From a virus, in IMG/VR virus record IMGVR_UViG_3300043408_000038, positions 1-47,264 of that record: a DNA stretch of 47,264 bases; one strand, 5' to 3'. Under the pieces are notes generated by a model. It was not told the DNA's origin and did not search any database. It was given only the letters and a program-made list of their open reading frames with translations. The first letter of the stretch is position 1. Each line of letters opens with the position of its first letter. Below are positions 1-47,264 of this stretch, piece after piece. The position numbers were made by a program, and so were the translations under genes.

Positions 1-202
1 GGTTTTCACCTGCATCTGAGCTATTGATAATGTCCATAACTCGTTGTAGAGGTGCTTGCTTTTGGTTAAGCATCTGCATTGCTTCTGCTGTCTGTGCGAC
101 ACTGCTACAAAATGCTTCCTTGCCTTGAGCAAAGGCATTTACAGTAGCTACAGAAATCAAGGTAGATACCAAGAGGTTTTTAATAAGTTTATTGAATTTC
201 AT
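1..202 (-). CDS. secreted small protein, C-terminus beyond window edge
   Basis: Starts MKFNKLIKNLLVSTL and continues ISVATVNAFAQGKEAF: a lysine-bearing n-region, a hydrophobic core and an AFA-Q signal-peptidase I type site around residue 26. It is therefore probably exported. An AAGGAG SD lies 7-8 nt before the ATG, with a TATAAT box further upstream. The mature part seen is helical and polar. No family is recognised, and the 3' end is outside the window. Confidence 0.7.
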   Translation of the reverse strand, partial: MKFNKLIKNLLVSTLISVATVNAFAQGKEAFCSSVAQTAEAMQMLNQKQAPLQRVMDIINSSDAGEN

Positions 203-233
203 TTTGTTTCTCCTTGTGTTGAGTTAAGGTTTG

Positions 234-239
234 ATTATA
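234..239 (-). promoter_or_regulatory. -10 box TATAAT for the signal-peptide gene
   Basis: TATAAT on the minus strand, about 32 nt before the start codon, followed by the recurring leader that ends ACACAAGGAG. No good -35 is visible. Confidence 0.5.
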
Positions 240-268
240 CAGCTTTTTAGGTTTAAAGACTAAAAGAC

Positions 269-553
269 TTAGAAATCTTTCCAACGTTCATAACTACGAA
301 TAGGACTGCGTTTATCTGTATGCTTGCTTTCATACCGAAAACCTGTACCGCCTTTTTTCCATGCTTCAATAAACAAAGCAGCATCACAATCTTCCTCAAG
401 GTATGCTGTCTTACCTTTGATGTAGCTATAAGCAGAAATCCTACCAAGCTCTTCGTTACTAAGGGTTTTTACCAAGTATTCAATAGGTACAGCAAGCCAA
501 GCATGTCCTGGGTCAGCGTAGAACTTAAAGACTCGTTGAGGATTGATTTTCAT
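269..553 (-). CDS. conserved phage protein of unknown function (94 aa)
   Basis: The start is set by the leader ACACAAGGAAACTAGC before ATG. The protein has a compact pattern (FYADPGHAWLAVP near the N-terminus, AYLEEDCDAALFIEAW in the middle, RSYERW at the end). I recognise this as a small conserved family seen in many unrelated phage genomes. Its function is not established. It has its own promoter and is probably expressed early. Confidence 0.75.
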   Translation of the reverse strand: MKINPQRVFKFYADPGHAWLAVPIEYLVKTLSNEELGRISAYSYIKGKTAYLEEDCDAALFIEAWKKGGTGFRYESKHTDKRSPIRSYERWKDF

Positions 554-587
554 GCTAGTTTCCTTGTGTTGGTGTTGATGAAAGTAT

Positions 588-593
588 TGTATA
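588..593 (-). promoter_or_regulatory. extended -10 promoter (TGC TATACA) for the 269-553 gene
   Basis: Minus strand reads TGCTATACAATAC, then ..CATCAACACCAACACAAGG..ATG. It belongs to the recurring promoter/leader module of this genome. The upstream block CCTGAATTTTG matches the one before the 793-963 and 1068-1487 genes. Confidence 0.5.
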
Positions 594-628
594 GCAAAAT
601 TCAGGTACTTCTGGTAATTTCTGTAAAA

Positions 629-781
629 TTATTTTAACTTTTCACAAGCAACTACAATATACCCAGAGCCACCAGCACAAGGTATGTAATACTTACCTAC
701 TTCAAATTCTACTGTTGTTACTTCAGTTACTTACATATCAGCAAGGAAACCGCAGGTAAACAGTTTAGTTACTTTGTACAT
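629..781 (-). pseudogene. small ORF broken by an in-frame TAA
   Basis: From ATG at 781 the frame reads MYKVTKLFTCGFLADM, then TAA (731-733), then continues open for 33 codons (VTEVTTVEFEVGKYY, then IPCAGGSGYIVVACEKLK) to a second TAA. Amino-acid composition is protein-like on both sides of the stop. A single C-to-T change (CAA to TAA) would explain it. It directly follows the 793-963 gene and has only a weak SD. The alternatives are two short peptides, a sequencing error or stop-codon readthrough. Confidence 0.5.
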
Positions 782-792
782 TTTGTTTCAGT

Positions 793-963
793 TTATTGGT
801 TATTGAATGAAGTTGCAATTTCAACTGCTTCTTTAGCAGTTCTTCCGAAATAAATGTGACCACTTTTACCTTGCACAGCCCAGTCATTTATACCAACTTC
901 AATCTGTTCCAGCAGACTCATGTCGTTGAAACTAGGGTTGTGAACTTCGTAAGCAGCTTTCAT
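793..963 (-). CDS. hypothetical protein (56 aa)
   Basis: I chose the MKAAYEVH start because GCGAGG lies 8 nt upstream and the promoter/leader module ends there. The longer 73-codon reading would start inside the promoter. The sequence is small and mixed alpha/beta (SGHIYFGRTAKEAVEIA). No family is recognised. Confidence 0.65.
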   Translation of the reverse strand: MKAAYEVHNPSFNDMSLLEQIEVGINDWAVQGKSGHIYFGRTAKEAVEIATSFNNQ

Positions 964-995
964 TTCGTTTACCTCGCTGTGTTGTTGATGACTGT

Positions 996-1001
996 AGTGT
1001 A
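996..1001 (-). promoter_or_regulatory. -10 box TACACT for the 793-963 gene
   Basis: Minus strand CTTGGATTTTGAGATACACT, followed by ACAGTCATC and an ACACAGCGAGG leader. It is nearly identical to the element upstream of the 1068-1487 gene. Confidence 0.5.
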
Positions 1002-1067
1002 TCTCAAAATCCAAGAGTTTTTACAAAACTATACAAAATTATTTAGTAACTTCGTAACCTCGGTTCC

Positions 1068-1487
1068 TTAGCCCTTGGTTACTTCGTAACCTCGGTTCCA
1101 ACGTCCAATATTTATACTGTTATGCCAACTGCACTCAAAGTAATCAGTCATTACATCAGAACTATCATAGTGCCCTTCTTTCATCAACTCATACACTTCC
1201 TCAAGGTATTCCAAGGCTTCAAAGCTAAAGCTGCGGCTAAGGTGATAGTGATTTACCTGCAAGTGCTTTGACTTGACTGCACCAGCAACACAAGCACCCG
1301 GTACACCATAAACAGATTGAACGTGCCATGAGTAGTTAGCAATAAAATCAATCTTACCAGAAGAAATAGTCAACGTAAGCGTACTGCTGTTGCTACCGCT
1401 GAAAGTAGACTTGATACCGTACTTCTTGTTGATCTCTTTCAACTTAATGGACTTAGCTTTTACTTCTTCTTTGGTGATGTATGCCAT
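1068..1487 (-). CDS. LPD29-like conserved phage protein (139 aa)
   Basis: Begins MAYITKEEVKAKSIKLKEI and contains a TLTISSGKIDFIANY strand segment. The C-terminus is YYD/N-type (HYDSSDVMTDYFECSW, SINIGRWNRGYEV). This arrangement resembles the large-polyvalent-protein-associated domain (LPD29-like) proteins common in coliphages; that assignment is from memory. An SD (CAGGAG) precedes the ATG. The function is unknown. Confidence 0.7.
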   Translation of the reverse strand: MAYITKEEVKAKSIKLKEINKKYGIKSTFSGSNSSTLTLTISSGKIDFIANYSWHVQSVYGVPGACVAGAVKSKHLQVNHYHLSRSFSFEALEYLEEVYELMKEGHYDSSDVMTDYFECSWHNSINIGRWNRGYEVTKG

Positions 1488-1521
1488 GTTAGAACTCCTG
1501 TGTGTTGGTGTCGATGCCTTA

Positions 1522-1527
1522 AGTATA
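1522..1527 (-). promoter_or_regulatory. -10 box TATACT for the 1068-1487 gene
   Basis: Minus strand CTTGAAATTTGAGATATACT, then TAAGGCATCGACACC and an ACACAGGAG SD. It is a member of the dispersed promoter/leader family. Confidence 0.5.
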
Positions 1528-1570
1528 TCTCAAATTTCAAGATATTTCATAAAACCTTATAAGATTTTTA

Positions 1571-1603
1571 CAAAATAAAAACCCCAGGATTTCTCCTAGG
1601 GTT
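1571..1603 (-). terminator. Rho-independent terminator
   Basis: On the minus strand AACCCTAGGA, a GAAA loop, then TCCTGGGGTT (10 bp with one G-U pair) followed by TTTTTATTTTG. It ends transcription of the upstream leftward genes (1646-1924 and beyond) just before the promoter of the 1068-1487 gene. Confidence 0.8.
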
Positions 1604-1645
1604 ACTACTTAAAAACCTCTCTATACCCTTGGTACTCTCAGTTTC

Positions 1646-1924
1646 TTACAGAAACTTCTCGGTATAGTCCATATTCATCCAAGCTGGTTTACCTTCAACA
1701 TCCACCCCAAGGCTATAGTCAATCCAGTAAGCGTAGTCACCTGCACTAAGTGCATTTTCTGCTACTTTATCCAAGGCTTCTATATCCTCGTAAGGGCTTA
1801 TAAAGAACCTCAGACCGTCTGATTCTCGCACAAGGTAGTACCCTCGGTAAGTACCCTTAAGCTGCTCTTCAAGGGCTTTCTCTTTGCTTCGTTTAGTAAA
1901 GTAACTTTTCCACTCACTTGACAT
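1646..1924 (-). CDS. hypothetical protein (92 aa)
   Basis: Perfect AAGGAG SD 6-7 nt before ATG. Charged N-terminal helix (WKSYFTKRSKEKALEEQLKG), then an aromatic-rich region (YRGYYLVRESDGLRFFI, GDYAYWIDYSLGVDV). No family recognised. It is the last gene before the terminator. Confidence 0.7.
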   Translation of the reverse strand: MSSEWKSYFTKRSKEKALEEQLKGTYRGYYLVRESDGLRFFISPYEDIEALDKVAENALSAGDYAYWIDYSLGVDVEGKPAWMNMDYTEKFL

Positions 1925-1963
1925 ATTAACTCCTTGGTTTAATTAACCTCAAACAGCACAGCC

Positions 1964-2407
1964 TTACAAGCTGCACTCAAACACAGCAACAACTCGTTTG
2001 TTAGCTTTGTTGTCGAATGTGTCAATGACCTCAGAGTTTACCACAGCCAAAGCATGATCTTTTGTAAGCAATACGTATTTCTTCTTTTTATCTGCTTTCT
2101 TTAGAAAAGTATTCAATGTCATACCTTGCTCTTGCTGTACGTATGAATACCAAGCCTTCAAATACCTCGCACCTCCTGCATCACCATGAATACTTACCAA
2201 GTTCAACCCAAAGGTTTTATATGCAGGGATAAGCATATCAAGTGTTGCACCTCGTTTGTCTTGTCTTCCGTGGTGCTTAAGCGCAGCGTGAGCCTTTGCG
2301 TAGCTGATACCTGTAGCATTAGCCAATGCTCGTACAGTGCAATCATCACTTTCATTCTCTTTGGTTGCACCTGTTGCACTGCTCTTGATGAATTGAATCT
2401 TACGCAT
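1964..2407 (-). CDS. papain/C39-like fold protein (147 aa)
   Basis: The N-terminal DDCTVRALANATGISYAKAH segment resembles the Cys-containing helix of cysteine-peptidase-like phage proteins. KYVLLTKDHALAVVNSEVID would supply a His, and DTFDNK an Asp. This C, H, D order suggests a papain-like fold. Activity is unproven, and the family is usually annotated only as conserved phage protein. SD AGAGG; own promoter. Confidence 0.65.
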   Translation of the reverse strand: MRKIQFIKSSATGATKENESDDCTVRALANATGISYAKAHAALKHHGRQDKRGATLDMLIPAYKTFGLNLVSIHGDAGGARYLKAWYSYVQQEQGMTLNTFLKKADKKKKYVLLTKDHALAVVNSEVIDTFDNKANKRVVAVFECSL

Positions 2408-2442
2408 ATAAACCTCTTGGTTGGTTGGTTGCTGAAGGTTTG

Positions 2443-2448
2443 ATTATA
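2443..2448 (-). promoter_or_regulatory. -10 box TATAAT for the 1964-2407 gene
   Basis: Minus strand GGTATATAATC, 36 nt before the start codon. It shares the TATAATCAAACCTT string with the promoter at 234-239. Confidence 0.5.
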
Positions 2449-2459
2449 TACCTAAAACC

Positions 2460-2612
2460 TCAGTCTTCCCAAAGCTCGTGGGAATAATCATAACTTTTCT
2501 TCTTGTTCTTATGCTTACCAGCACCTGTCTTGTTGTTAATCAAAATCTGAATACGTTGCTTCTTGCGAAGTTTCTTCAAGTCGATTTCAATTTTAAGGGC
2601 TTTGTCTTTCAT
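2460..2612 (-). CDS. very basic small protein (50 aa)
   Basis: MKDKALKIEIDLKKLRKK, then a KHKNKKKSYDYS stretch, ending ELWED. SD AAAGG before ATG. Roughly one third of residues are Lys/Arg, so nucleic-acid or ribosome binding is possible but not shown. It ends just upstream of the promoter at 2443-2448. Confidence 0.65.
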   Translation of the reverse strand: MKDKALKIEIDLKKLRKKQRIQILINNKTGAGKHKNKKKSYDYSHELWED

Positions 2613-2630
2613 GGTAATCCTTTGTTGGTC

Positions 2631-2870
2631 TCACTTAATTCCAAAATGTTTTTTCAATACGCTCTTAAACAGTTCTGTATCTTCAGCAGAAATGTTATTC
2701 GATGCTTTGTATCCAACTTGGTCTACTTGGTTAATACATTCTTTCACAATCAACTCTGCTAATTTCTTTTGAATTAGTTCTGCGCGGTCAGACTCATCTG
2801 GAAGATATTCGTAATCGTGTTCTATTAGATTGCGAGCCTGCTCAGCAAGTTCTTTAATTCGTTCATTCAT
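2631..2870 (-). CDS. conserved small phage protein (79 aa)
   Basis: MNERIKELAEQARNLIE and KLAELIVKECINQ are hallmarks of a widespread small phage family of unknown function, ending in a KKHFGIK-type tail. It is translationally close to the 2880-3164 gene, whose stop overlaps its GAGG SD region. Confidence 0.8.
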   Translation of the reverse strand: MNERIKELAEQARNLIEHDYEYLPDESDRAELIQKKLAELIVKECINQVDQVGYKASNNISAEDTELFKSVLKKHFGIK

Positions 2871-2879
2871 AATAGCGCC

Positions 2880-3164
2880 TCAAACAGCAACAGCTTCAAC
2901 ACCAGCAGAGCGAACCGAAAGGATTGTATCTCGGTTGATACTGCGGTAAGCACCTTTCTGTGTATCAAAGATAGTAATGTACTTATCTTCTGGTACTGTC
3001 TTCTTACCACCTTTGAGGTGCGAAGTTACACCAAGGCGACCTACTAGGTTACGGATGCTACCGTCCTTCTTTACGAAGCTAACCGACACGAACCGTCCGT
3101 TGCTTTGCTCGATAATACCAGCGAGAACTTTAGAACCAGAAGCATTGTTTTGAATATCAGTCAT
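2880..3164 (-). CDS. SH3-like beta-barrel small protein (94 aa)
   Basis: I chose MTDIQNNASGSKVL because of the AAAGGAAAC SD and promoter leader; the longer upstream reading crosses that promoter. FVSVSFVKKDGSIRNLVGRLGV, then DKYITIFDTQKGAYRSIN is a pattern I know from phage proteins annotated as SH3 beta-barrel fold-containing. The role is unknown; such barrels often bind nucleic acid or partner proteins. Confidence 0.75.
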   Translation of the reverse strand: MTDIQNNASGSKVLAGIIEQSNGRFVSVSFVKKDGSIRNLVGRLGVTSHLKGGKKTVPEDKYITIFDTQKGAYRSINRDTILSVRSAGVEAVAV

Positions 3165-3199
3165 GATGTTTCCTTTCGGTTGGTTGTTGGTGAGGTTTA

Positions 3200-3205
3200 A
3201 GTATA
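3200..3205 (-). promoter_or_regulatory. -10 box TATACT for the SH3-barrel gene
   Basis: Minus strand CTTGTATACTTAAACC, 36 nt before the start. It lies within the 3' end of the 3244-3654 transcription unit spacing and has an AT-rich upstream region. Confidence 0.5.
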
Positions 3206-3243
3206 CAAGATTTTTGAGATATTTTACGAAATTGCTTAGAAAT

Positions 3244-3654
3244 TTACCAGAATTTATACCAAGGTTTTTGTACAACTTCTGACTCTGATAGCCTGATGCG
3301 TTTTGGTTGTTCACCAACACAACGACGCATGGTATGCAGCTTGTGAGCAGTCCCAAGAATGCTCAAATCTATAGGTTTTTGTTCATGCAAAGGTAGGTGT
3401 TCATCAGCATACCATATTACCTTCACAATATGATAAGGAAGTTCCGTAGGGGATTCAAGTACAGTGAAACCTCGCGTAACAAGTTCTGGAATAGTCTGCC
3501 GCCGAGTCTGCATTTGCTCAACTGTAAATTCAATACTGTACCTACCTTGTGCCGCTGCTTCTTTTATGCAATTTTCAATATCCAGTAGGTCACTCTTGAT
3601 TCGGTTATATTTACCTTCTTCCGACAAGACACTGATTTCTTTAGCGTTAATCAT
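3244..3654 (-). CDS. hypothetical protein (136 aa)
   Basis: SD GAAGGAAACC before ATG. N-terminal helical region (IKSDLLDIENCIKEAA), a central EQMQTRRQTIPELVTRGF motif and a beta-rich segment (YHIVKVIWYADEHLP). No family recognised. A promoter and an inverted repeat lie immediately upstream, so this gene may be specifically controlled. Confidence 0.7.
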   Translation of the reverse strand: MINAKEISVLSEEGKYNRIKSDLLDIENCIKEAAAQGRYSIEFTVEQMQTRRQTIPELVTRGFTVLESPTELPYHIVKVIWYADEHLPLHEQKPIDLSILGTAHKLHTMRRCVGEQPKRIRLSESEVVQKPWYKFW

Positions 3655-3684
3655 TTGGTTTCCTTCGTTTGTTGCAATACCTGT

Positions 3685-3690
3685 AGTATA
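3685..3690 (-). promoter_or_regulatory. -10 box TATACT for the 3244-3654 gene
   Basis: Minus strand GGATATACTACAGG, followed by a GAAGGAAACC SD 30 nt on. The -35 position falls inside the inverted repeat at 3696-3725. Confidence 0.5.
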
Positions 3691-3695
3691 TCCGA

Positions 3696-3725
3696 TTTAC
3701 AGATAGTTTTACGATTATCTGTAAA
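3696..3725 (-). promoter_or_regulatory. candidate operator: 10-bp perfect inverted repeat
   Basis: TTTACAGATA and TATCTGTAAA separated by 10 nt, centred on the expected -35 region of the promoter at 3685-3690. There is no U-run on the minus strand, so it is not a terminator for leftward genes. Binding by a repressor or activator is inference. Confidence 0.4.
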
Positions 3726-3730
3726 ATTTT

Positions 3731-3925
3731 TTAGTCTTTCACAAAACCTTTTGCTGTGCTTATGTTGTACATACCAAGTACACAGCTTTTGTCTGGCTTG
3801 TAAGCAACCCATTCACTTGTTGGGTACTCACCAAGCATTGTGCGCCTGAATATAACCAGTGGATGAGCTTTGATTATAGCTCGTTTCCATTCTTCAGCAT
3901 CAGCAAAAGTTCGTGTATTATACAT
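3731..3925 (-). CDS. hypothetical protein (64 aa)
   Basis: MYNTRTFADAEEWKRAIIK has a plausible helical N-terminus. No convincing SD, unlike the neighbours, so start and expression are less certain. No family recognised. Confidence 0.5.
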   Translation of the reverse strand: MYNTRTFADAEEWKRAIIKAHPLVIFRRTMLGEYPTSEWVAYKPDKSCVLGMYNISTAKGFVKD

Positions 3926-3986
3926 AAGTAGAGTGATGTGTAAGTTGTTGATTTATAAGAATATTGTACCTGAAAAAATGCGTAAA

Positions 3987-4586
3987 TTACCCTCTGTCTT
4001 TACTTTTCTTAGCATAAAATGCATGATCTTTGTACTGCTGTACTTTCTGCATGGTCTTAATCCATCTGTTCTTTATACCTGTCTTGGCATACCACAGTAC
4101 ATCCCTAGGCATGGAAGGCTTTAAATCGTCTTTAGAGGCTTTTTCAGCAATAAGCAATGCCTGCATATATGCTTCATACTCCGAGGGCTTGTAGGGGATT
4201 CTAGTGCTTCCTACAGGTATATTCCAATCGTTTCTATAGCTGAATTGCTTGTCCTGCTTGACTACTTCACAAGCTGAATCAGGGTACAACCCTGACTTTG
4301 TTCTGTTGTTTATAACCTCAGCTACTTTGTGCATACCAGCATACCCTTGGTTTCTACTTTCGTACCATATAGCCTCAAGGTAGCAATCCTTCTCTGATAG
4401 TCCTACAGGTTTGACTTCTCCTGTTAGTTCTTTTGTTGACCTAGGTTCATAGACTGCTTGCACTGCTAGCAACGCAATCACCATACAAGTTGCTACAAAC
4501 CAGAAGTAAAGCAAATAGCTAAGGTATCGCCTGATACCTATTTCTTTAATCTTCTGTATCAGGCTTTGATTCAAGGTATTTGTCAT
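3987..4586 (-). CDS. SleB-type cell-wall hydrolase, membrane-anchored endolysin
   Basis: About 199 aa from the first ATG. A hydrophobic segment near residues 25-45 (LSYLLYFWFVATCMVIALLAVQAV by parts) is a signal-anchor or SAR-like helix. After it comes the Hydrolase_2/SleB core: DCYLEAIWYESRNQGYAG (catalytic Glu region), HKVAEVINNRT, YPDSACEVV, FSYRND, and a terminal DHAFYAKK. The family cleaves the glycan strands of peptidoglycan. The gene lies far from the holin/M15 cassette at 34 kb, among early genes. The start overlaps the upstream 55-aa gene, and the SD is weak. Confidence 0.85.
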   Translation of the reverse strand: MTNTLNQSLIQKIKEIGIRRYLSYLLYFWFVATCMVIALLAVQAVYEPRSTKELTGEVKPVGLSEKDCYLEAIWYESRNQGYAGMHKVAEVINNRTKSGLYPDSACEVVKQDKQFSYRNDWNIPVGSTRIPYKPSEYEAYMQALLIAEKASKDDLKPSMPRDVLWYAKTGIKNRWIKTMQKVQQYKDHAFYAKKSKDRG

Positions 4587-4713
4587 AAGCAATGTCAATT
4601 TCTTCTAGTTTAACTGTAAGTTTATCTCGTGTTTGTTTATCAGCATTGTACCAGAGGTTGCTGATAGTATGCATCATTTGTTCGATCAGTTTGTCTTTCT
4701 CTTGTTCGGTCAT
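4546..4713 (-). CDS. small acidic helical protein (55 aa)
   Basis: MTEQEKDKLIEQMMHTISN, ending ESKPDTED. The start is fixed by the AAAGGGAATGAA SD and by ATGA overlap with the stop of the 4710-5024 gene. No family recognised; probably a single long helix plus loop. It overlaps the start of the SleB gene. Confidence 0.65.
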   Translation of the reverse strand: MTEQEKDKLIEQMMHTISNLWYNADKQTRDKLTVKLEEIDIAYDKYLESKPDTED

Positions 4714-5024
4714 TTCATTCCCTTTCCAATTTCTGCTGCTGCACGGACGATGGCTCGGCGGGTGGCGGCGCAGCGGTCGCCCTTGTGCCACTCAAATAGC
4801 TGGTAGTTCTGCACTTCCAAGCCATTTGCCCAGACACTCTCCACCTGAAGCTCAATGTCGATTCCCAACTTCACCGCCAGCTGAAGCGCGTCTCCGTCGT
4901 CTTCAAGTGGGTTCCAGTCTTTGAATTGATTGTCTTTGACGTACATGAAAGCTGGCCCCATCCACCCACATTCAGGCAACTCAGCCGCTTTAGCAGCCAG
5001 TTCAAGTAATTCACGGTCGGTCAT
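4710..5024 (-). CDS. RELLELAAKAA-type phage protein (104 aa)
   Basis: MTDRELLELAAKAAELPECG is a common N-terminus of small phage/prophage proteins. The body is acidic (WNPLEDDGDALQLAVKLG), and it ends RRAIVRAAAEIGKGMK. It is visibly GC-richer than its neighbours, suggesting acquisition from another genome. SD AAGGAG. The short gene at 5360-5488 carries the same N-terminus. Confidence 0.75.
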   Translation of the reverse strand: MTDRELLELAAKAAELPECGWMGPAFMYVKDNQFKDWNPLEDDGDALQLAVKLGIDIELQVESVWANGLEVQNYQLFEWHKGDRCAATRRAIVRAAAEIGKGMK

Positions 5025-5042
5025 TTTAACTCCTTGTGTTCG

Positions 5043-5363
5043 TTAAAAAGCAATATCATCGTCCCAACAATCAGGAGCAACAAATTGTTTTGTCTCAGGT
5101 GCTACATAATCAGGATTGGAAAAATTATTAAAAACATCTTGATAGTCTCCACGCAAACGGTCTTGGTTCTGTGTGAGTATACTGTAGCGTGTTAGGTCAG
5201 AAAAGTGACCTGTAGGAGCACCATACACAGTAATGTATCCATTCTGGAATTTACCATTCCATGCCCCATTAATGACATAGAAGTTAAAGCTGTCTTTATT
5301 ATCCAGATTGTCTACTTCCACCAACAATGATGGGCGACCTTCCACACCAAGCATTGCCCTCAT
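5043..5363 (-). CDS. hypothetical protein (106 aa)
   Basis: Start MRAMLGVEGRPS is chosen because its ATG overlaps the TGA of the 5360-5488 gene (ATGA), implying translational coupling. The protein is mixed beta/acidic: SLLVEVDNLDNKDSFNFYV, GYITVYGAPTGHF, ending CWDDDIAF. No family recognised. Confidence 0.65.
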   Translation of the reverse strand: MRAMLGVEGRPSLLVEVDNLDNKDSFNFYVINGAWNGKFQNGYITVYGAPTGHFSDLTRYSILTQNQDRLRGDYQDVFNNFSNPDYVAPETKQFVAPDCWDDDIAF

Positions 5364-5488
5364 TTTGCCCTCACACAACGGAAGTTCTCTACCTTCAACC
5401 CAAGTGATCCGTCGTATCCTTCGGCTGGTTTGATGTAGCCCATCCCAGCCGCTTTAGCAGCTAGTTCAAGTAGTTCACGGTCGTTCAT
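5360..5488 (-). CDS. short RELLELAAKAA-type protein (42 aa)
   Basis: MNDRELLELAAKAAGMGYI, then KPAEGYDGSLGLKVENF. It shares its first 14 residues almost exactly with the 4710-5024 protein, but the rest is different and truncated. AAGGAG SD and a TATAAT promoter precede it. It could be a remnant of a full-length family member or a leader peptide that drives the coupled downstream gene. Confidence 0.65.
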   Translation of the reverse strand: MNDRELLELAAKAAGMGYIKPAEGYDGSLGLKVENFRCVRAK

Positions 5489-5524
5489 TCTAACTCCTTG
5501 TGTTGATAACTTGTAATGTTAAGT

Positions 5525-5530
5525 ATTATA
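5525..5530 (-). promoter_or_regulatory. -10 box TATAAT for the 5360-5488/5043-5363 pair
   Basis: Minus strand GTCTATAATACTTAAC with an ACACAAGGAG SD about 25 nt further on. A member of the recurrent leader family. Confidence 0.55.
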
Positions 5531-5585
5531 GACAAATTACGCTACTAATGTCTATAATAGTAAACTTATACTATAAATTCAAAGG

Positions 5586-5780
5586 TCATTTCTTTACCTT
5601 TTCATTTTGCTTTAGATACCATTTGCGATATTCAATAAATGTTTTCCAACCCCCATAGCTATCTAAAACCATGTGAGATACTCGATTAGATACTTTGCAC
5701 AAAAGAATAATGAGTAAAAGAATTGCAGACCATGATGTTAGATACATCACAACTTTCCCGATATATTCAACAAAGGTCAT
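5586..5780 (-). CDS. small single-pass membrane protein (64 aa)
   Basis: One hydrophobic helix (YLTSWSAILLLIILLCKV by parts, residues about 13-30) followed by a basic aromatic tail rich in K, Y and W. ATGA overlap with the upstream gene and an AAAGGAG SD. Possibly an inner-membrane effector; nothing more specific can be said. Confidence 0.65.
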   Translation of the reverse strand: MTFVEYIGKVVMYLTSWSAILLLIILLCKVSNRVSHMVLDSYGGWKTFIEYRKWYLKQNEKVKK

Positions 5781-6046
5781 TTCTTTACTCCTTTTACACC
5801 CAGCACCTCACTCACAAAACCCATGTGCGTGTAATACTCAAGTTGCTTACGTCGTTGATTGTACAGCATAAGCATAGCATCTACAACTTTCTGAGGAAAA
5901 CCTTGCCGGGTGTTTTCCCTGGTATCTTGCAGCATGTAGTTCATCCACAAGGCTAGGATTTCGTCATCTTTCCAGTAAGCTGTGACGATATTATAGAGGT
6001 TTTTATAAGGTTTAAATACCTCTAGGTATTCTTCTAAGGTTTGCAT
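5777..6046 (-). CDS. hypothetical helical protein (89 aa)
   Basis: Start MQTLEEYLEVFKPYKNLYN is chosen for the AAGGAATAAA SD. The longer in-frame reading would run through the neighbouring gene. Predominantly helical with many aromatic residues. Coupled to the membrane protein downstream by a 4-bp overlap. Confidence 0.65.
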   Translation of the reverse strand: MQTLEEYLEVFKPYKNLYNIVTAYWKDDEILALWMNYMLQDTRENTRQGFPQKVVDAMLMLYNQRRKQLEYYTHMGFVSEVLGVKGVKK

Positions 6047-6047
6047 T

Positions 6048-6347
6048 TTATTCCTTAATGCTATTTGATGTGTTGTTCCTTGCACGGATAGCTTTTCGAT
6101 CAGCTTCATAGGCATCAAACGCTGCTTCAATTTCCCAAGGGCAGTCACCGTTTCGAATAGCTTGCTCAACTGCAAAAATAATTCCAACAGTAGATGGCTC
6201 TTTCTCTACATCGACAGCGCAAGCCTCTCGCTCGGCTGCTGCAACAAGGGTGGCGAAGCGTTGAAGCTCTGCGAAATCCTTCTCTGAAACCGGCGTCAGG
6301 TATTCTCCCGCCTCCCGCGCCATTTGAATGATTTCTTCGTGTGTCAT
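6048..6347 (-). CDS. LVAAAEREAC-motif phage protein (99 aa)
   Basis: MTHEEIIQMAREAGEYL, then FATLVAAAEREACAVDVEKE: a motif typical of small accessory proteins in proteobacterial phages. The 16183-16491 protein on the opposite genome arm has the same FAELVAAAEREACA block. GC-richer than the surroundings. SD AAGGAG. Function unknown. Confidence 0.75.
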   Translation of the reverse strand: MTHEEIIQMAREAGEYLTPVSEKDFAELQRFATLVAAAEREACAVDVEKEPSTVGIIFAVEQAIRNGDCPWEIEAAFDAYEADRKAIRARNNTSNSIKE

Positions 6348-6361
6348 CTTCTACTCCTTGT

Positions 6362-6526
6362 TTAACTATTAGTCCTGACTTGCTCTACCACAGCCAATAG
6401 ATTGTTTTGAATCTCAGGGCTTGACCATTGCAGATTATACACTTCTTTTTGTTCTTTACCAAGGTATCTTGCAATATAGTCCCCTTGTATAAGACAAAGT
6501 TGAATATCTTGAATAACTTGAGGCAT
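6362..6526 (-). CDS. hypothetical protein (54 aa)
   Basis: MPQVIQDIQLCLIQGDYIA, then ARYLGKEQKEVYNLQW. The ATG overlaps the preceding stop codon as TAATG, so translation is probably coupled. No family recognised. Confidence 0.6.
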   Translation of the reverse strand: MPQVIQDIQLCLIQGDYIARYLGKEQKEVYNLQWSSPEIQNNLLAVVEQVRTNS

Positions 6527-6666
6527 TAAAACAACCCTTCTTCAATATCTGACAAGTCATGCTTGGTAGGTTTGAACTTCTGCTCAAGCAAGGCTTTGCT
6601 TTCTGCTGTTCTTTCACTGTTAACAACAGGGAAAGGCCAGTTTGTAGGTTTATTGTCAGGTTTCAT
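6526..6666 (-). CDS. hypothetical protein (46 aa)
   Basis: MKPDNKPTNWPFPVVNSERT, then HDLSDIEEGLF. Start overlaps the upstream stop as ATGA; its own stop overlaps the next start as TAATG. Probably disordered; no family recognised. Confidence 0.6.
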   Translation of the reverse strand: MKPDNKPTNWPFPVVNSERTAESKALLEQKFKPTKHDLSDIEEGLF

Positions 6667-6812
6667 TCTTCACCGCGCTTTTGCTTGCGTTGTTTCTCGT
6701 AGTCCTGCTTCTTGTCTTTCTTTTGTTTTTTATCTACAGGTTCTTCGTAACCAGCATCATCCCAATGACTTCGTTTGTTAGTCTTCTTGGTCTGAAAGTA
6801 ACTGCTTTGCAT
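6663..6812 (-). CDS. highly charged small protein (49 aa)
   Basis: MQSSYFQTKKTNKRSHWDD, then a run of K, D, Q and E (KKQKKDKKQDYEKQRKQKRG). Almost certainly disordered and basic. GGAG SD 7 nt before ATG. It is the first of a chain of three genes with overlapping start/stop codons. Confidence 0.6.
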   Translation of the reverse strand: MQSSYFQTKKTNKRSHWDDAGYEEPVDKKQKKDKKQDYEKQRKQKRGEE

Positions 6813-6813
6813 T

Positions 6814-7107
6814 TTATTCTCCTGTTGCTTTTGCTATGGCGGCACGGGCTGCGATAACGTCAGGATGGTCTTTGTGTAGTTCGCTTGGGAACGATTCGGC
6901 CATGTTTGCAAGAGCCTGTAGAGCCTCAAGCAAATCAGGTGCTGCGGCTATCAGGCGTGCGTTGGCTTCTGTCTCAATGCTTCCATAACGTCCTTCTTCA
7001 TCAGAAGTAGTAACGATCATCCACGGATCGCATTTCGCATCAATAGTGAATCCACTGCGAATTGCCGGAGACGCGACCCACGGCCCCGGTGTGTGTTGCA
7101 TTTTCAT
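6814..7107 (-). CDS. HTPGPW-family phage protein (97 aa)
   Basis: MKMQHTPGPWVASPAIRSG, with ETEANARLIAAAPDLLEALQ in the middle: the signature of a very common small phage/prophage family of unknown function. The start is chosen by the GAGG SD and the position 1 nt after the upstream stop. GC-rich and codon-shifted compared with flanking genes, which suggests transfer. Confidence 0.8.
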   Translation of the reverse strand: MKMQHTPGPWVASPAIRSGFTIDAKCDPWMIVTTSDEEGRYGSIETEANARLIAAAPDLLEALQALANMAESFPSELHKDHPDVIAARAAIAKATGE

Positions 7108-7108
7108 C

Positions 7109-7279
7109 TTAATCCTCGTACTTAGTTGAAAGGTAGTTGTTGAACTCAGTGCTGTAATCATAACTCGAAAACTCATCAAAATCGTAGTCCCTGATGAAAA
7201 AACTTTCTTTTTTCTCTTTCTTTCTTGGGTTTTTCTTCTCTTTGCTACCTTCAAGAGTTTGCTTTTGCTTTTCCTGCAT
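7109..7279 (-). CDS. charged small protein (56 aa), overlapping gene
   Basis: MQEKQKQTLEGSKEKKNPRK, then an acidic/aromatic half (FFIRDYDFDEFSSYDYSTEF) ending KYED. A perfect AGGAGG SD sits 8 nt upstream, inside the 3' end of the 7251-7838 gene, which it overlaps by 29 nt in another frame. The basic-then-acidic layout suggests a disordered adaptor-like protein. Confidence 0.65.
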   Translation of the reverse strand: MQEKQKQTLEGSKEKKNPRKKEKKESFFIRDYDFDEFSSYDYSTEFNNYLSTKYED

Positions 7280-7838
7280 CACCTTTACCTCCTTTCATCG
7301 GTACAGCTATGATTCTATCATGCTCGAACATATCCCAATTATACCTCAACAAGGCATGAGTTTTCTTGAACCTAAATATCCATTCTGTAATAATAAAGTT
7401 ACTCAAGCTGTTTTTCATTGTTGTGACTTCATTGGCTGTAAGCGTACCTTTACCACTGGCAAGGCACAGCAGCATACCCATCAGCAGCAAATCCTTGTAC
7501 ATCTGCTCTTGCTCTACTTTGCTGAATATTACGCTACCTGTATCTTTGGTTTCAACAGCAGAGACTACACCATTGAGCATGTTTACTTCCATATCGCTTA
7601 AGGTACTGAAGTAATACCCCAGAGTAAAGTAAGGTTTATAGGTTAACTCCATAGCTACTTTTTTAACAAAGTCAGGTAAGCCTTTGGCTTGAAGTACCTT
7701 ACCCAAATCAATGTTATACAAGTTACTTACAATTTCTTCTTTCTCAGGTTGAATCAACCTTTGATGTTCAAGTAAGTGAAGTTCTTGTACTTTTAGGAAA
7801 GCCCATTTGTTTAGATCATACGCTTCGTTTTCATTCAT
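7251..7838 (-). CDS. hypothetical protein (195 aa)
   Basis: Helix-rich: DLNKWAFLKVQELHLLEHQ, FVKKVAMELTYKPYFTLGYY, MYKDLLLMGMLLCLASGKG. The C-terminal tail is basic and Gly/Lys-rich (MKGGKGDAGKAKANS). SD AAGG. It lies directly after the HU-like gene, so a nucleoid or DNA-related role is conceivable, but nothing in the sequence proves it. Confidence 0.65.
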   Translation of the reverse strand: MNENEAYDLNKWAFLKVQELHLLEHQRLIQPEKEEIVSNLYNIDLGKVLQAKGLPDFVKKVAMELTYKPYFTLGYYFSTLSDMEVNMLNGVVSAVETKDTGSVIFSKVEQEQMYKDLLLMGMLLCLASGKGTLTANEVTTMKNSLSNFIITEWIFRFKKTHALLRYNWDMFEHDRIIAVPMKGGKGDAGKAKANS

Positions 7839-7862
7839 GTCTTCAACCTTGCTTTCTTTGAT

Positions 7863-8297
7863 TTAAATAACTTCGTCAGGGCTTCGTTCATCCAGCGCAG
7901 CAATACCTTGTTCATAATCTTTCTGCATTTGAAGGTCTTTCATGGTTTTCTTTAGGATTTCAGCAGGTTTAAACTTGCATGAGACTATTGTATCAGTTAA
8001 ATGCAGACTTGTAATCTTGCTGGTGTAATGATTAGGTAGTTTAATAATCCTTGGCTCATAAGTCTTTAGAGCAAAAGAACCAAGGTTATCTATTTGACTT
8101 CTCTTACCCTCTAGCATCCTAGTAGCAATGCAATAACTCAAGCAATCCAGAATGTCCTTGACTTGGTACTTATAGTAACCAGAAGCCTCTACAACGTCCT
8201 GAATCAACTCTCTATAGGCTTTGCTTGTGTACTTACGGTAAGGTACTTCAGGTAGCTCCGAATCGTCTTGGTCTTCGTTGTAGAGGTCTTCTTGCAT
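7863..8297 (-). CDS. divergent HU/IHF-like DNA-binding protein (144 aa)
   Basis: The core (about residues 28-122) follows the HU/IHF plan. It has a helical N-terminus (YRELIQDVVEASGYY), a second helix (VKDILDCLSYCIATRM), then LEGKRSQIDNLGSFALKTYE, equivalent to the turn before the beta-arm. After a 25-residue arm comes IVSCKFKPAEILKKTM, matching the conserved FKP..L closing helix. N- and C-terminal acidic extensions make it longer than the usual 90 aa. It probably bends or coats phage DNA. SD CAAGGA. Confidence 0.7.
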   Translation of the reverse strand: MQEDLYNEDQDDSELPEVPYRKYTSKAYRELIQDVVEASGYYKYQVKDILDCLSYCIATRMLEGKRSQIDNLGSFALKTYEPRIIKLPNHYTSKITSLHLTDTIVSCKFKPAEILKKTMKDLQMQKDYEQGIAALDERSPDEVI

Positions 8298-8303
8298 GTT
8301 TTA

Positions 8304-9224
8304 TTATCCTTGTTTTACGTTGTTAGGAATCAGCTGGCGGTATTGCACCCAATCTCGGAAATTACCTGACCATAAATTACCGTAGCGATCTTCATGAGTC
8401 CACCCATCTTCCCACTCAAATCGGTGCCTTGTGTTTGCGCATTTGGCTACGTGCTCAAAACAACTTGCATGTACTGGCTCGGATTCTACCAATCTCTTGT
8501 AAATTTCTTCAGCTTTTTCAATACTTGTATCTAAACGCCTATACGAAACTTGCGCACATGAACTGCAACTGATTTTAATTGCTTGCTCGAGTGAATAGTA
8601 ACCACCATCTGGATTTTTGAACACTTGAAAATACTTTGTAATACCGTTAACAAATTCTGAAGTCAAAATCTCTGATTCAATATAAGGCAAATGCCACATA
8701 TCTTGGTGCAGCAATTCGGGTTTTGAACACTCATAAGCACCCTTCATTACCCTTGCCAGTTTTTGAATCTCAGGTTGTGCATCTGCATGGTCACGTAGCC
8801 AAAAGAAGTTGTTGAATTCTGTACCTGTCAAAACAACTTTCATTGTCTGAAATGGTTCCAAGATTCGGTTGATAACTTGCTTATGCAATTCGCATTTGGT
8901 CAAATCAAAAGCAAAATCTGCTGCTGCCTCTGCTGCTTTAGCCCATGTGTGTTTAGCTATGCTTTTAGGAACCCCTGTAAGTTCTTCTTTGGCTTGCATA
9001 CCAGCTTGATTACGACCCCAATGAATAGGTTCTGCTGCATTTGTACGAACCTGCTCAATTACCTTTGAAACAGGAATAGCTCGACTACTTGCTGAATTGC
9101 GACTGAACATGCGATGCGTCATCACTTCAGCATGAATAAACCGAGGATACTCAAGTTCAAATGTTGTAATACGGACACCATTAGCGTTAATGCTATCTGC
9201 AATAATATCTGCTGTGATTGTCAT
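8304..9224 (-). CDS. thyX: flavin-dependent thymidylate synthase
   Basis: 306 aa. It methylates dUMP to dTMP using methylene-tetrahydrofolate, FAD and NADPH. It has the ThyX signature region EVMTHRMFSRNSASSRAIPV (family consensus RHR-x7-S, here with THR) near residue 35. A long insertion typical of phage enzymes follows (HWGRNQAGMQAKEEL; GTEFNNFFWLRDH). The substrate/FAD loop is SSCAQVSYRRLD. The C-terminus is VHASCFEHVAKC and GNFRDWVQYRQ. AAAGGAATC SD. It works with the NrdAB and deaminase genes to supply dTTP. Confidence 0.92.
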   Translation of the reverse strand: MTITADIIADSINANGVRITTFELEYPRFIHAEVMTHRMFSRNSASSRAIPVSKVIEQVRTNAAEPIHWGRNQAGMQAKEELTGVPKSIAKHTWAKAAEAAADFAFDLTKCELHKQVINRILEPFQTMKVVLTGTEFNNFFWLRDHADAQPEIQKLARVMKGAYECSKPELLHQDMWHLPYIESEILTSEFVNGITKYFQVFKNPDGGYYSLEQAIKISCSSCAQVSYRRLDTSIEKAEEIYKRLVESEPVHASCFEHVAKCANTRHRFEWEDGWTHEDRYGNLWSGNFRDWVQYRQLIPNNVKQG

Positions 9225-9233
9225 TTGATTCCT

Positions 9234-9407
9234 TTAGTTAACTTTAGTCACTTCCTGAACATTCTCAATTACCTTACCAACAGCTTTTGCTGTATAGCTT
9301 TCATTACTATCTGTAAGACTACCAGCAAGGGTAGCAATATCAGCAACAACAGCAATAGGTGTTTCAATTACTGCGCCTACAACAGCTTTAAATAGATTGT
9401 CAAACAT
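9234..9407 (-). CDS. small hydrophobic/amphipathic protein (57 aa)
   Basis: MFDNLFKAVVGAVIETPIAV, then ADIATLAGSLTDSNESYTAK and KVIENVQEV. This is a pattern I have seen in small phage proteins of unknown function. SD AAAGG within the end of the next upstream gene. The first 30 residues could associate with membrane. Confidence 0.65.
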   Translation of the reverse strand: MFDNLFKAVVGAVIETPIAVVADIATLAGSLTDSNESYTAKAVGKVIENVQEVTKVN

Positions 9408-9416
9408 ATTTACCTT

Positions 9417-9623
9417 TCAATTCGTAATAAAAATATACAATTCTTCATCCAATTCTACTGTACTATCAACATGCTCAAGTAGCATAGCATAGATAATACC
9501 CAACCTGTCAATAACAAGTTGACTACCAAGAGTCGGGTTCTTGTTTTGGAACTTCTCGTAATTCCATTTTTCATACACAATGTCTTTTACTTTTTGAGTA
9601 GGTAGTTTAATTTTGAGTTGCAT
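9417..9623 (-). CDS. hypothetical protein (68 aa)
   Basis: MQLKIKLPTQKVKDIVYEKW, then QLVIDRLGIIYAMLLEHVDS. GAAAGGA SD. No family recognised. Confidence 0.65.
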   Translation of the reverse strand: MQLKIKLPTQKVKDIVYEKWNYEKFQNKNPTLGSQLVIDRLGIIYAMLLEHVDSTVELDEELYIFITN

Positions 9624-9640
9624 GTTAAATCCTTTCTAGC

Positions 9641-9961
9641 TTAATCATTTATCAGAAAATAATCAGTCTCTACATACTGAATACCGTATTCAACGTAGCC
9701 AATCTCTTTTTGTAAAGCTCTTGCTGCTCTAGATGCTTCAATGTAATCTGTGTACTTTTCTTTGCAACCTTTTGTTTCATTCAGCAAATAAGCACCTACG
9801 TTATAAGGTTGGTATTTCTCAAACCAATAAAAGTTATCCCATGCTTGAGTATGAAACACTCTAAACACTTCATAAGGTTCTACGTTCTGAAAGCAACCCA
9901 CCCCGCATGATACTTTATTGCTCCAAGTTCGCAGTACGATAATTGTATTATCTGCACTAAT
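9641..9961 (-). CDS. hypothetical protein (106 aa), possible AUU start
   Basis: The open frame runs upstream of the only conventional start (GTG at 9901, which has no properly placed SD) to ATT at 9961. That ATT sits exactly 7 nt after a strong AAAGGAG SD, giving (I/M)SADNTIIVLRTWSNKV before GCFQNVEPYEVFRVFHTQ. The rest is aromatic-rich (WDNFYWFEKYQPYNV) and ends YVETDYFLIND. No family recognised. The homing endonuclease gene lies immediately upstream and may have displaced the original start. Confidence 0.55.
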   Translation of the reverse strand: MSADNTIIVLRTWSNKVSCGVGCFQNVEPYEVFRVFHTQAWDNFYWFEKYQPYNVGAYLLNETKGCKEKYTDYIEASRAARALQKEIGYVEYGIQYVETDYFLIND

Positions 9962-9962
9962 T

Positions 9963-10775
9963 TTAATTCTCCTTTGTTGTTAACTTTATGAGGCCAGATT
10001 TTACGAGAGTGTTTCTAAATCCGATAGCAGCAACAAGAGCGTCTTCTTGATTATGAAAAGAAGTATTTCTCCCCATTCGAGCTTTTGGATTGAAAGAAAA
10101 TGATTTTTGTTTTCTGGTACAATTGTCCGTCCAAGATACACAATACTCGTATCTTTTGCTTATTAACCTTATATTTTGAAATCCACAATTAGACCCGGAG
10201 TGAGTACGATTTTTACAGTTATCAGACTGAGTAACTAATCTAAGATTGTCCGGTGAGTTATTTTTAGTATTTCCATCTATGTGATCTACAACAAGATTTG
10301 TTGAAACATCAATAGAGTGTTTTAAGCAGTAAATTACTCTGTGTATACCAAATGATTCACCATTTATTATGATACTTCCGTATTTACTATTCTTACTTAA
10401 GCAACCTGCAACACTTCCAGATTTTTTAGCATTTGATTTGTCCACTCTCCATCGTAACCTTGTTGGTGATAAGTCATCATAGAGTAAAAGTTTTGAAATA
10501 TCTTGATAACATATCGTTTTTACTTTACCTGCGTTTTTACGTTTATTAAAACGTAATGTATCATAGTGTTTATGTATTAAATTGTTCTCATAATCAATGG
10601 AATCAAATTTAGAAAGATTTTGTTCTATGATGATTTTATCTAATGTATCCCACATAGAGAGATGTTCGATTGTTCTACCATTTTTAGAATTATATCTAAG
10701 TCCGCAACCACTACCTATATATACTATACTGCCATTTAAAACATGCTTGTAAACATAATATTTATCAGCAGACAT
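9963..10775 (-). CDS. homing endonuclease with GIY-YIG and HNH domains
   Basis: 270 aa. The N-terminus is GIY-YIG-like: YYVYKHVLNG, SIVYIGSGCG (YIG at 19-21), an Arg near 34 and Glu63 in DYENNLIHKHY at the usual catalytic spacing. The second half is an I-HmuI-type HNH domain: FGIHRVIYCLKH (His145), VVDHIDGNTKNNSPDNLRLV (Asp164-His165, Asn177), SDNCKNR. An AP2-like strand region follows (GFQNIRLISKRYEYCVSW). GAAAGGA SD; AT-rich. A mobile gene inserted between the dCMP deaminase and a small gene. One of the two nuclease domains may be degenerate. Confidence 0.85.
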   Translation of the reverse strand: MSADKYYVYKHVLNGSIVYIGSGCGLRYNSKNGRTIEHLSMWDTLDKIIIEQNLSKFDSIDYENNLIHKHYDTLRFNKRKNAGKVKTICYQDISKLLLYDDLSPTRLRWRVDKSNAKKSGSVAGCLSKNSKYGSIIINGESFGIHRVIYCLKHSIDVSTNLVVDHIDGNTKNNSPDNLRLVTQSDNCKNRTHSGSNCGFQNIRLISKRYEYCVSWTDNCTRKQKSFSFNPKARMGRNTSFHNQEDALVAAIGFRNTLVKSGLIKLTTKEN

Positions 10776-11183
10776 TTAAATCCTTTCAACTTCTACGTTG
10801 TTACGATGCAGGTATTCTACACCAGATTCATCTCTGTATGCATGTCGGTAGTAAACTTTTTTGATACCTGCGTCTTTGATACGTAAAGCACACATAGCAC
10901 ACGGGGCATGACTTACAAGCATGATGGCATCCTCTGCTGACTCTGTTGATTTTACCAACTTATCAAGAGCAGCAGCCTCTGCGTGTCTTACAAACCAAGA
11001 AGTTTTACCGTCTTCGTCTTCACAGACGTTAGTTTCCCATCCTGGGTAAGTACCATTGACACCCAGAGAGATTATAGCTTCATTTTTTACAATAGAAGCT
11101 CCAACTTTCAACCTAGTAGCTTCGGATGTTTGCCCAAAGCGTTCAGTCATGTCCATCATTGCTTGTAGGTATTTATTCTTCAT
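10776..11183 (-). CDS. dCMP/cytidine deaminase family protein (135 aa)
   Basis: Zinc-dependent deaminase motifs: WFVRHAEAAALDKL (HAE, His zinc ligand and Glu proton shuttle) and VSHAPCAMCALRIKDAGI (PCxxC). Most similar in layout to phage dCMP deaminases, which make dUMP for thymidylate synthase. That fits with thyX about 1.5 kb downstream. SD GAGG; ATGA-type junction with the next upstream gene. Confidence 0.88.
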   Translation of the reverse strand: MKNKYLQAMMDMTERFGQTSEATRLKVGASIVKNEAIISLGVNGTYPGWETNVCEDEDGKTSWFVRHAEAAALDKLVKSTESAEDAIMLVSHAPCAMCALRIKDAGIKKVYYRHAYRDESGVEYLHRNNVEVERI

Positions 11184-11644
11184 TTTTTAAAAGCCTCGTG
11201 CTTTACTTTCAATGCCTTACAACGAAGCATTCGTTTCAATCGTTTCTTTGTCTGCCGTAGGTTGAATGTCCAGTTAACGTACTCTCCCTCAACTTTACCT
11301 TGCAATTCAGGATTGCTTACTTTTAATGTAAAGTAATGTTCAGTAACAATTTTACCACCAGAATAATGCTGAATCTTTTCGTAATTCTTTACAAATTCGT
11401 CAAATGAGTAATTTGTTTTATAGAATTCATTGTGACTCTTGCAGTCCATTGGTTCAATACTGCAATATCCACCTGTTTTCCATTTGTAACAAATACGTTT
11501 TTCGTTAATAATCAAAACAGCATCAGCACCTCGGAATAACTTTCGGTACTTCGGTATGATTTGAATATGATTTCGCTTATAGCTATACATAAGCCAACCT
11601 GGATATTCACCAGAAAATTCACAAATCTTTTCCATTCCTGCCAT
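11180..11644 (-). CDS. hypothetical protein (154 aa)
   Basis: Basic and aromatic: YPGWLMYSYKRNHIQIIPKY, AVLIINEKRICYKWKTGGY, and a basic C-terminus (RQTKKRLKRMLRCKALKVKH) that could bind nucleic acid. It lies between two deaminase-fold genes and overlaps both by a few to 26 nt, implying coexpression. No family recognised. Confidence 0.65.
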   Translation of the reverse strand: MAGMEKICEFSGEYPGWLMYSYKRNHIQIIPKYRKLFRGADAVLIINEKRICYKWKTGGYCSIEPMDCKSHNEFYKTNYSFDEFVKNYEKIQHYSGGKIVTEHYFTLKVSNPELQGKVEGEYVNWTFNLRQTKKRLKRMLRCKALKVKHEAFKK

Positions 11645-11981
11645 ACCATGTCCTTTCTACTTCCCATCCATCATCTGTTGTGTACTTTACTACAGAAATA
11701 CCATACGCTTTGATAGCTTCTTGGCATACTCTGCAAGGTTTGGCAAGTGCTGTACTTCCGTCCTTGTTGTAGCGTTCTACAGTCAAGGTATGCACTTGCT
11801 TGTCTCTTGCTCTAAGTATAGCAGAAATCTCAGCATGAAGGTACTCCTTGAAAGGTATATTTGCTTTTTCACTGAAGTATTTCATCACTGGATGGCTTTT
11901 CTTGTAGTCATTCCAAGAAACAGATAAAAGCCTACCTTTGCTATCGTAGGCTTTGGCTAGTATCAGATACTTCTTACGCAT
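11619..11981 (-). CDS. second cytidine-deaminase-fold protein (120 aa)
   Basis: EYLHAEISAILRARDKQ supplies HAE, and AKPCRVCQEAIKAYGI supplies PCxxC, the zinc and catalytic set of the cytidine/APOBEC deaminase fold. Upstream is an N-terminal two-strand hairpin (KYLILAKAYDSKGRLLSVSW). Its substrate is unclear: free nucleotide, RNA or a base in DNA. It is distinct in sequence from the 10776-11183 deaminase. SD AAAGG. Confidence 0.75.
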   Translation of the reverse strand: MRKKYLILAKAYDSKGRLLSVSWNDYKKSHPVMKYFSEKANIPFKEYLHAEISAILRARDKQVHTLTVERYNKDGSTALAKPCRVCQEAIKAYGISVVKYTTDDGWEVERTWYGRNGKDL

Positions 11982-12177
11982 GACCTTTAAATCGCTTAGA
12001 AAGCTCTACAATGCGTTTTTGCAACTTGGTGCTACCTCGGTATTCACTAGGTGCTGAAAGCTGCTCATACACTTGATTAGATGCCTTGCTGGGTACGTAT
12101 TGCTGTTCGTTTAGGTAGTAATCAGAGTAATCCTCTGAGTTTATAAAGTTCCAGTAGCGTTCCTTGATTTTACTCAT
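11974..12177 (-). CDS. hypothetical protein (67 aa)
   Basis: MSKIKERYWNFINSEDYSDY, then YVPSKASNQVYEQLSAPSEY and a basic C-terminus (LQKRIVELSKRFKGHA). AAGGA SD; short overlaps with both neighbours. No family recognised. Confidence 0.65.
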   Translation of the reverse strand: MSKIKERYWNFINSEDYSDYYLNEQQYVPSKASNQVYEQLSAPSEYRGSTKLQKRIVELSKRFKGHA

Positions 12178-12433
12178 TGTAATCCTTCACTTCATAACCA
12201 AGATGTTTAAATATAGCCTTGAAAACATCCTCTTGTTCGTAGCTAGTACCACCGTAGCAACTTGCCTCTGGTAGCAATTCAATGATTACTTCACCGTTCA
12301 TTCGTACCACAGCACCATCTGCATAAGCACCACCGCATGTTTTGCAATCAAAGTAATCAGCAATCCACTCAATCTCAATCAGGTTGAGGTCATGCACAGC
12401 TTGTACTTTGTCTTCATCTGCTAGTTCAATCAT
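12170..12433 (-). CDS. hypothetical acidic protein (87 aa)
   Basis: Acidic. One CxxC (DCKTCGGAYADG) and later another Cys (EASCYGGTSYEQ) could hold a metal, but this is unproven. AAGGAG SD. No family recognised. Confidence 0.65.
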   Translation of the reverse strand: MIELADEDKVQAVHDLNLIEIEWIADYFDCKTCGGAYADGAVVRMNGEVIIELLPEASCYGGTSYEQEDVFKAIFKHLGYEVKDYNE

Positions 12434-12442
12434 GCTATCTCC

Positions 12443-12901
12443 TTATTTACCAAGTTTTCGTTTGATTTTAGTCTGAATTTTACTCATTTTACTGAATGTA
12501 CTTTTGTAGCTTCGCATAATATCTTTAAGTTCATTCAGAGATTTAAACTGAAACGTACTCGGTGGGTCATTTGGGTCGCAATTGTTCCATATATTTGCAA
12601 TAGAAACCTTCAGGCGTTTCATGTGCTCAGTTTGAAAGCTGAGGTTTTTATTCAAATGACTTTTAAGAAACTGCAATTCTTCACGAGTCAATGCTGTTTC
12701 ATCAGGGGTTACAGGTTTAAGTACAAATGTCTTTGGGCCTTGAATACGAGGTGCTTTACCTGTAAGCAAAGTAGGTGTCTGGTTTGTCTTACCTTGCATA
12801 GCTTTCTCGCATTTCTCCCAGATAAGAGCAGCAAGGTCAACCTCGTGGTCTTCCAACCCAAGTTTGTTAATAACCAACCAGAAGTCTTTTTTCATCAGCA
12901 T
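12443..12901 (-). CDS. hypothetical basic protein (152 aa)
   Basis: Start MLMKKDFWLVINKLGLEDH with GAAAGGAC SD. Helical segments around VDLAALIWEKCEKAMQG and ELQFLKSHLNKNLSF, and a very basic C-terminus (FSKMSKIQTKIKRKLGK). No family recognised. Confidence 0.65.
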   Translation of the reverse strand: MLMKKDFWLVINKLGLEDHEVDLAALIWEKCEKAMQGKTNQTPTLLTGKAPRIQGPKTFVLKPVTPDETALTREELQFLKSHLNKNLSFQTEHMKRLKVSIANIWNNCDPNDPPSTFQFKSLNELKDIMRSYKSTFSKMSKIQTKIKRKLGK

Positions 12902-12919
12902 AGAAGTCCTTTCGTTTGT

Positions 12920-13159
12920 TTAGATGCTTGATTGTAGCACAGCTTGGTTGTGTTTCCAGCGGTTCAACTGCTCTTCAGTCATGTCTTTAGGGCAATATTC
13001 TAGCATCAAAGCATCAATCTTTTCTTGTTTTGAGTACAACTCATGAACTAAGTCATCAATAGCAATCTCAAGAATATCCTTTCGCATCCAATGCTCTTCC
13101 CTGCCACCAGCAGTTCGATATTCTTCTACTAGCTTCATCAAGTGTTTGGTGATGTTCAT
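12920..13159 (-). CDS. hypothetical helical protein (79 aa)
   Basis: MNITKHLMKLVEEYRTAGGR, then DILEIAIDDLVHELYSKQEK. CAGAGGAAC SD. Its 3' end contains the extended -10 promoter (TGC TACAAT at 12931-12936) that would serve the 12443-12901 gene. Confidence 0.65.
   Translation of the reverse strand: MNITKHLMKLVEEYRTAGGREEHWMRKDILEIAIDDLVHELYSKQEKIDALMLEYCPKDMTEEQLNRWKHNQAVLQSSI
12931..12936 (-). promoter_or_regulatory. extended -10 promoter (TGC TACAAT)
   Basis: Minus strand CTGTGCTACAATCAAGC, 30 nt before the start of the 12443-12901 gene, followed by the leader ending AAACGAAAGGAC. Confidence 0.5.
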
Positions 13160-13626
13160 TTTGTTCCTCTGTTTTTCTTGCGTAGTTTGGCAATCATTTC
13201 CCGGATTTGTTGAAGTTGATAGTCAGACAGATAACCGTCCCAACAATCTTCGATTTCATCGTTTGTCATCTCTACCCACTCGCGCTGTGGATGGGGTGCG
13301 GTGTACAGCTTAGTGTCAGCGGGTAAATCGTTCCAGCCAACGTGCAGCGTAATTCCCTGCTCGGTTTTGGTTGCCACAGGCTCCTGCTTGGGCTGGGGTT
13401 TCTTCATCGCAGCAATCCGCGCAAACACTCTCTCGTCCTGCTCGTAACCTATATCCTTCACCGGCTCTGGCTGCACTGCAAGCGCCTGCAAAGCGCCCTC
13501 GCCAGAGGCGATTGCTTTCTCAATGGCGGCGCGGAGGGCTTGGCGGCAGCGTTCGTAGGTTTCTGTGGTTGACGGGATTAGCGCATACGTATCAGCCAGC
13601 GCCATGATGTTGTCGATATGGTTCAT
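13156..13626 (-). CDS. GC-rich accessory protein of proteobacterial phages (156 aa)
   Basis: Start MNHIDNIMALADTYALIPST, chosen by ATGA overlap with the preceding stop. CRQALRAAIEKAIASGEG, then PVATKTEQGITLHVGWND, LPADTKLYTAPHPQREWVEM, a string of residues I associate with accessory proteins of Betaproteobacteria phages. The GC content is clearly above the neighbours. Function unknown. Confidence 0.75.
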   Translation of the reverse strand: MNHIDNIMALADTYALIPSTTETYERCRQALRAAIEKAIASGEGALQALAVQPEPVKDIGYEQDERVFARIAAMKKPQPKQEPVATKTEQGITLHVGWNDLPADTKLYTAPHPQREWVEMTNDEIEDCWDGYLSDYQLQQIREMIAKLRKKNRGTK

Positions 13627-13874
13627 TTCACTTCTCCTGCCCGTGCGAGGGCGGCTCGGGCTTGATCGAAGGTGGGCTTGTTCCACTCGTCTTCGTCCAT
13701 GCCCATGTGCGTCAGCATGGCGCCGAGCGCCTCCCGCAGCGCCTCGTTTTCAGCATGAAGCCTGCGGAGTTCGTCAGACACTTCTTTCATGCCCTCTCCC
13801 GTTTGTTGCAGTGCTACTGCCACCTCATCGACAACATCGGCCAACGCAATAGCCAGTGGTTGTTCAGTATTCAT
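13623..13874 (-). CDS. GC-rich coiled-coil protein (83 aa)
   Basis: MNTEQPLAIALADVVDEVAV, then a heptad-like helix (EVSDELRRLHAENEALREAL) and an acidic segment (GMDEDEWNKPTFDQARAALA). It is the first gene of the leftward arm, with an AAAGGA SD and an extended -10 promoter. Same compositional signature as its neighbour, so probably acquired together. Confidence 0.7.
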   Translation of the reverse strand: MNTEQPLAIALADVVDEVAVALQQTGEGMKEVSDELRRLHAENEALREALGAMLTHMGMDEDEWNKPTFDQARAALARAGEVK

Positions 13875-13910
13875 AACTAAATTCCTTTCGTTTGTTATTT
13901 CGATGACTGA

Positions 13911-13916
13911 AGTGTA
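13911..13916 (-). promoter_or_regulatory. extended -10 promoter of the leftward arm (TGC TACACT)
   Basis: Minus strand TATGCTACACTTCAGTCATC, then a leader ending AAACGAAAGGAATTTAGTT before ATG. The CACTTCAGTCATCGAAA block is almost identical to that of the rightward promoter at 15863-15868. Confidence 0.6.
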
Positions 13917-14004
13917 GCATAGTTTTCTTGAAATTTCCAGAGACTTCTTAAAAATTTCTAAGATTTCTTCAGGTTTTTACTTCCAGCTATGCGCAACCTC
14001 TATC

Positions 14005-14110
14005 TGTGCGTAAAGTTGTTGAAATTCTGTTAGCAAGCTGTGCATAACCCTGTGGATAGTGCTTTTTGTACTAAATAAAGATTTTCTAAAGAAAATAAAA
14101 AAAAGAAAAA
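14005..14110. other. candidate replication origin: DnaA-like boxes plus AT-rich tract
   Basis: TGTGCGTAA (14005-14013), TGTGCATAA (14039-14047, the complement of TTATGCACA, matching TTATNCACA) and TGTGGATAG (14051-14059, one mismatch). The last two are spaced 12 bp apart on the same face. An A/T-rich tract ending in runs of A follows. The position between the divergent arms is typical for an origin. No experimental support; T7-type replisomes do not need DnaA. Confidence 0.4.
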
Positions 14111-14416
14111 CTACCTTGGTTAACCTGCTTAGTTTTTAAGCAATACTTCACAAACCTTCAAAAGCTCTTTAAACGCCCTACAAGGCTTTATTTGTATTTA
14201 GGCTACCTCGGTATCAACCAAGGCTAGAAAACCTGCTGTAGAGCTTTCTGATGCGTTTTAGAAGTATTCTTGAAGCATGTCAATACCAACAACCTTTGAC
14301 TTCGTAGAAAAGTTACTTCAGGCTTATGTTTTTCTGTTTGGCATTAGGCGTAGGCTCAACCTTAGTAGCTAAAGAAGTACTCTTGTACTAGCTAAAGATT
14401 TATTTTCTTGAATCTC

Positions 14417-14445
14417 TTGCATAAGGTTTGTATCTGTGCTACACT
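14417..14445 (+). promoter_or_regulatory. promoter TTGCAT-17-TACACT with extended TGC
   Basis: -35 TTGCAT (14417-14422), 17-nt spacer ending TGC, -10 TACACT (14440-14445). No ORF with an SD follows for over 370 nt, so it probably drives an untranslated RNA or a long leader for the rightward arm. Confidence 0.55.
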
Positions 14446-14451
14446 CAAGGC

Positions 14452-14720
14452 TTCGGACAGGTTGTTGTGACAGAACAGCTTTGCTTGTGCCAATTAGCAT
14501 TACGACCGTTAAGTGCGCCTTTGGGTGTTCTATCTTGCGGAAGGGGTGATTCGTTTGTCTAGCTTGGGCTACCCTGCGTTTTACTAAAGATAGATAGGCC
14601 GAGAAACTTCAGGGAGAAGTTCAGGTTAACTTACTAGCTTAAAGCTGTACAAAGTTAAGGCTTTGTATGGCTAAGGGCTAGTGTTGCCTAAAATTGCTTA
14701 GGGAGAATATATCTATAGGT
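14452..14720 (+). ncRNA. candidate structured RNA beside the origin
   Basis: It begins just after the promoter at 14440. Visible pairings include AACTTC-AGGGA-GAAGTT near 14607, and TTAACTT with AAGTTAA enclosing AGCT-TAA-AGCT near 14630-14660. There is also a CCTAA/TTAGG pair near 14690. The sequence is GC-richer than its AT-rich surroundings and has no usable ORF. Extent and family unknown. It may simply be a long 5' leader. Confidence 0.35.
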
Positions 14721-14792
14721 ATTAACTAAAGGTTATAACCTAAGTATAGTTAAAATTAATGAAGTAAATGAGTAAAGACTCTCAAACTTTGC

Positions 14793-14798
14793 TACACT
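14793..14798 (+). promoter_or_regulatory. extended -10 promoter of the rightward early genes (TGC TACACT)
   Basis: TTTGCTACACTACAAG, 28 nt before the ATG of the 14826 gene, followed by AAAAGGAG. No clear -35. Confidence 0.55.
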
Positions 14799-14825
14799 AC
14801 AAGAACTTTAACAAAAGGAGTTGAT

Positions 14826-15035
14826 ATGAACCAAGTCAATACCAGCAAGCTATCTGCTCAGGCTTATCACAAGAAGAAATCCCAAGAGCATACATGGGTA
14901 TGTACTTATGTTGATAGCTTGAGTAATAAACAGGTTAAGTTTACTTGCAGCAATGCTATGAAGAAAAGCCATGAGATGCTGATGCAAGGTAATCAGCATG
15001 TTAAGGATGTTTGTTTTGTTAGGGGAGTTATGTGA
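14826..15035 (+). CDS. small basic protein, first gene of the rightward arm (69 aa)
   Basis: MNQVNTSKLSAQAYHKKKSQ, then TWVCTYVDSLSNKQVKFTCS. AAAAGGAG SD. Basic and soluble, no family recognised. It is directly downstream of a promoter, so probably among the first proteins made. Confidence 0.65.
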   Translation: MNQVNTSKLSAQAYHKKKSQEHTWVCTYVDSLSNKQVKFTCSNAMKKSHEMLMQGNQHVKDVCFVRGVM

Positions 15036-15157
15036 TACACACAACTACAATACTAGTTAGTGGTTTCAAAATAAATGACCTTGACCTACTGTGGATTCAG
15101 CTTGCTGGTTACATTGCACTAGCTATCTGGGTTTTTTGGAAGACAAAGAAAAGATAA
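15032..15157 (+). CDS. small single-pass membrane protein (41 aa), GTG start
   Basis: GTG overlaps the upstream TGA as GTGA, with an AGGGGAG SD 5 nt before. The sequence has a hydrophobic helix (LLWIQLAGYIALAIWVF, residues about 19-35) and a positive tail (WKTKKR). The topology would be N-out, C-in. Function unknown. Confidence 0.55.
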   Translation: MIHTTTILVSGFKINDLDLLWIQLAGYIALAIWVFWKTKKR

Positions 15158-15166
15158 GGAGTAACT

Positions 15167-15367
15167 ATGACTACCGAATATAAAGTAGGTGATTTTGTAC
15201 TTGTTCCGGCTATTGTTGTTGGAACGGGTCGATGTGGCCCATTCGCTCAAGAACAAGTTGTGGATTTGAAACTGTTTCATGATAGTAAAGATATAGATGT
15301 AAAGCCTACGCCTACTGTAACTTGTTATGCTACTAATGTCTTTAAGCCTGAGAAAGATCAGATATGA
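15167..15367 (+). CDS. hypothetical beta-rich protein (66 aa)
   Basis: MTTEYKVGDFVLVPAIVVGT, then QVVDLKLFHDSKDIDVKPTP. AAGGAG SD. The strand pattern suggests a small barrel (KOW/SH3-like), but no family is recognised. ATGA overlap with the next gene. Confidence 0.6.
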   Translation: MTTEYKVGDFVLVPAIVVGTGRCGPFAQEQVVDLKLFHDSKDIDVKPTPTVTCYATNVFKPEKDQI

Positions 15368-15621
15368 ACTCAAACCTAATCCTTGGTATAGCTTCAGAAG
15401 CTGAAGAGCAAGTATGCTTGACTCGTAAGTTATCAGACGGTTCAACAGAACGCAGTTGGAAACCAGAGAACTTTTACCTTAAGTTTGCTGAGTTATTGAT
15501 TCAGGACTTGATGCTGAATGTTCATAAGGTTCATCCAAGTAGTGTCAATAAAGATTCTTTCGGTGTATGGGATGTTCAACGAGAGATTCAGAATCGAATC
15601 AAAGAGAGGTATTTGCTTTGA
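15364..15621 (+). CDS. hypothetical protein (85 aa)
   Basis: MNSNLILGIASEAEEQVCLT, then FYLKFAELLIQDLMLNVHKV and WDVQREIQNRIKERY. The FAELLIQ / VQREIQNRIKE pattern resembles other small phage proteins of unknown role such as the 2631-2870 product. Confidence 0.65.
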   Translation: MNSNLILGIASEAEEQVCLTRKLSDGSTERSWKPENFYLKFAELLIQDLMLNVHKVHPSSVNKDSFGVWDVQREIQNRIKERYLL

Positions 15622-15845
15622 ACCTAGGTCAACAACCAAAAAGCAAAGCTATGCAGGATATACTTTGCTATCAAATACTCAAGGGTATTATCTCTCGTGA
15701 TATAGCAATACCAAGTAAGCAAAAATACCCTCATATAGTTATTCATCACTACACAGACAAACCAGAAGGTCTTCAGCTTGAGTACGAACTTAGACTGACT
15801 GACGGTACTTGTAAGTTCGGAAGATATTTTGTAAAGTCCGTGTAA
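15618..15845 (+). CDS. hypothetical protein (75 aa), TTG start
   Basis: TTG overlaps the upstream TGA (TTGA) with AGAGAGG ahead of it. Alternatives are ATG at 15651, or ATG at 15567 with a long overlap. MNLGQQPKSKAMQDILCYQI, then IIHHY-type strands (YPHIVIHHYTDK, LQLEYELRLTDGTCKFGRYF). No family recognised. Confidence 0.5.
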   Translation: MNLGQQPKSKAMQDILCYQILKGIISRDIAIPSKQKYPHIVIHHYTDKPEGLQLEYELRLTDGTCKFGRYFVKSV

Positions 15846-15862
15846 AAGTTCAAGTCTTGTGC

Positions 15863-15868
15863 TATACT
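15863..15868 (+). promoter_or_regulatory. extended -10 promoter (TGC TATACT)
   Basis: TTGTGCTATACTTCAGGCAT, then CGAAACACAAGGAG and the ATG of the 15897 gene. It is the rightward copy of the leader module seen before leftward genes. Confidence 0.6.
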
Positions 15869-15896
15869 TCAGGCATCGAAACACAAGGAGCTAACC

Positions 15897-16172
15897 ATGC
15901 AAGTTTATATTGACTACGATGATGATGTAACCCTGCATGTAGAGTGCGGGTGGTCTGGTAAGTACTTTGCTGGCAGTCGTGAAGAACCACCAGAAGAACC
16001 TGAGTTTGATATTCATGATGTTAGCTACAGTCTTGATAACCTGAAAGACCTAGATGAAGAAGAACTTGCGTGGTATAAACAATGCCTTGAGAAGTATCTT
16101 GATTCTGATAGGTTTTTCAAGGATGTAGAAGAAGCTGCAAGGAATCTTGCTTTTGATGATTATTATGATTGA
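15897..16172 (+). CDS. very acidic protein (91 aa)
   Basis: MQVYIDYDDDVTLHVECGW, SREEPPEEPEFDIHDVSYSL, DLDEEELAWYKQCLEKYL, NLAFDDYYD. About one third Asp/Glu. Such charge is known in phage DNA-mimic proteins (anti-restriction or anti-nucleoid), but no family match is evident, so this is only a suggestion. Own promoter and AAGGAG SD. Confidence 0.65.
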   Translation: MQVYIDYDDDVTLHVECGWSGKYFAGSREEPPEEPEFDIHDVSYSLDNLKDLDEEELAWYKQCLEKYLDSDRFFKDVEEAARNLAFDDYYD

Positions 16173-16182
16173 AGGGGTGGAA

Positions 16183-16491
16183 ATGAACAAAGATAAACTT
16201 ATTGAACTTGCTAAAGAAGCTGGTTTTGTTGTTGATGAAGATAGCAGGAAGCATCAACCTAATTGTATTGTGCATACGCATTATTTGATTGATGCAGAGT
16301 TGATGCGTTTTGCTGAACTTGTTGCAGCAGCAGAGCGAGAGGCTTGTGCAAGATTGATACAGCCGTTTGCCATTGGAGAGTACCCAGCATTTAGCGGTAG
16401 AGACGACCCCGTTGATCTTGCTCTGTGTGCCGCCGCCGAGCGCATTCGAACAGTGAGCAACGGACTGCGCAAGGCACTTGGAGGGGTCTGA
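16183..16491 (+). CDS. LVAAAEREAC-motif protein (102 aa)
   Basis: Start MNKDKLIELAKEAGFVVDED, chosen for GAAGGGG upstream. Contains LMRFAELVAAAEREACARLI, shared with the leftward 6048-6347 protein. The first half is AT-rich and the second half clearly GC-richer (DLALCAAAERIRTVSNGLRK), so the gene may be a recombinant of two sources. Confidence 0.7.
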   Translation: MNKDKLIELAKEAGFVVDEDSRKHQPNCIVHTHYLIDAELMRFAELVAAAEREACARLIQPFAIGEYPAFSGRDDPVDLALCAAAERIRTVSNGLRKALGGV

Positions 16492-16914
16492 ATGACTTAC
16501 TACCTACGCAACGCATGGGAAACACCTGACGGTACAATCATTGAAAGCAAGCATGGTTGGGACTATCGGGCTTATGAAGACAGTATCACCAAAGAATTCT
16601 ATATGTGCGACAGCATTGGTTACTACATTCGTACAAGCGTTAACGAAGTACCAGCAAAGAGCCTCTGTGTGACAACAGACGATGACTTTGAACTTCAAAG
16701 AGTTGTTAAATTTTGGGGTACTTATGGTAAAGACGGTAAATCTGAGTTACAATACATATCACCAGCAGATATGACACAACTTCATATCAAGGCTGTACTC
16801 AGGACTCAAAAGCAAATATCTCCTGAAGTAAGGAAAGTCTTTGAGCAAGAGTTGTTGTATCGTAAAGAAAAACGCTTAAATAAATTGAAAGGAAAGCAAG
16901 ATGATGTATACTGA
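16492..16914 (+). CDS. hypothetical protein (140 aa)
   Basis: MTYYLRNAWETPDGTIIESK, a beta-rich front half (KEFYMCDSIGYYIRTSVNEV) and a helical, basic back half (LLYRKEKRLNKLKGKQ). I recognise the ..DGT.IES.HRHDY/DYRAYED.. type start from phage genomes but not its function. It abuts the upstream stop. Confidence 0.7.
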   Translation: MTYYLRNAWETPDGTIIESKHGWDYRAYEDSITKEFYMCDSIGYYIRTSVNEVPAKSLCVTTDDDFELQRVVKFWGTYGKDGKSELQYISPADMTQLHIKAVLRTQKQISPEVRKVFEQELLYRKEKRLNKLKGKQDDVY

Positions 16915-17098
16915 TAAAGTTCTTAAGTTCGTAGGTGAACGTTCGTTTTCATTGCTGGATGTTACCTTGCTGCTGATTGTAGCCAAGTTGGTAAGTCTAG
17001 CTGATAACGCAACCTATGCTGTCTTGGTTGGTGTTGTAGGGTTCTTGCTGGCAGGTCTTGTCGGAGCATGGACTAAAGTTTATTTGTTGAAGGAATAA
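16901..17098 (+). CDS. small two-helix membrane protein (65 aa)
   Basis: Two hydrophobic segments (SLLDVTLLLIVAKLV at about 17-31; YAVLVGVVGFLLAGLVGA at about 39-56), short charged ends. AAAGGAAAG SD inside the previous gene. Size and topology allow a holin or superinfection-exclusion type role; neither is shown. Confidence 0.6.
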   Translation: MMYTDKVLKFVGERSFSLLDVTLLLIVAKLVSLADNATYAVLVGVVGFLLAGLVGAWTKVYLLKE

Positions 17099-17100
17099 TC

Positions 17101-17241
17101 ATGAGCGACATTGAACAATTCTGGCAAGCTATCGCTGCTAAAGCAGGTGATAATCGCAAGTGGATTGACCTTGCACCTAATCTACAACATGCTGTAATTC
17201 AGAGTGTAAACATTCTGATTCAGGTTTTGAATACTAAGTAA
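17101..17241 (+). CDS. hypothetical protein (46 aa)
   Basis: MSDIEQFWQAIAAKAGDNRK, then WIDLAPNLQHAVIQSVNILI. The LAPxxQxxxxQxxNxL pattern is frequent in small phage proteins. Starts 2 nt after the upstream stop with AAGGAATAATC as SD. Confidence 0.65.
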   Translation: MSDIEQFWQAIAAKAGDNRKWIDLAPNLQHAVIQSVNILIQVLNTK

Positions 17242-17249
17242 GGATTGCT

Positions 17250-17600
17250 ATGCTGACCGTGCAAGACTGGATTGATGCAGGATACAAGAAGTTTAAAGAG
17301 GTAAGGCATGTAAAACCTTATTCTGCTTTTGGATTGCAAAAGCTAGTACGTGATGATGTAGGTAAGCGTTATTACATTACAGTCTTTGTGTATGACCATG
17401 CAGATCACAAGGCTTCTGGTAGAATGCCAGAGACTATGCCTGACTTTGGTTTTACACCTGAGGTGCAATTCAGAGGTGAGTTGAATACAACTTGCATTGA
17501 GTTGATTATGCACGTAGATAGCACAGTCAAGGATGTAGAGATGCACTTTGATATAATGTGGAATGCTTTGGGTAAACCTTATTATGATACTTGGGATTAA
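17250..17600 (+). CDS. hypothetical protein (116 aa)
   Basis: MLTVQDWIDAGYKKFKEVRH, then KRYYITVFVYDHADHK and IELIMHVDSTVKDVEMHFDI. Alternating strands and an amphipathic helix; no family recognised. Contains the extended -10 sequence TGA TATAAT at 17552-17557 that could serve the next gene. Confidence 0.65.
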   Translation: MLTVQDWIDAGYKKFKEVRHVKPYSAFGLQKLVRDDVGKRYYITVFVYDHADHKASGRMPETMPDFGFTPEVQFRGELNTTCIELIMHVDSTVKDVEMHFDIMWNALGKPYYDTWD

Positions 17601-17610
17601 GGAGTAAATT

Positions 17611-17826
17611 ATGAACTATAATCAATACACACTAGATGAAATCGAACGAATCTTGTATATCAATAATGACCCTGCTCATGCAGCATTGAAGGTAATGCTA
17701 GAGCATGATCGAGAGGATTATGATGATGGGTATAGCTATGGGAAAACAGACGGGTTTGATGAAGGCTATGAAGTTGGTTATGACCAAGCTATTTGTGATG
17801 TTGGGGATGGTGTTGTTGAGGTTTGA
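17611..17826 (+). CDS. acidic GYxxGYDxG-repeat protein (71 aa)
   Basis: MNYNQYTLDEIERILYINND, then DYDDGYSYGKTDGFDEGYEV, GYDQAI. Repeated Y/F-x-x-G units at about 4-8 residue spacing form an amphipathic repeat common in small phage proteins. AAGGAG SD. Confidence 0.65.
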   Translation: MNYNQYTLDEIERILYINNDPAHAALKVMLEHDREDYDDGYSYGKTDGFDEGYEVGYDQAICDVGDGVVEV

Positions 17827-17851
17827 ACTAGCTATTTGAGGAGGCTGTTTA

Positions 17852-19504
17852 ATGGGCTATTTTAAAGCAGGAAAAGGAACGGAGTTTATGGAAAATACAT
17901 CTAAAGAAAAAGTCGAAGACATTTCAAAGTACCCTTTTTTGGCTTGCAAAGAGCGCGGTATCACAAAAGAAACTTGTGAACGTTTCGGGATTCGTGCAGG
18001 GCTTTCCCAGGAGGACGGGAAAACGATTGAAGCCTTCTATTTTCCATCTTATAGTAAGAAAGGTAAAGTTGTTGGTTACATGAAGCAAAATGTAACTCTA
18101 CCAAAAGAAGAAAAGGGGCATTGGACAACTGTTGGTGCTGTTACTATCGGCAATAAACTGTTCGGTCAGGATGTTGCAGAAGGTATTAACAGGAAGCACA
18201 CAAGCCTTGTCATTACAGAAGGGCAGTGGGATTCTGTCAGTGTCTATCAAGCCTTGGTAGATAACGTAAAAGGTACTAAATATGAAGGTATGGAGCCTTT
18301 TGTTGTAAGTATTCCATTGGGTACAGCAAATGCAGTTGAAGCCGTTCTACACAATGAAGAATGGGTGCGTTCTTTTGATTCCTTGTGTATTTACTTTGAT
18401 GACGATTACTGCACACCAGCAGAACTAAAAAAGAACGTACTTAAAGGGCACGAGGCGCGTGAAGCGATTGCAAATGCTTTTGTAGGTAGTGGTATTAGTC
18501 TAATGACTATAACACCAGCAGAGGGCTTTAAGGATGCTTCAGATTACATGCAGGCGGGTAAGTCTGAAGAACTTGCTAAGTTGGTTCAGTTTGGAAAGCG
18601 CCCCTACAGTGCAGAAAAGATTGTAAAAGCCAAAGAGATCAGTCTTGAAGAATTGCTCGAACCTCGCCCCGAGGGTATTTATGTAAACTCTTTCCCAAAA
18701 CTAATGGATAAGATTCACGGTTTTCGGGGTCGAGAATTGTGTTTACTAACTGCACCTAGCGGTGTTGGTAAATCAACTGTTCTTTCTATTTTTGCAGACA
18801 GTTTCGTATCTGCGGGTGAGAAAGTCGGTATGATATATTTGGAAGAAACTAATAAAGAGACTTTTCAACGACTTGTTGCATCTAAGCTAAAAGTCAACTA
18901 CTTGAAGTTTAAAGACAAGCCTTTGGAATGCGCTTCTATTGAAGATATTACGCAAGCCTATGACGAAATTGTTAATGCAGATAAACTTGTAATGCTTGGG
19001 CATTTCGGTTCACTTCCAGTTTCTGAATTGATGAGCAAAATTAAGCACATGCATTTAGTAGAAGGTTGTCGTTACATTTTGCTTGACCATTTGTCTATGG
19101 TTATATCTGGACTAGAAACTGATAACGAACGAAAACAACTTGATATTGTTATGACGGAGCTTGCAGCATTTTGTGCTGCGAATGATGTATGTGTAATTGC
19201 AGTTTCTCATATTAACCGAAGTGCCGCAGAGCAGTTTAAGCCACCAAAAGGGAAAGAGGACGAACCATTCTGGGTTAAGGTAACAAAAGAAATGATGCGC
19301 TCAAGTTCAAGTTTAGAACAACTTTCCTTTATTGTCTTGGGTCTTGAGCCGCAAATTATGCCGGATAGAAGTCGTGGCAATGTTCGGTTAACTGTTCTTA
19401 AAAATCGTCCTTGGAGTTATCTTGGAGTCTGTGACGAATTCAAAATAGATGAAAATACTTGGGAGGTATTACTTTCTGAAAGTGAAGCCTTAGAAGGTTT
19501 TTAA
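17852..19504 (+). CDS. T7 gp4-like primase-helicase without zinc domain
   Basis: 550 aa; start set by AGGAGG 7 nt upstream. Residues 25-110 resemble the N-terminal RNA-polymerase subdomain of gp4. TOPRIM: SLVITEGQWDSVSVYQ (Glu123) and CIYFDDDY (Asp183-185), then DASDYMQAGK. RecA-like helicase: Walker A LLTAPSGVGKSTVLSIFAD (303-309), EETNKETFQRLVASK, Walker B YILLDHLSMV near 410, and VIAVSHINRSA. It unwinds the fork as a hexamer and may synthesise primers. The N-terminal Cys4 zinc-binding primase domain of T7 gp4A is absent, as in the 56-kDa T7 form. Followed by a terminator and a homing gene. Confidence 0.92.
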   Translation: MGYFKAGKGTEFMENTSKEKVEDISKYPFLACKERGITKETCERFGIRAGLSQEDGKTIEAFYFPSYSKKGKVVGYMKQNVTLPKEEKGHWTTVGAVTIGNKLFGQDVAEGINRKHTSLVITEGQWDSVSVYQALVDNVKGTKYEGMEPFVVSIPLGTANAVEAVLHNEEWVRSFDSLCIYFDDDYCTPAELKKNVLKGHEAREAIANAFVGSGISLMTITPAEGFKDASDYMQAGKSEELAKLVQFGKRPYSAEKIVKAKEISLEELLEPRPEGIYVNSFPKLMDKIHGFRGRELCLLTAPSGVGKSTVLSIFADSFVSAGEKVGMIYLEETNKETFQRLVASKLKVNYLKFKDKPLECASIEDITQAYDEIVNADKLVMLGHFGSLPVSELMSKIKHMHLVEGCRYILLDHLSMVISGLETDNERKQLDIVMTELAAFCAANDVCVIAVSHINRSAAEQFKPPKGKEDEPFWVKVTKEMMRSSSSLEQLSFIVLGLEPQIMPDRSRGNVRLTVLKNRPWSYLGVCDEFKIDENTWEVLLSESEALEGF

Positions 19505-19508
19505 AATT

Positions 19509-19531
19509 AGCCAGCCTTGTGCTGGCTTTTT
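19509..19531 (+). terminator. Rho-independent terminator after the helicase gene
   Basis: AGCCAGC-CTTGT-GCTGGCT followed by TTTT. Perfect 7-bp stem starting 5 nt after the helicase stop. Confidence 0.85.
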
Positions 19532-19535
19532 AGCC

Positions 19536-19564
19536 TTGACAATAGGATACTACCATGCTACAAT
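19536..19564 (+). promoter_or_regulatory. full sigma-70 promoter TTGACA-17-TACAAT for the GIY-YIG gene
   Basis: Consensus -35 TTGACA (19536-19541), exactly 17 nt, extended TGC and -10 TACAAT (19559-19564). The best-matching promoter in the window, just before the mobile gene. Confidence 0.8.
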
Positions 19565-19588
19565 TTATTATTTAGTAAAGGGTATGCA

Positions 19589-20350
19589 ATGACAATTGGA
19601 ATATACAGAATCAGAAACACCATTAACAATAAATCATATATTGGTAAATCAAGAAATATAGAAAGACGTTTTGAAGATCACTTAAGAACAATGCGAAAAG
19701 GTCAGATTCGCAGGGGTGTAAATAGGTACTTAATACATGCTTCAAATAAATACGGCATTGAATCGTTTGACTTTGAAATACTCCAAGAGTTTCAGGAAGT
19801 TGACGAGGCAACCTTGGCTGACGCAGAGGTGTACTGGATGGATACCCTAAAAACCCTAGACAGAGGTTTTGGATACAATCTCATGAGAGATAGTTCTTCG
19901 TCAACTGAAATGACCAAGGAAGCTAGGCAAGCAATGTCTGCTGCCCAATCAGGAAAGAAAAACGGTAACTATGGGCATAAGTGGACTGAAGAACAAAAAG
20001 CAAGAATGTCTGAAATTAAGAAGCAACAGTTTACTGACGGTACTTATGACTTTATGAATACACCGGAGCACAGGGCATACTTATCAGCCTGCTCTAAGGA
20101 GATTTGGAAAAATACTGAAAAGAAGGCTGGAATGGCTCGAAAAGTTGCGGAGGTAACCAGCACACTGAGGTTTGAGCAGTACGATAAAAAGACTGGAGTT
20201 TTGGTTGGCACTTATGAAAGTATGTTAGAAATAACAGACAAGTACCCTGACTTTCATAAAATTGCTATTTACAGTGTTTGTAACGGTTGGAAAAAATCTT
20301 ACAGAGGCTTTATTTGGAAAAGTTTTGAGAAGTGTGCTATAATCCAGTAA
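19589..20350 (+). CDS. GIY-YIG homing endonuclease with NUMOD DNA-binding repeats
   Basis: 253 aa. MTIGIYRIRNTINNKSYIGK gives GIY (4-6) and YIG (17-19). Conserved Arg in RRFEDHLR; catalytic Glu in LADAEVYWMDTL; GYNLMRD closes the nuclease domain. A NUMOD3-like segment follows (GKKNGNYGHKWTEEQKARMS), then a C-terminal NUMOD1-like helix-turn-helix (YESMLEITDKYPD, AIYSVCNGWKKSYRGFIWKS). The start at 19589 is preceded by AAAGGG; the longer reading would begin in the promoter. A free-standing mobile gene with its own promoter, placed between helicase and polymerase. Confidence 0.92.
   Translation: MTIGIYRIRNTINNKSYIGKSRNIERRFEDHLRTMRKGQIRRGVNRYLIHASNKYGIESFDFEILQEFQEVDEATLADAEVYWMDTLKTLDRGFGYNLMRDSSSSTEMTKEARQAMSAAQSGKKNGNYGHKWTEEQKARMSEIKKQQFTDGTYDFMNTPEHRAYLSACSKEIWKNTEKKAGMARKVAEVTSTLRFEQYDKKTGVLVGTYESMLEITDKYPDFHKIAIYSVCNGWKKSYRGFIWKSFEKCAIIQ
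20338..20343 (+). promoter_or_regulatory. extended -10 promoter (TGC TATAAT) for the polymerase gene
   Basis: AGTGTGCTATAATCCAG lies across the last codons of the GIY-YIG gene, 25 nt before the polymerase ATG. It ensures polymerase expression despite the upstream terminator and mobile gene. Confidence 0.65.
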
Positions 20351-20367
20351 AATTATGAAAGGAATGT

Positions 20368-22449
20368 ATGGTGCAAGGGTATTGTTTCGATATTGAGAGT
20401 GATAATTTCTATCTTCAAAGTAAAAAGATATGGGTAATATGCTTGAAATCCCTTGATGGGACTCGTGAGCTTGATATCTTCCCATTCAGGGAAAGTAAAC
20501 AAGAATCCTATGAAAAGTTCATGGAGTGGCACAACTCTTTCGGTGATGAGCCAATGGTTGTATCATTTAACGGTATTGGTTTTGACCACTGGATGCTTTG
20601 GAAACATCTTGGTATTTCTTTTCATATTGGTAAAAAAGGCAAAGATTGGCTTGATATGAAGCCTTGCCGAATCGTTGATTTGTTTATTTTGTCACAATTC
20701 ATTGAGCCAGATCGTCCACGGCATAGTTTGGCATCCTATGGTGAAGAACTTGGAAATGCAAAAATTGACTTTAATGATTTTTCAAGCTACTCAGAAGACA
20801 TGCTTACATATTGCAGACAAGACGTAAATGTAACTGTGGATGTTTATAAAAACCTAGCAGGTAAGCTGCACAGGATGTATAAATATTTTTACGGAAGCGA
20901 ATATAACGGACAACACAAAGAGCCATTCAAGGCAATTCAAAAGGACTATTATCTTTATGCTGCTCAAGCGTTTACTGGTATTAAGTTTGATAAAGTAGCT
21001 GCTGAAAAACTCGTACAAGAGATTGACATAGAGATGGTGGAACTTGAAGAAGAAGTATTACCGCAACTCCCACCCAGGAAGCTAAAAGAGGGAGAGAAGA
21101 AGTTTTATTCAATGCCAGCAAAACCTTTTAAAAAGTCAGGTGAACTTAGTTCAAGTATGCTTTCATGGATTGAGAAGCACCAAGCAGAGCTTGTTGAAGG
21201 CTCGGTTAAAGCCTATGGCAAAATTTATGAAATAATAGCAAATCAGTTACTTGACATTGAATTACCTATGGAAATTAAAGATGGTGATGACATAAAAGAC
21301 TGGCTGATTTCCCGAGGTTGGGAGCCGACTTTTTGGAACTTCAAACGTGACCCAGAGACTAATAAACCAATGCGAGACACAAAAGGCGAGGTTATTACAA
21401 CTACACCAAAACTACAAGAGATGGGTAAGATTTGCCCAAACCTTTTGAAAATTGATGGGGAACTTCCTAAAAAGATTGTGAAGTTTCTGTCTCTTAGGAA
21501 TCGTAAATCTGTTGTATCTGGTTGGCTTGAACATTGGCGCCTGCAATTTGATGGTCGGCTCCCTGCCGAGATTACAGGGTACACACCAACATTTCGTGTT
21601 AAGCATAGCTGCATTGTTAACTTACCAAAAGCCTCACCAGAGGTTTTGAAAGGTTACGAGGTTCGCTCTTTGTTTGTAAGCGATGATGCTATGAAGTATG
21701 TATCAGCAGATGCCGCTGCTCTTGAAAACAGAACTGTAGCGAACTACACCTATGAGTTTGATAATGGAGCATTTGCTGATCTTGTTCTTAATGGAGATTC
21801 GCATTCTTACAATGCAAAGATTTTCTTCCCTGAGCAAACAAAAGACTTTGACCCAAGTAGTGCAGATTTCAATAAAGATGACCAAAAATTTAAGCCATAT
21901 CGTAATAAAGCCAAGACAGGTGCCTACAGTTTGGCATACGGTTCTTCTGTGAAGAAGTTTACAAAGTCACTTGGATTATCTGAAGCCGATGGACAGAAAG
22001 CCTACGAAGGTTATTGGGAGGCTAATAAAGGGCTAAAATTGTTTAAAGAATCTGTTGAAAAAGAGTGGCAAGTCAGAGGTGCAAAGAAATACATCAAGGC
22101 AAAGGATGGCAAAATACTGACTGCAAGATCAAAGCATTTGCTTGTAAACTTATCCGGCCAATCTCTTGGTGCTACAGTTATTACTTACGCTGCCTGTCTG
22201 CTTGATAATAAACTTGGCTGGATGAATATTGACGAACTCGGTAGACCTTACTATGAGTACAAAGGTTGCACTGTACAGCGCCTAGCGGCTTTTCATGACC
22301 AGATTGATATGCAGACAGACCCTGAAGTTGCAAATGAGATTGGACAAGCTATTGTTGACGCAATAAAGAAGGCCGGGGTTCTCCTGGGCATGCAAGTGGC
22401 ATTAGATGGTGAATTTAAAGTTGGAAATAATGCAGCAGAGATTCACTAA
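20368..22449 (+). CDS. family A DNA polymerase with 3'-5' exonuclease (T7 gp5-like)
   Basis: 693 aa; AAAGGA SD. Proofreading domain: ExoI GYCFDIES (Asp8, Glu10), ExoII VSFNGIGFDHWML (Asn68, Asp73), ExoIII YCRQDVNVTVDVY. Polymerase motif A YVSADAAALENRTVANYT (catalytic Asp), motif B FKPYRNKAKTGAYSLAYGSS, motif C AAFHDQIDMQTD. Motif C reads HDQ (643-645), where T7 and Pol I have HDE. The length matches T7 gp5 (704 aa). It works with the upstream helicase and downstream SSB; no dedicated processivity factor is visible in the window. Confidence 0.93.
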   Translation: MVQGYCFDIESDNFYLQSKKIWVICLKSLDGTRELDIFPFRESKQESYEKFMEWHNSFGDEPMVVSFNGIGFDHWMLWKHLGISFHIGKKGKDWLDMKPCRIVDLFILSQFIEPDRPRHSLASYGEELGNAKIDFNDFSSYSEDMLTYCRQDVNVTVDVYKNLAGKLHRMYKYFYGSEYNGQHKEPFKAIQKDYYLYAAQAFTGIKFDKVAAEKLVQEIDIEMVELEEEVLPQLPPRKLKEGEKKFYSMPAKPFKKSGELSSSMLSWIEKHQAELVEGSVKAYGKIYEIIANQLLDIELPMEIKDGDDIKDWLISRGWEPTFWNFKRDPETNKPMRDTKGEVITTTPKLQEMGKICPNLLKIDGELPKKIVKFLSLRNRKSVVSGWLEHWRLQFDGRLPAEITGYTPTFRVKHSCIVNLPKASPEVLKGYEVRSLFVSDDAMKYVSADAAALENRTVANYTYEFDNGAFADLVLNGDSHSYNAKIFFPEQTKDFDPSSADFNKDDQKFKPYRNKAKTGAYSLAYGSSVKKFTKSLGLSEADGQKAYEGYWEANKGLKLFKESVEKEWQVRGAKKYIKAKDGKILTARSKHLLVNLSGQSLGATVITYAACLLDNKLGWMNIDELGRPYYEYKGCTVQRLAAFHDQIDMQTDPEVANEIGQAIVDAIKKAGVLLGMQVALDGEFKVGNNAAEIH

Positions 22450-22468
22450 GTATTGAAAGGCTCATAGT

Positions 22469-22666
22469 ATGAGTTGGAGTGCATTACCTTGGTGGGTGTA
22501 TGAATGCGAGAGCGAGCGTTGTATTGCTATGCAGTCTTGCGCTTTTCCTGAAGAATTTTATTCAGGTACTCTGAAAACCTTACCAATGCATGTTATACTA
22601 ATGCACCCAGCTACATTCAGTAGCTACAAACCAAACGGTTGGAACTACGAAGGAGATTATTCATGA
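22469..22666 (+). CDS. hypothetical Trp/Cys-rich protein (65 aa)
   Basis: MSWSALPWWVYECESERCIA, then MQSCAFPEEFYSGTLKTLPM. Three Cys may bind metal or form disulfides. GAAAGG SD, short distance after the polymerase. Contains the extended -10 TGT TATACT (22594-22599) that may serve the next gene. No family recognised. Confidence 0.6.
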   Translation: MSWSALPWWVYECESERCIAMQSCAFPEEFYSGTLKTLPMHVILMHPATFSSYKPNGWNYEGDYS

Positions 22667-22857
22667 GTCACCCTAACTTCAATTATCACTACTCTCAAGA
22701 ATTCAAATGCTTGATTCAGACAGATGCTGAAGGTAAAGTTGTGATGGCAATGTACATGCCTGCTGAAGACTTGGAGAAAGTATCTTTCCTTGCTTGGGTG
22801 CAATCAGCAGAAAATAATTTTGAGAATCTTGTAAAAGATGAAGAGATGGTGGTATAA
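22663..22857 (+). CDS. hypothetical acidic protein (64 aa)
   Basis: Start MSHPNFNYHYSQEFKCLIQT is set by GAAGGAG and ATGA overlap with the previous stop. The rest is VVMAMYMPAEDLEKVSFLAW and ends VKDEEMVV. Its stop codon lies within the TATAAT box of the following ncRNA promoter. Confidence 0.65.
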   Translation: MSHPNFNYHYSQEFKCLIQTDAEGKVVMAMYMPAEDLEKVSFLAWVQSAENNFENLVKDEEMVV

Positions 22858-22858
22858 T
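22850..22858 (+). promoter_or_regulatory. extended -10 promoter (TGG TATAAT) for the tRNA/ncRNA block
   Basis: TGGTATAAT overlaps the stop codon of the 22663-22857 gene. Transcription would begin near 22865, ahead of the tRNA and structured region. Confidence 0.6.
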
Positions 22859-22956
22859 GCAAACATAGAGGCAGTGTAATACGCGGCAACTCAGTACTGA
22901 GATTGAGTGCCAATCAGGTGCAAAGCCTGTCCATTTGTATTCTAAGTGCATTTAGT

Positions 22957-23029
22957 CCGCGCATGGTGAAAATGGAGATCACACAAATCTTCTAAATTTG
23001 GAGTCCTTGTTCGATTCAAGGTGTGCGGA
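22957..23029 (+). tRNA. tRNA-Arg (anticodon UCU)
   Basis: Full cloverleaf by eye. Acceptor CCGCGCA pairs TGTGCGG (one G-U). D-stem GTGA/TCAC with loop AAATGGAGA. Anticodon stem CAAAT/ATTTG, loop CTTCTAA with anticodon TCT. Four-nt variable loop GAGT. T-stem CCTTG/CAAGG with loop TTCGATT. Discriminator A; the 3' CCA is not encoded. Three more pairs (AGT...ACT) continue the acceptor stem into the precursor. It would read AGA codons, which are rare in many proteobacteria. Confidence 0.88.
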
Positions 23030-23273
23030 CTAAGTACATTTTAATTCAGCTTAATGGGTTGCCCTAAGTGCGTAGCGCGAGGGAAGGTCTGGTAAACTAC
23101 ATGCCGTTGCACTCATAGTGCAGAGGGGCGGTAGACAGGCGGCAGCAACGCTGTAGTATCCTACGCAGCAGCTTGTTTACAGCGAGGCGTTTGTCTGAAG
23201 GTGCTTCTGTAATAGCACTCAAGAACTAACCTGTTGCATCGTGAGAGCAACGCCGGATTCTAGTAACCGGCAA

Positions 23274-23357
23274 CTATATTGAAATACTCTATAAAACATC
23301 GTCAAGGTTAGGGTTGCTCCAGTTCTAGATAAAAACCTCTAGAGTATTTCAATATGG
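23274..23357 (+). repeat. long hairpin A of the ncRNA block
   Basis: ATATTGAAATACTCTA (23276-23291) pairs perfectly with TAGAGTATTTCAATAT (23340-23355); two more pairs extend it outward. The 48-nt apical part differs from hairpin B. The 3' arm plus GGTAAAT is shared with hairpin B. Confidence 0.85.
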
Positions 23358-23424
23358 TAAATTTATCAAGATGTACTACCAGATTTATTTTAGTAGTACA
23401 GCTAAAAGTAAGTAAGATTTGTGT

Positions 23425-23430
23425 TATAAT
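23425..23430 (+). promoter_or_regulatory. extended -10 promoter (TGT TATAAT) inside the ncRNA block
   Basis: ATTTGTGTTATAATAAG. A start near 23437 coincides with the first base of the closing stem of the multibranch domain, suggesting a separate transcript. Confidence 0.65.
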
Positions 23431-23436
23431 AAGTTT

Positions 23437-23580
23437 GTCCCGCCATGCTTGTTACTCCAATCCCTAGGAGCCAGCAGCACACTTCGGTGAACCGCACTCA
23501 CAGCGGTTGGTTAAAATAGAGTAACGAGTTGCGCCGTTACCTACGGATTTCTAGCATGCGGGATGTCTCCCAAGTTCACC
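23437..23580 (+). ncRNA. compact multibranch RNA domain with alternative pairings
   Basis: The closing stem is GTCCCGC-(C)-ATGCT (23437-23449) with AGCATGCGGGAT (23553-23564). Inside are hairpins CTCC/GGAG (23455-23470), CAC-TTCG-GTG (23480-23489), AACCGC/GCGGTT (23490-23508) and GTAACG/CGTTAC (23521-23540). GTTACTC (23451-23457) can instead pair with GAGTAAC (23519-23525), competing with two of these hairpins. GGTGAAC (23486-23492) can pair with GTTCACC (23574-23580) as a pseudoknot. Consistent with a folded regulatory or scaffold RNA. Confidence 0.55.
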
Positions 23581-23649
23581 GGAACAACATAAATTTATTT
23601 TATGCCGAGATTCAAAGACTATGGAACCCAGCTTTAGGGAGTTGGGTTA

Positions 23650-23738
23650 CATATTGAAATGCACTAGATTTCTTTTATACTGTGCTGGACGTACTAAGCC
23701 ACAGGCGGTATAGATTCCTTTTAGTGTATTTCAATATG
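23650..23738 (+). repeat. long hairpin B of the ncRNA block
   Basis: ATATTGAAATGCACTA (23651-23666) pairs with TAGTGTATTTCAATAT (23722-23737). The stem is that of hairpin A, with T-A replaced by A-T and one G-U instead of A-U. This is base-pair-preserving change between two copies. The loop holds TATAC...GTATA and TGTG...CACA complementarity. It ends about 65 nt before the SSB start codon. Confidence 0.85.
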
Positions 23739-23804
23739 GTAAATCAAGTCTTGTTGGAGACTTTAATAACCAACAAATGTTTAACTCAAGAAAGGAAATT
23801 GAAT

Positions 23805-24416
23805 ATGAAAACTCTTAAAGGTACTTTGGTTTATGTAATGCTGGATAAGCCTCGTAACTGCTACGACGAAGCCAAGGGGCAAGAGTGGAAATGCGGTATT
23901 GTAGTGGATGAAGACACAGCAGATACTTTTGCTGAGATTTATCCAAAGCAAGCTGCTAAGAAAGTTAAAACAGCAGACTTTGAAGAAACTTACAAGTGCA
24001 AGCCTCCAGAGGGAGCAGGTAAGAACGTTTATGTGATTACCTTGCGTAAGAATACAAAGTTGGCTAATGGAGAACCGATTCCAGATAAGTACAAGCCACG
24101 AGTGTTCCAGCGTAAAGGTGGTGCATTGGTTGACATTACAGCCACATCACTACCTGCTAATGGTTCAACTGGAGAAATCAGTATCGACAGATACGACGGG
24201 AAACTCGGTGCTGTAGCTCGATTGAAAAACGTACTAGTAACTGACCTGATTGAATTTGAACGCAGTAATTCAGCTTCTTACGAATCAGGGGATGAATTCG
24301 CAGACGATGGCTCCGGTGGTTCTGTTAAAGTTCCAGCCAAGGCTGTAGCTGCTGCAAGCAAGTCCAAGAAAGCTGTCCCTGCTTTGGATGAAGATGATGG
24401 CGATTCACCATTCTGA
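23805..24416 (+). CDS. T7 gp2.5-like single-stranded DNA-binding protein
   Basis: 203 aa from the ATG that follows AAAGGAAATTGAAT; the longer reading would start inside hairpin B. The OB-fold region has strands at TLVYVMLDKPRNCY, KCGIVVDEDTADTF and NVYVITLRKNTKL, then YKPRVFQRKGGALVDI and GEISIDRYDGKLGA. A flexible Ala/Lys-rich linker leads to an acidic tail ending LDEDDGDSPF. The terminal aromatic after Asp/Glu matches the gp2.5/SSB docking tails that contact polymerase and helicase. Its 5' leader is the structured RNA block. Confidence 0.85.
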   Translation: MKTLKGTLVYVMLDKPRNCYDEAKGQEWKCGIVVDEDTADTFAEIYPKQAAKKVKTADFEETYKCKPPEGAGKNVYVITLRKNTKLANGEPIPDKYKPRVFQRKGGALVDITATSLPANGSTGEISIDRYDGKLGAVARLKNVLVTDLIEFERSNSASYESGDEFADDGSGGSVKVPAKAVAAASKSKKAVPALDEDDGDSPF

Positions 24417-24429
24417 TCTTAAGGACTAA

Positions 24430-24590
24430 ACATACGTTGCAAACTGTAGGTACTTGTCAATAGTTACTTATAGTTTGCAACTAACCACAAAGTTGCAATA
24501 TGTGACACCTAATGATAAGTAACGAAAATGCACTACAAAACGCATTACAAGACGCATTACTTATTTACAAGTGATGCATATTTGCAACAA
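24430..24590. repeat. TTGCAA repeat cluster and nested inverted repeats
   Basis: Four TTGCAA copies: GTTGCAAACT (24436-24445), its inverted copy AGTTTGCAAC (24472-24481), AGTTGCAA (24491-24498) and TTTGCAAC (24581-24588). GTTACTTAT (24463-24471) is inverted as ATAAGTAAC (24515-24523). CGCATTAC occurs twice, 12 bp apart (24541, 24553). No ORF. It could be an iteron-like origin, an operator or a folded leader. Confidence 0.6.
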
Positions 24591-24603
24591 CTAGAAAGGA
24601 ACT

Positions 24604-24816
24604 ATGAATAAAACTCTTGAAGCTATTGGTCTGATTGGTTTGATTATTATTGCTTTTGTATTGCTGATTGCTTTGCCTTTTGCTAACATCTGGGCATTGA
24701 ATACTCTCTTTGTTGCTCTTGCTATTCCATACAACTTTTGGACATGGCTGGCATCTGCTTATCTTGGTATGCAATTCTTCGGTTCTACCGTAACATCAAA
24801 ATTTAATAAAGGTTAA
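24604..24816 (+). CDS. small membrane protein with two helices (70 aa)
   Basis: Hydrophobic segments LIGLIIIAFVLLIALPFANI (about 11-30) and LFVALAIPYNFWTWLASAYL (about 36-55), then SKFNKG. GAAAGGA SD. The gene follows the repeat cluster. Function unknown; an inner-membrane location is likely. Confidence 0.65.
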   Translation: MNKTLEAIGLIGLIIIAFVLLIALPFANIWALNTLFVALAIPYNFWTWLASAYLGMQFFGSTVTSKFNKG

Positions 24817-24820
24817 TCAA

Positions 24821-25039
24821 ATGCAAGCAAAAGAATTTATCAGTAAGGCAGTAAAAATCCTGACAGAAATCGAAGGTCTGAAAGAAGTTCTGAAGGAACT
24901 CAAAGCTGATGCAAAAGAATCAGAACTTGATGTAGCAACCCTGAGCGCAGTTGCTAATGCAATCGTTCAAGATAAGTGCGATGAGGTGATTGAGAAATCA
25001 GAAGCTGTTATTGAAGCGATTAACCTAGCACGAAGTTGA
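24821..25039 (+). CDS. helical hypothetical protein (72 aa)
   Basis: MQAKEFISKAVKILTEIEGL, KEVLKELKADAKESELDVAT, VIEKSEAVIEAINL: almost entirely amphipathic helix with heptad-like spacing. AAAGG SD. The last gene before two tandem terminators. Confidence 0.65.
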   Translation: MQAKEFISKAVKILTEIEGLKEVLKELKADAKESELDVATLSAVANAIVQDKCDEVIEKSEAVIEAINLARS

Positions 25040-25064
25040 TAGCTGGTACTTAGTATTAGAAACA

Positions 25065-25094
25065 AGCCCGAGGTCACAAGCCTTGGGCTTTTTG
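25065..25094 (+). terminator. Rho-independent terminator 1
   Basis: AGCCCGAGG-TCACAAG-CCTTGGGCT (9 bp, one G-U) followed by TTTTTG. Confidence 0.85.
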
Positions 25095-25099
25095 TTTAG

Positions 25100-25133
25100 A
25101 AAGGCTTGGCTTGAATTTAGTCAAGCCTTTTTG
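25100..25133 (+). terminator. Rho-independent terminator 2 (tandem)
   Basis: AAAGGCTTG and CAAGCCTTT (9 bp) around a 13-nt loop, then TTTTTG; an alternative GGCTTGA/TCAAGCC stem is possible. Together with the first it insulates the SSB unit from the exonuclease unit. Confidence 0.8.
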
Positions 25134-25146
25134 TTTAGGAGGGTGA

Positions 25147-26112
25147 ATGTCAAAAAGGATATTACTGTTAGATGGTGACTCAATTGCCTATAAATGCGCT
25201 GCTGCGGGAGAGAAGCGTTCTATCAGGGTAAAACATGCACCTACAGGTAGAGAAAAAATCTTCAAGCATAGAACTGAATTTAAACAAAGCATGTTTGAAA
25301 GAGGTAAAGAGATTACAGATGAATACACGATTGAAGACTGTCAAGAGCCTGAACCGATTGCTTTTGTCTTAAATACAATTAAGAATCACATAGAGAGAAT
25401 TGCTGACGAAGTGCAACCTGACAAAATAGAAATATTTGCCGGTGAGCAATTCAATTTTAGATTGGACTTACCTCTACCAAAAAAGTACAAAGGGCAACGT
25501 CAGAACACTATACGACCCGTTCATCTGAAAGAAGCAAAAAGTTACTTACAGAATAAATACAAAGCCAAGGAAGCAATCGGTAAAGAAGTGGATGATGCCC
25601 AAACTATTGCAGCCTATGACGCACTGAGAGCGGGTAAAGACCCAATAATGTACTTCTATGAAAAAGACCAATTCCAGATGGACGGTATTACACTGCTATT
25701 TGATAATGCAGAGTTTGAGTACAAGTTAGTACCTAGTCTTGGTCATTTGTATATTGATGGTGCTGCTGTAAAAGGTTTAGGGTTAAAATTCCTTGCTTAC
25801 CAATGGATTTGTTCTGACCCAGTTGATAACTACTGCGCTTATGACTTAAGTGAATTTAAGTTTGGTTCCAAGTCAGCGTACAAAGTGCTTGTAGATTGCA
25901 AATCAGAAAAAGAAGTCTTAGAAGTAGTTGTTGAGCAATTCAAAAAGTTTTATCCAAAGCCATTTGAATACACAGCATGGGATGGTCGTGTTTGTCAATC
26001 GGACTGGGAAAATATGATGAGACTTTACTACAAGGCTTGTAGAATGATGAGGTCTGAGAATGACTCTTTGAATCCTGAAGAACTGTTTACAAAATATGGA
26101 GTACAACTATGA
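25147..26112 (+). CDS. T7 gp6-like 5'-3' exonuclease / flap nuclease
   Basis: 321 aa; AGGAGGG SD. FEN-type fold: LLLDGDSIAYKCAAA (first metal-binding Asp), KIEIFAGEQFNFR, KEVDDAQTIAAYDALRAGK (DD motif), FYEKDQFQMDG, and a DPVDNYCAYDL segment comparable to the GDxxDN helix-hairpin of the family. It removes primers and degrades host DNA in T7-type phages. The gene sits right after the two terminators, so its own promoter must lie close by or it depends on readthrough. Confidence 0.8.
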   Translation: MSKRILLLDGDSIAYKCAAAGEKRSIRVKHAPTGREKIFKHRTEFKQSMFERGKEITDEYTIEDCQEPEPIAFVLNTIKNHIERIADEVQPDKIEIFAGEQFNFRLDLPLPKKYKGQRQNTIRPVHLKEAKSYLQNKYKAKEAIGKEVDDAQTIAAYDALRAGKDPIMYFYEKDQFQMDGITLLFDNAEFEYKLVPSLGHLYIDGAAVKGLGLKFLAYQWICSDPVDNYCAYDLSEFKFGSKSAYKVLVDCKSEKEVLEVVVEQFKKFYPKPFEYTAWDGRVCQSDWENMMRLYYKACRMMRSENDSLNPEELFTKYGVQL

Positions 26113-26474
26113 AACTATACATTGCAGTCCTTGACGACTTCCCTGACTTTATGACACCTACGTTGGTGGCTCATTCAATGCTCGGTGCGCACCTTCAGTT
26201 TGCTCGTGAATATATTGCAACAGAGGATTCAGATGCTTATACTCATGCACCTTGGAAGACATACCTAGATTGGCTTGAGAACTCATTCAAGAAGTGCGTA
26301 GTCAGGGTCAGTCAAAAAGAGTTTGACAAGATTGCTGCACTACCTCGTGTTTATCTTGGACATGAAAACAATACACTTGAAGGTAAGAAATCCTGTGCTG
26401 TTATCTGTCCATACCCTGATGATGAACCATTACCTAATGTCTTAAAGTTTGCTAAACTATGGAAACCAAAATGA
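26109..26474 (+). CDS. hypothetical protein (121 aa)
   Basis: MKLYIAVLDDFPDFMTPTLV, then AHSMLGAHLQFAREYIATED, SFKKCVVRVSQKEFDKIAAL. The YIAVxDDxPxxxxPxLVAHSxL pattern is recognisable from other phages, where function is also unknown. ATGA overlap with the exonuclease stop implies coupled translation. Confidence 0.7.
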   Translation: MKLYIAVLDDFPDFMTPTLVAHSMLGAHLQFAREYIATEDSDAYTHAPWKTYLDWLENSFKKCVVRVSQKEFDKIAALPRVYLGHENNTLEGKKSCAVICPYPDDEPLPNVLKFAKLWKPK

Positions 26475-26490
26475 AATTCACCTTCAAGCC

Positions 26491-26997
26491 ATGACCATTG
26501 ATTTATACACCCCAGCAGACGTATCAAAAGAGCGTCAGAGGCTTTATTTGCAGCAGAAGGGTGTAGACCCTATCCTTCAAGAAAAACTGCTCATAAGCGA
26601 TTCTGTGTGCGATCATGACCATATTACGCAGCATTGTAGAGCAGCACTACACAGACAGAGTAATGCTTTTGAAGGGTTGGTCTTCAATGCTTACAGGCGT
26701 TGTTTGCAATGGGTTACGGACAAACCACTCCCTGACCTTTTAAGAAACCTAGCTGACTATCTTGAACAAGACTATACTGATAATGCAATTCACACTGGAT
26801 GGATAAAGAGAGTATCTACAGATTTCAACACCCTCAAATCCTCTCAGCAAGATGAACTACTTGTTGCTCTGGGACAACAGAAAGGTAAGAACTTGGTTGA
26901 AAGAAAGAAACTTTTTCTCAAAGCAATCAAGACAAAGCAGTTTGGTTATGCTACAATACGCAGCATGATAAACAACTTGAAAGGAACTAACAAATGA
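26491..26997 (+). CDS. endonuclease VII-like Holliday-junction resolvase
   Basis: About 168 aa from ATG 26491; a TTG at 26449 is an alternative and the SD is weak for both. VCDHDHITQHCRAALHRQSN carries the DHDH-x-C-RA/G-L catalytic region, followed by FEGLVFNAYRR. The C-terminal dimer region, DYLEQDYTDNAIHTGWIKRV and DFNTLKSSQQDELLVALG, closely parallels T4 gp49. The zinc cysteine pairs of T4 endonuclease VII are not all present. It probably resolves branched DNA before packaging, replacing T7 gp3. Confidence 0.78.
   Translation: MTIDLYTPADVSKERQRLYLQQKGVDPILQEKLLISDSVCDHDHITQHCRAALHRQSNAFEGLVFNAYRRCLQWVTDKPLPDLLRNLADYLEQDYTDNAIHTGWIKRVSTDFNTLKSSQQDELLVALGQQKGKNLVERKKLFLKAIKTKQFGYATIRSMINNLKGTNK
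26952..26957 (+). promoter_or_regulatory. extended -10 promoter (TGC TACAAT)
   Basis: GGTTATGCTACAATACG within the 3' end of the resolvase gene, 37 nt before the next ATG. Confidence 0.45.
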
Positions 26998-27215
26998 CTG
27001 AATACTTTTTCTCTGCTGTAGACCCAGATGGAAGCCATACAAGAACTTCTTTTGAAGCTGAAAGCTGGTTGACTGTTCTAGATAACTTTGTATTGTTCTT
27101 GCGTGGCAAAGGTTTCTACGTAGGTGACCATACTATCGGTGTAAACGCAGCGCATCTTTGCGTAGATAAAAACGAATGTTACCGCTTCACTACGTTCAAT
27201 AAAGAACAAGAATGA
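26994..27215 (+). CDS. hypothetical protein (73 aa)
   Basis: MTEYFFSAVDPDGSHTRTSF, then WLTVLDNFVLFLRGKGFYVG. Overlaps the resolvase stop (ATGA) with AAAGGA upstream. Resembles small phage proteins with the same WxxVLxxFxxFLRGCGF pattern; function unknown. Confidence 0.65.
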   Translation: MTEYFFSAVDPDGSHTRTSFEAESWLTVLDNFVLFLRGKGFYVGDHTIGVNAAHLCVDKNECYRFTTFNKEQE

Positions 27216-27397
27216 AAATCAAAGTAATTAGTTGTAGTAACAAAATACTGTGGTATAGTTCTCGCATCGGAGAAGTCTTTGAAATCTGCAAGGAAGAAGA
27301 AAAGGCTTACTGGTGCCGTGAAGGTGGACAATTCAACTGCCTGAACTGGATACAGAAAACAGACGCTGAAGTTATTAAAGAAAAGGAGTTTACTTGA
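27212..27397 (+). CDS. hypothetical protein (61 aa)
   Basis: MKIKVISCSNKILWYSSRIG, then EEEKAYWCREGGQFNCLNWI. Small beta-strand pattern typical of SH3-like phage proteins. Overlaps both neighbours by 4 nt (ATGA, TTGA types). TGG TATAGT at 27251-27259 could be an internal promoter. Confidence 0.65.
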   Translation: MKIKVISCSNKILWYSSRIGEVFEICKEEEKAYWCREGGQFNCLNWIQKTDAEVIKEKEFT

Positions 27398-28347
27398 AAT
27401 ACGATAAAGATTTGATTGCAGAGATTGTTAACCTAAAGATGCAAGGTTATAAGTCCAGAGCTATTGCTGCTGAACTTGGTATCAGTAAGTCAGGTGTAAA
27501 TGATGCTTACAACCGATGGGTTGAGGAAGGTAAGCCTGTTCTGTACAACCCTGAAGATGTAGCTTTTAAGCAAACAAAACCTAAGATTCTTTTCATTGAC
27601 GTAGAATCAGCAGCAGATATTGCAGCATCATTTGGTCGTTTCAAAGTAAACCTTAGTCAAGATAACATCCTTCGTGAAGGTGGTTGGCTGCTGTCTGTTG
27701 CATGGCGATGGAATGACGAAGAGCAAGTAAATGCCTTGACTCTCACCCCTCAAGAGTCCGTACAGATGCAAGACAGCCGGTTGCTGGCTACTATCTTTGA
27801 TTTGATGGAGCAAGCTGACTTTGTTGTGGCGCACAACGCTGATCGCTTTGATATTCCTTTGATTAAAGCTCGTATGGCAATCAACGGTTTCTCTGCTCCT
27901 CGTAAAGTACGAGTAATTGATACCCTCAAGATTGCAAAGCAGATGAAGTTCAATAGCAATAAACTTGATTCATTGGGTGTAGTCCTTGGTGTAGGTCGTA
28001 AATTGACTCACAGCGGTATTCGCTTGTGGATTGATTGTCAATCAGGTGTTCAACAGGCATTGGACTCTATGCGAGATTACAATGTTCAGGATGTAGAATT
28101 GCTTTACAAGGTGTATCATCAAATCAAGCACTTTGATAACAAAGCACCTAACATGGCAGCTTACTATCAAGATGATAAAGAACGATGCCCTGTCTGTGGT
28201 TCTAAGCATGTAGAACTTACCGGTAATACAATTCTTACCAACTTGTCTAAGTTTGAAGAAGTGCATTGCACTAGCTGCGGTGCTCGGAGTCGTAAACGAA
28301 CAAACTTGCTTGAAAAAGACAAACGAAAGTCTTTATTGTCTAACTAA
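27394..28347 (+). CDS. HTH-DEDD exonuclease-zinc ribbon fusion (317 aa)
   Basis: TTG start after AAAGGAG. Residues 1-45: a Hin/transposase-like HTH (EIVNLKMQGYKSRAIAAELG, ISKSGVNDAYNRW). Residues 65-250: RNase H-like DEDD exonuclease. Its first motif is KILFIDVESAADI, the second DFVVAHNADRFDIPLIKARM, and the third YNVQDVELLYKVY, with Y at the D-x-E/Y spacing. C-terminus: a zinc ribbon, CPVCG and CTSCG separated by about 22 residues. It probably cuts single-stranded ends at specific DNA. Closest known functions: phage-encoded DnaQ-like exonucleases. Confidence 0.8.
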   Translation: MKYDKDLIAEIVNLKMQGYKSRAIAAELGISKSGVNDAYNRWVEEGKPVLYNPEDVAFKQTKPKILFIDVESAADIAASFGRFKVNLSQDNILREGGWLLSVAWRWNDEEQVNALTLTPQESVQMQDSRLLATIFDLMEQADFVVAHNADRFDIPLIKARMAINGFSAPRKVRVIDTLKIAKQMKFNSNKLDSLGVVLGVGRKLTHSGIRLWIDCQSGVQQALDSMRDYNVQDVELLYKVYHQIKHFDNKAPNMAAYYQDDKERCPVCGSKHVELTGNTILTNLSKFEEVHCTSCGARSRKRTNLLEKDKRKSLLSN

Positions 28348-28351
28348 ACTG

Positions 28352-28360
28352 TGCTATAAT
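28352..28360 (+). promoter_or_regulatory. extended -10 promoter (TGC TATAAT) of the nucleotide-metabolism operon
   Basis: ACTGTGCTATAATAGC, 75 nt before the MazG-like gene. The transcript would begin near 28367 and carry the hairpin at 28388-28407 in its leader. Confidence 0.65.
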
Positions 28361-28387
28361 AGCTACTCAGAATAATTAACTTAAGTA

Positions 28388-28407
28388 CCCCGAACGAAAG
28401 TTCGGGG
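28388..28407 (+). promoter_or_regulatory. GNRA-capped leader hairpin
   Basis: CCCCGAAC-GAAA-GTTCGGGG, 8 perfect G/C-rich pairs, followed by ATTCTTTGTCTT. It lies between the promoter at 28352 and the SD. It may be a leaky terminator or attenuator for upstream transcripts, or a 5' stabiliser. Confidence 0.65.
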
Positions 28408-28435
28408 ATTCTTTGTCTTAGAAAGGACGTAACCA

Positions 28436-28951
28436 ATGCATCAACAAAAACCTAACTTTCATGAGTTTACGGTAGAAAACTTCATGGATAGTTGTGAAGT
28501 ATTTAATTACATTGCAGGAAAGCACAATCAAGTTTCATTAAAGGATATTGCAAGGCAGCAGCAACTGATTGAAGAAGAAGTAATCGAGGGTTCTGAAGCT
28601 ATAGTTGATAACAACGCAGTTGAGGTTCTGGATGCTTGTATGGATGTACTGGTTACAACCTTTGGGTTGCTTCAGAAGCTGGAATACCTTGGTGTAGACA
28701 TAAGCAAAGCAATGCAAAAGACAGCAGACAATAACCTAAGCAAGTATTGCAAAACAGAACAAGAAGCCTTTGACACTTCGGATATGTACTTGGCTAAAGG
28801 AATTTCTACCAATATCAAGTACAATTCAGAATTTGATGTATTCGTAATCAAGAATTCAGATACAGGTAAGATTCTAAAGCCTATTAACTTTGTACCCAAT
28901 GACCTTAGTGATTGCGTACCGCAAGAACTTATCTTGAAAGGTTTTGAATGA
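28436..28951 (+). CDS. MazG-like NTP pyrophosphohydrolase
   Basis: 171 aa. HNQVSLKDIARQQQLIEEEV, then EVLDACMDVLVTTFGLLQKL. The EE-x-x-E and E-x-x-D/LDxxxD pairs of the all-alpha MazG/dUTPase fold bind Mg2+. KAMQKTADNNLSKYCKTEQE is typical of phage members. It hydrolyses NTP or dNTP to the monophosphate and PPi; in phages proposed to tune ppGpp or dNTP pools. AAAGGACG SD; ATGA overlap with the next gene. Confidence 0.82.
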   Translation: MHQQKPNFHEFTVENFMDSCEVFNYIAGKHNQVSLKDIARQQQLIEEEVIEGSEAIVDNNAVEVLDACMDVLVTTFGLLQKLEYLGVDISKAMQKTADNNLSKYCKTEQEAFDTSDMYLAKGISTNIKYNSEFDVFVIKNSDTGKILKPINFVPNDLSDCVPQELILKGFE

Positions 28952-29499
28952 ATACAGAAATGAATACAGCATGGACACATAAAGGTAAGCAATATGAGTT
29001 TGTCACTAAGCCTAATTTGTATCAGTCAACGCAGTGCGGTCAGGGTTGCGCCTTTAATGTCGGTGCTGACGATTGTCCTGTCAATGGTAACGGTATTCTG
29101 CATTGCGATACAGACACAAACAAAATCTGGAAGGAGATTAAAATTCTAAAGTCCCCGACTCAAGAAATTAAAGAATTTGAAGTACAGCAGCAAGAGCCGA
29201 AAGGAACCAAATACGATAGCGGTAAAACTCAATGGTGGTATCTGCCTATTGAGCCAATCAAAGAAGTCCTGGCAGTTCTTGAATACGGTGATAAGAAATA
29301 TCCAGATGCTAACGGTACTAATTGGAAGCATGTACCTAATGCTAAGAAGCGTTACTATTCAGCAGCTATGCGGCATCTGACAGCTTGGTTTGAAGGTGAA
29401 AAGAATGACCCTGAAACCAATCGCAGTCACCTTGCTCATGCTTGTACTAATATCTTGTTTTTGTTGTGGTTTGAAATTAAGGGGAAATTCAATGAGTAA
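28948..29499 (+). CDS. DUF5664 dATP/dGTP diphosphohydrolase-like protein
   Basis: 183 aa. The N-terminal 60 residues are Cys-containing (QCGQGCAFNVGADDCPVN) and may bind zinc. The DUF5664 core begins GTKYDSGKTQWWYLPIEPI, then VLEYGDKKYPDANGTNWKHV, YYSAAMRHLTAWFEGE, NDPETNRSHLAHACTNILFL. The family includes dATP/dGTP pyrophosphohydrolases used to adjust purine dNTP pools. No PurZ is seen in the window. Coexpressed with MazG and NrdAB. Confidence 0.78.
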   Translation: MNTEMNTAWTHKGKQYEFVTKPNLYQSTQCGQGCAFNVGADDCPVNGNGILHCDTDTNKIWKEIKILKSPTQEIKEFEVQQQEPKGTKYDSGKTQWWYLPIEPIKEVLAVLEYGDKKYPDANGTNWKHVPNAKKRYYSAAMRHLTAWFEGEKNDPETNRSHLAHACTNILFLLWFEIKGKFNE

Positions 29500-29611
29500 T
29501 TTTGAAATCTTTTATTACACTATTGGTGTACTGCTTGGCGCAGGTGTTATAATCCTAGCAGGATTGGTTGTTAAGAAACAACTCAAAGAACGAAACCCTT
29601 ACTTTGATTGA
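29492..29611 (+). CDS. small single-pass membrane protein (39 aa)
   Basis: MSNFEIFYYTIGVLLGAGVI, then ILAGLVVKKQLKERNPYFD: one helix and a basic tail. AAGGGG SD; overlaps the upstream stop by 8 nt. It contains TGT TATAAT (29545-29553), a possible promoter for the next gene. Confidence 0.6.
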   Translation: MSNFEIFYYTIGVLLGAGVIILAGLVVKKQLKERNPYFD

Positions 29612-29625
29612 AAGGTCATTACACG

Positions 29626-30081
29626 ATGCAAACAGAAGATAAGCAGGTAGAAAATAAACAAAAGACTCTTAGAAAAGTACACCAGAAGGGATTCAGTTTG
29701 ATTTCAGCTAAGATTCATGTAAGTGAAAGTGAAATTGCAATGCAATATCCTGACTATGTATCTGACTGGATTGAAACAAAGCCTTTTAAGTTTCAAGAGA
29801 TTCTATGGGATTTTGGATTGGATTCAACTCAGGAGTACATATTGCAAGAAGTCACATCTCATCGTAATCGCCTAGGCGAGCAAGTTACTTGCGGTAGATA
29901 CTACGGTAATGAACGATTGGATGACGATTGGATTAAATCAGGTTATGCAAGCCAATCAGCTAAGGACAAAGCATTGAATAATAAGTTGTTGGATGAAAGC
30001 TATCGAGCTAGGTATGAAACAGAAGACACTCAAGATTACCTAGAGCGCCGAGATATGTACGATAAGAGTAATAAGGACTGA
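29626..30081 (+). CDS. hypothetical protein (151 aa)
   Basis: MQTEDKQVENKQKTLRKVHQ, then KFQEILWDFGLDSTQEYILQ, SHRNRLGEQVTCGRYYG, ending RRDMYDKSNKD. Charged, mixed fold. TTG at 29608 is an alternative start. No family recognised; its place just before nrdB suggests, but does not show, a link to nucleotide metabolism. Confidence 0.65.
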   Translation: MQTEDKQVENKQKTLRKVHQKGFSLISAKIHVSESEIAMQYPDYVSDWIETKPFKFQEILWDFGLDSTQEYILQEVTSHRNRLGEQVTCGRYYGNERLDDDWIKSGYASQSAKDKALNNKLLDESYRARYETEDTQDYLERRDMYDKSNKD

Positions 30082-30082
30082 T

Positions 30083-31042
30083 ATGGAAAAACACTTAATT
30101 CCAGTTTATGAAGATAAGAACATTATTGAATTTGCAGACCAGCAGTTGAAAATCTTCTGGTTGCCTGAAGAAATTAAAGTTGAGAAAGATGTACAAGATG
30201 TTTTGACAAACTTCTCTGAAGCAGAAAAACACGCTGTGATTACAACCCTTCGATTGTTTAGCCTGTATGAAACTCATGCTGGTGATGAATACTGGGGTAC
30301 TCGCTTCAAAGAAATGTTTAGTGGTGCAGAATATCATCGCATGGCAAGTGTATTTAGCATGTTTGAGTTGGCAGTACATGCTCCGTTTTATAACAAGATC
30401 AACGAACTATTGTATATCAATACCTCTGAGTTTTACACATCATACCAAGACAGCCCTGTACTTAAGGCTCGGATAGATCACATAGGTGAGATGATTTCTG
30501 ACAAAAACGATCTGGTATCACTGGGTTCTTTCTCAATGGTTGAGGGTGTTATCTTGTACAGTAATTTTGCTTTCTTGAAGCACTACCAGTCACAGGGTAA
30601 GAACAAACTAATGAATGTGGTACGAGGCCTCAACTTCAGCGCCCGCGATGAGCACCGGCATGCTGAGGCAAGTGCTTATTGCTTTAGAAAGAAAGCACAG
30701 GATGTTGATGCTGATTATCTTTATAAGGTAGAGCAAAAAATACGAGAGACAGCGCGTAAGATTTACGAGCACGAGTGCGCTATTATTGCGATGCTTTTTG
30801 AAAAGGGAAAAGTAGAAGGCATAACAGCGCATCAACTTGAGAATTTTGTACAATCAAGAATCAATCATTGTCTAAAACAACTTGGATTTTCAAAAGAATA
30901 TGATGTAAAATACAACCCTATATCCGAGTGGTTTTACAAGGGAATCAATGACTATCAGTTCAACGATTTCTTCAGCGGTCAAGGGAACCAATACCACCGG
31001 GTATGGGATGAAACAGCATTTACATGGAAAGGTAACGAATGA
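30083..31042 (+). CDS. nrdB: ribonucleotide reductase class I beta subunit
   Basis: 319 aa. Metal site residues follow the NrdB plan: Glu in LYETHAGDEYW, FELAVHAPFYNKINE (His plus the Tyr four residues later, the radical-Tyr position), GSFSMVEGVILYSNFAF (Glu) and ARDEHRHAEASAY (E-x-x-H). The first E and H are four apart instead of three, as in other phage NrdB I recall (VHAPFYNK type). It generates the radical for NrdA. AAGGACTGAT upstream; ATGA overlap with nrdA. Confidence 0.92.
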   Translation: MEKHLIPVYEDKNIIEFADQQLKIFWLPEEIKVEKDVQDVLTNFSEAEKHAVITTLRLFSLYETHAGDEYWGTRFKEMFSGAEYHRMASVFSMFELAVHAPFYNKINELLYINTSEFYTSYQDSPVLKARIDHIGEMISDKNDLVSLGSFSMVEGVILYSNFAFLKHYQSQGKNKLMNVVRGLNFSARDEHRHAEASAYCFRKKAQDVDADYLYKVEQKIRETARKIYEHECAIIAMLFEKGKVEGITAHQLENFVQSRINHCLKQLGFSKEYDVKYNPISEWFYKGINDYQFNDFFSGQGNQYHRVWDETAFTWKGNE

Positions 31043-33729
31043 GTGACAATCTTTATGATAAACTAAGCGTAGAACGAAAAGACTTGCAGCAACAAGGTCT
31101 TATTCCAGACTGGTACACCACAGCAGGTTGGCAGATGTTCAAATCGAAGTATCTTTATGGCACAGATCGTGCTGTACGTGGTCAGTTTGAACGCATTGCC
31201 AAGACAGCAGCAAAGCATGTACCTACACTGGATGAGGCCGAGACAAAGTTCTTTGATTTGCTATGGAAGGGTTGGTTGTCCCCTAGTACACCTGTACTGG
31301 CTAATATGGGAACAGACCGAGGTATGCCAGTATCATGTTCTGGTACTGTAGTAACAGATAGCATTGACGGTTTCTATAGTAACTTGCATGAAGTTGCAAT
31401 GCTTACCAAGAATGGTTTTGGCACAGCAAGTGACTTGTCTCACATTCGTCCACGAGGTAGTAAGATAAGCGTAGGTGGGAAGGCTTCAGGTGTGCTACCT
31501 GTAATCAAAGAGCATGTGAATGCTATGCGTAACGTAGCACAAGGAACTGCACGTAGAGGTGCATGGGCTGCTTACCTTGATATTGAACATGCAGATTTCT
31601 ATGAGGTTGTTAACTACCTAATGGTTGAACCTGATGATTTTAACATTGGGTGGACTATTAAAGATTCATTTGTTGAGCGTCTGAACAACAATGATCCAGA
31701 TGCCATTAGCAGGTTTCAGAAGGCAATGAAAGCCAAGATGATTCTTGGTAAGGGTTATTTCTTTTTCATTGACAAAGCCAATGCAAAACGTCCTAAAATG
31801 TATGTTGATAAGGGATTGAAAATCAATAATTCTCAGCTTTGTGTGGCGCCAGAAACCCTTATCCTGACAGATGAAGGTTATCAGCAAATTGCTGAACTTG
31901 AGAATGAATCTGTGAATGTTTGGAACGGTAAAGAGTTTTCTAATGTTGTCGTAAAAAAGACTGGTGAGAATCAGAAACTTGTACGGGTTGTTACAAACAG
32001 TGGCTTTGAATTGGAATGCACACCTTATCATAAGTTTTATGTGGCGATTCGTCCAGAAGAAGGCAGTAGGACTATAATCATAGAAAAAAGAGCCAATGAA
32101 TTAAAGTCTGGCGATAAACTTATTAAGTGTGATTTCCCAATTATCCAAGGAACGGAAACCCTCAACCATGCCTATGAAAATGGTTTTTACAGTGCAGATG
32201 GTTGCCTTGAAAAATCTGGACAACGGGTTTACCTATACCATGAAAAGAGGTTGCTGAAAGAACACTTGGATATGTCTATATTCAGAAGTTGGCGCACCGA
32301 TGAAAAGCAAAATAGAGAGTACGGTACAACAAATGTATTGAAAAATAAGTTTTTTGTCCCAAATGGTGACTACACTATAGAATCAAAAATCAAATGGCTA
32401 GAGGGATTCTTTGATGGTGATGGTGTAGTGTGTCGTAACGGTAAAACTCAGAGTATTCAAGGTGGTAGTATAAACAAAAACTTCCTGCTTGACATTCAAA
32501 TGATGTTGCAGACAATGGGTGTATCTTCCAAAGTAACAAAAATGGCTGACGAAGGTATGAGGTCTATGCCAAAAAATGACGGTACAGGAGACACTAAAGA
32601 ATATTTTTGCCAAACCTCTTGGAGAATAATGTTCGGTCAAACAGGTATTGTCACCTTACAGTCTCTTGGTTTTAATCCGAAGCGTCTTAAATTGACAAAT
32701 CACCAGCCTAATCGAGAATGCAGTCAGTTTGTTAAAGTTGTTGAAGTCATTGATGAAGGTCGTGTTGATGATACTTACTGCTTCACTGAAGCAAAACGAG
32801 GCATGGGGGTGTTTAATGGTATCCTGACTGGACAGTGCTCTGAAATCATGCTATTTAACGATGAAGAACATACGTACACTTGTGTACTTTCTTCAATGAA
32901 TGCAGCAAAGTACGACGAATGGAAAGATACAGATGCAGTTTATTGGGCCACCATCTTCCTTGATTGCGTAGCAGAAGAATTTATACACAGAGCTAAATCA
33001 GTTCCAGGACTTGAAAAGGCTGTAAGGTTTACTGAAAAAGGTCGTGCTCTAGGGCTGGGTCTTTGTGGGTTGCACACAGCCTTTATGCAGAGAATGCTAT
33101 CGTTTGAATCCTTTGAGGCTCACATGCTAAGTCAAGAGATTCAGCAACTGATTCATACTCAAGCTACAGAAGCAACTCAAGATATGGCTAAATTACTAGG
33201 TGAACCAGAATGGTGCATTGGTTATGGTGTTCGTAATACGCACTTGATTGCTATTGCTCCAACTAAGAGTACAGCACTTCTCATGGGTGCAGTATCAGAA
33301 GGTATCAACCCTGACCCTGCTATGACATTTGTTCAAACAACATCTGCGGGTGAGATGGATAGAATCAACCCTATTCTGTTGAATCTAATGAAAGAAAAAG
33401 GAGTTTACTCAAAGAAGCACTTGCAAGAGATTACTGACAAGCAGGGTTCGGTTCAGCATGTAGACTGGTTAACAGACGAAGAAAAAGCTGTATTCAAGAC
33501 AGCATTCGAGATCAACCAGAAGGCTGTAGTAAGGATGGCATCTGCTAGAAGTCGTTACATTGACCAATGGCAATCTCTTAATTTGTTCTTCGCAGCAGAT
33601 GAAGACCCTGCATGGATTGCTGAAGTTCACAAAGAAGCATTTGAAGACAAGAACATTCTTGCTCTTTATTATATTTATACTCAAGCAGGAGTGCAAGCGT
33701 CTAAAGGCGAGTGCGAAGCCTGTATGTAA
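31039..33729 (+). CDS. nrdA: ribonucleotide reductase alpha subunit, interrupted by an intein
   Basis: 896 codons; removing the intein leaves a 564-aa NrdA, shorter than the usual ~750 because there is no N-terminal ATP-cone. Catalytic features: SCSGTVVTDSIDG (first redox Cys), NNSQL joined to CSEIMLF (the N-x-C-x-E thiyl-radical motif), YTCVLSSMNAAKYDEW (second redox Cys), LALYYIYTQAG (radical-path Tyr pair) and the C-terminal GECEACM shuttle cysteines. It reduces ribonucleotides with NrdB; the downstream thioredoxin-like protein may be its reductant. Without the cone, overall activity should lack dATP feedback. Confidence 0.93.
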   Translation: MSDNLYDKLSVERKDLQQQGLIPDWYTTAGWQMFKSKYLYGTDRAVRGQFERIAKTAAKHVPTLDEAETKFFDLLWKGWLSPSTPVLANMGTDRGMPVSCSGTVVTDSIDGFYSNLHEVAMLTKNGFGTASDLSHIRPRGSKISVGGKASGVLPVIKEHVNAMRNVAQGTARRGAWAAYLDIEHADFYEVVNYLMVEPDDFNIGWTIKDSFVERLNNNDPDAISRFQKAMKAKMILGKGYFFFIDKANAKRPKMYVDKGLKINNSQLCVAPETLILTDEGYQQIAELENESVNVWNGKEFSNVVVKKTGENQKLVRVVTNSGFELECTPYHKFYVAIRPEEGSRTIIIEKRANELKSGDKLIKCDFPIIQGTETLNHAYENGFYSADGCLEKSGQRVYLYHEKRLLKEHLDMSIFRSWRTDEKQNREYGTTNVLKNKFFVPNGDYTIESKIKWLEGFFDGDGVVCRNGKTQSIQGGSINKNFLLDIQMMLQTMGVSSKVTKMADEGMRSMPKNDGTGDTKEYFCQTSWRIMFGQTGIVTLQSLGFNPKRLKLTNHQPNRECSQFVKVVEVIDEGRVDDTYCFTEAKRGMGVFNGILTGQCSEIMLFNDEEHTYTCVLSSMNAAKYDEWKDTDAVYWATIFLDCVAEEFIHRAKSVPGLEKAVRFTEKGRALGLGLCGLHTAFMQRMLSFESFEAHMLSQEIQQLIHTQATEATQDMAKLLGEPEWCIGYGVRNTHLIAIAPTKSTALLMGAVSEGINPDPAMTFVQTTSAGEMDRINPILLNLMKEKGVYSKKHLQEITDKQGSVQHVDWLTDEEKAVFKTAFEINQKAVVRMASARSRYIDQWQSLNLFFAADEDPAWIAEVHKEAFEDKNILALYYIYTQAGVQASKGECEACM
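31840..32835 (+). mobile_element. intein with LAGLIDADG endonuclease in NrdA (332 aa)
   Basis: Starts CVAPETLILTDEGYQQI (Cys1, block A) and has block B ELECTPYHKFYV (TxxH). DOD-type endonuclease motifs are NGFYSADGCLEK and WLEGFFDGDGVV. The C-terminal block is DDTYCFTEAKRGMGVFNGIL, ending TGQ before Cys+1. The last residue is Gln and the penultimate Gly, instead of the usual His-Asn, so it is a Gln-type intein. The +1 Cys is the thiyl-radical cysteine, so splicing is required for any activity. Confidence 0.93.
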
Positions 33730-33738
33730 AGGAACCAA

Positions 33739-33999
33739 ATGAAACAACTATTTATATTTTCAGCAAACGAATGGTGCAGCGCATGTCAATCATTCAAACC
33801 TATCATTCAAGAAACAAACGTACCCGTAGATCAACTTCGTTGCTTCGATGTAGATGAATCCCCTAATCTAGCAAGGGATTACAACGTAAGAGGTGTACCT
33901 ACAAGTATCTTGCTTGTAGATGGTAAAGAAGTCAATCGTAAAACAGGTATGATGACTTCTAAGCAGTTGATTGAATTCTGCGAAAGTCAAGAGAAGTAA
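33739..33999 (+). CDS. thioredoxin-like protein (86 aa)
   Basis: MKQLFIFSANEWCSACQSFK gives the CxxC active site WCSAC. QLRCFDVDESPNLARDYNVR and GVPTSILLVDGKEV supply the cis-Pro loop. Shorter than E. coli thioredoxin, as in phage glutaredoxin/thioredoxins such as T4 NrdC. A likely electron donor for NrdA, 9 nt upstream. AAAGGAA SD. The last gene of the rightward arm. Confidence 0.88.
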   Translation: MKQLFIFSANEWCSACQSFKPIIQETNVPVDQLRCFDVDESPNLARDYNVRGVPTSILLVDGKEVNRKTGMMTSKQLIEFCESQEK

Positions 34000-34015
34000 C
34001 TTACAAAAGAATAAA

Positions 34016-34047
34016 ACCCCCGAGGCTTACGCTCCGGGGGTCTTTTT
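34016..34047. terminator. bidirectional Rho-independent terminator between convergent arms
   Basis: ACCCCCG...CGGGGGT stem with TCTTTTTG on the plus strand and, read leftward, GGGGGTTTTAT. It stops both the rightward nrd transcript and the leftward late transcript. Confidence 0.9.
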
Positions 34048-34057
34048 GTTTGTGCAT

Positions 34058-34501
34058 TTATTGTCTCAATCCTTTGGAGTAACTAACTCCATTAGGACTA
34101 AAAGTAGCTGTAAGGACTTCTTTTCTATTTTTACCTTCTGAGTAACTCATGTGAATCCAAGTCTGTTCATCAATCAGTTGGTCAAACTCAATACCAGATT
34201 GAATGATGAAGTTGCAGCCTTCTGTAGAAGTCATTCCTTGTATACTGAAGTCAACAGCCTCGCCTTTGCAATGCTGAGATTTAGAAGACCCACCGATGGC
34301 CTTATTTAAGGCTTCAGAGCGATAACCAGAGCTTATGGCTATCACCCTATTTACTTTCTCTCTAAGAGGCTGTAAAGCCCGATTAACCAGCTTCTTGAGG
34401 CTTTCTAAATGCTCAGGAGTTATCTCATTTTCAATACCTTTGCGTATAGCAGTTTGAGATAACAGGAACTCCTGTAGTTCAAAGTTTTTACTTAATTGCA
34501 T
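34058..34501 (-). CDS. peptidase M15 family endolysin (147 aa)
   Basis: Start MQLSKNFELQEFLLSQTAIR, chosen over a longer reading by AAGG upstream. ITPEHLESLKKLVNRALQPL, then ISSGYRSEALNKAIGG, SKSQHCKGEAVDF (the H-x6-D zinc motif) and TWIHMSYSEGKNR (third zinc His). Cleaves peptide cross-links in peptidoglycan (L,D- or D,D-carboxypeptidase type). No signal peptide, so it depends on the upstream holin gene. Overlaps it by 14 nt. Confidence 0.88.
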   Translation of the reverse strand: MQLSKNFELQEFLLSQTAIRKGIENEITPEHLESLKKLVNRALQPLREKVNRVIAISSGYRSEALNKAIGGSSKSQHCKGEAVDFSIQGMTSTEGCNFIIQSGIEFDQLIDEQTWIHMSYSEGKNRKEVLTATFSPNGVSYSKGLRQ

Positions 34502-34988
34502 CTTGAACAACCTTATCAATAGTATCTGCTTTGCGCATAGAACCAGAACTACTACCAAAGAAAAAGTTCAATATAGTTGCAACAACAGTACCTAAAATGA
34601 AGCCTAAGATAGTGTCCGCGAACCTAATATTGCTTTCTGGTATTGTCCCAAAGGTAATAAAACCAATGTATAGAGTAGAGGCGATAGTCCAGAATGAAGC
34701 TAAGAAATAAATAAACCTTTTACTAAATCTATCATCTTGTTGTAGAGCAGCTACTTGCATAGCTCTTGCATCTGCTATATTCTTAAACTCTTGCTCAATC
34801 TTAAATTCTTCATGCTTCAGAGCAGCTAGTTTTACCTCAGCAATCTTTTCTGCTGACATATCAGGTTCTAGTTTAACCCCTAGTTTTTCTTCTACTTTAT
34901 CAAGCCCTTTATCTATCACAGCCTGAGCAACTTTTGGTAAGTTGTGACTGATAAGAGAACTTACAATACCTGCTAGTAGTGGTGCCAT
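34488..34988 (-). CDS. holin of the 3TM/GTA type (166 aa)
   Basis: The N-terminal half is amphipathic (VAQAVIDKGLDKVEEKLGVK; a long helix with EEFKIEQEFKNIADARAM). Then hydrophobic helices FIYFLASFWTIASTLYIGFI (about 90-110) and FADTILGFILGTVVATILNF (about 122-142), then FFGSSSGSMRKADTI. The FFGSS-GS-K end is typical of the GTA_holin_3TM family. It lets the M15 lysin cross the membrane. Confidence 0.8.
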   Translation of the reverse strand: MAPLLAGIVSSLISHNLPKVAQAVIDKGLDKVEEKLGVKLEPDMSAEKIAEVKLAALKHEEFKIEQEFKNIADARAMQVAALQQDDRFSKRFIYFLASFWTIASTLYIGFITFGTIPESNIRFADTILGFILGTVVATILNFFFGSSSGSMRKADTIDKVVQDAIK

Positions 34989-34990
34989 GA

Positions 34991-35335
34991 TTACTCCTTA
35001 TCTTTAATAATATCTTGCAATCTATTAACTTCTTTAGTCAACAGACTGACTTCATTGTGCAGCTTCTGATTCTCCATACTTAGTGTATTGAGTTGCTTAT
35101 TCAGAGCTATAATCTCCATCTGAAACTTACCTAGTTCTTCACTCAGGACTCTGTTTGTTGTGCTTAGTCTTTTAAGTTCTTCATTCATGATCGTCATTAC
35201 ATTAGACTCTGTTGCGGTTTCTTTGAAACCCTTTAGGAGTTTCTGTATCATGAATATTGCACCAATAATAGCAGTAGCTACTACTGTAGTTGTTTGTGCT
35301 ATGTCAACTGCTGTTGCATTACCTATTTCAATCAT
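34991..35335 (-). CDS. membrane-anchored coiled-coil protein, candidate i-spanin (114 aa)
   Basis: One N-terminal TM helix (TTTVVATAIIGAIFMIQKLL, about 15-34). A long heptad coiled coil follows to the C-terminus (EELKRLSTTNRVLSEELGKF, NTLSMENQKLHNEVSLLTKE). Placement next to holin and lysin and this topology match inner-membrane spanins (Rz). No lipoprotein partner ORF (Rz1) was found nested in it by eye. Confidence 0.6.
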   Translation of the reverse strand: MIEIGNATAVDIAQTTTVVATAIIGAIFMIQKLLKGFKETATESNVMTIMNEELKRLSTTNRVLSEELGKFQMEIIALNKQLNTLSMENQKLHNEVSLLTKEVNRLQDIIKDKE

Positions 35336-35339
35336 AATT

Positions 35340-35786
35340 TCACTTTCTATTATGTTGATAAGATAGCATTAACCATGCCTCTGCAATAACAGGAATAACT
35401 AGCATTGCTTCTGTTGGGGCTACGGGTGTAGTATCAAATACAGTAAAACTCAAGAATAAATACAACCATGCCCATAAGCCAGCTATAGAATTAAGTAAAT
35501 TAACCCTGAAGTCAACCCTTACCCATAGTGACATAGCTTTGATTGTTCCGTATACACCAAACAAAGCAAACCAGAAGTACCTATGAGCAAACTGATATAT
35601 AAGTGCATAGTTATGATTGTCACCGCTACCAAACAAGAAACCAAGGCTAAGAACAAAGGCTGTAACAGACAGCACGAGAGTGCTTTCAACTTTCTTCATA
35701 CTTAGCAAGTAAGCAAGTCTGAAGTTATTATCTACATCTATCTTTCTTCTTTCCTCTTGAGCGACAGATTGATTTTTATTATTCAT
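35340..35786 (-). CDS. four-helix membrane protein (148 aa)
   Basis: Hydrophobic segments near STLVLSVTAFVLSLGFLFG, FAHRYFWFALFGVYGTIKA, LLNSIAGLWAWLYLFLSF and TEAMLVIPVIAEAWLML. Basic N-terminus (EERRKIDVDNNFR). Known to me only as a phage late-region membrane protein; role unknown. It overlaps the next gene by 4 nt. Confidence 0.7.
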   Translation of the reverse strand: MNNKNQSVAQEERRKIDVDNNFRLAYLLSMKKVESTLVLSVTAFVLSLGFLFGSGDNHNYALIYQFAHRYFWFALFGVYGTIKAMSLWVRVDFRVNLLNSIAGLWAWLYLFLSFTVFDTTPVAPTEAMLVIPVIAEAWLMLSYQHNRK

Positions 35787-36079
35787 TTTGCATTACCTTG
35801 ATTGGATTCTCTTTCAGTAATAATGAGAACAAGTATCATAACAACTGAATTGAACAAAGACCATAGGTTATCAATAAAGCTAGTAACCAACGCAAAGCCG
35901 TTCAGATAAGAATGAATCCAAGTCATCTGGCAAAGTATAAGCAAGATACTACTTATCTTACAAAGATAAATAACTGTACTTTGTTGCTTAATTGTATAGA
36001 GCCTGACAAGTGCATAGCAAGCAAGTCCAACTGGAATCATATCCAATAAGAACGACAAAGTGATAAAAGATAAATTCAT
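35783..36079 (-). CDS. three-helix membrane protein (98 aa)
   Basis: Helices FITLSFLLDMIPVGLACYAL, VIYLCKISSILLILCQMTWI and LWSLFNSVVMILVLIITE. Lies between the terminator at 36099 and the other membrane genes, with weak SD. May be an accessory holin or pinholin-like partner; unproven. Confidence 0.65.
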   Translation of the reverse strand: MNLSFITLSFLLDMIPVGLACYALVRLYTIKQQSTVIYLCKISSILLILCQMTWIHSYLNGFALVTSFIDNLWSLFNSVVMILVLIITERESNQGNAK

Positions 36080-36089
36080 AGTTTAACTC

Positions 36090-36116
36090 GCAAAGAAAAG
36101 CCCTCCGAAGAGGGCT
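36090..36116 (-). terminator. Rho-independent terminator with UUCG loop
   Basis: On the minus strand AGCCCTC-TTCG-GAGGGCT followed by TTTTCTTTG: a perfect 7-bp stem. It separates the tail/protease unit from the lysis unit, implying a further promoter upstream of the lysis genes or partial readthrough. Confidence 0.9.
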
Positions 36117-36119
36117 GGT

Positions 36120-36365
36120 TTATATTTCAGAAAATACTTTAGGTAGTTGCTTCTTTCTGACTTCAGCCATATATGCTCTATAGCAATGATCTTGGTCAAA
36201 GAAAAACAGTATATCAATCAAAGGTTTAAACACCTTACCAAAGAACCTATCAAGCAACCATGCTCGGTAAGCCCTACTGCTTAATGTTTCATCTGGTGAA
36301 CCTAGCAGGATTGCATTAGCAAGTTGGTCAAGTGCTATCAGGAGGTTGAGTACGTACTTAATCAT
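36120..36365 (-). CDS. conserved small phage protein near lysis genes (81 aa)
   Basis: NLLIALDQLANAILLGSPDE, then TLSSRAYRAWLLDRFFGKVF, DQDHCYRAYMAEVRKKQLP: a family widespread in tailed phages just before lysis genes. The N-terminal amphipathic helix could touch membrane. Function unknown. AAGGAG SD. Confidence 0.8.
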   Translation of the reverse strand: MIKYVLNLLIALDQLANAILLGSPDETLSSRAYRAWLLDRFFGKVFKPLIDILFFFDQDHCYRAYMAEVRKKQLPKVFSEI

Positions 36366-36373
36366 ACATCTCC

Positions 36374-37666
36374 TTATAGATAGTTATATCTAGCAGCAAC
36401 AGCCAATCCTAGTAGAGCAACAGTCAGTAGAATTACTACTATGTTGTTTCTCTCTATCTTTGGTTGAACTACAGGTGCAGGTTCTACAGGTTTAGGCGGT
36501 TCAATAGGAGCAACATGACCTCTCTCGTAATGAACTTTCACTTCTACTTCTTTTACTTGCTGATAAGGGTAACTCATATCTCTAATCTTGCAAGTAAAGG
36601 TTCTATCTACTTGCTTTAGATTACCGGGAGGTGTAATCCAATAGTGCGGTAACTTGACTACATTGCTATCTTGAGGATGCACTTCTTTGCTCAATCCCCA
36701 ATCAGCAACCAAGGGTGCTGTACCACCGGCTAGTTTCAAGTCAAGGTATTCCGTCCAGCTTGCTACAGCGTTTGCATCTGCATCTAGGACTTTAATATCA
36801 GCAATGGGTGAATACGAAATAGCAGTAGATAGAGGTTGAGTTCTGTAGGTGCTGTTCAGGGTGTAGCCAGCAAATTCACGAATAATCAATGCTTCCATAA
36901 TGTCAGCATTCAATGTATTGTAAGGGATGCCTACAAAACCACCATCACCGTAAGCGCTACCCCATGAGTTTTCTACGAGGAATCTTTCTGTAGAATCGTC
37001 GTACCCAATAAGCAGCATGGCATGACCACCAGAGCTACCTATTTCTTGGGTAGACCTTACGATGTGCTCTTTCCATACTCCCTTTACTTTAAAAATATCA
37101 GGGCTTACTTGCATAGAGAATACAACAGGTAAACCGTCAGCAAGAGCAGACTTGATAGCATGAATACCTAACTTGCGTTCTTTAATAACCGCACGATCTT
37201 CTACGTTTCTTGCTCCAAGAAAGATTGATTCGTATTTGGTTACTTTGTACTTACTCGCTGCTGTTTTTGCAGCAGCAGATGGTTCAGTATCTACGTTACT
37301 TATCAGATAAGGCCATACAACTTCAGGAGGTGTTCCGGTGTGGTGCAGACTACGAACAGCATTACGCATCGTAGCACCTTCACCTTTTGGTCTATCCTCT
37401 ACTATGTTCCTTGTATGCCAGTAAGTAAACAACCTACTGAGACTTACAGCCTTGTTGTTTTTCTTTAGGATAAACTCACAAGCGGATGTAGCTGCATTTG
37501 CAGTACAGCTACCAATGGTAAGTTGGTTATCTATTTCAAAAACATCAGGTTTAAGATCAATAAAAGAAGGTAGTTTATTTGAGCTAGGGACATACAAGAA
37601 GTCCCTAGTATCTGGTATGCTTGATACTACATTCTCTAGCATAAATTGTTGGTTAAGTTCAGGCAT
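36374..37666 (-). CDS. papain-like (C1A) cysteine protease with Ig-like domain and C-terminal anchor
   Basis: 430 aa. Peptidase domain, residues about 15-270: NQLTIGSCTANAATSACEFI (catalytic Cys in GSC), SSGGHAMLLIGYDD (His), LVENSWGSAYGDGGFVGI (Asn). The beta-rich domain that follows (about 285-375) probably folds like an Ig/BIg module. A Pro-rich stalk (PIEPPKPVEPAPVVQPK) and one TM helix (NNIVVILLTVALLGLAVAAR) finish it. It is in the tail/lysis unit. Possible roles: virion maturation, digestion of host surface protein, or an anchored effector. Confidence 0.85.
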   Translation of the reverse strand: MPELNQQFMLENVVSSIPDTRDFLYVPSSNKLPSFIDLKPDVFEIDNQLTIGSCTANAATSACEFILKKNNKAVSLSRLFTYWHTRNIVEDRPKGEGATMRNAVRSLHHTGTPPEVVWPYLISNVDTEPSAAAKTAASKYKVTKYESIFLGARNVEDRAVIKERKLGIHAIKSALADGLPVVFSMQVSPDIFKVKGVWKEHIVRSTQEIGSSGGHAMLLIGYDDSTERFLVENSWGSAYGDGGFVGIPYNTLNADIMEALIIREFAGYTLNSTYRTQPLSTAISYSPIADIKVLDADANAVASWTEYLDLKLAGGTAPLVADWGLSKEVHPQDSNVVKLPHYWITPPGNLKQVDRTFTCKIRDMSYPYQQVKEVEVKVHYERGHVAPIEPPKPVEPAPVVQPKIERNNIVVILLTVALLGLAVAARYNYL

Positions 37667-37693
37667 GGAGTCCTTTCATTTGTGCGTAGGTCA

Positions 37694-37999
37694 TCAGATC
37701 ACCCACACAGCAGCTTGTGCTGCACCAGCAAGTGCCAAAGCCTCTGAAAGTTCAGCAACAGTAGCTTGGATTACTGAATTATCATGCAGCACCCAATTAA
37801 CAGAAGGTGTAGCTGTTGCTTGCAAAGCAATGATTGCCCTTGCCATACGAGTCTGTGATATTTCGTCACCATCGAAGGTATTACCTGCGGTTGTGGTGAT
37901 GGTAATCTGGGATACAAGCCTTTCCCTCTCTGCTTTAGCAAGAGTTCTTGGGTCAACGTAACCGATTGGGTATATTGTTTCTACTGCATTTTCACTCAT
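37694..37999 (-). CDS. DUF4376-like tail protein (101 aa)
   Basis: AERERLVSQITITTTAGNTF, DGDEISQTRMARAIIALQAT, NWVLHDNSVIQATVAELSEA: the DGDExSQxRMxxAI and W-x-LxDN-x-V-x-x-T patterns of DUF4376 proteins found beside tail-fibre genes. Overlaps the large fibre gene by 4 nt. Probably a fibre-associated or assembly protein. Confidence 0.8.
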   Translation of the reverse strand: MSENAVETIYPIGYVDPRTLAKAERERLVSQITITTTAGNTFDGDEISQTRMARAIIALQATATPSVNWVLHDNSVIQATVAELSEALALAGAAQAAVWVI

Positions 38000-39978
38000 A
38001 ATATTGGTCCTGAAAGAGTAAGGTTGGTTGCGCTACGACTATCAATCCATTTTGAAGATGTTAAAGCGGTAAGACCAGGCACGTTCCATGTGTACCATTG
38101 GCCGCTGTAGTTTACTGCCTTATTGGTTAAGGTATCTGATATGATAATTGTTGGCGAAGCAGCCACTTGCCACGCAGATGTTATTGTCGTACCTGAGACA
38201 CTTATTTTATCAAAAGTAGAAGCACCTACTGCATAGAAGTTAGTACCTGTAAAATCAGTAAGAAATTCAACAGAAGCTCCACCGCCACTTGACCCAAATG
38301 TAAGAGTAGTGCCACTAATTGTTACTGCATAAGGGCCAGTTGATAAATGTCCAAACAAGCATGTAGTGCTGTTGTAGAGAATTATTCCTTTTTTGGGTTG
38401 ACATATGCTGTAGCTCGGCGTGTAGGTCGCAGGTAGATCATTCGCTCTTGTCGTTACTGTACCAAGGGTGGCTGTTGTACCACTTACTGAGATTCCATAG
38501 AAACTGCCAGAGGTTGGGGTAGCGTTTTGACAGACAGCTATGTAAGATGAACCTTCAGAACAAGCAATCAATGCTCGCATACCAGAATTAGCTATAATAT
38601 TTGTTGCTGCGTTCGACGCAGTATTTAATGTTATTGTTGTGCCAGATATGGAACCAACCCTAACAGACAACTGACGCTGATCAACGCCACTACCTGTTAA
38701 TAATGCAGCCAACAGGAACTCAGTACCGCTTACTCGCACTATGGCAGTATGGCCATTATTACTACTGGTTGCACCGGCAGCCACGGCTGAACCAACTGTA
38801 ATGCTTGTTCCTGAAACTGAAAATGCTCTCAAGCCTGTGTTATTATTTGTGTCTACTACATATAAGTTATTAGCTAATTTTACAGATGTGTATACGTCGT
38901 TACTCAACCCAGCAGCTGTTCCAAGTGTAATAGTTGTACCACTAATAGAACCCGCTTGAGCTGAACCGGCATTGCTAGCGTGGTTGCATACAACAACAAA
39001 AGAAGTTGTACTATTGGCCCACACGCCAAAACCGGTGGCATTGTTATATGCCATCATTGTAACTGGCGTACCGAATGTATTGGTGTTTGTGTTACACGCC
39101 ACAGCATACACAGTCGTACTGTTTCTGTAAACGATTACAACTAAACCTGTGTCTATTTGAGCAGTACCGAGTATTGTACCAAATGTGGCAGTTATTGTTG
39201 CGGTAGATAGGGTTGGGGGTGTCATCAAATTAGACCCCCATGTCCCATGAGGTGTGGCAGAACTGAACGGTCTTATTATACTAAGCACACCCGCAGTGGC
39301 GGTAGTTTGGATAGACCAACCATCTAACGTGTATACTGTACTTGGAACCGATGCCGTGTTTGAAGGGAATACAAGATTAAAAGCCACAGAACCTGTTATA
39401 TCCGGTAGGGTGTAGCTAGATGATGAGTTAATAGAGTAAGAGGCATTCTTATCCGTAAGAGTTTCCCCTGCTGGATTTGTATGCAAAATCCCCCTAATTG
39501 GTGTTAACGCAGATACAGACTGACTAACCCTTAAAGGAGTCATCAATGTTGTGTTACTTGTTCCTGCCTGTGCTTCAGCCTGCGTAGCTACCTGCCCTAC
39601 AGCCGTCTGATAACTCACGCAATCCCAGTTACCTGAACCCAGAGATACAAACTTAGCAGCATCCCCTGCTACTGTAGTGATGTTAGCTGCACTGGGCAGT
39701 ATCAAGCTGGTAGCATTGTACGTCAGTGTCAGAGCACCTGAAAATAGCAAAGTACGTTCTGCACCTGCTGCTGCATTACCCAAGGCTGTGATTGTTGTAG
39801 TACCTGTAATCTGCACTACGTTACTCGCTGCTGTACCTATGTCAGTTGTGCTTGCAGCTGCTAGTACGGTAATACCAGCACCTGAAGTTAATACCTGCTC
39901 ATAAGGCATGTAAGCAGAGCTACCAAGCATTGCATTGGTAGGTACTTGATTTTGTTCTGTTCCAATTAAACTTGGCAT
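37996..39978 (-). CDS. receptor-binding tail protein with repeated beta blades (660 aa)
   Basis: The N-terminal third (MPSLIGTEQNQVPTNAMLGS, then VTQAEAQAGTSNTTLMTPLR by parts) is the anchor typical of fibres. From about residue 265 a VSGTTITLGTA-like motif recurs every 40-50 residues: SISGTTITLGTA, SVSGTSITVGSA, SISGTTITLNTA, SVSGTTATLGTV, TISGTTLTFGSS, SVSGTTITSAWQ. Two looser copies precede them, giving about 7-8 units, which suggests a beta-propeller head. It probably contacts the host receptor. Expressed with the DUF4376 protein. Confidence 0.82.
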   Translation of the reverse strand: MPSLIGTEQNQVPTNAMLGSSAYMPYEQVLTSGAGITVLAAASTTDIGTAASNVVQITGTTTITALGNAAAGAERTLLFSGALTLTYNATSLILPSAANITTVAGDAAKFVSLGSGNWDCVSYQTAVGQVATQAEAQAGTSNTTLMTPLRVSQSVSALTPIRGILHTNPAGETLTDKNASYSINSSSSYTLPDITGSVAFNLVFPSNTASVPSTVYTLDGWSIQTTATAGVLSIIRPFSSATPHGTWGSNLMTPPTLSTATITATFGTILGTAQIDTGLVVIVYRNSTTVYAVACNTNTNTFGTPVTMMAYNNATGFGVWANSTTSFVVVCNHASNAGSAQAGSISGTTITLGTAAGLSNDVYTSVKLANNLYVVDTNNNTGLRAFSVSGTSITVGSAVAAGATSSNNGHTAIVRVSGTEFLLAALLTGSGVDQRQLSVRVGSISGTTITLNTASNAATNIIANSGMRALIACSEGSSYIAVCQNATPTSGSFYGISVSGTTATLGTVTTRANDLPATYTPSYSICQPKKGIILYNSTTCLFGHLSTGPYAVTISGTTLTFGSSGGGASVEFLTDFTGTNFYAVGASTFDKISVSGTTITSAWQVAASPTIIISDTLTNKAVNYSGQWYTWNVPGLTALTSSKWIDSRSATNLTLSGPIL

Positions 39979-40008
39979 TTTAGTCCTTGATTACTTTCGG
40001 TATTTTAC

Positions 40009-40323
40009 TCAAGCCCAAACCCTTATAGGCGTTTCAGGCTGCACTTCAAACTCCAGCAAAGCAGAAGCATCCTCATCCGGCATCAACCTTACGTTCGCGT
40101 GCCATCCTGAAATTGCTTGCATTTCTGGGTAGCTTCCAAATTCACCTTCAATCATTGCACCTGTAGGTTTGTAAATAACTCCAATTACATCTATATATCT
40201 GTAGTTGGATTTTGTTACAAACTCAATAGGCTCCCGATCTTCGTTGAACTTTACTGGTACTTGAGTGTAAAGCAGGTTGTTGGCTTGAGCTTCGGATTCA
40301 AAAGAGAAGTATTTGTCTTGCAT
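40009..40323 (-). CDS. small tail-associated protein (104 aa)
   Basis: MQDKYFSFESEAQANNLLYT, then YIDVIGVIYKPTGAMIEGEF, PEMQAISGWHANVRLMPDED, ending IRVWA. Resembles small proteins between fibre genes in siphophages (the GWHVNVR...ALxPFxVxPxxPxRVWA type). The function there is unknown, perhaps a fibre chaperone. Confidence 0.75.
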   Translation of the reverse strand: MQDKYFSFESEAQANNLLYTQVPVKFNEDREPIEFVTKSNYRYIDVIGVIYKPTGAMIEGEFGSYPEMQAISGWHANVRLMPDEDASALLEFEVQPETPIRVWA

Positions 40324-40332
40324 GTGAATCCT

Positions 40333-40947
40333 TTAGGTTGTTAGGGCTTGGATGACGGAGTTGCTCAAGCGAGAGGGGTTTGGATTGGGAACTGTTTCGG
40401 CTTCATACATATCAGGCCAGAACTTATTAGATTTCTTTCGATTCTCTAGAGGATTCAGTAACTGGAGATTGTGCCACACATGCAAGCCACAAACTTGGTC
40501 GGAAACTAATGGTACAATGTGGTCAACTTCCATCCCGAGCTCCCGAGCCTTGGTGTAAACAATCTTTATTTTTTCCTTTTCTGACCAACATGGCTCTGAG
40601 TGCAAAGACTTACGCTTCATCCTTTGCCTGCTAGAGTTTATCCGATTATTGGATAAACACCTCTCCCTGTTTCGCTCCTTATATTTTTTCCTACTAACTA
40701 AGATAGCTGCATAATTGGCTGCGCATAATTCCTTACGGCGCAGACTGTAGTCTTCGTACTTGGTTTTAGCACCTTTTTGGCAACCACACGATGTTACTTG
40801 TCCATTACGCAAATGCTTTCCACTAACGGACTTTTTAATACCACATACACAACAGCATAACCAAAATGCACGTCCTTTTCTCGTGTGAGAAAAACTAAGA
40901 ACCGTCATGTAACCATGACTTTGACCTGTCATATCTATTACCTTCAT
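40333..40947 (-). CDS. HNH homing endonuclease (204 aa)
   Basis: Start MKVIDMTGQSHGYMTVLSFS, chosen because its ATG overlaps the fibre stop (ATGA). The N-terminal zinc-finger-like module FWLCCCVCGIKKSVSGKHLR plus TSCGCQKG is common in phage HNH proteins. The catalytic domain is GMEVDHIVPLVSDQVCGLHV, HNLQLLNPLENRKKSNKF (D-H, N, and the final N-x-x-K-x-N). Free-standing mobile gene lodged between two tail genes; ends within a few bases of the next leader. Confidence 0.9.
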   Translation of the reverse strand: MKVIDMTGQSHGYMTVLSFSHTRKGRAFWLCCCVCGIKKSVSGKHLRNGQVTSCGCQKGAKTKYEDYSLRRKELCAANYAAILVSRKKYKERNRERCLSNNRINSSRQRMKRKSLHSEPCWSEKEKIKIVYTKARELGMEVDHIVPLVSDQVCGLHVWHNLQLLNPLENRKKSNKFWPDMYEAETVPNPNPSRLSNSVIQALTT

Positions 40948-43199
40948 ACTGTTAAACTCTGTAGTTGAATATTTGATAATCTTTTTTGCCAAAAAGCAAT
41001 GCGTTTAATATGGCCGTTTAGTTCGTATCCGGGTGACTCATAAGTTCCCAATCGCATTGCACTCACTATAGGCACGTTTCCAGAAGTGTCCACAGAGGCA
41101 TTGGCAGCGTTTGAGCTTGATGCAAAGTCATTTGTTTTTATCGCAAATGCAGTTTTTACAAAAGATTTTGAGGCAGGCGTAGCCCCAGAGATAGACACAA
41201 CCTCGGTATTATTTACGGTAACTACAAGCCTATTCAATGAACCGGAATTGTGCAGCATGAATCGACTACCTGCTGCATTATCTACGTGTAATGCAGTTTT
41301 GCCATCGTCAGTGCCTCCGTGGTTGTAATTATTCTCAATAAAAATCGTACCCTCGTCCTGCCTATACCAACTACTAAAATTACTCCCCGTCATACTTGCA
41401 GCATCAGCAGATCGAGTAACCTGCGCTGTTGTCGTTGGGATGTAGCTTGTGGGGAAGGAGCCTGCTTCTAGTTGAGCGCCCCAGATGTAGACTTCTTTAT
41501 AGGTGTTATTGCCATCAGGAAAAATGCGTACGTTCTGATTTGTTTCAGTAGTAGTAGCTACAGCATAAACCCTATACCAACCGTTACCTTGGTCTGTATA
41601 CCCATAAGAAGTTGGCAGGGGTTCCCCACCATACGAGACTATTGATGTAATTTGCGACCCAGACCAGTTAATAGTCGCGGCAGCAGCGGTAGCCGCTGTT
41701 CTAAACATTAGTCTGGAGACACTTGCATTTCTGTTTTTAATGAAGAATGAAAAGCACAAAACCGTCCCACTTGCAGTTGTTGGGGCATAAAGAATAAAAT
41801 CATTTACACCAGAAGAACCTGCTAAGAGATCCCCAGAAATTGAACCATCCGGCGCAACTACCTGATTCGCAGTTACCGTTACGCTATTCTTACCCCACGC
41901 AGCATTATCAAACTCCTGACTCCTAAGCAACAAATTCGTCCTTTGTTCCTCGATCAACAACCCAAGGCTTTCACCTGTCGTTGGGTTGTGGTCGAACCTA
42001 GGGGTATTGGCTGCTGCTGTTTGAAGTACAGGTATGTAGTTGGTGATAGGCTGTGAGGTGGTTGGTGTATAGGCTGTTGCACTTGAGCGTTGTTCTAACT
42101 GAGCGCCCCAGATGTAAATACCAGAGGTTCCGTCGCCGGTAAAAGATGGCATACCTGCCCCAATGGCTGGAGTAAAGCTATCTGAAGGCCCGATCTGGCA
42201 CGTCAGGAAACTAGCGAGGGTGGCAATAGAAGTAGCGATAATAGAAACTCTATACCAACCAGAGCCGATGGAGTTTACAACACTGGATAAATTTGAAAAA
42301 CTACCTCCGATATTTGTTAATATCTGAGAAGTGCCATTTGTTAGATCAAATATACAACTCGCGGTAACCCCAGAGTTATTTGCCTCAAATCCTAGCGCAA
42401 TAAAGTTATACCCGTTTGCTTTTGCATAGCAAGAAAAAGCAAATACTTCACCAGCTTTAGCAGTAACATATCTTTGGTAAACAAAGTGCCTATTAGTATT
42501 TGTATCCGGTATAATTGTGTCGGCAGACATTACACCGTCTGGTGATGTTGTAGCGTTACCTGTACAGGTAACTTGGTATTTCAACCAAGCAGCATTATCA
42601 AACTCCTGCGAATAACTCAGCAAATTCTCTTCAGCTTTTGCGAAGGTTTTTCCGTCGTAATATGTTGCAGTGCTTGCTCGGCTGAAGGTAATCCTTGGGT
42701 CTAGGGTTTTGGTGTTAGCGAAGTCAAGGTTAAGGCTAGGCTTGATTGTTGGATAGTTAGTAACTGCATCCAGCATTACCAAGGCCCAATTGGTGCTATC
42801 TGCGCTTGGGTCAGTAGTACCAGCACCTGCTGTTTTTCTTCTGTATATCTGATTGGTAATAGGGCTGTACCTAGTATCACCAATAGCATAGGTTGTACCG
42901 CTTACCCATACGGTAGCACCAGCAGACATTGCAGCATTAGCTGCTGAAGTTGCTGAGTTGTTTGCTTGGGTTGTAGCCAAGGCTACTTGACCAGCAGCGA
43001 GAGCAACCTGAGCAGCAGCCAAGGATACCTGCGTTTGAGCGGCAGTAATACCACCGTTCATCACAGCTACTGTCTGAGCCAAGGCAGGTACAAATCTAGC
43101 TCTGTGTCCGCCGTTGGCTAGACCTGTGCTTGGGTTACTGTCGTCCGTTACTGTACTGTTATCACCACCTAAAGAAGATGGAAAAGTTACGCTTGTCAT
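40944..43199 (-). CDS. large receptor-binding/tail appendage protein with duplicated lectin-like modules
   Basis: 751 aa. N-terminal tail-attachment part with Ala/Gln-rich coiled coil (AAQTQVSLAAAQVALAAGQV). Two homologous modules follow, each from SQEFDNAAWxK to YIWGAQLEqxS/ASxT-YxPT (about residues 195-390 and 428-590). They look like jelly-roll carbohydrate-binding modules. Residues about 605-750 form a concanavalin/LamG-like sandwich (EGTIFIENNYNHGG, LNGHIKRIAFWQKRLSNIQL). Probably binds host surface glycans. Its last codons overlap the HNH gene. Confidence 0.82.
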   Translation of the reverse strand: MTSVTFPSSLGGDNSTVTDDSNPSTGLANGGHRARFVPALAQTVAVMNGGITAAQTQVSLAAAQVALAAGQVALATTQANNSATSAANAAMSAGATVWVSGTTYAIGDTRYSPITNQIYRRKTAGAGTTDPSADSTNWALVMLDAVTNYPTIKPSLNLDFANTKTLDPRITFSRASTATYYDGKTFAKAEENLLSYSQEFDNAAWLKYQVTCTGNATTSPDGVMSADTIIPDTNTNRHFVYQRYVTAKAGEVFAFSCYAKANGYNFIALGFEANNSGVTASCIFDLTNGTSQILTNIGGSFSNLSSVVNSIGSGWYRVSIIATSIATLASFLTCQIGPSDSFTPAIGAGMPSFTGDGTSGIYIWGAQLEQRSSATAYTPTTSQPITNYIPVLQTAAANTPRFDHNPTTGESLGLLIEEQRTNLLLRSQEFDNAAWGKNSVTVTANQVVAPDGSISGDLLAGSSGVNDFILYAPTTASGTVLCFSFFIKNRNASVSRLMFRTAATAAAATINWSGSQITSIVSYGGEPLPTSYGYTDQGNGWYRVYAVATTTETNQNVRIFPDGNNTYKEVYIWGAQLEAGSFPTSYIPTTTAQVTRSADAASMTGSNFSSWYRQDEGTIFIENNYNHGGTDDGKTALHVDNAAGSRFMLHNSGSLNRLVVTVNNTEVVSISGATPASKSFVKTAFAIKTNDFASSSNAANASVDTSGNVPIVSAMRLGTYESPGYELNGHIKRIAFWQKRLSNIQLQSLTV

Positions 43200-43211
43200 T
43201 TATTATTATCC

Positions 43212-44075
43212 TTAAATAACTTCTTGTATCTCTAGGTTACAAGTAAACAATTCTGGGTTATTGATTTGTACAGCACTTAGGTTCTTTAACCTACCCAAGA
43301 AAGAAACCTTAGCTTGGTTTGCTGTATCTGTAATATCAGGTATGATTAGAACTTCACCGACAACACCTTGGTTTCTCTGAAGGTCAAGAACTCTATCGTA
43401 TGCTTCAACTTGACTTAAGAAACCAAGTTCAAAGCTGTGAGTACGTCTACGTCTACGTACATCAAAGAATTCCTCACCAGAAAGACTTGCTTCAATAACA
43501 GAAGTATCCTCGTAAGCAATAGCTGCACCGTAACTTCTGTTATGCTGAGGTTGCCATGCTGAGCCAATGAATACTCTACCTAAGTGAATATAACCATCTG
43601 AATTAGTTGTATCTGTAATCTCTACCTTCCAGTATCTCAGTGTCTGAGCACTACTTGGAATATGCACAAAAGGAGCATTGAATCCAGCAACAGCTTCTTG
43701 GCTTACTGTACCTAACCAAAAGTTATCATCCTCCCACTCAAGCAAATCTTGAGGGATAACACCACTAGGCCATACTTGAATACTTGCGCTGTCATAAACA
43801 GGAGTAGCAAAGTCACTTGCGTCATCTCCGTAGATTCTTACAGTTGCATTAACTGAAAAGTTATGAGCAATCAAAGCAATAACACCTACAGACCTTGGTT
43901 GTCCAAAGTCTATAGTAAATTTTGTATTATTAGCTGTAGCGTCAGTTGTTCTAGCCAACTTGGAAAGTCTTCTGTCTTTGATATTATTCAAAGGAAGTGT
44001 ACTCTGCCACGAACCAGCAGCAAGAGTAGCACTGTCTATTCTATTCATTGTCCCAAGTAAAAGGTTAGATGCCAT
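43212..44075 (-). CDS. tail-tip protein with discoidin-like beta-sandwich (287 aa)
   Basis: MASNLLLGTMNRIDSATLAA, FTIDFGQPRSVGVIALIAHN and RYWKVEITDTTNSDGYIHLG look like a galactose-binding (discoidin) fold. The C-terminal half has RRRRRTHSFELGFLSQVEAY and GEVLIIPDITDTANQAKVSF. In siphophages this protein lies between tape measure and central fibre, as here. Probable distal-tail component. Confidence 0.8.
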   Translation of the reverse strand: MASNLLLGTMNRIDSATLAAGSWQSTLPLNNIKDRRLSKLARTTDATANNTKFTIDFGQPRSVGVIALIAHNFSVNATVRIYGDDASDFATPVYDSASIQVWPSGVIPQDLLEWEDDNFWLGTVSQEAVAGFNAPFVHIPSSAQTLRYWKVEITDTTNSDGYIHLGRVFIGSAWQPQHNRSYGAAIAYEDTSVIEASLSGEEFFDVRRRRRTHSFELGFLSQVEAYDRVLDLQRNQGVVGEVLIIPDITDTANQAKVSFLGRLKNLSAVQINNPELFTCNLEIQEVI

Positions 44076-44076
44076 A

Positions 44077-45624
44077 TTATCCCCATAGAGTTAAATCTAA
44101 GATACCCAAGCGATAATCAGCCGTATATCCTATTACAATAAAATCTTTACCAGCTTGCATTTCAAATCTATTTATTTGAAGTTTAATTACTGCTCCTAGA
44201 TCAATTAAAGATATAGTATCAGAACTCAAGCCTGCCTTTACATTATACATTACTCTGTCTACTTTGTAAAGACTTAATCTACGACTTGCTTCTGTAGCTG
44301 CTGCTGTAGAATCAATCAGATATGTACTTGCAGATATATCAGTAGCAAGCAAATGCTTTGTCTTAATTGAACTATCAACAGAGCTTGTTGTTCTTTCTTT
44401 TAGCTTTAGTTCAGAACGTCTTGCGTCAGTAACAGCACCAGCTAGGTCAGAGTACTGAGTTACATAGAATTGCTTGTAACCAAGGTTGTATCTCCAAGTT
44501 GGAATACCTCTACCTTCATCTGCTGTAGCTTCTCTGGATATGCTAATAATTTCATTGTTTGTTAATGTCACTACTGCACTACCAGAAGGGGCTTCTAATC
44601 TCTTCATACGAAGTACACCAAGTCTATCAAAGCCGTAGTAAGCACCAATAGAATTAGCAACCAAGTCCATAGCATCTATGCAAGTTTCTTCTTGCAACCA
44701 AACACCAATCTCCGCTGAGTTGGCTGTATCCAATACTGTTACATCTGCTGAACTTATACTACCAGAACTTATACCAGCATCTAAAGCTATTTGTTTTAAT
44801 ATCTGCGCTGCTGTTCTATTGCTTGCTGCTGAACCTTGAGTAGCATCACAAGTAACCAACCCGCTAGGGATACTACCTAATCTGATATAACCACCAGCAG
44901 GCCATACCCTGAAGTTACCAGCAGCAGGTGCTGTAGTTTCCATGTCAGATTGCGAAGTATAATCAGTACCTTTGGTTAGGCTTGAACCTCTATCATAGCA
45001 AGCTGTTACCGTATTGATTGCACCATCTGATACTTGATAAATCAATCTACTTGTATTAACAAGAACAGGTGCAATGTTGTAAGCTGTTCCATATAACTTA
45101 GGTTTCCTGCTGTCTTTAATATCAGCAGCTACACCTTCTAAACCACTAGGTAGTGAATTACTACCAGCATATAAATTCTGACAAGCATGTTTATCAAGTT
45201 CTGCAAGCCTATCCCGCAGTCTAAGGTAAACCTTGTCCCATGAAATCTCAGGTTGTTCTACAGTTCCTGTAAGAATAGTAGTCCATATCGGAGCACTGCC
45301 TTGGTACACAGAACCAAGAACAATAGTTAAGGTTCTACCATCTAATCCGTAATTAGACAGATAATCAAGAGCACCATCTGTATTACTAAGTTCAAGAGCA
45401 CCATAACCTACTTGACTACTCCCGTAAGTCCTAGCTCTATCAAAGCAATCCCTACGAATAGTAGCAGGGTTTTGAATCCTTGGTTCAAAAGCAATATGAG
45501 AACCAATCCCCGGAGGTAGATTAGTCGTAGACGTAACATAACCAGAACTACTGAAATACAAAGACACTACGGAGCTTGTATTGGGGTTATAAGCGTCTAA
45601 TTTAGCAAGCCATATACTAGCCAT
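44077..45624 (-). CDS. tail-tip/hub protein (515 aa)
   Basis: MASIWLAKLDAYNPNTSSVV, then TTILTGTVEQPEISWDKVYL, RLRDRLAELDKHACQNLYAG, SNSLPSGLEGVAADIKDSRK. This TGTxEQPE..RLRDR..ELD signature is one I recognise from structural tail proteins of Burkholderia and Pseudomonas siphophages. The mid-region has a KPKLYGTAYNIAPV motif. Likely part of the tail tip around the tape-measure end. SD AAGGAAG. Confidence 0.85.
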   Translation of the reverse strand: MASIWLAKLDAYNPNTSSVVSLYFSSSGYVTSTTNLPPGIGSHIAFEPRIQNPATIRRDCFDRARTYGSSQVGYGALELSNTDGALDYLSNYGLDGRTLTIVLGSVYQGSAPIWTTILTGTVEQPEISWDKVYLRLRDRLAELDKHACQNLYAGSNSLPSGLEGVAADIKDSRKPKLYGTAYNIAPVLVNTSRLIYQVSDGAINTVTACYDRGSSLTKGTDYTSQSDMETTAPAAGNFRVWPAGGYIRLGSIPSGLVTCDATQGSAASNRTAAQILKQIALDAGISSGSISSADVTVLDTANSAEIGVWLQEETCIDAMDLVANSIGAYYGFDRLGVLRMKRLEAPSGSAVVTLTNNEIISISREATADEGRGIPTWRYNLGYKQFYVTQYSDLAGAVTDARRSELKLKERTTSSVDSSIKTKHLLATDISASTYLIDSTAAATEASRRLSLYKVDRVMYNVKAGLSSDTISLIDLGAVIKLQINRFEMQAGKDFIVIGYTADYRLGILDLTLWG

Positions 45625-45699
45625 AGTCTTCCTTAAAAGAAAGCCCCAAAAGCCGTTTTAAGGGCTTCTAGGGCTATGTTTGAATCAAGTTGTTCTAAC

Positions 45700-47264
45700 T
45701 TATTTACTCTTTTCCAAGATACCAGTAGATTCAATGCTACTGAGCTTACGCTCAATGCTTGACAACTTAGTAACCTGCCCAGAGCTTTCAAGACCTTGCT
45801 GATTTCTCAGAGCCTTTACTTCAGTAACCAATGCACGGAGCAATACTTTAGTTTCTTCATCGTTGGAACTAGAAGAATCATTAAGCAGTTCTTTAGTTTG
45901 TTGGTTGTTGTAGACCTGACCAGGATTTCTGAAGTTAATCAGTTCTGGGCCTTGTTCACCAACAAGTGCCATACCACCTTGATAGTAACCACCATCTGCA
46001 AATGCTTTAACTTCTCCAGTAGCTGCATTTACTTTCATAGTTGTCATTGGTATAGGTAGCCACAAAGCATCTATGATTGCCTTGGAAGTAGACACAGCAC
46101 TCGCTAGTGTAGTCTGTCCTGAACCAACTGAGGATGCCAATGCTGGTGCAATAGCAGCAGATGTAGCATTACTACCCATTGTCAGTTTCAACAAAGGGGT
46201 GACAGCCGCTGCCAATGCAGAAGAAAGAGCAGATGCCAGTTCAGGAGGGAGTGTCTTCAATACAGCAGCTACGTTGTCATTACTGAGAACGATCTTTGCA
46301 GTGTTTGACAAGTCCTGATAAAACTGAGTCTTAGCTTGCTCAAGTTGAGCCTTGAGTTGATCTAACGTAGCTTTAGAAGAAGTTTCAATAGCTTTGATTT
46401 GTTTCTCTAGGCTATTTGCAATCTTTGTCTGACTATCAATAGTCTTATTGGCTAGAGTTTCAACACCTGTACTTACTTCAGTAAATATAGCAGCGTAAGC
46501 AGCGTTACTTCCGTAGTAATCCTTGGCAATACTTAGATAAGATTCAGATACACCTTGCAGGTTTTGCATAGCAACTTCGTCACCAGCTTTAGCTTTGGAT
46601 AAAGTATCAGCGTATTGTTTCTTTGCTTCTTGTAATTTAGCTTCTGGACTTAGGATAGTCAAATCCCCAATCTTTAGACTCTTGATAAATTCCTTTAGAC
46701 CTTTAGCAGCATCTATTAGGCTCTTAACAACATCAAGTTGTTCGTTTAGAGCATCTAGCTTTAGTTCATTTTCTTGCTGAGTTATTTGAGATTGCAGATC
46801 AGAGTAGTTTGTAAAGCTGGTCTTTAATGCACTAACCAAATCCTCAACGCCTTCTGTTGCTTTTTCAGTTACAGGATATATAGAATCCATAGCATCAGTA
46901 AAACCAAGCAGTGAATTCAATAACTGATTATCACCAGTAGCTTGAGCAGCAAGTACCATCTGTTTGAAACCATCTCTGGTAGTAGGTAGTTCTTTACCTA
47001 ACTTACCAAACTCAGTTGTCATCTGCTTAACCAGATTAGCGTTCTTTTCTTCTTCACTGAAGAACTTATTGTAGAAGTTACCTAGTTTCTGGTTTGCTTT
47101 CCCCATACCACCCAAGGCAGCAATCATGTTTTCAGCAGCAGCATAACCTTCTAGGCTGAAATCATAAGTTGTAGCACCGAGGTTTTCCATTACAGCATTG
47201 GTAGTACCTAGGGTGTTGCTTAACCTGAGCAGAGTTTCACTAGCTTTCTCACCTTCTTTTTGGA
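45700..47264 (-). CDS. tape-measure protein, C-terminal part (start outside window)
   Basis: The frame is open to the window edge, so the ATG at 47190 is internal. About 520 residues are visible. They are largely helical with coiled-coil stretches (ITQQENELKLDALNEQLDVV; IANSLEKQIKAIETSSKATL). A Gly-rich end motif is typical of tape measures: FADGGYYQGGMALVGEQGPE, LINFRNPGQVYNN. The tail ends with two helices. It sets tail length and may pass into the cell envelope on infection. Confidence 0.9.
   Translation of the reverse strand, partial: QKEGEKASETLLRLSNTLGTTNAVMENLGATTYDFSLEGYAAAENMIAALGGMGKANQKLGNFYNKFFSEEEKNANLVKQMTTEFGKLGKELPTTRDGFKQMVLAAQATGDNQLLNSLLGFTDAMDSIYPVTEKATEGVEDLVSALKTSFTNYSDLQSQITQQENELKLDALNEQLDVVKSLIDAAKGLKEFIKSLKIGDLTILSPEAKLQEAKKQYADTLSKAKAGDEVAMQNLQGVSESYLSIAKDYYGSNAAYAAIFTEVSTGVETLANKTIDSQTKIANSLEKQIKAIETSSKATLDQLKAQLEQAKTQFYQDLSNTAKIVLSNDNVAAVLKTLPPELASALSSALAAAVTPLLKLTMGSNATSAAIAPALASSVGSGQTTLASAVSTSKAIIDALWLPIPMTTMKVNAATGEVKAFADGGYYQGGMALVGEQGPELINFRNPGQVYNNQQTKELLNDSSSSNDEETKVLLRALVTEVKALRNQQGLESSGQVTKLSSIERKLSSIESTGILEKSK

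Follow-up and report, generated by a model that had tools for sequence, protein, structure and literature searches.

The window, i.e. the whole stretch of DNA analysed, is a virus record of 47,264 bp (IMGVR_UViG_3300043408_000038). The phage is uncultured, and a divergent gap of 951 bp separates its two early gene blocks, the leftward genes reaching 13874 and the rightward ones beginning at 14826. To the right of the gap lies a long run of genes, a 19-kb operon with genes for a primase/helicase, a DNA polymerase, an exonuclease and ribonucleotide reductase. A homing endonuclease gene (19517-20350), with a GIY-YIG-type match among its matches, is located between the helicase and DNA polymerase genes. 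Judging by the relatives of the ribonucleotide reductase, the host may belong to the Comamonadaceae. The gap and its right edge hold the following features:

13911-13919, minus strand: TGCTACACT of the leftward promoter, from the motif count
14039-14112: likely origin element, separate from the RNA, with DnaA-box-like TTATGCACA (14039-14047) and CTATCCACA (14051-14059), boxes on the minus strand, then an AT-rich (A-rich) tract to 14112
14417-14445, plus strand: extended -10 promoter of the RNA, with TTGCAT (14417-14422), a 17-nt spacer, TGC (14437-14439) and TACACT (14440-14445)
14450-14685, plus strand: structured noncoding RNA, from covariation and strand fold energies, its ends placed by the conserved structure (14446-14685 in the match to model R2)
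14686-14785, no strand assigned: AT-rich stretch from the RNA to the second promoter, without an intrinsic terminator
14790-14798, plus strand: TGCTACACT of the second promoter, immediately ahead of the first rightward gene
14826-15035, plus strand: gene for a 69-aa protein without known family, the first in the rightward operon

The initial annotation had described a TTGCAT-17-TGC-TACACT promoter with a transcript starting near 14452; the promoter is present, and the predicted start (14450-14453) agrees. It is weak when compared to the plain sigma-70 consensus (8/12) and is absent from the list given by the promoter scanner. The motif TGCTACACT occurs three times in the 47-kb window, each time inside the 951-bp gap (14437, plus; 14790, plus; 13919, minus). 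The chance expectation is 0.72 copies, and three were reached in 4 of 100 shuffles. Between the leftward promoter and gene 13874 there are only about 30-45 nt, and the second promoter of the rightward operon is 350 nt beyond that of the RNA.

One relative, L029, was reached via the protein of gene 14826, and its DNA is 89 % identical to the window over 13837-15035. The promoter and the 5' part of the RNA (14392-14512) have no changes in L029, and neither has 14017-14096 in the origin-like tract; the most changed part is 14600-14700. In a second relative, L024, the counterpart of the RNA promoter is TTGACA-16-TACAAT with TG, an 11/12 consensus match, and the second promoter has equivalents in both L029 and L024 (9076-9105). 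A homologue of gene 14826 was found neither in L024 nor in L003 (same contig as L036), the phage whose DNA polymerase, at 84 % identity, is closest to that of the window.

The RNA stretch contains no evident ORF, the longest frame being 44 aa and opening at a TTG upstream of the transcript start. As had been noted earlier, the GC content rises, to 0.44 compared to 0.32-0.40 upstream and 0.34 downstream, but calling the rise sharp was an overstatement; coding DNA at 13300-13800 has a GC content of 0.57-0.60, i.e. above that of the RNA stretch. An intrinsic terminator, which marks the 3' end of a Rho-independent sRNA gene, was not found between the RNA and gene 14826 in the window, and the outcome was the same for L024.

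The minimum free energy of 14450-14685 is -77.6 kcal/mol compared to -67.5 ± 4.7 for shuffled sequences (z -2.1), and 14447-14720 gives a z of -2.2. The fold energy alone is moderately unusual, and the decisive evidence is the covariation. When the window and L029 were aligned with MAFFT, an alignment not fitted to structure, and analysed with RNAalifold, 48 pairs were the same, 11 were changed on both sides, 6 were changed on one side and none was broken. A covariance model built from these two sequences alone (R1) was applied to 458 kb of DNA, for the most part helicase-related loci, and it matched L024 at 8775-8971 with 26 bits and E=7.2e-4; beyond the window, L029 and L024 there were no matches below E=1. 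The match lies exactly between the divergent operons of L024, after its TTGACA-16-TACAAT promoter, at the homologous intergenic site, where no DNA similarity to the window is detectable.

In a structure-guided alignment of the three sequences, with gaps treated as N and most of the L024 insertion in P1 excluded, 99.3 % of the cells were paired and 19 pairs had double changes. None of 500 shuffles scored as high, and slid partners were paired in 32-48 % of the cells. As this alignment was fitted to the structure, the argument is carried by the unfitted two-sequence count and by the R1 match. The hairpins pointed out in the initial annotation are conserved in relatives, with compensatory changes across three phages. 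Pairs kept through two-sided changes in diverged relatives are a mark of structured noncoding RNAs, and on this comparison 14450-14685 is a real structured RNA, putatively transcribed as judged by the promoter and the G.U asymmetry; in L029 and L024 it keeps its folded shape, not its letters. The 147 paired cells include 20 G.U and no C.A, so the plus strand is the RNA strand; the fold energy is also lower for the plus strand (-77.6 kcal/mol) than for the minus strand (-54.7 kcal/mol).

The comparison supports an architecture in which a 5' domain closed by P0 would contain P1, P2, P3 and the ATTACGACCG junction, with P4 as a separate 3' rod. The predicted elements are the following:

14452-14456 with 14599-14603, plus strand: P0, the closing helix, core UCGG/CCGA kept in L024
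14457-14488, plus strand: P1/P1b hairpin, 14457-14461 with 14484-14488 and 14463-14466 with 14474-14477, from covariation
14489-14514, plus strand: unpaired junction with its core at 14494-14508, the best conserved sequence by identity (GCC..TTAGC.ATTACGACCG)
14515-14528, plus strand: P2 hairpin
14529-14536 with 14587-14594, plus strand: P3 helix, enclosing the P3b/P3c core GCGGAAGGG...CCCTGC
14633-14682, plus strand: P4 rod, with outer stem 14633-14638/14677-14682 and inner stem 14644-14654/14661-14671

By their base changes P2, P3 and P4 are well supported. The arms of P2 are GCGCC/GGTGT in the window, ACACC/GGTGT in L029 and GCGGG/CCTGT in L024, giving two double and two one-sided changes. 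In P3, five of the eight pairs have double changes and none is broken, and between the window and L029 the arms read UCUAUCUU/AAGAUAGA in one sequence and CUUGUCUU/AAGACAAG in the other. P4 has nine double-change pairs, an asymmetric internal loop (TTAAA/TAAGG) and a 6-nt end loop; in L029 its outer stem is shorter by one pair, with both sides lost. The case for P0 and P1 comes mainly from pairs that are invariant or changed on one side. P0 shows little covariation and also appears in the unconstrained fold of L024. P1b has two double changes and P1 two one-sided ones, and the P1 region is larger by about 70 nt in L024. Within the three sequences a rival pairing of P1 is possible, in which GCUUG would pair with UAGGC and, in L024, CUUAGCU with AGCUAAG. 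In the junction, ATTACGACCG (14499-14508) is invariant in all three phages, and the whole junction is identical in the window and L029.

Searches for further members were made with models and patterns. Among 89 loci, model R2 gave matches in L029, L024 and the window itself, with no fourth member, and it matched only L029 and L024 among 50 whole records including four isolates (P26059A, DC31, KLEP7 and M1), in which the RNA is absent. BLASTN against phage isolates with the region from the window, L024 or L003 gave no matches. The pattern GCGGAAGG...GGCTACCCTGCG was found in four other contigs of IMG/VR, all coincidences in coding DNA, and the pattern ATTACGACCG...AAGGG...ACCCTG, besides L029 and L024, in three contigs, again all coding coincidences. 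Six bacterial genome contigs matched by pattern, none with more than a fragmentary match to the model. The cmscan-type comparison with Rfam that had been proposed earlier gave no known family: none of the Rfam 15 covariance models reached threshold in the window, L024 or L003 regions, and for the RNA nothing was above chance even at E up to 5. The fast-mode scan missed a plain tRNA, and the sensitive-mode scan is therefore the trusted one. The RNA is not a tRNA or tmRNA, since ARAGORN finds solely a tRNA-Arg at 22957-23030 in the window. Exact complementarity between the RNA and the rest of the phage was at most 12 nt (two cases).

At the same genomic position L003 (5060-5595) has an extended -10 promoter like that of the window (TGTGCTAGACT), and the ~380 nt after it have a very stable fold (z -4.6). 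By eye this stretch looks homologous, but R2 gave no match even with the filters off and its own best fold pairs the same bases differently; it was therefore dropped as a member and is treated as a positional analogue only. Because L003 has another fold and the four isolates lack the RNA, the RNA is non-essential in this group. In the isolate Curvibacter phage P26059A a divergent gap (L096 6546-6890) carries AACTTCAGTTGT repeats and has a fold z of -2.2, with no match to the window RNA.

Other structured stretches were observed during the work. The tRNA-Arg of the window is embedded in a noncoding and highly structured stretch of about 500 nt (22866-23400), with a fold z of -5.0 at 23030-23380 and 93 % identity of the region in L118. 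In the consensus fold, which has no double changes, a large closed structure contains the tRNA as a branch, and the tRNA is the sole Rfam match. The arrangement resembles GOLLD, which has an internal tRNA. At 23420-23600 the promoter-like TGTGTTATAAT precedes a structured stretch of ~130 nt (z -2.8), largely conserved in L118 and possibly a further noncoding RNA. In L103 a hairpin-rich stretch (1930-2330, minus strand) lies directly before a 204-aa ORF (1316-1930, minus strand) that looked HNH-like by eye; the stretch has no Rfam match and may be an intron-like or endonuclease-associated RNA.

The reading that we prefer, giving it about an even chance, is that the RNA represents a new early phage noncoding RNA family of ~235-330 nt that acts mainly in trans. 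Early on, the host RNA polymerase would produce it by reading rightward from the extended -10 promoter of the RNA, beside an origin-like element within the divergent control region. As an intrinsic terminator is not visible, the 3' end would be produced by processing or Rho. The P0-closed multibranch domain would then present the invariant ATTACGACCG junction to a protein or RNA partner, and this action would fall in the early takeover. Action in trans is favoured because the RNA, its promoter and the second promoter recur in L024 though the first downstream genes there are not homologous; that promoter and RNA are kept despite these unrelated genes, with a second promoter at the operon, argues that the RNA itself is functional.

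As no terminator separates the RNA from the operon in the window or in L024, transcripts should read through into gene 14826 and the long rightward gene run. The RNA could thus act in cis as the 5' leader of this operon, e.g. as an antitermination RNA like HK022 put, which makes the polymerase that transcribed it resist termination, or as a regulated attenuator, although we regard this as rather doubtful. In all three phages a second promoter belongs to the operon, whose first genes are not common to the members, and the long leftward operon is preceded by nothing similar. HK022 put consists of two stem-loops in about 70 nt and is present on both early transcripts. The position fits, since in both cases an early phage transcript begins, or in the window would begin, with a structured RNA near the promoter. 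However, put is much shorter, and instead of two short stem-loops on both early transcripts the window has a multibranched RNA of about 235 nt on one side only, before an operon with a bypass promoter.

A role in replication appears improbable. The origin primer or R-loop at 14005-14110 proposed in the initial annotation is not supported, as that tract lies 340 nt upstream of the predicted start, outside the transcript, which heads away from it. Priming by this RNA would have to start in the AT-rich stretch 14686-14785 instead. A promoter, a structured RNA, an AT-rich stretch and a nearby DnaA-box-like element (two sites 12 nt apart) do co-occur here, and in L029 and L024 the RNA, and in L003 the structured stretch, are likewise followed by AT-rich DNA. 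ColE1 RNA II and the T7 and T4 (oriF) origin transcripts also have a promoter and a structured RNA, with AT-rich DNA close to an origin-like region, and the window RNA would prime by analogy with them. Its transcript, however, leaves the DnaA-like/AT element upstream, the fold of the whole RNA is conserved whereas a plain primer needs no compensatory change throughout, and related phages carry a different structured stretch or none. What stands of the earlier interpretation is the structured RNA, as an sRNA or an operon leader, with hairpins covarying in three phages.

The position in the control region beside an origin-like site would also suit a DNA-level element, such as a cruciform or a single-strand origin. 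This is very improbable, as the G.U cells would become C.A mismatches in the opposite strand, which folds far more weakly, and the promoter points into the stretch. Chance folding of spacer DNA, with which the window fold energies of z about -2 would agree, is hardly credible in view of the compensatory changes and the independent detection of L024.

GOLLD and ROOL are linked to phages and are known from comparative genomics. Like GOLLD, ROOL and OLE, the window RNA is a folded noncoding RNA, but these are much larger and it matches none of them in Rfam; the three have been described as ornate (PMC12286853). The PAK_P3 sRNAs and the T4 band C/D RNAs, compared here by description, are likewise noncoding RNAs of virulent phages, and phage sRNAs are a reviewed kind (PMC12197685). 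PAK_P3 sRNA1 and sRNA2 are late and about 100 nt (PMC4933390), and on this description they were set aside as possible relatives of the window RNA.

The fold and sequence of the RNA lie outside catalogued families, and its three members make it a good candidate for a family that is still thinly populated. To our knowledge virulent phages have yielded few structured RNAs, and still fewer whose fold is backed by covariation. Tentatively, the RNA may define an undescribed early phage family that acts in trans, via ATTACGACCG, on a host target such as polymerase, ribosome, RNase or defence. As the same control slot would hold unrelated folded RNAs in related phages, it may also be a site of rapid RNA replacement, and another strongly folding stretch at this spot in a close relative suggests a functional slot and not a single RNA. 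With its helices mapped, its unpaired motif invariant and its promoter of an early type, the 235-nt RNA can be tested directly for roles in host takeover, antitermination and priming.
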